Shown here: positions 1-28,319 of the stretch, piece after piece
Numbering within the stretch: position 1 is the stretch's first letter
How the letters are laid out: each line of letters begins with the position of its first letter
Virus record (IMG/VR): IMGVR_UViG_3300042383_001062
Span: 1-28,319 of that record
DNA: 28,319 nt
Origin: a virus
Direction: 5' to 3' (one strand)
The notes under the pieces: model-generated
The model's database searches: none
Seen by the model: the letters and a program-made list of their open reading frames with translations, nothing else
Told to the model about the DNA's origin: nothing
Program-made: the position numbers and the translations under genes

Positions 1-79
1 GAAATGATGTATTTGGGTTTCGTTTGATTATGTCTTCTTGTGATATGATTTCTTTTGTATCAAGCATTATATATGCCAT
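1..79 (-). CDS. Partial gene, N-terminal 26 residues only
   Basis: An ATG at 77-79 opens a minus-strand frame that runs off the left edge without a stop. The product begins MAYIMLDTKEIISQEDIIKR. GGAGAAC sits just upstream (about 83-89), a strong ribosome-binding site, and the gene follows the 644-aa fibre gene by only 12 bases, so it probably continues the same transcript. The fragment is too short to assign a function. It lies downstream of the adhesion cassette, so a further structural or accessory protein is likely, but that is inference from position. Confidence 0.6.
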   Translation of the reverse strand, partial: MAYIMLDTKEIISQEDIIKRNPNTSF

Positions 80-91
80 TATTGTTCTCCG

Positions 92-2026
92 TTATGCAAT
101 CGCCAAAAATAGGTAAGATGCGTTTAACACGTTTATATTAGTTGCTGCTACTTGGTTGACTATAAATCCTGAATTATCTGGATCAATTGAATCATCCGTA
201 GTGACTTCAGCTACTGCAGTATTTAACGAAACATGTGGATCATTTGCTGCAACTATTCCACGTGCAGAATCCCATATATACCAATCGCCAGTATTAATAA
301 TGCTTTTTATAAGAATAAATCTAGCCCCAGTCGAAAATCCACAATTAATTGTCTGCGAGGTGCCGTTGCCATTGTATGAACCTACTTTGGAAACACCTGG
401 ACATGATGCAAATAAGTAAGATATATATGTCACTGCATTATTGTTTATAGCCGCTACACCAGAGTTACTTAGTGTAAAAAATGAATTAGTAACTTCTGAA
501 TATCCGGCGGGTGTTAATGTCGCAACAGGGGACGATGAATTTAACAATAGCGAATAATTGAGACCAAGCTGGGTTGGACAAACATCCCATGACCCAGTAG
601 TGGATCTGCTTTTTGTGATAATTAATTCAGGCGTGACAGATAAATTGTGATTTAATGTTAACACTGCGCCGGTCCCGGTATAATATACTGTATCGAAGAA
701 CCCTGGTGCACGTTTGAAACTATACAAGAAATATGTGAAAGCAGCTTGATTTTGTTCGTATGTAATAACCGCTCCTAATGTAACTGAATCTTGCCCAAAT
801 TTTTGAACACCATATGCAGTTGAACTAGTATCGCTGGTTGTTGTATTTAATAGTAAATAATGTGCACCACCAATAATTCTAGTACTTGCAATGAAATTAG
901 CATTGGATACATTATTTCTAGTCCGAAAAAATGCAAAATCTGCAGGAAACCCTAATGATGAAATGATTCTATTAACCACACTGTCACCGGTGAATAACAC
1001 GGTGCTAAAAACGCTAGTTCCAATTGACGGGATTTTCATTGGTCTACGTATCGTTATGTAAATATATGTATCTGTACCACCAACTGTTTGATTAAATCCT
1101 ACATTATTGATAGTAATACCAGTTCCAGTTGTGAATTCTGCTTGTGCTAAATTTGGGTCAACGAATGCATAACCAGTGCTATCAAATCCACGCATTGTAT
1201 CCATTACATACCAGTTACCGGCAGTTGATGCATTTTTTACTAAAAGATACTGTGGTTCATAACCGAGGTTGACTATATTAGAACCGGTGAATGATCCACA
1301 TGAAATCACGTTATCAACACCATATGTTCCAAACCCACCTGCATTATGTGCGAATAAGTATGCAACATAAGTCCCTCCAGCAGCATTAACTGATGCATCA
1401 GTACCAATACTGAATAGTGTGCTTGTTGGTGCTGTACTGTTCCAAACAGTGGTTGCGCTAGCCTGTGCATTGGTTAAGTTTAGCTGAATACTATATGCAG
1501 CGGAAGTCAGACCGTTGTGGTAAACCTGCCAGTCACCAGTCGTATCAGTGCGCTTAACCATGATGCAACCAGGTGTACTACCAAGATTGTGAGACACAAC
1601 TCTGTTTAAACCGCTTCCTGTATAGGTAATTACATCAAAGAACTTTGGTTGCTTGCGGAATGTCCACGAGGCAAAGGTGCCGGAATTATTTACAAACCCA
1701 GCAGTTAACGCATCAGCGCCCAGTGAAAATCCAGTAGCGTTAAACGCGGTTAACAAGTCAGTATACGTGCCACCGGGGTTTTGTGCGCCAGTGGAATTGG
1801 ATCGAATGTAATTATTAACCCCCCGTGCAGTATCAAATATTGTATGGTCTTGAATACCTGATCTTTGTTTAACCCAAACCAATCCACCCTTACCTGCCAG
1901 ATCAATGCCATTACTAATAGTTTGTGTAGTGCCATTACCAGTATATAAATATGTGCTAAAAACATCTTCTACATATATTGGTGATGAATTAGCAGCAGCT
2001 GATTGTAATATTGAGCGAACACTCAT
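92..2026 (-). CDS. Modular tail fibre/adhesin-like structural protein (644 aa)
   Basis: Probable virion surface protein built from six related beta-rich modules of about 100 residues: roughly 22-124, 129-227, 230-328, 338-438, 443-541 and 543-644. Each opens with a YTGxG-like strand, has a hydrophobic strand ending in VK or K near the middle (LVWVK, CIMVK, LLVKN, LIIT, ILIK), usually a GDW or GNW turn, and closes with an aromatic strand such as YLFA or FLYSF. Modules 1 and 4 share a VFSTxLxTG opening and modules 2 and 5 share FFDxxxYTG, so the protein looks like a duplicated triplet. From memory this pattern occurs in uncharacterised phage tail proteins (a DUF7483-like family); this was not checked. 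The start overlaps the stop of the preceding gene as TAATG, implying coupled translation. No enzymatic motif was seen. Confidence 0.75.
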   Translation of the reverse strand: MSVRSILQSAAANSSPIYVEDVFSTYLYTGNGTTQTISNGIDLAGKGGLVWVKQRSGIQDHTIFDTARGVNNYIRSNSTGAQNPGGTYTDLLTAFNATGFSLGADALTAGFVNNSGTFASWTFRKQPKFFDVITYTGSGLNRVVSHNLGSTPGCIMVKRTDTTGDWQVYHNGLTSAAYSIQLNLTNAQASATTVWNSTAPTSTLFSIGTDASVNAAGGTYVAYLFAHNAGGFGTYGVDNVISCGSFTGSNIVNLGYEPQYLLVKNASTAGNWYVMDTMRGFDSTGYAFVDPNLAQAEFTTGTGITINNVGFNQTVGGTDTYIYITIRRPMKIPSIGTSVFSTVLFTGDSVVNRIISSLGFPADFAFFRTRNNVSNANFIASTRIIGGAHYLLLNTTTSDTSSTAYGVQKFGQDSVTLGAVITYEQNQAAFTYFLYSFKRAPGFFDTVYYTGTGAVLTLNHNLSVTPELIITKSRSTTGSWDVCPTQLGLNYSLLLNSSSPVATLTPAGYSEVTNSFFTLSNSGVAAINNNAVTYISYLFASCPGVSKVGSYNGNGTSQTINCGFSTGARFILIKSIINTGDWYIWDSARGIVAANDPHVSLNTAVAEVTTDDSIDPDNSGFIVNQVAATNINVLNASYLFLAIA

Positions 2027-2484
2027 TATTTAATATCCTTAGCCAATACTAACCCATTCCATACTAATCCACCATCGTAAGTAAAAAACCCTAATATATC
2101 TCTTCCAGAAATAGTTAATGACGGGGCAATGCCACTCGCCCACTTGACACCATTCCACCAAGTAATTGCATATGATCCACCATTTGATAAATCTAAAATA
2201 AAACTTGAAACCGCACCATTTGCTGCAACATTACTAACAGTTAATGTTGTGATGCTAGTAATAGTTTTGGTATAATAATTTGCTAATGAAAGGTCTATAT
2301 TATTATCATAAATGGTTATTTTGGATTCTGTAAGTTTAGTAGTGTCTAACCAATTAACTACGCCATTTACTAATGTTCGTTTGTATATTTTTCCAGATAC
2401 TGGATTATTCCATTCATCGCCCAATGCTGCACCCGAAGGTGCAGTTTCTGAAATGACATGCTGGTTAAATGATCTTGATGACAT
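2026..2484 (-). CDS. Small phage fibre/structural protein (152 aa)
   Basis: Unrecognised protein within the fibre cassette. The ATG at 2484 is preferred because TTGGAG lies 6 nt upstream; a longer reading from a TTG at 2496 would run through that ribosome-binding site. The N-terminus (SETAPSGAALGDEW, then SGKIYKR) resembles short segments of phage fibre proteins that describe a model or domain boundary. The rest is beta-rich with many Thr, Ser and Gly (SITTLTVSNVAANGAVSSF) and a WWNGVKW aromatic patch near residues 110-116. It lies between two large structural genes with a 12-nt gap upstream and a one-base overlap downstream, so it is most likely a virion component or fibre accessory. Function is inferred from position only. 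Confidence 0.7.
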   Translation of the reverse strand: MSSRSFNQHVISETAPSGAALGDEWNNPVSGKIYKRTLVNGVVNWLDTTKLTESKITIYDNNIDLSLANYYTKTITSITTLTVSNVAANGAVSSFILDLSNGGSYAITWWNGVKWASGIAPSLTISGRDILGFFTYDGGLVWNGLVLAKDIK

Positions 2485-2496
2485 ATATCGCTCCAA

Positions 2497-5346
2497 TTAA
2501 GCTTGCGCTTCAGTCCATGATATACGTGCGTTAATAGAATTAGTAGTTACTGATGTTATGTTAGTCGCACACAAGGTAATAATATCTGGACCATCTGGGT
2601 ACACATTTAACGCAGAAGTCGGCGCGGCTAATGTATTTCCACCGCCTAAAATACTATTTCCGATATCTCTAACTGTGCTTAAGTCCTGGCCAGTAACACC
2701 TGGTGTTGTTGTGAAAAACGCGAATACTTGTTCACCACCTGAAATAGTTTGGCCACTTGTGTGATATGCTACTTGGGCTAAACTAGAACCACCAACTCCA
2801 GCAAATGTACCACCACTAACTCGTCCATTTAACCGTAAACTAATTAAGAAAGACATATTAGCACCAGTTGTAAAAGCACCCATTGTTCGTAGAACTAATT
2901 GCATACGATTAATAATTTCTCTATTACCAAGAATCCCAGTTAATCCATTATCAACACTTGGTGCAACTCGAATACTAATTAATGGTTGAGTAACACCTGC
3001 ACCAATATTAGAAATTGCAGTTTGCATACCAGCAACGAATACAAATGATTTATCATCATCAAAACGTCCATCCATAATAACTGCACTACCCCAATGGCTA
3101 ATCGTACTAGCCGCTTGTGGACTGTATAGTTCTACCATAACTGGCGCGGTTGCTGAATATGTAAATGCAGTAGCTGCAGCTCCGCCCGTTTGCCCTCTTG
3201 CACTAATTGTTAATGACGTTGTTGTTTTAGAACTATATGTCATATATTCGATTGCACCACCTGTTGCAGTAGCTGCATATACGGCCACTGTACCAGATGC
3301 TGGCCATCCTGTTGTATCAGCAACCGAAATGACACCAGTAGTCGTACTAATACCCCAAGTAGCAGTTAGGTATGTTTGATATGGGATCGTATTGGTTTCA
3401 TATCTAGCAGGTAAGTTACCAGACCTCATATATGCTTCTGTGTTAATATTATTGTTTGGTATTCTGTGACAATATACAACTTCTCCGCGATTGTTTTTAA
3501 AACCAAATCTAACTGCACCAGCACCATACCATGTATAATCAATATAGAACATTTGCATTTTGGTCAAGTCTAAATTCATTAAACTGTGACCAGTTCCATC
3601 CATTTTATCAATGTTCCAGGTACTTTGTGCATATCTAGTATTAACAGTTTTACTAACAACACAGTTTGAAGTTGTCACTCCTCTGTATTCAGGATAGATA
3701 TACATCTGCGTATCGCTAGTAATTACTTGGACTAGATAACTCATTCCTCTAATAACAATAAAATCACCTGGTTTAAGTTGTGAACTAAATTTAGTACCAA
3801 CCCCAACAACACTTTGACTTGATATAGTGGCTGTTACTTTTCCAGATATCTGAGCGGTACTTGATCTTTTAACTGCATATAAAGTTTGACCATCGTATTC
3901 AAAATAAAAACCATTTTGTGAGTCAAACATTCCTATTCTATTACTACCACCATACCATGAAAATGGAGAAATATTAATAGGGAATCCGGTCGCGGTTGTT
4001 GCACTTGGCGTTGACCCAGCGGTATACGTAAAAGTCAATGGGGTTGCAGTGGTGGCCACGGTGAAATTTCCGTTATATGCTGTTTCAACTGCACCACTGA
4101 CTTTTACAACTGCTCCTGGTCGTAACCCATGTGGATATCGTGTGGTTACAGTTACCGTAGTGCCGCTTGATGTAACTGTATCAACATACAGCACTGGCTT
4201 CATAATAGAACCAGTTGAAAACTGCATCGCTTTGCCAGATTGGTATCTAAATTGTCTTCTAGTTTGACGAATTAACTGATATCCATGATATGGTGTTTCA
4301 TTGCTAAACTGTACACCACCATCATACGGACGATGTTCTACATATCCTAATTGTCGCGTATAAATAGAAGCATTAAGGGTAGCAGTAATTGTTCCAGTTG
4401 CAGTACATGCAAAAGTGAACGTGTTATTTGTTGGTGTAGTTGCAACCACCCAACTACTTAGTAAAGTACCAGTCATTCCAGATACACCAACCACGAAAAT
4501 ACCATCACCTTGGCGAAGTCCATGTGCATTAGTAGTAGTTACAGTTGCAGTTGTTCCGTTTACTACAATCGCATTAGTAGCAGATGGAATAGCCGCACCA
4601 GAATACCAAGCACCTATATATAGATATGTTTTAGATGCATCAAATAATGAGGCTGATGGTGTATTTGTAACAGTGAACGAAATATTAACATTTGCACTAA
4701 CGGTTTCAACAACCCACCATCCATCCACGTTTGCGGTATCTAGTGACCCGGTAATAAAAATTGGAGTACCAACTGTAATACCAGTGGTATTTGTAATCGA
4801 TACAGTAACCACTTTGGCAGCGGCAGTTGCTGCGGTTATTTGGTAATTACCACTTGCTCCTACAAACGTTCCAGCCGCTACAGTATTAGAAATACCAGAA
4901 GTTGGCTCATATGATGCACTTGGGCGATTATTAACCAACGCAAGGGTTTCCCATTTTGTTGGTTGCATCCCATATTCGAAGTCGGTATCGATTAATGATT
5001 GTGGGGTACTAACACGTAATTTATCAACTGGATCTCTTAATGTTTCTGCAGGGACAATTTCTGTATAAGTTTCTTCTACAAGAATTGACAATTTATCAGT
5101 CGAAGTCATTGCAGCAGTATTATATGTTAAAACTAATGTAGTTGTTTCTTGACCAGTTACACTATCAGCTGCGTTTGTATAACTAGTTGCAGTCAATGCA
5201 GGGTCAGAAAAATTATAAATTACTGTACCGGTTGTAGTATTCGTAATAAGTAATAATTGTTCTCTTCTAATATTTTTACCTGTTACTACAATCGTTTTTG
5301 TTGATGGGGTAAAAGTATAACTTTCTAATATAACGTGTTTTGCCAT
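2497..5346 (-). CDS. Large structural protein of marine T4-like phage type, with HGL beta modules (949 aa)
   Basis: Likely tail or fibre-network structural protein. The N-terminal 150 residues carry stretches I associate with conserved structural proteins of T4-like cyanophages and pelagiphages: IRREQLLLITN (about 26-36), VIYNFSDP (42-49), RVSTPQSLIDTDFEYG (111-126) and TKWE (130-133). A second conserved block, GGVQFSNETPYHGYQLIRQ, starts near residue 343. Between and after these are three related beta modules (about 168-233, 258-325 and 387-450); two carry an HGLRxG turn followed by a V-SG strand. The C-terminal half is beta-rich without motifs. The gene begins 6 nt after the 154-aa gene and is probably co-transcribed from the box at 5842. 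Family placement is from memory. Confidence 0.8.
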   Translation of the reverse strand: MAKHVILESYTFTPSTKTIVVTGKNIRREQLLLITNTTTGTVIYNFSDPALTATSYTNAADSVTGQETTTLVLTYNTAAMTSTDKLSILVEETYTEIVPAETLRDPVDKLRVSTPQSLIDTDFEYGMQPTKWETLALVNNRPSASYEPTSGISNTVAAGTFVGASGNYQITAATAAAKVVTVSITNTTGITVGTPIFITGSLDTANVDGWWVVETVSANVNISFTVTNTPSASLFDASKTYLYIGAWYSGAAIPSATNAIVVNGTTATVTTTNAHGLRQGDGIFVVGVSGMTGTLLSSWVVATTPTNNTFTFACTATGTITATLNASIYTRQLGYVEHRPYDGGVQFSNETPYHGYQLIRQTRRQFRYQSGKAMQFSTGSIMKPVLYVDTVTSSGTTVTVTTRYPHGLRPGAVVKVSGAVETAYNGNFTVATTATPLTFTYTAGSTPSATTATGFPINISPFSWYGGSNRIGMFDSQNGFYFEYDGQTLYAVKRSSTAQISGKVTATISSQSVVGVGTKFSSQLKPGDFIVIRGMSYLVQVITSDTQMYIYPEYRGVTTSNCVVSKTVNTRYAQSTWNIDKMDGTGHSLMNLDLTKMQMFYIDYTWYGAGAVRFGFKNNRGEVVYCHRIPNNNINTEAYMRSGNLPARYETNTIPYQTYLTATWGISTTTGVISVADTTGWPASGTVAVYAATATGGAIEYMTYSSKTTTSLTISARGQTGGAAATAFTYSATAPVMVELYSPQAASTISHWGSAVIMDGRFDDDKSFVFVAGMQTAISNIGAGVTQPLISIRVAPSVDNGLTGILGNREIINRMQLVLRTMGAFTTGANMSFLISLRLNGRVSGGTFAGVGGSSLAQVAYHTSGQTISGGEQVFAFFTTTPGVTGQDLSTVRDIGNSILGGGNTLAAPTSALNVYPDGPDIITLCATNITSVTTNSINARISWTEAQA

Positions 5347-5351
5347 TTTGT

Positions 5352-5816
5352 TTAATCTCCTAGTGCGATTGTAGTCGCAGTAAATGGGTATCTTGATGTT
5401 TGGACTGATGAACTTGCTTGTCTAAGTATTAATGAACTGGAATCACCGATATACGGTGCATTGTAAATAATAAGCTTACCAACGTTGGTGATTCCAGTGG
5501 TGTTGTCTGGTAGGTTGCGAACTCGAAATCCCTTAAATGAATCATATGGTGTTACCCAAGGATATGTATAGTTTGTTATATACGGTGTTAATCTTAGACC
5601 ATTTATTACAACTTCTAAATCTTTTGAATCAACTATTGTGTTTACCGTTTCTTGATTTTGGCGTAAATCAAATACCGATTTCAATCCATCAAATTGTGTT
5701 GAAATATCATTTAAGATAATAGGAGTTGAACCAGACCCCGCAGGCCCAGTTGCCCCTGTTGGGCCGGTAGCCCCAGTAATACCACTCCCAGAAATTATAC
5801 TTTGATATAGTGTCAT
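5352..5816 (-). CDS. Short fibre protein with collagen-like stalk (154 aa)
   Basis: Probable small trimeric fibre or fibre adaptor. After about 10 residues it has a short run of Gly-X-Y triplets (GITGATGPTGATGPAG, residues 12-27), then a compact domain. That domain has the pattern FDGLKSVFDLR, VDSKDLEVVINGLRLTPY and YTYPWVTPYDSFKGFRV, which I recall from structural proteins of T4-like aquatic phages and which probably forms a beta-sandwich. The same collagen motif appears in the 1956-aa fibre. A GATAAATA box lies 26 nt upstream of the ATG, and GGGA precedes the start. The product may co-assemble with the 949-aa protein encoded immediately downstream. Confidence 0.75.
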   Translation of the reverse strand: MTLYQSIISGSGITGATGPTGATGPAGSGSTPIILNDISTQFDGLKSVFDLRQNQETVNTIVDSKDLEVVINGLRLTPYITNYTYPWVTPYDSFKGFRVRNLPDNTTGITNVGKLIIYNAPYIGDSSSLILRQASSSVQTSRYPFTATTIALGD

Positions 5817-5841
5817 GCTTGTCCCAAATTAGATAATATAA

Positions 5842-5849
5842 TATTTATC
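5842..5849 (-). promoter_or_regulatory. T4-like late promoter box GATAAATA
   Basis: The minus strand reads GATAAATA, matching the NATAAATA form of the T4-type late promoter, in the short gap between 5817 and 5885. It is 26 nt from the ATG of the 154-aa fibre gene. The surrounding 30 bases are very AT-rich, so a chance match is possible, but position and orientation fit. Confidence 0.55.
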
Positions 5850-5885
5850 ATAATTATTATTGATAATAACACCATTCACACTTCA

Positions 5886-6056
5886 TTAAATCACCTTATC
5901 GCTTAACGGACCTTCTGGCGTTTGTTTAACTTGTGATTTAATTTGTTCATCTAATTCTGAAATCAATTTTGCAACAGATTTATATGGCTGATCTGCCAAT
6001 GCTGTAAAAATTGAATTGATTTGATTGATGTCCAAATATAATTGTATTTTATCCAT
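5886..6056 (-). CDS. Small helical phage protein (56 aa)
   Basis: A short gene of 56 codons, beginning MDKIQLYLDINQINSIFTAL and ending SDKVI. AAGGAT lies a few nt upstream of the ATG and a TATAAATA box 26 nt upstream. The composition suggests two amphipathic helices: a QINSIFTALADQPYKS stretch, then a segment rich in Glu, Lys and Gln. From memory, similar 50-60-aa proteins with an xINxIxxxLxxxPYxxV pattern sit beside fibre genes in many phages, some annotated as hypothetical and some suspected as assembly chaperones. No catalytic motif. It is real by coding pattern, signals and location; function unknown. Confidence 0.75.
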   Translation of the reverse strand: MDKIQLYLDINQINSIFTALADQPYKSVAKLISELDEQIKSQVKQTPEGPLSDKVI

Positions 6057-6081
6057 TTTATTATCCTTTTGTTTAAAATTT

Positions 6082-6089
6082 TATTTATA
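6082..6089 (-). promoter_or_regulatory. T4-like late promoter box TATAAATA
   Basis: A perfect TATAAATA on the minus strand lies 26 nt upstream of the 56-aa gene and just beyond the stop of the 124-aa gene (TAA at 6093-6095). It fits the T4 late promoter core and would place the transcript start about 20 nt before the ATG. Confidence 0.6.
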
Positions 6090-6092
6090 ATA

Positions 6093-6467
6093 TTAAACAG
6101 GCGGCTCGGAAATTTCTGCAGAAGCAACTTGTACGGGTGACCATGGCATAGCTGTATCTATAACTGGATTAATCTTATCATTGATGTGTTTTAAAATTTG
6201 CTCGTTAACATGATCTTCGTAACTTCCGATAACGATTGATTTAATCCAATCTAGTACATTTTCTTCAGTTAATTCTGAAAATGGAACAAATGGACCTGAG
6301 TTATCAGTAGAATCTGCGGTAAATGGAGTAGCACCATTAAAGATGCCTTCATTACCATTATCATCAGTGCCAATTTTTTTCCAATAGGTTTGTACTACTA
6401 CATTTGCAGTAGATCCAATTGTAGTAGTTTTTAAACTGGTTACTTCCCATGTATATGTAATTGTCAT
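6093..6467 (-). CDS. Conserved phage protein of the fibre region (124 aa)
   Basis: Not identified by function. It begins MTITYTWEVTSLKT and contains VVVQTYWKKIGTDDNGNEG and FNGATPF, then FSELTEENVLDWIKSIV and YEDHVNEQI. From memory this is a family found widely in aquatic phages beside tail-fibre genes (a DUF7936-like domain, not checked). The first half looks like beta strands and the second like two helices, with a Pro-rich end. The ATG lies 3 nt past the stop of the large collagen-like fibre gene, so it is in the same transcript. A role as a fibre chaperone or small virion protein is plausible from position but unproven. Confidence 0.7.
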   Translation of the reverse strand: MTITYTWEVTSLKTTTIGSTANVVVQTYWKKIGTDDNGNEGIFNGATPFTADSTDNSGPFVPFSELTEENVLDWIKSIVIGSYEDHVNEQILKHINDKINPVIDTAMPWSPVQVASAEISEPPV

Positions 6468-6470
6468 AAT

Positions 6471-9400
6471 TTATCCTTTTAATTTAAATTGTTGAATATC
6501 TTTATCTAATTTATCGATATGCAGTTGTTGTTCTTTAATTGCTTCAATTAATACTGGAACCAATCTTGCATAATCAACGGTTAAATAATTCTCACCAGAT
6601 TTTGATGTAATAATTCCATCAAATTCCGAAGTTTCCATATCAAATGGCGCTAATGATACTATTTCTGGTAATACTTGTTGCACTTCTTGTGCAGATACCC
6701 CTAACTGAATTTCTTCTTTAGAATACCCAACTGATTTTGCTAATTCATTATTTACATATCTAAATCCATTCAATGATTTTATAATATCAATTGAATTGGA
6801 TATATTTCCTAAATTAGTTTTTAATCTTTCATCAGAATAGTATGCAGTTATATTACCAGTAGCAGCAATTTCATTTGCAACATATAACGCTTTTGAATCA
6901 TATATTCGAACCCAAGTGGTATCTATTTGATAGATACCACCACCATATGAAGCATTATACCACCCGGTAGTTCCATTACTTCTAAACCATGCAGAACAAC
7001 TTATTGAATTTGAAACACCAGAATCGTACCCAGTATAAATCCTACCAGCCGCACCAATCACATTTAGATACGATGAACTATTTGGGTCGCAATAATATCC
7101 AGTATTATTATAATCATAAAATATAGTTCCAGTTAAACTACTAGTCATTGTTAATGAACCAGTATAAGTTCTACCGCCAGTGCTTAAATATTCAACCCAT
7201 GATGACCAGGTACCGGATGACACATTGCGCTGGCACAATCTATTTGAGTTATCTTCCCAACCCCATGCGATTTGAGTACCCCAGTAGTTACTCGTATTGG
7301 AATGTCTATAATGGTCGTAAAACCACCAAGTACCACCTGGGCTATTAGTAACAGATGCATCATCACCGGCATGTCTCATACTCCCTGCAGGTGTATTATT
7401 GAAGTCAGTATTTAAATTACTGGAAGTGCCTGATCTAGCCCATCCATTTGGATATATTATATTAAATCTAGACCAACTAGATGGGTCGCAATAATAATAT
7501 GTGTCATTACCATCATAATAAACCCCACCATAAACAGAGTTACCCCCGAAATTACAATACCCTGAATAGTTGGATGAATCTAATACAGTTCGCCATGCTT
7601 GCCATGTCCCAGAGTTTTTACCACGAATAGCAATCTGCCCCGTTCTGAAATCTCCGTTTATTTGATGTTGCCAATCTGAACTGAATGTTGAACAGTAAAC
7701 CCCACCATCTGTTTGCCCGAATAATGTATAGCCTGTGGAATACCCAATACCATTAGTCGCTTGGGTGTCAACAACAAAACTAGAAGTACTATTTGAATTT
7801 TTAAAAGCTATACCATCTATATTGTCTGCACTTGTAGCAGTAGCAGCATTACCTGTACAAGAAGCAGAAGAACCTGTTACTGATATACCCCAAGAACCAG
7901 AAGCACCTGTACCAGTTAGAGATGGAGCATAGGAGTTGTAGTTATCACTAGCTAATAGCGTTTTCCATGATGTCCAAGAGTTTCCACTCGAAACGTCATA
8001 ATTACCAAAACGAACTTGTAATCCAGTACCACCATAAGTAGGACTGTAAGGAACATATAACTGTAATGCACCACCACCACCGCTATATGTATTCATCGTC
8101 ATCACAGAACCGTAGTTTTGAAATCCTTGTGATGACGAAACAAATGACGATTGAATGCCTGAGTTATAACCAGTTGGTAGTGTAGATGCACTCCAAACAT
8201 AGTTACTTAAAGCAGAAAGCAACGGAGAAGAAGCAGAAGATCCTGATACTGAGCCCGAAATGGTGTTTGAAACAGTTAATCCAACAAAATTAGATGTACT
8301 TGCTGGATCTACATAATATGCAGTATTACTTCCATCATAAAAAACCCCAGCATATAAATTCCCAGTAGAACCACCGCCATTCGCACCATATAATGGTATT
8401 GAATACCAAGAATTCCACGTTGAATCAATACCTTTCCTAATATTAAGCCACGGATATCCAGTGCCATTTGTTGCCGTTGAACCAAATGCTAATTGATATG
8501 ACGCATCACCTGTACTAGCAGTTGTACCAGTCCATGGAGCGTATGTCATAACACCTGCATAATTTCCACTAGTACCAGTTGTACTTGCATTAGCAAAATC
8601 AAATCTTACTGCTTGTGGGGTAGTAGTTGGTAATTTTTCAGCAGCATTTCTGTTAACACTATCCACTGAAGCAATATAGGTAGCCGTTCCGCTAGTCGGC
8701 CCAGTTGCCCCTTGAGGACCAGCCGCACCAGTAGCACCTTGTGGACCTGCAACCGTTGATGCCGCACCAGTAGCGCCCTGTGGACCTGATACACCAGTAG
8801 CACCAGTAGCACCAATAGAGCCAGATAAGGTAGATGGTGTTATATCTAAGTATGTACCGGTCGGTGCGGTTACTATATTTCCATTATGTGTCCAAGAAGT
8901 ACCTGATGGAAGTTCAACACTATAGAATGACCCAGCCGTGCTATTACCTGTGTAATTAGAAAAATTGCCATATATAGCAAATACGGTGGCTGATACCATC
9001 AAAACTCTTATGAAGGATGGTGCTACACTCGAACCGCTTAATGCAGTATTTCTATATGCGGTTCCATCACCATAAAATGCACCGCCACCAGTGCCGGTCT
9101 GCGAATTAGTTCCGTTCGATGTTTTAAAAAATAATTCAGTATATTGATTTTGTGATGTTTGTGCATTATAACCGGAACCAGATGTGATCCGCATTAACAA
9201 TTTTGCGCCAGTTTGTGTAGTAGTCCATGTACCCATTAATATATAAGATGCAGTGGCACCAGTTTCTGGAAGAGAAAATGTTGTTAAGCCACTCGGACCA
9301 GTAGCACCGGTTGCACCTGGATTTCCATTTGCGCCAACGCCGGTAGCACCTTGTGGACCAGTGGCACCAACTGCACCAGTGACAGTAATATTCCATGATG

Positions 9401-12341
9401 CATATGTACCGGAACCACCAATGTAATCAACATTTACAGTTAATGAGGTTCCACTAAATGCGGTAATTGATCCCTCCATAAAATTAGCTGGTGTGGTAGT
9501 ATATGATACTCGCACCCTGTTTCCAACTGCAAATGCAGTGCTAGTTGCAGCTAAGTTAGTAGTAAATGCTTTAGAACCAGTTCCAATTAAAAATGAGGTA
9601 GAAGATGTTAATCCATTATAACCAAGTCCAGTAGCACCAGGTGAACCAACACCAGTGGCACCAGTAGCACCAATAGTACCAACACCAGTTGCACCAGTAG
9701 CACCAATAGTACCAACACCAGTGGCACCAGTCGCACCAATGGTACCAACACCAGTCGCACCAGTCGCACCAATGGTACCAACACCAGTTGCACCAGTCGC
9801 ACCGGGATTTCCATTTGCGCCAACGCCAGTGGCACCTTGCGGACCTGTTGCACCGATTAATCCAGTGTCAGTTATATTCCATGTTGCATATGTACCAGAT
9901 CCAACAACATAATCAACTGTTACAGTTAATGTGTTTGCAGTAAATGCTGATATAAATCCTTCCATGAAATTAGAAATGTTATAGGTTGCCCGAACTCTAT
10001 TACCAACTGTAAATGCAGAACTAGTAGCAGCTAAATTTGTAGTAAATGCCTTAGAACCAGTTCCAATTAAAAATGAAGTAGTAGATGTTAATCCATAATA
10101 CCCAACACCAGTAGCACCAGCACCAGTAGCACCAGTAGCACCCGGATTACCTGTTACACCTGTAGCACCTGTTGCACCAGCGCCAGTAGCACCTGGATTA
10201 CCGGTTACACCTGTAGCACCAGTAGCACCAACAGTACCAACCCCAGTAGCACCAGTAGCACCTGGATTACCTGTTACACCTGTAGCACCTGTGGCACCAG
10301 CCGTACCAGCACCAGTAGCACCAGTAGCACCCGGATTACCTGTTACACCTGTAGCACCTGTGGCCCCCGATGTTCCCTGTGGACCGGCAGTGGAATATAT
10401 TTGCCAAGTTGAACCATCGTGAACCATAGTTACTGAACTGTGGCCAATATTTAAATTTAATACATCATTAACGCCAGCAATCGTTGCACCATTATTATTA
10501 ATTACTAGGTTATTTGTATTCCAATTACCACCATCAACGAATGCAACTGCAAATCCCAATGTTGGGCTTGCTGGGAGAGTTATAGTAAATGAACCACTGG
10601 TAGTATTTGCAATAATTTGATCACCATTTACAGCTGTATAATTTGCAGTTTTGATAATCCATGGTTTCATCGCACCAGTAGCACCTGGATTACCTGTTAC
10701 GCCTGTAGCACCGGTTGCACCTGGATTACCGGTTACACCTGTAGCACCGGTTGCACCTGGATTACCGGTTACACCTGTAGCACCGGTTGCACCTGGATTA
10801 CCGGTTACGCCTGTAGCACCTGTTGCACCATCATTTCCTGTTAATCCAGTAGCACCCGTTGCACCGAGCCCACCTGCGGCCCAAGATACCGTAGATCCAT
10901 TTGTTGTTAAATATTTTCCATTTTGTCCAGTAACTGAGGGTATGCCAACAGCTTGTGTCACACCATCTGGGAATCTAACACCAGTCGTTGTTTCGATAGT
11001 ACCACTCACCAATAATTTAGAATTATTGGTATTTGTAGTAGTACCAATCAATACATTTCCTAGTGCTCTAACTTGTTGGAACCAATCTATTGCTGTACCA
11101 ACTGCTGCGGTATAAGTGGCAATACCAACACTACCCACGGCACTACCGTCATAATAAGTGGCAGCATTAATGCCATTATTTTCAGTATACAATTGAACAG
11201 AAATTAAATATTCTTGATATAGCTGCTCATTAGCTACTTGTATTTCATAATTACCTGTGCTTAATTTAACAGCTCTAATATGACTCGCTGGCCCGCTGAT
11301 ATAACAGGAATCTGGGGTATCTTGGACAATACCTTCAGTTCTAACACACGCTGCATAATAAGTATATTTGTCTGGATTTATACTTATCGAGATGCCATGA
11401 TTAGCATTTGGATCAACTATATCAATTTTATATGCAGCAGATACATAAGAACCTGTACCTAATGATACCGTAAATAATTTACGCCATGAACCAGCAGGGT
11501 CGCCCAAAAAATCCAATTTTGTTTGATAAATCGGTGTGCCGTTAGAACCTAATTGCATTCCTTGATTAGCAATAGTTTTACCTAATGCCCCTTGGACTGC
11601 ACTGCCTAATGTTATATTATTAGTCGAACCACTAGTTCCATTTGTCCCTATAACAATACTTTTAGTGGTACCATTGGTAGTTGCCCCGGTACCAATGTTT
11701 AAAGTTTGTGTTTCTGTTGTTGAACCCACTGTTATAGTAGAAGACCCTGTTCCACCGCCAGTAGTACCACCAATATTAATAATAGTAATTGAACCACTAA
11801 CACCATTAACACCCATATTGATAGTTTTAGTCGTGCCATTAGTAGTTGCACCAGTTCCAAGATTTAATGTCTGTGCACTGGTTGATTGACCAACAGTAAT
11901 AGCACCAGTTTGAGTCGTTCCTCCGATTAGGGTTGTTCCAGTGGTTGCTGCAGTTCCAAGTGTCGTTGCAGTAGTTGTTGCACCAGATAATGATATTATG
12001 GAAGATGCAGAAAGGGTCCCGCCTACTGTAACACCGATACCGGACGCAGTGGTGACAGTGGTTCCATTGAATGTTAAACCGGCATCTGTTGTAACAATAC
12101 CAGACCCGTTCAGGTATAGTATTCCATTGTTAGTACCAGAAATAACCGATAATGTTCCAGATGGTATATTAACAGTCCCAGTGCCTTTTGGGTTTAAAAT
12201 TATACTTATATTGGCATCGGTTCCCAATGCGTTGATTTGAACCGCATTGCCAGTAGAGTTTCCTAGGAGTTGTAAATAGTTTGCATTGGCAGTACCTGAT
12301 AGTACACCATTTCTAGCGTTGAATTCTTTGTTTGTTGACAT
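6471..12341 (-). CDS. Giant collagen-like tail fibre with C-terminal S74 intramolecular chaperone (1956 aa)
   Basis: Probable receptor-binding long fibre. The N-terminal 480 residues are Thr/Gly/Ser-rich beta repeats ([14 protein letters not shown] occurs twice, in variants). Collagen-like Gly-X-Y blocks lie at about 491-557, 653-745, 825-904, 987-1018 and 1172-1218, separated by globular segments. Two of these (about 746-825 and 905-987) are near-copies containing [19 protein letters not shown]. The C-terminal third has fibre-knob features: [26 protein letters not shown] and [13 protein letters not shown]. The end (1836-1956) is a peptidase S74 chaperone with SDERLKTNL at its start, [13 protein letters not shown] and [18 protein letters not shown]. 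In this family the chaperone trimerises the fibre and then cleaves itself off, typically just before the SD motif (here Ser1836). A GATAAATA box lies 44 nt upstream of the start. Confidence 0.9.
9645..9809 (-). repeat. Five tandem 33-bp coding repeats (11-residue collagen-like unit)
   Basis: Units begin at 9645, 9678, 9711, 9744 and 9777, each opening accaac. They encode [11 protein letters not shown] in tandem. This is collagen-like but drops one residue per unit: two full triplets, then GV, then GTI. The units differ mostly at third codon positions, suggesting selection on the protein. The repeat lies inside the 1956-aa fibre gene. Confidence 0.85.
10681..10824 (-). repeat. Four tandem 36-bp coding repeats (12-residue collagen unit)
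   Basis: Units start at 10681, 10717, 10753 and 10789, each opening gcacctggattac. They encode [12 protein letters not shown] in uninterrupted Gly-X-Y phase, inside the first collagen block of the 1956-aa fibre. Near-identical copies of the same unit recur at about 10138-10350. Such arrays are likely to vary in copy number between relatives. Confidence 0.85.
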
Positions 12342-12384
12342 CCGTTTCCCTATCCACGAAAATATCTAACTAAGTTAGTTAATA

Positions 12385-12392
12385 TATTTATC
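12385..12392 (-). promoter_or_regulatory. T4-like late promoter box GATAAATA
   Basis: The minus strand reads GATAAATA in the gap between the PAAR-operon terminator and the 1956-aa fibre gene, 44 nt upstream of its ATG. It is the only promoter-like element in this gap and is well placed to start the fibre transcript. The perfect inverted repeat CTAACTTAGTTAG lies between the box and the gene. Confidence 0.6.
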
Positions 12393-12420
12393 TGTTTAAA
12401 TAAGAAACGTAAAAATACGA

Positions 12421-12443
12421 AAAAGCCCTCTTCGAGGGCTTTT
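12421..12443 (-). terminator. Rho-independent terminator of the PAAR operon
   Basis: AAAAGCCCT and AGGGCTTTT form a 9-bp stem around a CTTCG loop, starting one base past the PAAR stop codon. On the minus strand the stem runs into TTTTTC and then further T-rich sequence. It closes the operon starting at 14546. Confidence 0.85.
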
Positions 12444-12444
12444 G

Positions 12445-12738
12445 TTAATCGAAAGTATCTGGTGATGCTGTTATTATGTGTGCAGTATACGGACTATCAC
12501 CAACTTCATCATCTAACCTTGCAACACCACGGTTGTTGGCAAATTTGGTAGGTGAAGCTGTTATAATCACTGCTTCGTGACCACAATCTGCTTTTACTTT
12601 ATCACCTAACCTTGCTACACCGCGATTGTTTGTTATCACATCGGCTGATGCTGAAATGATTTTCCCACCAATATTACCACCATGCACTGAACAACTTCCC
12701 ATGGTTTGATCATCTAATCTTGCTACGCCACGGCTCAT
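12445..12738 (-). CDS. PAAR-like tail spike tip protein (97 aa)
   Basis: Likely the sharp tip on the central baseplate spike, as gp5.4 is in T4 and PAAR proteins are in type VI secretion. It has three repeats with the signature RGVARLxD at residues 3-10, 39-46 and 70-77, a variant of the PAAR motif, two of them followed by IITASP and one by IISAS. Each repeat carries one histidine (H19, H54, H87), and cysteines lie at 16 and 52. PAAR tips bind a metal with three His and one Cys, so H19, H54, H87 and one Cys are good candidate ligands. The ATG overlaps the end of the helical 223-aa gene as ATGA, implying coupled expression. The usual size for a bare PAAR tip is about 90-100 residues. Confidence 0.85.
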   Translation of the reverse strand: MSRGVARLDDQTMGSCSVHGGNIGGKIISASADVITNNRGVARLGDKVKADCGHEAVIITASPTKFANNRGVARLDDEVGDSPYTAHIITASPDTFD

Positions 12739-13406
12739 GCTAATGCAGCCTCTATATCAGCCACAATTGCTCCGAAGCTATCGGTAACGCTTGCACCAAC
12801 ACTTGCAAATGACGAAGGAATTGCATCAGCTACTGCATTTGCACCATCCGTTAATGCTGACGCTGCTGATGCAACTCCATCCGCTACGAACGAGTTTACC
12901 GAGTCCATCGCACTTGACACCCCAGCGCCTAATGAAGATGCAATATTTTGAACACCTTTACATGATAATGCACTTAAATTTATTCCGCTAATAGCATTAG
13001 CAAGTTTGGTTTTAAATTCATTTAGTTTATTACCGATTGCGGTAACCATATCACTTATACTTGATGCAAGACTACTTAATGCATTACTTAATGAATTTTT
13101 TAAGTTATTGATTGCATTGGTGATAGAAGCCAGTGCTGATGATGCTAGGTCCGCAAGTTTGCTAATAGCTTTGTTAATACTAGTCATTACACTGTTGATA
13201 GCTTTTGAAATTTCACCAACTATTTTCATTGCTTGCTGAACTGCACGTTCGGCAGCTTTAGCAATTGCCTCGGCTGCACTATCAAACATACTACCCATTG
13301 TACCAAACAGATCACACGCACTACCAGATAGTTTCACCATATCATTGAGTGATCCTTTTATTGATGCCGATAATGCTGTTAATTCTGAAGGTATTTCTAT
13401 GGTCAT
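12735..13406 (-). CDS. Ala/Ser-rich helical protein upstream of the spike tip (223 aa)
   Basis: Unrecognised, probably virion-associated. It is low in complexity and strongly helical: long heptad-like runs of Ala, Ser, Ile, Leu and Asn from about 40 to 145 (SKAINSVMTSINKAISKLAD, NAINNLKNSLSNALSSLASS), then a weaker Ala/Ser-rich end. Cysteines occur at about residues 27 and 149. There is no signal peptide or clear membrane segment. It overlaps the PAAR gene downstream by 4 nt (ATGA) and the 96-aa gene upstream by 4 nt. Coupling to the spike tip suggests a baseplate or tail-lumen protein, or a chaperone or cargo for the spike; this is inference. Confidence 0.65.
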   Translation of the reverse strand: MTIEIPSELTALSASIKGSLNDMVKLSGSACDLFGTMGSMFDSAAEAIAKAAERAVQQAMKIVGEISKAINSVMTSINKAISKLADLASSALASITNAINNLKNSLSNALSSLASSISDMVTAIGNKLNEFKTKLANAISGINLSALSCKGVQNIASSLGAGVSSAMDSVNSFVADGVASAASALTDGANAVADAIPSSFASVGASVTDSFGAIVADIEAALA

Positions 13407-13693
13407 ACTAATTGAATTCCTGTTGTTCCAGATATATATTGGCTGGCATAATCTGATTCAGATATTTCAATAACAACGATAGAAGCTCTATACATTTTTA
13501 TATCTTTATCTGGATCAACTGTAAATAAATATGGTGCCAACCCAATGCCACCTTGTGCTGAAGTTAATACACGTGGTTTAGATACTTTTATGTATATATC
13601 ATTTTCTTCAACTAATTTAGCAATTACTTCTTCACCAGAAGATAATTTAATGGTGATTACATCACCTACTGATAGTCCTTTTTCTATAATCAT
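13403..13693 (-). CDS. Small Sm-like beta-barrel phage protein (96 aa)
   Basis: Function unknown. The first half, GLSVGDVITIKLSSGEEVIA then KLVEENDIYIKVSKP, is a run of short strands with a Gly-Glu turn, as in Sm/LSm-type barrels. A second part contains GIGLAPYLFTVDPDKDIKMYRASIVVIEI. From memory similar proteins are common in T4-like aquatic phages, with an invariant FTVDPDKD segment, but have no defined role. It overlaps glutaredoxin by 4 nt (ATGA) and the 223-aa gene by 4 nt, so it belongs to a tightly coupled operon. It could be an RNA- or protein-binding adaptor; this is not established. Confidence 0.65.
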   Translation of the reverse strand: MIIEKGLSVGDVITIKLSSGEEVIAKLVEENDIYIKVSKPRVLTSAQGGIGLAPYLFTVDPDKDIKMYRASIVVIEISESDYASQYISGTTGIQLV

Positions 13694-13938
13694 ACTGCCT
13701 CTTGTAAATAATTTCTTAATTCTGTGAATCCACCAATATAGTTATCATTGATGAAAATTTGTGGAACGGTTCTTGCAGTTGGAACAACTTCTAATAATTG
13801 TTCTCTTGACCAAACTCCTGATGCTAAGTTACGTTCTTCGTAATCGATACCGTTGGCTTTTAATAATGATTTAGCTTGTTCACAAAATGTGCAATTCACA
13901 TTGCTCCAAATAATTGCTGATTTTACGGTATCTGACAT
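13690..13938 (-). CDS. Glutaredoxin (82 aa)
   Basis: Dithiol glutaredoxin that likely supplies electrons to the phage ribonucleotide reductase encoded upstream. The active-site motif is CTFC at residues 16-19. The cis-proline segment TVPQIFI is at 57-63, and the glutathione-binding GGFTEL at 69-74. Length and fold order match small bacterial and phage glutaredoxins. It is the third gene of the operon from 14546. It is separated from nrdB by the 14576-14604 promoter, so it can be transcribed independently of nrdA and nrdB. The CTFC variant replaces the more usual CPYC but keeps both cysteines. Confidence 0.92.
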   Translation of the reverse strand: MSDTVKSAIIWSNVNCTFCEQAKSLLKANGIDYEERNLASGVWSREQLLEVVPTARTVPQIFINDNYIGGFTELRNYLQEAV

Positions 13939-13939
13939 G

Positions 13940-14101
13940 TTATGCTTTCTCTACTTCTACGATTACCGTGCTACCAACTAATTCTTGAACGATTGATTCA
14001 ACCGTTGCCTCAAAGTCATCACCTACTAATGGTGCAACTGCATCACCTTTAACTAACTTGCTTAGTTTGATTACTACTACTTCTTCTTGAATTTGTGCCA
14101 T
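13940..14101 (-). CDS. Small acidic phage protein (53 aa)
   Basis: A complete short frame from ATG at 14101 to TAA at 13940. It begins MAQIQEEVVVIKLSKLVKGD and ends GSTVIVEVEKA. AGGAA lies 7 nt upstream of the ATG. The start is 1 nt after the stop of the 147-aa gene, and its own stop falls 1 nt before the glutaredoxin ATG. From memory, similar proteins with a VxIKLSKLVK strand followed by a helix ending in QELVG are frequent in aquatic phages and are uncharacterised. The predicted fold is beta-helix-beta. Confidence 0.75.
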   Translation of the reverse strand: MAQIQEEVVVIKLSKLVKGDAVAPLVGDDFEATVESIVQELVGSTVIVEVEKA

Positions 14102-14102
14102 T

Positions 14103-14546
14103 TTATTTTCCTATGTTATATGTTTGTTGGAATATGTCTTTCTTGACAACTCCGTAATCATTATCACCATGTCTAACGATTACATCTTCTCCTGCTTTAT
14201 AATGCAATGGTTCACCCCATGATGTGTCTACAACACCGTCATGATCAGCCATCTTTGCAATTTTAATGATTTTCTTTGGAACACAAGTTCCATCACCATT
14301 ATCATCTTTCAATTCATTAAACTTTTCAGGAGGCATACTATATTGTTCACCTTTCGGTCCAGTGAGTATATACCATCCTTTTTTATAATGCTGAGGTTTC
14401 CCATTACTTTCTAATGTATCAATGGTTCCAGGTTTATCAGCAATTTCATAATGTTCTGGATTACCTTTTTTATAAGTTTCAAATGAATCGGTTTTAAACC
14501 AATTATCGGTGATACCTTCTGAAACTATATTAATTAAATCTCTCAT
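14103..14546 (-). CDS. Duplicated-domain phage protein with targeting-like N-terminus (147 aa)
   Basis: Function unknown. The ATG at 14546 is chosen because AAGGA is 7 nt upstream. An ATG at 14552 directly abuts that site, and a TTG at 14561 precedes it. The N-terminus MRDLINIVSEGITD fits the T4 prohead-protease pattern of a short helix ending in hydrophobic-x-Glu then Gly. The rest seems to be two copies of one module: a first with KPQHYKKGWYILTGPKGEQY then SMPPEKF, and a second with EPLHYKAGEDVIVRHGDNDY then GVVKKDIF. It opens the operon leading to glutaredoxin and PAAR, 22 nt downstream of the predicted transcript start of a strong sigma70-type promoter. Confidence 0.7.
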   Translation of the reverse strand: MRDLINIVSEGITDNWFKTDSFETYKKGNPEHYEIADKPGTIDTLESNGKPQHYKKGWYILTGPKGEQYSMPPEKFNELKDDNGDGTCVPKKIIKIAKMADHDGVVDTSWGEPLHYKAGEDVIVRHGDNDYGVVKKDIFQQTYNIGK

Positions 14547-14575
14547 TCTCATCCTTATCAACTGATTGGAATATG

Positions 14576-14604
14576 ATTATACACCATATTCCAACGTTTG
14601 TCAA
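14576..14604 (-). promoter_or_regulatory. Perfect sigma70-type promoter with overlapping inverted repeat
   Basis: On the minus strand TTGACA (14599-14604) and TATAAT (14576-14581) are separated by exactly 17 bp, so both hexamers are consensus. TTGG occurs 4 nt after the -35 box. TTGGAATAT and ATATTCCAA (14586-14594 and 14566-14574) form a 9-bp inverted repeat centred on the -10 box, an arrangement typical of an operator. The predicted start near 14569 leaves a 22-nt leader to the 147-aa gene. Confidence 0.9.
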
Positions 14605-14608
14605 TTAC

Positions 14609-15160
14609 TTATGCATTTTTAAACGCATCGATTTTTGCTTTAATTCGATCCCATCGTGAAGGTTTTGCTTCTAGATAACTAACCGAAAGATCTCTGAACT
14701 TCATAAGTTCTTCACGATCTATACGTTGTCGTTCTAGATTACGTTCTTCAACAGAGCCGTGGTGATGTGGCATAGGCCGTAGCTCAGGTTTTGGACTACC
14801 TGCTATACTACAAACCGGTGCATTAATTTTGGTGATTGTATATTCACGTATGTTTTTCGCTAATGATTTTGAAATCGATCTAGGTTTATCAAAAAAATCA
14901 GCTACTGCAAACATAAATTTTACAGTTCTACAATTATATTTGTCTTCAACTGCATTGATATGCCCAGTAATAGCTTTCATTTCAACGGCCCATTTATCAA
15001 GGTCTCGATCCTTCATTGCTTCGTATTTTTTAACTTCCGCTTGTTCTTTTAAAAGTTGTGCTTCTAGCAACGGTTTATGATGTTCTTTAAGATCGGGATC
15101 TTTTAATTCTTCTTCTAACTTTTTAACTTTATCTTTTGCTTTTTCTAACAAATAACTCAT
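14609..15160 (-). CDS. Coiled-coil protein of unknown function (183 aa)
   Basis: Unrecognised. Residues 5-50 are a highly charged coiled coil (KAKDKVKKLEEELKDPDLKE and onward). A middle region has FMFAVADFFDKPRSISKS, and a His-rich turn (PMPHHHGS) lies near residues 128-135. A second charged helix contains ERNLERQRIDREELMKFRD, and the C-terminus is basic (SRWDRIKAKIDAFKNA). It starts 8 nt after the nrdB stop with GAGGT upstream, so it is the last gene of the nrd operon. No catalytic signature was seen. Being soluble and placed after nrdB, it may be an early cytoplasmic protein. Confidence 0.7.
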   Translation of the reverse strand: MSYLLEKAKDKVKKLEEELKDPDLKEHHKPLLEAQLLKEQAEVKKYEAMKDRDLDKWAVEMKAITGHINAVEDKYNCRTVKFMFAVADFFDKPRSISKSLAKNIREYTITKINAPVCSIAGSPKPELRPMPHHHGSVEERNLERQRIDREELMKFRDLSVSYLEAKPSRWDRIKAKIDAFKNA

Positions 15161-15168
15161 AATTTACC

Positions 15169-16281
15169 TCATATGGATGGTAGTGCATCGTAGTCAAGTT
15201 CATCACTCATCGCTCCGATGATATAATTTGTGCTTTCTGACTCTTGCAAAGCGGTTTGTTTTTTACTGCTGTCGCTATGCTTATTGAACCATGGGATAGG
15301 AGTAGTTTTAGGTGCAGTGCCTTGATACTTAATACCAATTTCTTTTAGTGCACCAACTGCGGTATAATCAACAAAATCTTTTAAAATATTGGCATTTAAC
15401 CCGATAACTGGTCCTTTCATAAACAAGTAATCAGCCCATGCTTTTTCTTCTCTAATAACAGATTCATAAATCCCATATACTTCACGTTCTAATCTTACCT
15501 TAGCTGCCGCAAATCTTGGATCATCTTTAACTACTTGGTTGATCAAGTAAGCAGTCCAATCTTTATGCAACAATTCATCTTGTAAAATTAATGCAATAAT
15601 ATTGCCATTACCGATGAATAGTTTATTTTCAACCATTGCTAAACTGGTGGCAAATGAAACCATAAACCTAAATGCTTCTAGTGCATAACTGGCATGTAAA
15701 GCCAACCAAATATGATCTATATGAGTATCTTCATTATAGATGAAACTGATAGTATCTTTAACTTCTGTTAGACAGTTATATACATGTAATCTATTATAAT
15801 ATTTACCAACACTCGATGCCATATCGATGATTTCTTTTGTATCATGAATGGTATTAAATACTTCTTTTGGTACATTATAGATATTACGAATGATATGACT
15901 ATAACTACGGCTATGAATATTTGTTTCAAACATAGACCATATAGACATAAGTGCTTCTACTTCTGGTAAGCTAGAAACTGGACCAAAAATTTGAATCGGT
16001 GCTCTTCCTTGCAAACTATCTAAAGCAGTTTGTCTTAACAAATTACTAGTGAATATATGTTTAACCGCATCACTGGCATCTTTAAAATCATTTGCATCTT
16101 TACTCAATGAAATTTCTTCTGGAATCCAGTAAAACCCCCGTTGAGTTTGTTCAAATTTTGCTATTTTATTATATTTTGTTTCTTCAAACCGTTGAATAGT
16201 TACTGGCCCTGCTGGGTCAAGGAACATTTTACGATTTAAATAATCAGTTTGTGTTTTTAAGTTATATTGCTGTTCTGACAT
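15169..16281 (-). CDS. nrdB: Ribonucleotide reductase class Ia small subunit NrdB
   Basis: Radical-generating subunit of aerobic ribonucleotide reductase, working with NrdA to make deoxynucleotides for phage replication. At 370 aa it is close to the E. coli and T4 proteins. Expected residues: metal-ligand Asp88 in LDSLQGR, His123 and radical Tyr127 in IHSRSYSHIIRN, Glu202 in ALEAFRF, Glu236 and His239 in QDELLH. The electron path is kept: Trp52, Asp235 and the C-terminal Tyr353. One oddity: the glutamate before His123 is Glu119, four residues away (ETNIH), where the family normally has three (ExxH). This could be a helix bulge in a subclade. AAGGA precedes the ATG directly. Confidence 0.95.
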   Translation of the reverse strand: MSEQQYNLKTQTDYLNRKMFLDPAGPVTIQRFEETKYNKIAKFEQTQRGFYWIPEEISLSKDANDFKDASDAVKHIFTSNLLRQTALDSLQGRAPIQIFGPVSSLPEVEALMSIWSMFETNIHSRSYSHIIRNIYNVPKEVFNTIHDTKEIIDMASSVGKYYNRLHVYNCLTEVKDTISFIYNEDTHIDHIWLALHASYALEAFRFMVSFATSLAMVENKLFIGNGNIIALILQDELLHKDWTAYLINQVVKDDPRFAAAKVRLEREVYGIYESVIREEKAWADYLFMKGPVIGLNANILKDFVDYTAVGALKEIGIKYQGTAPKTTPIPWFNKHSDSSKKQTALQESESTNYIIGAMSDELDYDALPSI

Positions 16282-16290
16282 TCCTTGTCC

Positions 16291-16431
16291 TTATTCGTCT
16301 GGTAATCTTCTTTCGTGATAAATTACTAATGCATCATCTAGTAATTCGATTTGTTTTTCAATCCTCCATTTTACTAGAGGATCGGTTTCTGTTTCTAATT
16401 TTTGTTTTAAGTGTTCGATATCGGTTTCCAT
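16291..16431 (-). CDS. Small charged helical protein between nrdA and nrdB (46 aa)
   Basis: A complete 46-codon frame beginning METDIEHLKQKLETETDPLV and ending YHERRLPDE. AAAGG lies 7 nt upstream of the ATG. It overlaps the end of the 90-aa gene by 25 nt and stops 9 nt before nrdB. The sequence is almost wholly helical with heptad-like Leu/Ile spacing, so a small coiled-coil protein is likely. No family recognised. A role linked to NrdA/NrdB is suggested only by position. Confidence 0.7.
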   Translation of the reverse strand: METDIEHLKQKLETETDPLVKWRIEKQIELLDDALVIYHERRLPDE

Positions 16432-16679
16432 GCATTTACCTTTATTAATTTTTTAATACCTGGAACACGTCTAATTAAGAATACTTTTCTACATGGACCT
16501 TCTTTCTTAATGAAATCGTGTGCATCAACATAATTCACAGTTTTCGTAAAAGGTGACTCTAATCTGATATACCAACCCCATGGTTCCATATTAAATTTGA
16601 TATTTTTTCCAATACTTAATAATGTATTAGAGCTATATGGATCGCCATCGATATGTGTTTCTATTTTAAATATTTTCAT
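16407..16679 (-). CDS. Hypothetical protein in nrd operon (90 aa)
   Basis: Not recognised. It begins MKIFKIETHIDGDPYSSNTL and contains EPWGWYIRLESPF, YVDAHDFIKKEGPCRKVFLI and a basic C-terminus (RRVPGIKKLIKVNAW). The fold is probably a mix of strands and helices. AGGAT lies about 7 nt upstream of the ATG, and the gene follows the 62-aa gene by 4 nt. Its 3' end overlaps the 46-aa gene in another frame. Its place inside the nrd operon suggests expression with nucleotide metabolism. Confidence 0.65.
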   Translation of the reverse strand: MKIFKIETHIDGDPYSSNTLLSIGKNIKFNMEPWGWYIRLESPFTKTVNYVDAHDFIKKEGPCRKVFLIRRVPGIKKLIKVNAWKPISNT

Positions 16680-16683
16680 ATTA

Positions 16684-16872
16684 TTATCCTATAAAAACAA
16701 ATTGTTTGCAAATACCAGCAAATGTTTTTCTAATATCTTCCATATATTGCATTGCTTTGTGTGCTGGCATATTCCCTACACCAACTTTGATAACCATGAT
16801 ATGTCTATCAGTTAATTCCTGTTTATCCAAAATTTGGATTGAGTTTTCACTTAATTCTATTGTATGTGTCAT
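16684..16872 (-). CDS. Small hypothetical protein in nrd operon (62 aa)
   Basis: Not recognised. It begins MTHTIELSENSIQILDKQEL, with a central strand HIMVIKVGVGNMPAHKAMQY and a helix MEDIRKTFAGICKQF. The pattern of strand, helix and short turn suggests a compact alpha/beta protein. AAGGAAT precedes the ATG by about 8 nt. Genes on both sides lie 3-4 nt away, so it is an internal operon member. From memory, 60-aa proteins with an IQIL...VIKV layout occur in other T4-like phages without a known role. Confidence 0.65.
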   Translation of the reverse strand: MTHTIELSENSIQILDKQELTDRHIMVIKVGVGNMPAHKAMQYMEDIRKTFAGICKQFVFIG

Positions 16873-16875
16873 AAT

Positions 16876-17106
16876 TTATTCCTTTATAAAAAGTGGAGTA
16901 CGTCCATCGATAGTTTTATCTAACCTTAATCCTTCAGTCTTAGTTAACAGAGACTCTAACTGGTCAGAGTGGTGTTTTAAAATTGAAAAACTAAATCTAT
17001 CTGTTCCACGTTGATCTGGAGTTTGGTATTGTATAGAATAATATACAAATTCTTCATTGTTATCTAATTGGTCTTTAAATACTTCTCTTAATTCTTCAAT
17101 GTTCAT
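16876..17106 (-). CDS. Small hypothetical protein downstream of nrdA (76 aa)
   Basis: Not recognised. It begins MNIEELREVFKDQLDNNEEF and continues with YYSIQYQTPDQRGTDRFSFS and SDQLESLLTKTEGLRLDK, a mix of an acidic helix and strands. AAGGA precedes the ATG. It follows the nrdA stop by 11 nt and is followed by the 62-aa gene after 3 nt. There are no transmembrane, cysteine-rich or catalytic features. It is probably cytoplasmic and expressed with nrdA. Confidence 0.65.
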   Translation of the reverse strand: MNIEELREVFKDQLDNNEEFVYYSIQYQTPDQRGTDRFSFSILKHHSDQLESLLTKTEGLRLDKTIDGRTPLFIKE

Positions 17107-17117
17107 TTTTATATTCC

Positions 17118-19439
17118 TTAAAGCTTACAAGATTCGCAATCACTTTCATCATCTTCATCGATGCCACTTGGTAATTCAACATCATCTTCTGATTTTGAAC
17201 CTTGTTTGGATATTAATGAATAATAGAATGTTTTCAAACCAAATTTATGTGCTAACATTAAGTTTTTAGCAATCAATGTAGTTGGTATTTTTCTATCAGG
17301 AAAATGTGCTGGATTATAAAATGTATTGGTACTAATACTCTGATCCGTAAATGCTGCTAATACCGCTGCAGTTTTTAAATATCCGATGCAATCAGTTTGT
17401 TCCCACATTAACTGGTATTTGTTCTTCAGTTTATGATATTCTGGAACTACTTGTGTTAATGATGCTGCTTTTGATTCTTTCGTTTGAATTAACTGCATTG
17501 GCATTTCAATACCATTGGTGCTATTAATAACAACTGAACTAGATTCAACTGGTGCAATTGCCATTTGTGTAGCATTGCGAACACCGCTAACTTTCATTCT
17601 TTCACGCAATGGTTCCCAAGGACATTCTGGTGTGAAATCTGTTAATTCATTTACACCATCTGCACGTAGTTCCCATGGGAAGATTCCTTGTCCATATCTG
17701 GTTTTATCGCTATGTAAACACGGACCACGTTCTTCGGCTAGTTCAACACTAGATTCAGTTAAGTAAAATGACTGATGTTCCATCCAGCTTTTAACTTCGG
17801 CTAACATATCAGCTTCGCCATATTTCATACCACGTTTAGCTGCCCAGTACGCCAAGTTGGTGATACCAATACCAATTGGACGAATTTCATCGTTTGACAA
17901 CTTAGATTGTATTGACAAGAAGTCTTGGTAATCTAAAATATTGTTCAAGCTACGATGAAGGATACGGCAAGCTCTACGCATATCTTCTGGGTTTCTAAAT
18001 GCTCCCCAGTTAATAGACCCCAAAGTACATAACGCTATACGTCCGTCTGGATCGTCTAAACGCTTAAATGGCTTAGTAGGGAGCAAAATTTCACAACATA
18101 AATTTGATTGGTATATTGTGTGATGTTCTGGGTCAAATGGACCTTGTTTCATTACATTATCAATGAACACTAAGTAGATTCTACCGGTATCAGTTCTTTC
18201 TTTTAGAATACCACCTTTGAATACTTCTTCAGCACTCATTGTTTTTTTACGTAAGTCTTTACGTTTTTCGTATTTTACGTAGAGTTCTTCAAATTTTGTG
18301 GTATTTTGATAGAATGCTTCATATAAATCTGGTACTTCATTCGGGTCAAAGAAAGTAATGTTTCCTTTATCCTTAAAACGTCTCCAAAAGAATGCTGATA
18401 ATACAACACCATAATCCATATGGCGAACACGAGTTTCTTCAGTTCCTTGATTGTTTTTAAGTACAATCAGGTCATCGAATTGATAATGCCAAATTGGGTA
18501 AAATACTGTTGCCGATGCATTTCTAACACCACCTTGTGAGCAAGAACGTAGATCACCAAACCATTTTTTAAGGAATGGAATGAATCCGGTATGCATAATT
18601 TCACCATTTCTAATAGGTGAACCTAGTGGGCGCAATCTACCAACTTCTAAGCCTATGCCAGCACGTTTACTGGCATATTTGGCCATCATTTCACCAGAAG
18701 CAAAAATGCTGTCAAGATCGTCATCGCTCCGTATAAGGACGCAGCTAGAAAATTGTTTTGTTGGAGTTCCAAGCCCAGCAAGAACAGGAGTAGCAAGAGT
18801 GAATAGACCATCGGACGCAGCATTATAATATTCCTTTATGTATTTCATTCTGGCAGAATTTGGTTCTTCATTATAAAAGACTGTTGCTGCCGCAATCATG
18901 TATCGTACTTGTGGTGTTTCAAATACTTCTTTTGTTGCGCGGTTTCTGATCAGATATTTCTCAATCAACTGTTCAATTGCAGCGTATGAGTATTGCTCGT
19001 CTTTATCATGATCAATGAAAGACTCCATTTTATTCCAATCATCTTCACTATACCAGTCTAATAGTTCTGGTGTATAAAGACCGATTTCTACGTTTTTTAT
19101 TACGATATCATATAAACGTGGTGGGGCATATTGTCCATATACATCTTTGCGTAACATTGACAGTCGTTGTTTACCGGCAACGTATTGGTAGTTTGTATGG
19201 CCTACATCTGGATTCGCTTCAACATCGATAAGATCAACGATTGCACGTAGTGTGATTTCATCAATTTCTTTAGTAGTGATACCATCATAGTAATGAGGTT
19301 GGCTTTTGATTTCAATCATTGATTGACTAACATCTGCGATTCCAGCGCAAACCTTAGCAATTTGTGACTGCCATTTTTCAATGGTTAATGGCTCTTTGCT
19401 GCCATTTCGTTTAATTACTGTAATTTTATTCATATCCAT
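17118..19439 (-). CDS. nrdA: Ribonucleotide reductase class Ia large subunit NrdA
   Basis: Catalytic subunit that reduces ribonucleotides to deoxyribonucleotides. It is 773 aa, typical for the family. The first 100 residues form an ATP-cone (ITVIKRNGSKEPL), the allosteric activity site. Catalytic residues: Cys233 in KQFSSCVL, Asn446, Cys448 (thiyl radical) and Glu450 in SNLCCEI, Cys471 in ALCTLGSIN. The Tyr739/Tyr740 pair of the radical path is in KTFYYSL. The C-terminal CESC (Cys768, Cys771) is the redox-active tail re-reduced by glutaredoxin, matching the glutaredoxin at 13690. GAGGAT lies upstream of the ATG at 19439. Two promoters are possible: a TATAAATA box at 19484 and a sigma70 promoter at 19585-19613 behind a hairpin. 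Confidence 0.96.
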   Translation of the reverse strand: MDMNKITVIKRNGSKEPLTIEKWQSQIAKVCAGIADVSQSMIEIKSQPHYYDGITTKEIDEITLRAIVDLIDVEANPDVGHTNYQYVAGKQRLSMLRKDVYGQYAPPRLYDIVIKNVEIGLYTPELLDWYSEDDWNKMESFIDHDKDEQYSYAAIEQLIEKYLIRNRATKEVFETPQVRYMIAAATVFYNEEPNSARMKYIKEYYNAASDGLFTLATPVLAGLGTPTKQFSSCVLIRSDDDLDSIFASGEMMAKYASKRAGIGLEVGRLRPLGSPIRNGEIMHTGFIPFLKKWFGDLRSCSQGGVRNASATVFYPIWHYQFDDLIVLKNNQGTEETRVRHMDYGVVLSAFFWRRFKDKGNITFFDPNEVPDLYEAFYQNTTKFEELYVKYEKRKDLRKKTMSAEEVFKGGILKERTDTGRIYLVFIDNVMKQGPFDPEHHTIYQSNLCCEILLPTKPFKRLDDPDGRIALCTLGSINWGAFRNPEDMRRACRILHRSLNNILDYQDFLSIQSKLSNDEIRPIGIGITNLAYWAAKRGMKYGEADMLAEVKSWMEHQSFYLTESSVELAEERGPCLHSDKTRYGQGIFPWELRADGVNELTDFTPECPWEPLRERMKVSGVRNATQMAIAPVESSSVVINSTNGIEMPMQLIQTKESKAASLTQVVPEYHKLKNKYQLMWEQTDCIGYLKTAAVLAAFTDQSISTNTFYNPAHFPDRKIPTTLIAKNLMLAHKFGLKTFYYSLISKQGSKSEDDVELPSGIDEDDESDCESCKL

Positions 19440-19483
19440 ATGCTTGTTATCCTCAATCTTACTACCTAAGTCCGTTTAGGAAG

Positions 19484-19491
19484 TATTTATA
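19484..19491 (-). promoter_or_regulatory. T4-like late promoter box TATAAATA upstream of nrdA
   Basis: The minus strand reads TATAAATACT, a full match to the T4 late consensus, 44 nt before the nrdA ATG. A TTGACA lies 15 bp upstream of TATAAA (19507-19512), so weak host-type recognition is also possible. A small hairpin (CCTAA/TTAGG, 19465-19480) lies in the leader between the box and nrdA. Confidence 0.6.
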
Positions 19492-19510
19492 GCTTGTAGA
19501 GGAGTGTGTC

Positions 19511-19568
19511 AAAAAAAAGGTAAATGATTGATTTAAAACAGTTTTTAAGCTGTTTCAAACCAATCATT
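19511..19568 (-). terminator. Strong hairpin with T8 tract: terminator or attenuator before nrdA
   Basis: On the minus strand 19568-19550 pairs with 19541-19523 as a 19-bp stem around an 8-nt loop (CTTAAAAA), followed after 4 nt by eight T residues (19511-19518). Two of the pairs are G-U wobbles that become mismatches on the plus strand, so the structure is specific to the minus strand. It lies between the tailspike stop and nrdA, about 10 nt downstream of the predicted start of the 19585-19613 promoter. It may end tailspike transcripts, attenuate nrdA transcription, or define a small RNA of about 65-70 nt. Confidence 0.8.
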
Positions 19569-19584
19569 ATCGTTAATATGAAGT

Positions 19585-19613
19585 ATTATACACCAATTAC
19601 GCCAAGGTGTCAA
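19585..19613 (-). promoter_or_regulatory. Perfect sigma70-type promoter upstream of nrdA
   Basis: On the minus strand TTGACA (19608-19613) and TATAAT (19585-19590) are spaced 17 bp apart. TTGG follows the -35 by 2 nt. The element sits just past the tailspike stop codon, and predicted initiation near 19578 places the hairpin at the very 5' end of the RNA. Confidence 0.9.
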
Positions 19614-19620
19614 CACCAGT

Positions 19621-21753
19621 TTAGCTTCTTGCAGTGTATGAATACGTGAACGTGCCGTTATCATCTGATAACGCATTGAAGTATGAAAACACTAATCCGT
19701 ATGGTGTTGACGTTGTTGTGATTTGATTTGTTTGTGACAAGAAGTTGACTTTAAATAAAATTGCAGTGTTAAAGTCTTCATTCCCAACATAATTGTATTC
19801 GTCAACGGTTTGAATGCGTTTATTTGGAATATCAGCAGTAATAGTGATAGTTCCAGAACGTGAGAAATCATTGATTGTACTTACATATGTATAAGCTATT
19901 TCATAAGTGATTACACCAGTTGGTAACAATGTAGAGAATGACACTGGTAGCCTGAACAATTTTGTAACAAATTCATTATTAGTAACAGTCAATGAAGAAC
20001 CATATGCATGATAATCACCATGTCCTGCGAGTTCTGGAATGTACGGGGCATTGTTATTCGGTGATAACAGTAAATCTTTTCTATCACTTATTACATTTGA
20101 AATCATATTTCCACGAGTTCCAATGTAAATTTGTGGATGTAATGGAACAGCAGAACTACCCCCATCATTGCCAACATTTCTCAATACAATAGAATCAATA
20201 TTATTTGAACTGCCTAACCCAATATAAATGGCATTCCACTTTACATTATAAAATTTATAATTGTTTATAGTTGATTGACGAGAACCAAATTGTTGTCCTA
20301 CAGTAGCACCATTTGAATTTAATCCTAACATGAATCCATATTTTACATCTGAAATATAGCCCTTATTAAAATATGAATTAATTATATCATTATCTGAAAA
20401 TATTCCGTAGGTGAATGATGAAATTATTATGTTGTTAAAAATATTATTTTCACATGTTACTAATGCACTATTAGCAGTCATTAATATACCGATACTATTG
20501 TTATCAGATGCTTCTAACCAATTTCCAGTTATTTTGACATTTTCAAATATACTATTACGTACTGAATACAAACCTATACCAGCTTGAGCCCCGTGTTCGG
20601 TTGAAATTGTTAAATTTTTAATGGTGATATTTCTTGGTTGATTAAGGGATGTATTATTCGCTGCATCGCTTGGTGACCCCGGTGATGATTCATCATTGAC
20701 TAGTTGGATTACTGGTCCAGTTGGTACTAGCGATACTGTAAATGATTGATTGGTTTGTGTACTATATGCACCTTGTGATATAGTTAATGAAACGCCTGGA
20801 ATAACACTTACTACTGCAGAGCCACCTTGAATCCCGGTACCAAGAACAGTCGCGCCAATCATACTTAGTTTAGCAGATGCTGTATTTAAAATAACAGTTC
20901 CAACAGTAATAGAACCAATAATTGATACTACTGGATTATAATTAATTATTGTGTTATCAATACCAGAACCAGATAACACAGCATAACTTGGTATATATAA
21001 AGAATCAGAAATATTATATGTTCCAGCTGGAATATCCAATACTACTCGTGAACCAACACCAGTATCATCAGATGCATGAATTGTGTTTAAGTATAGATCA
21101 TCAATTGCATTCTGTAAAGCTTCAGTATCATCAACTATGCCATCACCAACTGTTCCGAAATCTTGTGTATTAACCCTATCATCTAATCGAGATTGTAATG
21201 AGCGTTTTACTGCGTGTGCAATAGTTGGTCCTGTTTCATTACTCAACCCAGTGATGGTAAGTGTGAAACCAGTACCGTTGCCAATTACAGAAGTTGGGAC
21301 TGTGAATATAGTATTCATTAAAATACCAGATCCGTAAAATATCATATCAACTACGGTGACTTCACCATTAACGATAGTCAAATTTACAGTAGGATACGTT
21401 AACGGTGAGGTATTAGTTGAAACTTGGACTAGTTGGACATTTTTGTAAACCCCATTGGTATAACCAGAACCATTTGAAAATGCAAATGATGACACTGCTC
21501 CACTTGCTTTATAAACATATGATAATTGACCAAACAGTGATGCAGGTGCTTCGAAAGCTTCTAAATCTAATTCTGTTAGTAATCGGGTATTACCAACAAC
21601 TGGTGCACCTTCCGAGACTGCACCATTGCCAATAAATAATTGTTGCGTATCAATTGCCCACGCTAATTCCCCACTCGCTAATTGTGGTAAACCGGTCCCG
21701 CTATTTGCTTTTCCACGGCGTTGTTGAATTCTTGAAATCTGGGTTATTGCCAT
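19621..21753 (-). CDS. Tailspike with pectate-lyase-type beta-helix (710 aa)
   Basis: Probable host-recognition or polysaccharide-degrading spike. The N-terminus (ISRIQQRRGKANSG, then LASGELAWAIDTQQLFIGNG, residues 5-44) is the phage head-binding or capping segment seen in Mtd-type and hyaluronidase-like virion proteins. Around residues 195-270 is the opening of a pectate_lyase_3 fold: VNTQDFGTVGDGIVDDTEAL, then VVLDIPAGTYNISDSLYIPS and GSGIDNTII. A long run of Asn-rich beta-helix coils follows (ITIKNLTIS, NSIFENVKITGN, NNIFNNIIISSF) to about residue 560. The last 130 residues form a separate beta-rich C-terminal domain. Catalytic residues cannot be assigned from sequence alone. A CATAAATA box and GAGGA lie upstream. 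Confidence 0.85.
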   Translation of the reverse strand: MAITQISRIQQRRGKANSGTGLPQLASGELAWAIDTQQLFIGNGAVSEGAPVVGNTRLLTELDLEAFEAPASLFGQLSYVYKASGAVSSFAFSNGSGYTNGVYKNVQLVQVSTNTSPLTYPTVNLTIVNGEVTVVDMIFYGSGILMNTIFTVPTSVIGNGTGFTLTITGLSNETGPTIAHAVKRSLQSRLDDRVNTQDFGTVGDGIVDDTEALQNAIDDLYLNTIHASDDTGVGSRVVLDIPAGTYNISDSLYIPSYAVLSGSGIDNTIINYNPVVSIIGSITVGTVILNTASAKLSMIGATVLGTGIQGGSAVVSVIPGVSLTISQGAYSTQTNQSFTVSLVPTGPVIQLVNDESSPGSPSDAANNTSLNQPRNITIKNLTISTEHGAQAGIGLYSVRNSIFENVKITGNWLEASDNNSIGILMTANSALVTCENNIFNNIIISSFTYGIFSDNDIINSYFNKGYISDVKYGFMLGLNSNGATVGQQFGSRQSTINNYKFYNVKWNAIYIGLGSSNNIDSIVLRNVGNDGGSSAVPLHPQIYIGTRGNMISNVISDRKDLLLSPNNNAPYIPELAGHGDYHAYGSSLTVTNNEFVTKLFRLPVSFSTLLPTGVITYEIAYTYVSTINDFSRSGTITITADIPNKRIQTVDEYNYVGNEDFNTAILFKVNFLSQTNQITTTSTPYGLVFSYFNALSDDNGTFTYSYTARS

Positions 21754-21774
21754 AAATAAATCCTCTTATAGTCT

Positions 21775-21782
21775 TATTTATG
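21775..21782 (-). promoter_or_regulatory. T4-like late promoter box CATAAATA
   Basis: The minus strand reads CATAAATA 21 nt upstream of the tailspike ATG, just after the terminator of the 130-aa gene. This arrangement lets the tailspike be transcribed separately. Confidence 0.55.
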
Positions 21783-21796
21783 CAAAACACGATATG

Positions 21797-21820
21797 AAAA
21801 AGCCCTAGTAAAAGGGCTTT
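21797..21820 (-). terminator. Rho-independent terminator after the 130-aa gene
   Basis: AAAGCCCT and AGGGCTTT form an 8-bp stem with a 6-nt loop, 4 nt past the stop codon, followed on the minus strand by TTC. Confidence 0.8.
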
Positions 21821-21824
21821 ATGA

Positions 21825-22217
21825 TTATGCTACTGTGAAAGAAGTTGCTGCAGTTACTAATGTACCGCTGATATCAGTCCCACGTGACCCAGTTGATGTT
21901 GCGGCTTGTCCTGGAACTAATCCTAAGTTTCTGATTCTAGTTCTTAATTCAATTGCGCTACTAATTGATTTATCGATTACAACATAGATTTTACCACTAG
22001 TATCTGCTGGTGTAAAATACGCCAATGGTGCAATTTCATCAACAATTGCTTCGATAACACCATATGTTACTGCATCACCGCCGTAGCTATCTTCTACTTG
22101 TAAATTGATTGCATTACTATCTTTATCTTTTACAGTAATTACATATAAATTACTATTTGGGTTATAAAGAACCCCAACATCGGTTTTAGAACCATTAATT
22201 CTTGTGACTGTTGCCAT
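21825..22217 (-). CDS. Small virion-type protein (130 aa)
   Basis: Probable structural protein without a known role. It begins MATVTRINGSKTDVGVLYNP, continues with strands (NLYVITVKDKDSNAINLQVE, then GKIYVVIDKSIS), a helix ELRTRIRNLG and a Gly/Ser/Thr-rich tail ending TSFTVA. The second half resembles the 135-aa protein at 26724: a helix with an Ile-Ala motif, a Pro turn, a hydrophobic strand, another helix and a Thr-rich end. The ATG has GGAGA 8 nt upstream, a GATAAATA box lies 20 nt upstream, and a terminator directly follows the gene. Independent late-type transcription suits an abundant virion protein; this is inference. Confidence 0.65.
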   Translation of the reverse strand: MATVTRINGSKTDVGVLYNPNSNLYVITVKDKDSNAINLQVEDSYGGDAVTYGVIEAIVDEIAPLAYFTPADTSGKIYVVIDKSISSAIELRTRIRNLGLVPGQAATSTGSRGTDISGTLVTAATSFTVA

Positions 22218-22236
22218 TGTAAATCTCCATTTTCTT

Positions 22237-22244
22237 TATTTATC
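22237..22244 (-). promoter_or_regulatory. T4-like late promoter box GATAAATA
   Basis: GATAAATA on the minus strand overlaps the nuclease stop codon (22240-22242) and lies 20 nt before the ATG of the 130-aa gene. With the terminator at 21797 it makes a single-gene unit. Confidence 0.6.
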
Positions 22245-22956
22245 TGTTTTCCTTGTAGAATTGTTCAACACGATCCCACCATTTTCCTGTCCAAAAGTCA
22301 AATTTATCAGGTGTTAAAATAAACTCTTGATATGAAGGAATTCCAGCATCTGGACCAATATCTGATGGTTTGATACACATCAACACCACCCCTTTTCTTA
22401 TATTGGTTCCATGCAATTCGTTATGCGCTAATGCATATGCGGTTAATTGCAGATAATAGTCTTCAATCCATTCTTCTTTTTTTGGTTTATTTGATTGCTT
22501 ATAGTCTAAAATGCTTTCCTCGTTTAGATGAAGTCCGCAGCCATCGGCAGTCCCTGCATAAAGACCAGGGTAATACAAAGGGACTTCTACACCCCATACT
22601 TCATTAACATTTGAAAGCCCATTATCAATGATACATTGGGCCATTGTATGACTTTGCTGACTAAAAGGATTTGATCCAGGTTGATTAATGTATCCTTGAA
22701 CGATATAATCTTCAAGAAATTTATGCATTCTGGTACCACGGCCAGCTGCTTCAGTTGTGATTTGTTTTGCTTGTTCAGTTCCCACTCGTTTCTTCCAATT
22801 ATTAATTGCTTGAATTTTTTCAAGTGATTTGGTTTTATCTAAAATAGTGGTAACTGACGGAAGTTTAGAACCATCAGGGCAAGCATAAACTCGTTTGCCC
22901 TGATCTACTTCTCGTTTGATTTCTGCGTAATTGTAATGTTCGTTTAATAATGTCAT
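22240..22956 (-). CDS. PD-(D/E)XK exonuclease, RecB/MGME1-like (238 aa)
   Basis: Predicted metal-dependent DNA exonuclease for phage DNA processing or recombination. Motifs in order: SVTTIL (34-39); RGTRMHKFLEDY with His78 and Glu82; YAGTADG with Asp138; ILDYKQS with Asp151 and Lys153 (the D-x-K core); and QLTAYALAHNE with Gln170 and Tyr174. This order matches RecB-family and mitochondrial MGME1-type nucleases, and the length is typical of phage members. The start is unusual: the -10 box of a perfect sigma70 promoter lies 5 nt upstream of the ATG, and no ribosome-binding site is present, so the transcript may be leaderless. A downstream start would cut into the N-terminal domain but not the catalytic motifs. 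Confidence 0.88.
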   Translation of the reverse strand: MTLLNEHYNYAEIKREVDQGKRVYACPDGSKLPSVTTILDKTKSLEKIQAINNWKKRVGTEQAKQITTEAAGRGTRMHKFLEDYIVQGYINQPGSNPFSQQSHTMAQCIIDNGLSNVNEVWGVEVPLYYPGLYAGTADGCGLHLNEESILDYKQSNKPKKEEWIEDYYLQLTAYALAHNELHGTNIRKGVVLMCIKPSDIGPDAGIPSYQEFILTPDKFDFWTGKWWDRVEQFYKENR

Positions 22957-22961
22957 AATTA

Positions 22962-22990
22962 ATTATATAACGAAATTCCAATCTTGTCAA
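22962..22990 (-). promoter_or_regulatory. Perfect sigma70-type promoter abutting the nuclease start codon
   Basis: TTGACA (22985-22990) and TATAAT (22962-22967) are separated by 17 bp on the minus strand; TTGG follows the -35 by 3 nt. The -10 box ends 5 nt before the ATG, putting predicted initiation at or within 1-2 nt of the start codon. Confidence 0.88.
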
Positions 22991-22991
22991 C

Positions 22992-23354
22992 TTATTTTTT
23001 TGATTTCAATGCATGAAGAGCAGCTTTTTCAAGATGTGGGTGTTCAGGATTGACATCTGGTTGCACACCCATTCCCATATCTTGTGGTGTATTGTCTGGC
23101 ATGATTTTTATACCAGTATTTGAAAAGCTATCACGATCATTGTTTACAATACTGTGCAATGGTCCACTTAAATCTTCTGCATCATATCTAGCACCGAAGC
23201 TTTGAACATCTACACTTGGTGCACCGGCAGTGCTCAATGCTTGGTTGATGGCTTGCCATGTTAGTTTGATAGGTTTGCCAGTTTGGTTTGATTGAGCTTG
23301 GAAGGTCCATAAAAGTTTGATTAATGGATCACCAAGCTCAGCGTTTTCAATTAC
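22992..23354 (-). CDS. -1 frame extension of the upstream structural gene, 120 residues
   Basis: An open frame with protein-like sequence directly continues the 23351-24304 gene in its -1 frame. It reads VIENAELGDPLIKLLWTFQA, then TGKPIKLTWQAINQALS, later SVDVQSFGARYDAEDLSGPL and GIKIMPDNTPQD, and ends HALKSKK. No ATG or GTG start exists in the frame before this sequence; the first standard alternative start is a TTG at 23237, which would discard about 39 convincing residues. The best explanation is a -1 ribosomal frameshift at A-AAA-AAG (23354-23360), giving a 437-aa fusion. Alternatives are an ATT start at 23351 or a missing base in the A9 run. From memory, proteins with the LGDPLxKL pattern exist separately in other phages. 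Function unknown. Confidence 0.65.
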   Translation of the reverse strand, partial: VIENAELGDPLIKLLWTFQAQSNQTGKPIKLTWQAINQALSTAGAPSVDVQSFGARYDAEDLSGPLHSIVNNDRDSFSNTGIKIMPDNTPQDMGMGVQPDVNPEHPHLEKAALHALKSKK

Positions 23355-23360
23355 TTTTTT
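23293..23360 (-). other. Probable programmed -1 frameshift signal
   Basis: The zero frame reads TCA AAA AAA AAG TAA, so A-AAA-AAG (23354-23360) is the canonical -1 slippery heptamer, placed right before the stop codon. Thirteen nt further downstream is a 9-bp perfect stem (TGAGCTTGG, 23332-23340, with CCAAGCTCA, 23293-23301). Its loop holds a second 5-bp stem (TCCAT with ATGGA, 23324-23328 and 23306-23310). The stem distance is somewhat longer than the usual 5-9 nt. Confidence 0.6.
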
Positions 23361-24304
23361 TTTGAGCTTAACATCATGCCTAGTTTACGGCTGTATTCAA
23401 TGCTTTCACGTTTCATACGGCCAGCTTCTGAAGCAGGAGGAACTTCTGCACCGGCTTCTGGTGGCAATTCTGCACCGGCTTCTGGTGGCAATTCTGCACC
23501 TGGCATAGCACCACCAACTGGTGGAACTTCGGCACCTGGCATAGCAGGAGCACCTGCGCCCATGGTTTGAGTTTGTTCACCAGATACAATACCTAGACCT
23601 TGTGATAATCCTTCTCTACTAGAAACCAACGCATTATAAAGTGATTCTAATGCATTTTTTACTACTTCGTTAAATTGTTGAGCTACATCACTGCCTTGTT
23701 CTACTCTTATAGAGTCTAATAATTCTAAAAGTTGATCGGCCTTCATTGCTGCGGTATCTTCGATCCAGTTAGTAATTTTACTAACCATATCTTTTGTTGT
23801 TAGGATGTTTTCAGCTTTTTTCTCTTCACCTTCTAACAATACCCAACTTGCCTGTGATTCATTTAAGTCATATCTTAATGCCAATTCTGCTGATAATTCT
23901 TCACGATCAGATTCGCCTAATTGCATTCTTTTAATTGCCTGTTTAATCCAGCTTTCTGGGACTGACATTCTTGCTGCACGATCACGGATTGCTGAAAATA
24001 ATGCTCGTTCACTTACTTGTTTAGTAGGTTGTTCAATTTCTTCTGCAACACCTTCGCGTTCAAAAATTTCTTGATTGATTACATCAAGTAATGCACGAGT
24101 TTTTTGATAAGTTGGACTTTCAAGAATGCTATCATAGCTTTCTGAAAGTTCTAGTTGACTCAATTCAGTACGTAGCTTATTACGCACATCTTCTAATTGT
24201 ACGTCATTAAATTGTTCTAATTTTAATTTATAACCAAATTTTCTAGCCAAACTTTCATTTAACTTTACACTGGTTACTGGTTGTGATAAATCTTGTATCT
24301 GCAT
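23351..24304 (-). CDS. Head-assembly/structural protein of T4-like aquatic phages (317 aa)
   Basis: The start at 24304 has AAGGA upstream and follows a TATAAATA box; a longer reading from a TTG at 24346 would cross that promoter. The N-terminus (IQDLSQPVTSVKLNESLARK) and the segment LEDVRNKLRTELSQLELSES resemble, from memory, a head or prohead-core protein of T4-like cyanophages; this is uncertain. The protein is mostly helical and acidic, with several hydrophobic-x-Glu-Ser/Ala sites that suit prohead-protease cleavage. Residues 230-300 are a Pro/Gly/Ala linker with repeats of GAELPPEA. It ends RKLGMMLSSKKK at a slippery site, and about 120 residues can be added by -1 frameshifting. That pattern would allow two forms sharing one N-terminal part. 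Confidence 0.72.
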   Translation of the reverse strand: MQIQDLSQPVTSVKLNESLARKFGYKLKLEQFNDVQLEDVRNKLRTELSQLELSESYDSILESPTYQKTRALLDVINQEIFEREGVAEEIEQPTKQVSERALFSAIRDRAARMSVPESWIKQAIKRMQLGESDREELSAELALRYDLNESQASWVLLEGEEKKAENILTTKDMVSKITNWIEDTAAMKADQLLELLDSIRVEQGSDVAQQFNEVVKNALESLYNALVSSREGLSQGLGIVSGEQTQTMGAGAPAMPGAEVPPVGGAMPGAELPPEAGAELPPEAGAEVPPASEAGRMKRESIEYSRKLGMMLSSKKK

Positions 24305-24335
24305 GTTAGGTTTCCTTATAACATTATCTATGATG

Positions 24336-24343
24336 TATTTATA
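24336..24343 (-). promoter_or_regulatory. T4-like late promoter box TATAAATA
   Basis: A full TATAAATA match on the minus strand, 31 nt upstream of the 317-aa gene, overlapping the stop codon of the 143-aa gene (24339-24341). The distance leaves a leader of about 25 nt. Confidence 0.65.
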
Positions 24344-24770
24344 CAAAAGTCAATTTAAATAAAGAATAAATCTTATGTTTATATACTGTACTCTGGTGGG
24401 TGCTTTCTTCTAATCTTGTTTCTAAAATTGCATATCGATCTTCTTTAACTGATTTTAAATTTTGTTTAAAAATTAACGTATCTGAGTAGTTAGACCAATA
24501 CCCGTTATCTAACTCTTTGATTTCAAAACATTTTTTAAATTGTCTACTAGAATATGATTTAGCTGCGATGAGTGCACAGCTTTTTAAGTAGTATTGGTTT
24601 ATTAAATCTTTTGTTTGTATATTGAATAAACCCCAATTACCATTTTGTAATTCTTTTACTAAAAAATCTTTATATACCAAAGAACCATTTGGTAATAGTG
24701 ATATTGGGAGTTGTTTTTGTAACTCGGTATCAAAATAGTAAGCAAGCTCTTTTATATGTTTTTTTGGCAT
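24339..24770 (-). CDS. Conserved hypothetical phage protein (143 aa)
   Basis: No known function. The ATG at 24770 is chosen because it overlaps the stop of the nucleotidyltransferase gene as TAATG; an in-frame ATG at 24797 lies inside that gene. The protein starts MPKKHIKELAYYFDTELQKQ and carries ISLLPNGSLVYKDFLVKEL, GNWGLFN, INQYYLKSCALIAAKSY and a second related stretch with ELDNGYWSNYSD. From memory such proteins occur in T4-like marine phages beside head genes. It seems cytoplasmic or virion-bound; no membrane segment. The gene before it and the promoter after it suggest it is the last gene of its unit. Confidence 0.65.
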   Translation of the reverse strand: MPKKHIKELAYYFDTELQKQLPISLLPNGSLVYKDFLVKELQNGNWGLFNIQTKDLINQYYLKSCALIAAKSYSSRQFKKCFEIKELDNGYWSNYSDTLIFKQNLKSVKEDRYAILETRLEESTHQSTVYKHKIYSLFKLTFV

Positions 24771-25966
24771 TATCTTAATCCAGCAATGGTTAACCATTTA
24801 CTTAATTCATCACTTTCTGATAATGTACTACGGGTTCCAGAATTCTTTCCAGCCATTGCTCCAGACCTTGCAGTACGTTCCCATTTTTTATCTATAACAT
24901 CATTAATATAACCATCGGTTTTATCGCCGCCAATATCACGATTATGCTGATTAATAAGATCTTCTTCTTCTTGGTGTTCTTCTGTATTTTCAAGTGCATT
25001 AATTTCTTGGTTTGGATCGGTATTGATATTGATTTGAGAACCATTGGAAATTGGTTTTACTTGAGTAGCTGGTTCACCCATTGTATTAGTATCATGTTGT
25101 GCTAAATTAAATACTGGATTGCCTTGTTCATCTTTACCTATTGCGCCTGGATCTTTTGTTAAATCTTTTTGGATTTGAGTACCATCTGGCATTGCAACTG
25201 CTACTGATTTTCCAGGTTGATAATTTGTTATAACTGCTTGTGTACCAGTTTCGTTAACGATGTCTTTGATTTTCATGTTTTCCCCAATGCTTAATTCAGC
25301 ATTTTGTAAGTTGATAATGTGTTTTTTTAATTTATCGATCTGACCACGTGAACGCAGTAATTTGAATGCTAAATTTTCAACACTTAATTCGCCACTGTTT
25401 TCTAAACCAGCTTTTCGTAAATGGTAAATGTTTTCGAGCGTGTCTTCGGCAGTATCGATATCAGATGATTTCAGTGCTAGATTGATATAAGACGCATAAT
25501 TTCTAGCTTTGTTTTTGACTTCTTTCTCACTTACTGATGGCGAAGACCGTACTGGTTTCTGTATCCAGGTGTTGTCTAATATACTAAAAATACCAGCCGA
25601 ATGATGTACTTGTTTACTATCTTGAACATATACTTCAACATTGATGCCTTTAATTCGGAGATCGTATTTAAAGTTATATTCATTCTTTTTGGAATTGAAA
25701 TAATCTGCTAATTCTTGGTTGCCATTCATATCAACTATTAAATGCAGATCTATATCTGAATAATCGGAATACCAATAACTTGCATTAGATCCACTGATAG
25801 TAATATCTTTTAAGTTTAAATTTTTTACTTTTAAGGTATTAGCAAAATTTTTAGCAATTTTTAAAAGTTGCAGACGTATTTTAGGGCGCATCTTTAAATC
25901 ATCCCATAGAATTGGGTTTAACAACTGGTTTACAGTATATGCTGGAATTGCTTCGTTTAATGCCAT
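24770..25966 (-). CDS. Nucleotidyltransferase-domain protein with a fused C-terminal region (398 aa)
   Basis: The N-terminal domain has the polymerase-beta-type nucleotidyltransferase signature: GSN at 59-61, DID at 71-73 in SDYSDIDLHLIVD, and a third acidic residue Glu111 in VEVYVQD, so the metal-binding triad appears intact. Helices follow to about 228. From residue 231 a distinct, polar, Asn/Gln/Glu-rich part begins with MKIKDIVNETGTQAVI and ends SDELSKWLTIAGLR. It resembles, from memory, free-standing phage proteins that begin MKIRDI. GGGGAAAAC lies directly upstream of that internal ATG (25276), so a second product of 168 aa is possible. The substrate is unknown. The start follows the stop of the coiled-coil gene by 1 nt. 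Confidence 0.75.
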   Translation of the reverse strand: MALNEAIPAYTVNQLLNPILWDDLKMRPKIRLQLLKIAKNFANTLKVKNLNLKDITISGSNASYWYSDYSDIDLHLIVDMNGNQELADYFNSKKNEYNFKYDLRIKGINVEVYVQDSKQVHHSAGIFSILDNTWIQKPVRSSPSVSEKEVKNKARNYASYINLALKSSDIDTAEDTLENIYHLRKAGLENSGELSVENLAFKLLRSRGQIDKLKKHIINLQNAELSIGENMKIKDIVNETGTQAVITNYQPGKSVAVAMPDGTQIQKDLTKDPGAIGKDEQGNPVFNLAQHDTNTMGEPATQVKPISNGSQININTDPNQEINALENTEEHQEEEDLINQHNRDIGGDKTDGYINDVIDKKWERTARSGAMAGKNSGTRSTLSESDELSKWLTIAGLR

Positions 25967-25967
25967 C

Positions 25968-26207
25968 TTAAAATTTCATGATAATAGTTACGATTGTTGA
26001 TAAGATACCAGCAATAATTGTGGCAGTTGCACCGATAATTACTTTGCTCATACTAGCTTTACTTTCTTCTATTTTTCCAGCTAATGTTTCAACTTTGGTT
26101 TCAATGGTTGTTAAACGGGTTTCTAGGTTTTGATATCTTAATGCACATAATTCAACATGACTTTCAAGATTTTCTTTTTCAATATCGGTTGGTTTTAAAG
26201 ATGACAT
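25968..26207 (-). CDS. Small coiled-coil protein with C-terminal membrane helix (79 aa)
   Basis: The start at 26207 has GGAGAAC 5 nt upstream; a TTG at 26219 would place the ribosome-binding site inside the gene. Residues 10-50 are a charged coiled coil (LETRLTTIETKVETLAGKIE), and the last 20 residues are one hydrophobic segment (VIIGATATIIAGILSTIVTI). This layout resembles XhlA-like phage proteins and DUF1640-type families that anchor a coiled coil in the membrane. A role in lysis or membrane attachment is possible; no holin or spanin partner is visible nearby. It sits between two structural-type genes. Confidence 0.68.
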   Translation of the reverse strand: MSSLKPTDIEKENLESHVELCALRYQNLETRLTTIETKVETLAGKIEESKASMSKVIIGATATIIAGILSTIVTIIMKF

Positions 26208-26219
26208 AATGTTCTCCAA

Positions 26220-26654
26220 TTATCCCTGCTCAAGGGTGTCTTGTATATTTATTTGAATTTGCGAGAAAACGATATTCTTACCGATACCTTCTGTTACAAA
26301 TACCGCATAAGATTGCTCCATCAACTCATCTAACCCATTGATATATGGTACTAAATGGAAATCATGTTTAAGCCACCATACCTGGTCACCATTTTCTAGG
26401 AATACATCATCACGATCTGTTGTAAAATCAAACCTCCATACTCTAATAATTTCATTGGTATCAAATCCAATTAATGATCCCTTAACTTCTAGCATAACTG
26501 GATTATTAAATGTATTAATATTTGATCTAAGACCAATTGTTTGAACTACGGTATTGAAGTTCTGTTCTTTCTTGCGAGAATCTTCCTTACCTGGTTCTAT
26601 ACGGTATTGTCCGGTATGTGTAATATCAACTAATGTGTAAATTTTATAATTCAT
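26220..26654 (-). CDS. Conserved hypothetical phage protein (144 aa)
   Basis: Function unknown. The ATG at 26654 is chosen; an in-frame TTG at 26675 lies within the upstream terminator. The sequence begins MNYKIYTLVDITHTGQYRIE and contains EQNFNTVVQTIGLRSNIN, RVWRFDFTTDRDDVF, HDFHLVPYINGLDE and GIGKNIVFSQI. From memory this is a family in T4-like marine phages with conserved DIT-x-T, QTIG and NIxF features, annotated as hypothetical. There is no ribosome-binding site, and a degenerate late box (GTTAAATA) ends 4 nt before the ATG, so a leaderless transcript is possible. Confidence 0.68.
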   Translation of the reverse strand: MNYKIYTLVDITHTGQYRIEPGKEDSRKKEQNFNTVVQTIGLRSNINTFNNPVMLEVKGSLIGFDTNEIIRVWRFDFTTDRDDVFLENGDQVWWLKHDFHLVPYINGLDELMEQSYAVFVTEGIGKNIVFSQIQINIQDTLEQG

Positions 26655-26658
26655 AGTG

Positions 26659-26666
26659 TATTTAAC
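26659..26666 (-). promoter_or_regulatory. Degenerate late box GTTAAATA abutting a start codon
   Basis: The minus strand reads GTTAAATACACTATG, so the box is one base off the NATAAATA form and lies 4 nt before the ATG at 26654. It sits between the terminator at 26674 and the gene. Confidence 0.35.
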
Positions 26667-26673
26667 CAGACAC

Positions 26674-26701
26674 AAAAAAGCCCCACTAAAAAGTGAGGCT
26701 T
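26674..26701 (-). terminator. Rho-independent terminator after the 135-aa gene
   Basis: AAGCCTCACT and AGTGGGGCTT on the minus strand form a 10-bp stem with one U-G wobble and a TTTT loop, followed by TTTT. On the plus strand the wobble is a mismatch, so the element acts on the minus strand, 22 nt past the stop codon. Confidence 0.82.
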
Positions 26702-26723
26702 GATGTTTAATACAAAATGCTAA

Positions 26724-27131
26724 TTAAGCAAATGTACCTGCACCAACTAAAGTTTTTGAAACTACAGTTGCGCTAGAGAACCCAGCTGCAATTAATGTAG
26801 CTGCAAGTGCTTCTGCTTGTGTAGGAGTAGTATCAGTTGGGTCAAGTTTAGAATTGTCACCCAATGTGTCAGCTGAAACGATCAAGAAGAACCCGTTTGA
26901 AGTTGGTTCACCAATTGCATAAATTTCAGCAATTTGTTGAATTGTACGTACTACACGTGTATAAAGACTTGCAGGATCGGTAAAGTTAGATTCAATTGAT
27001 GTAACATCAACGTTGAAGAATGCTAATTGGCGAGTACCGAATTTAGTGGTTGGGGTAGTTTTTAAATAATTTGCTGCAACGCCAGTGTTTACTGTTCCGT
27101 CATAGCCTGTTGATCCGATTAATGATGGCAT
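26724..27131 (-). CDS. Small structural-type phage protein (135 aa)
   Basis: It begins MPSLIGSTGYDGTVNTGVAA and continues with FGTRQLAFFNVDVTS, LYTRVVRTIQQIAEIYAIGE, GFFLIVSADT and a Thr/Ala-rich end (TLVGAGTFA). AGGAGA is 8 nt upstream of the ATG. A GATAAATA box lies 51 nt upstream and a strong terminator lies downstream, so it is a single-gene late unit, a layout suited to an abundant virion component. It shares a layout with the 130-aa protein at 21825. Function not identified; a decoration, tail-tube or neck role would all be guesses. Confidence 0.65.
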   Translation of the reverse strand: MPSLIGSTGYDGTVNTGVAANYLKTTPTTKFGTRQLAFFNVDVTSIESNFTDPASLYTRVVRTIQQIAEIYAIGEPTSNGFFLIVSADTLGDNSKLDPTDTTPTQAEALAATLIAAGFSSATVVSKTLVGAGTFA

Positions 27132-27182
27132 AATTTTTCTCCTATATGCTTTTCAACTCACTACTCTGTGAGCTTGTAATAT

Positions 27183-27190
27183 TATTTATC
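27183..27190 (-). promoter_or_regulatory. T4-like late promoter box GATAAATA
   Basis: GATAAATA on the minus strand, 51 nt before the 135-aa gene. A CTCAC/GTGAG hairpin (27157-27172) lies in the resulting leader, which could stabilise the transcript. Confidence 0.55.
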
Positions 27191-27198
27191 TTTTTCAG

Positions 27199-27453
27199 CT
27201 ATTTTTGCCTACTTTCTTGAATTTTTTTAATTCCCCGTTTAAACTTGGAACCATCTCCGGCTTTAATACTGTTAATAAACCTACGTTCTAAATCAGCAGC
27301 TTCTTCTGGCTCGTAGTTTTCTCTAATTAACTCTAGTATATTGATAGCACTTTGAATAATGTTTGACCCACGGCTTTCGATTACTAAATTGGTGTCTCTA
27401 TTGACACCAAGTTGACTTAATTCTTGTAAAATTGATCTAGTTGATTTCTTCAT
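27199..27453 (-). CDS. Conserved hypothetical phage protein (84 aa)
   Basis: The ATG at 27453 is chosen, with AAGGA upstream; a longer reading from a TTG at 27486 would cross the AATAAATA box. It starts MKKSTRSILQELSQLG and contains VIESRGSNIIQSAINILELI, AADLERRFINSIKAGD and KFKRGIKKIQ. It is wholly helical. From memory the VIESRG...INxxxLI...LERRxxNxIK pattern is widespread in T4-like aquatic phages with no known role. It has basic C-terminal helices that could bind nucleic acid, but no direct evidence. Confidence 0.7.
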   Translation of the reverse strand: MKKSTRSILQELSQLGVNRDTNLVIESRGSNIIQSAINILELIRENYEPEEAADLERRFINSIKAGDGSKFKRGIKKIQESRQK

Positions 27454-27472
27454 TGTACTATTCCTTATAACG

Positions 27473-27480
27473 TATTTATT
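27473..27480 (-). promoter_or_regulatory. Late-type promoter box AATAAATA
   Basis: The minus strand reads AATAAATACG, 19 nt before the ATG of the 84-aa gene, in the short divergent gap beside the plus-strand promoter at 27500. Confidence 0.5.
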
Positions 27481-27499
27481 TTTCAATGAATAAAAAGAG

Positions 27500-27528
27500 T
27501 TGACAAATTGGTGAAGATACGATATACT
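27500..27528 (+). promoter_or_regulatory. Sigma70-type promoter of the plus-strand gene
   Basis: TTGACA (27500-27505) and TATACT (27523-27528) are separated by 17 bp, 31 nt before the ATG at 27560. TTGG follows the -35 by 2 nt. It is the only plus-strand promoter with a strong match seen. Confidence 0.88.
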
Positions 27529-27559
27529 TCAATTTCACAGACATACACAGGAGAATATT

Positions 27560-27793
27560 ATGTCAACACAACAAAGGGAAGTACTTAAAACTCAACCACA
27601 AGGTAAAACAGGCTATGACATCAGATCTGATATCTTAATGATGGCTAAAGATCTAGCAATAAAAGAATTTGATTCGGAATTTGAATATTGGAAAATTCTG
27701 AATAGAGGTATGGAGAACAAACCAGAATTCCCATCAATTGATAAAGTTCTTGAGATTGCTAATAGAATGAATGATTTTGTTGGTAAGAAGTAA
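27560..27793 (+). CDS. Small plus-strand phage protein (77 aa)
   Basis: The only gene in the window on the plus strand. It begins MSTQQREVLKTQPQGKTGYD, then IRSDILMMAKDLAIKEFDSE, FPSIDKVLEIANRMNDF and GKK. It is mostly helical and charged, with no membrane or catalytic features. From memory, phage proteins with a GYxIRxDILxxA motif occur widely in T4-like aquatic phages as hypothetical proteins. AGGAGA is 6 nt upstream of the ATG. It has its own strong sigma70-type promoter and a terminator, so it is likely expressed early by host polymerase, independently of its neighbours. Confidence 0.78.
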   Translation: MSTQQREVLKTQPQGKTGYDIRSDILMMAKDLAIKEFDSEFEYWKILNRGMENKPEFPSIDKVLEIANRMNDFVGKK

Positions 27794-27797
27794 CTAA

Positions 27798-27817
27798 AAA
27801 GGCCCTTCGGGGCCTTT
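27798..27817. terminator. Bidirectional terminator between convergent genes
   Basis: AAAGGCCC and GGGCCTTT form an 8-bp stem with a TTCG loop. The plus-strand gene stops 5 nt before it and the minus-strand metallopeptidase gene stops at 27821. T- and A-rich flanks on both sides support use in both directions. Confidence 0.85.
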
Positions 27818-27820
27818 CTT

Positions 27821-28222
27821 TTATTCTACTGATTCTTGCTGAAATAGTTCAGGATGCATCTTACCCCATTTCCGCATAACTACAGCTGCTTGTGCATTTG
27901 CCTCATTTTCATGCGGACTTCCATCTTTTCCACTGTCAGCATTTAATTCATTATTCAAATCTTGCCGATAGTGGACTAATTCATGTGCTAATGTTCTACA
28001 ACAATCCATGATATGACGATTCTTGATGGTTAAATTGATATTATGTCCACCATATCCACCAAATGAACGATATTCTACACTATGAGAATTATCTTTTTGA
28101 AGGTTGATGTTTGGTAAACTATCTAATTGTAATTCTTTTTTGGCAAACTTAATGAAGGCATGAAGAATATCTTCTGCGTTATCTCGTTTTAATCCTTCTG
28201 ATAGTATTTCTCGTATTTTCAT
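27821..28222 (-). CDS. Putative zinc metallopeptidase with a capsid-targeting-like N-terminus (133 aa)
   Basis: HELVH at residues 80-84 in CCRTLAHELVHYRQDL is the HExxH zinc signature. The segment PHENEANAQAA (103-113) may supply a third ligand (Glu105 or Glu107). The N-terminus MKIREILSEGLKRD matches the T4 prohead protease pattern hydrophobic-x-Glu then Gly. The rest is an alpha/beta domain (SVEYRSFGGYGGHNINLTIK). The ATG at 28222 is preferred; a TTG at 28237 would cross the late box. The box ends 5 nt before the ATG and no ribosome-binding site is seen. Activity and substrate are unproven; SprT-like or phage structural families with HExxH are alternatives. Confidence 0.72.
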   Translation of the reverse strand: MKIREILSEGLKRDNAEDILHAFIKFAKKELQLDSLPNINLQKDNSHSVEYRSFGGYGGHNINLTIKNRHIMDCCRTLAHELVHYRQDLNNELNADSGKDGSPHENEANAQAAVVMRKWGKMHPELFQQESVE

Positions 28223-28227
28223 AGTAG

Positions 28228-28235
28228 TATTTATC
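28228..28235 (-). promoter_or_regulatory. T4-like late box GATAAATA directly before a start codon
   Basis: The minus strand reads GATAAATACTACTATG, so the box ends 5 nt before the ATG of the metallopeptidase gene. Initiation about 6 nt downstream would fall at the start codon. Confidence 0.55.
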
Positions 28236-28254
28236 AACTGAACTAAAAGACTAT

Positions 28255-28319
28255 TTACTTTGGGTTCGACAACATGTTTTTTAAATATTCATTAAACTCG
28301 TCAATATTACCTATGAAAC
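28255..28319 (-). CDS. Partial gene, C-terminal end only
   Basis: A minus-strand frame open to the right edge ends at TAA (28255-28257). Its last residues are FIGNIDEFNEYLKNMLSNPK. The stretch is helical and charged. It is followed by a 19-nt gap to the metallopeptidase box, so it is probably the upstream neighbour on the same strand. Function cannot be inferred from 20 residues. Confidence 0.5.
   Translation of the reverse strand, partial: FIGNIDEFNEYLKNMLSNPK

Follow-up and report, generated by a model that had tools for sequence, protein, structure and literature searches.

The junction described here lies between a tail gene and nrdA of a T4-like phage, both on the minus strand of virus record IMGVR_UViG_3300042383_001062; the window, that is, the whole stretch of DNA analysed, is 28,319 bases long. 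The upstream neighbour of nrdA (19621–21753) encodes a tail or tailspike-like protein with a weak match to PHROG tail families, and its counterparts preceding nrdA in relatives are 30–44% identical across most of their length. The nrdA gene (17118–19439, with its ATG start codon at 19439) encodes the large subunit of ribonucleotide reductase (PHROG 84, E 9.4e-266). It is 83–86% identical to the nrdA of relatives, many of which are found in IMG/VR, and the closest nrdA of a named phage is that of Xanthomonas phage X1 (61% identical). In X1 and in Moby, tRNAs and small genes, not a tail gene, precede nrdA, and no close matches were found in the phage collection.

Two promoters upstream of nrdA

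Directly 3′ of the tail gene stop codon we found a sigma70-type promoter that matches the consensus at 12 of 12 positions, with TTGACA at 19613–19608, a 17-nt spacer and TATAAT at 19590–19585 (minus strand). This perfect promoter had been pointed out in the earlier note, and we can add that 48 distinct relatives share its position and spacing. The window contains three perfect consensus promoters, whereas 60 shuffles gave 0.05 on average. Transcription from the one at the junction would start near 19578, leaving a leader of about 140 nt to nrdA. Another, at 14604–14576 (minus strand), has its -10 inside a 13-pair inverted repeat (TTGGAATATG-GTGTATAAT-CATATTCCAA), and TGATAAGG occurs about 15 nt downstream of that -10.

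A separate box for nrdA, also pointed out in the earlier note, is indeed present: TATAAATA (19491–19484, minus strand), which is a T4-type late-promoter sequence (PMC3014915) with the TAAATACTTCCTA core and gives a leader of about 40 nt. Because its count in the window is not significant (5 seen against 5.2 expected), its status as a late box rests on its position just 5′ of the gene and on the conservation of a TATAAATA-like box there in the family. TAAATA is also found upstream of the tail gene, a 1956-aa gene and others in the window. In G001 (IMGVR_UViG_3300028393_000019), a relative of 265 kb, it lies upstream of 59 of the 238 genes, as compared with 19 in shuffles, with a peak 10–40 nt upstream; the reversed word, which overlaps ATAAATA, precedes 42 genes. 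A gp55-type late sigma is encoded in two relatives, but was not found in G001 or seen in the 28-kb window, which is a fragment. The likeness to T4-type late promoters served by the gp55 sigma comprises the box before nrdA, further TAAATA boxes ahead of structural genes in the window and the sigma genes of relatives; a difference is the conserved CTTCCTA extension downstream of the box.

The order of the two promoters recalls T4 gene e (lysozyme), where the late promoter is located between the early promoter and the gene (PMC3014915). At nrdA, too, an early-type promoter lies upstream and a late promoter close to the gene, so that a long early leader might mask the ribosome site of nrdA and the late transcript free it. 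However, the real early leaders are more open at the ribosome site than shuffled ones (0.62 versus 0.57, Wilcoxon p 0.006), as is the leader of the window (0.53 versus 0.46). As folding shows no sequestration by the early leader, we rejected such a switch at nrdA and regard it as extremely improbable.

At another gene, in G001 (around 229536–229640), the inverted repeat GTAAACT..AGTTTAC surrounds a TATAAATA late box, and in the relative L220, 3′ of its pattern match, GTACACT..AGTGTGC does the same, the arms covarying with those of G001. The ribosome site adjoins the right arm, and this repeat looks like an early/late leader switch of the gene e type.

The hairpin and T8 tract

Between the two promoters is a 19-pair hairpin at 19568–19523 (minus strand), with the stem AATGATTGGTTTGAAACAG / CTGTTTTAAATCAATCATT (4 G-C and 2 G-U pairs) and a loop of 8 (CTTAAAAA). 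The 4-nt spacer TACC (19522–19519) separates it from eight Ts (T8, 19518–19511). The stem and T8 were both described in the earlier note and both far exceed chance, but the TACC spacer between them had been overlooked. No other stem in the window is as long, the maximum in each of 25 shuffled windows being 0–18 pairs, and none of these 25 contained a stem of at least 12 pairs with T6 or more. Its folding energy is -21.4 kcal/mol (z = -6.8) with one dominant fold, and T8 occurs only once on the minus strand of the window. The minus-strand specificity attributed to two G-U wobbles also holds, since these pairs improve the minus-strand RNA hairpin and no T-run follows on the plus strand.

The element thus resembles an intrinsic (Rho-independent) terminator in having a stable RNA hairpin and a T-run, specific to the minus strand, at a gene end. 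It differs in that the stem is AT-rich (4 of 19 pairs are G-C), the T-run does not follow the stem directly but 4 nt later, and a consensus promoter lies upstream. The TACC spacer weakens it as an intrinsic terminator. With a d'Aubenton-type formula, the element scores -17.5 with the spacer, and +31.5 when the spacer is ignored and the T-run alone is counted; by the same formula, the terminator at 26701 scores +25.9 and that at 27819 -19.7. Because of the spacer and the AT-rich stem, we class the element only as terminator-like in function and probably weak.

The hairpin begins about 10 nt past the predicted start of the sigma70-type promoter (near +11), with T8 next, and this placement would suit an attenuator that halts transcripts from this promoter early and later, with a phage or host factor, permits passage into nrdA; an attenuator had been one suggestion of the earlier note. 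The succession of promoter, terminator-like hairpin and gene is indeed that of a leader terminator. Unlike known transcription attenuators, the locus shows no competing antiterminator in its short leader, where one fold dominates, nor a conserved leader peptide (leader ORFs are of 0–48 codons). The 26-codon ORF (MIGLKQLKNCFKSIIYLFFDTLLYKL) at 19567–19487 (minus strand), which overlaps the hairpin and T8, was rejected as a leader peptide, having neither a ribosome site nor a conserved counterpart. The hairpin and T8 are also absent from the 48 relatives that retain the promoter, so that a conserved attenuator is unsupported; attenuation in this one phage is possible, and overall we consider regulated attenuation unlikely.

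Comparison with relatives

All nrdA leaders were collected, giving 38 distinct sequences including the window, with the 17-nt promoter spacing; scans for the late box only yielded eleven further sequences, all 11 of which carry the promoter. Altogether, in 48 distinct relatives the tail gene is succeeded by a sigma70-like promoter with 17-nt spacing, then by the late box and nrdA, and the distance from promoter to late box is 101–120 nt in 49 of 49 family sequences, window included. A search that started from the tail gene and made no use of the promoter led to loci of which 15 show both a promoter-like site immediately past the tail stop codon and a late box ahead of nrdA. The four remotest loci (L097–L100) do not show this pair, and one further locus is cut off. 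The usual form of the promoter among relatives is TAGACA or TTGAC(A/C/T) at 17 nt from TATAAT, and a conserved AAATGCG directly precedes the -10. We rejected the idea that it is a genome-wide phage motif: no record contains the -10 core CG(C/T)ATATAATT more than twice, and the spacer pattern of the 30 other sigma70-type promoters in G001 is different.

The segment between promoter and late box is variable among relatives. A hairpin with at least three G-C pairs followed by T5 or more was found in none of the 48, and the window stands alone in this respect; weak AT-rich 9-bp hairpins with short T-runs in L003 and L013 are the sole other cases. The tandem promoters are conserved, and the hairpin with T8 is not. 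The comparison of nrdA leaders proposed in the earlier note thus bears out the promoter, but not the order of promoter and hairpin, whose lack of conservation the note had named as a ground for refutation.

This comparison also bears on two other roles for the hairpin. A stable transcript of about 68 nt, bounded by the promoter and T8, would agree with the strong promoter, the stable hairpin and the T8 end, and the earlier note had suggested a small RNA of about 65–70 nt. There is no Rfam match, no similar hairpin was found in IMG/VR (three matches to the 5′ arm are unrelated sequence), and relatives lend no support, which makes a small-RNA gene highly improbable. Alternatively, the hairpin might be a 5′-end structure that stabilises the nrdA mRNA made from the sigma70-type promoter, not a terminator. 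Its start near +11 would suit this, and L059 and L135 have strong hairpins similarly placed without a T-run; yet T8 follows the hairpin in the window, and a strong 5′ hairpin is missing from most relatives. Such a stabiliser seems quite unlikely to us.

A probable leaky terminator within a tandem promoter region

All four minus-strand hairpin and T-run elements of the window (26701, 21820, 19568 and 12443) have TAAATA 9–29 nt downstream, where about 5% would be expected for each. Those at 26701–26664, 21820–21780 and 12443–12385 are canonical terminators, and just upstream of the tail gene itself lie a canonical terminator and a late box. On the plus strand of G001, 7 of 20 such elements lie at most 60 nt before TAAATA (about 0.5 expected); the reverse-complement box is that close to none of the 20. 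Exceptions to the pattern exist, since the reverse-complement box is near two of the four window terminators and only 1 of 18 terminators on the minus strand of G001 has a late box nearby. Terminator, late promoter and gene nevertheless form an apparent common boundary between transcription units in these phages, and the hairpin takes the position in which a terminator often precedes their late promoters. This weakens the earlier argument that a terminator serving only the tail gene would have no need to follow a strong promoter.

We therefore favour, as the probable reading, that the hairpin and T8 are a leaky tail-gene terminator within a conserved tandem promoter region of nrdA. The gene would be served by two stacked promoters, the sigma70-type one for pre-late transcription and the T4-type TAAATACTTCCTA late promoter, with the AT-rich hairpin and T8 inserted between them in the window phage only. 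There the element would end tail-gene transcripts right before the next late promoter, like the other terminators of this phage. An efficient terminator would starve nrdA of transcripts from the strong promoter, and the two elements conflict unless the terminator is leaky. The weak stem and the 4-nt spacer make leakiness probable; from the sequence, partial termination is expected, some sigma70-promoter transcripts would reach nrdA, and a partial attenuation of early transcripts may be a side effect. As a counterpoint, a comparable terminator is missing from this junction in every relative, and ending tail transcripts there is thus not generally needed.

In this widespread group of uncultured T4-like phages, nrdA has conserved tandem sigma70-type and late-type promoters, so that dNTP synthesis is probably supported in the late phase as well as before it. 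The hairpin is no conserved regulator but a local addition.

Sequences around the -10 box

In relatives, the segments upstream and downstream of the -10 of the nrdA promoter are complementary beyond expectation (p 5e-5 with arms swapped, 28 representatives), and the repeats are centred on the -10 (centres -6 to +4, Fisher p 1.5e-5; centres +8 to +25, p 0.96); these p values are optimistic, as the representatives are not fully independent. The repeats are individually significant in 8 of the 28 (examples are seen in L087, L003, L075, L194, L188, L175 and others), and their arm sequences differ between phages while complementarity stays. They are not general to the promoters of these phages, a possibility that we rejected because the other promoters of G001 lack them (p 0.46). 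Read-through tail transcripts might then fold differently from promoter-started ones, and the hairpin and T8 of the window could be a variant of such a device; the nrdA promoter of the window has no repeat of this kind (p 0.34–0.5), and we regard this reading as quite unlikely. In the same region, GATA, mostly inside (A/G)TGATAA(G/A), lies 6–28 nt after the -10 in 34 of the 38 family leaders, where about 11% would be expected.
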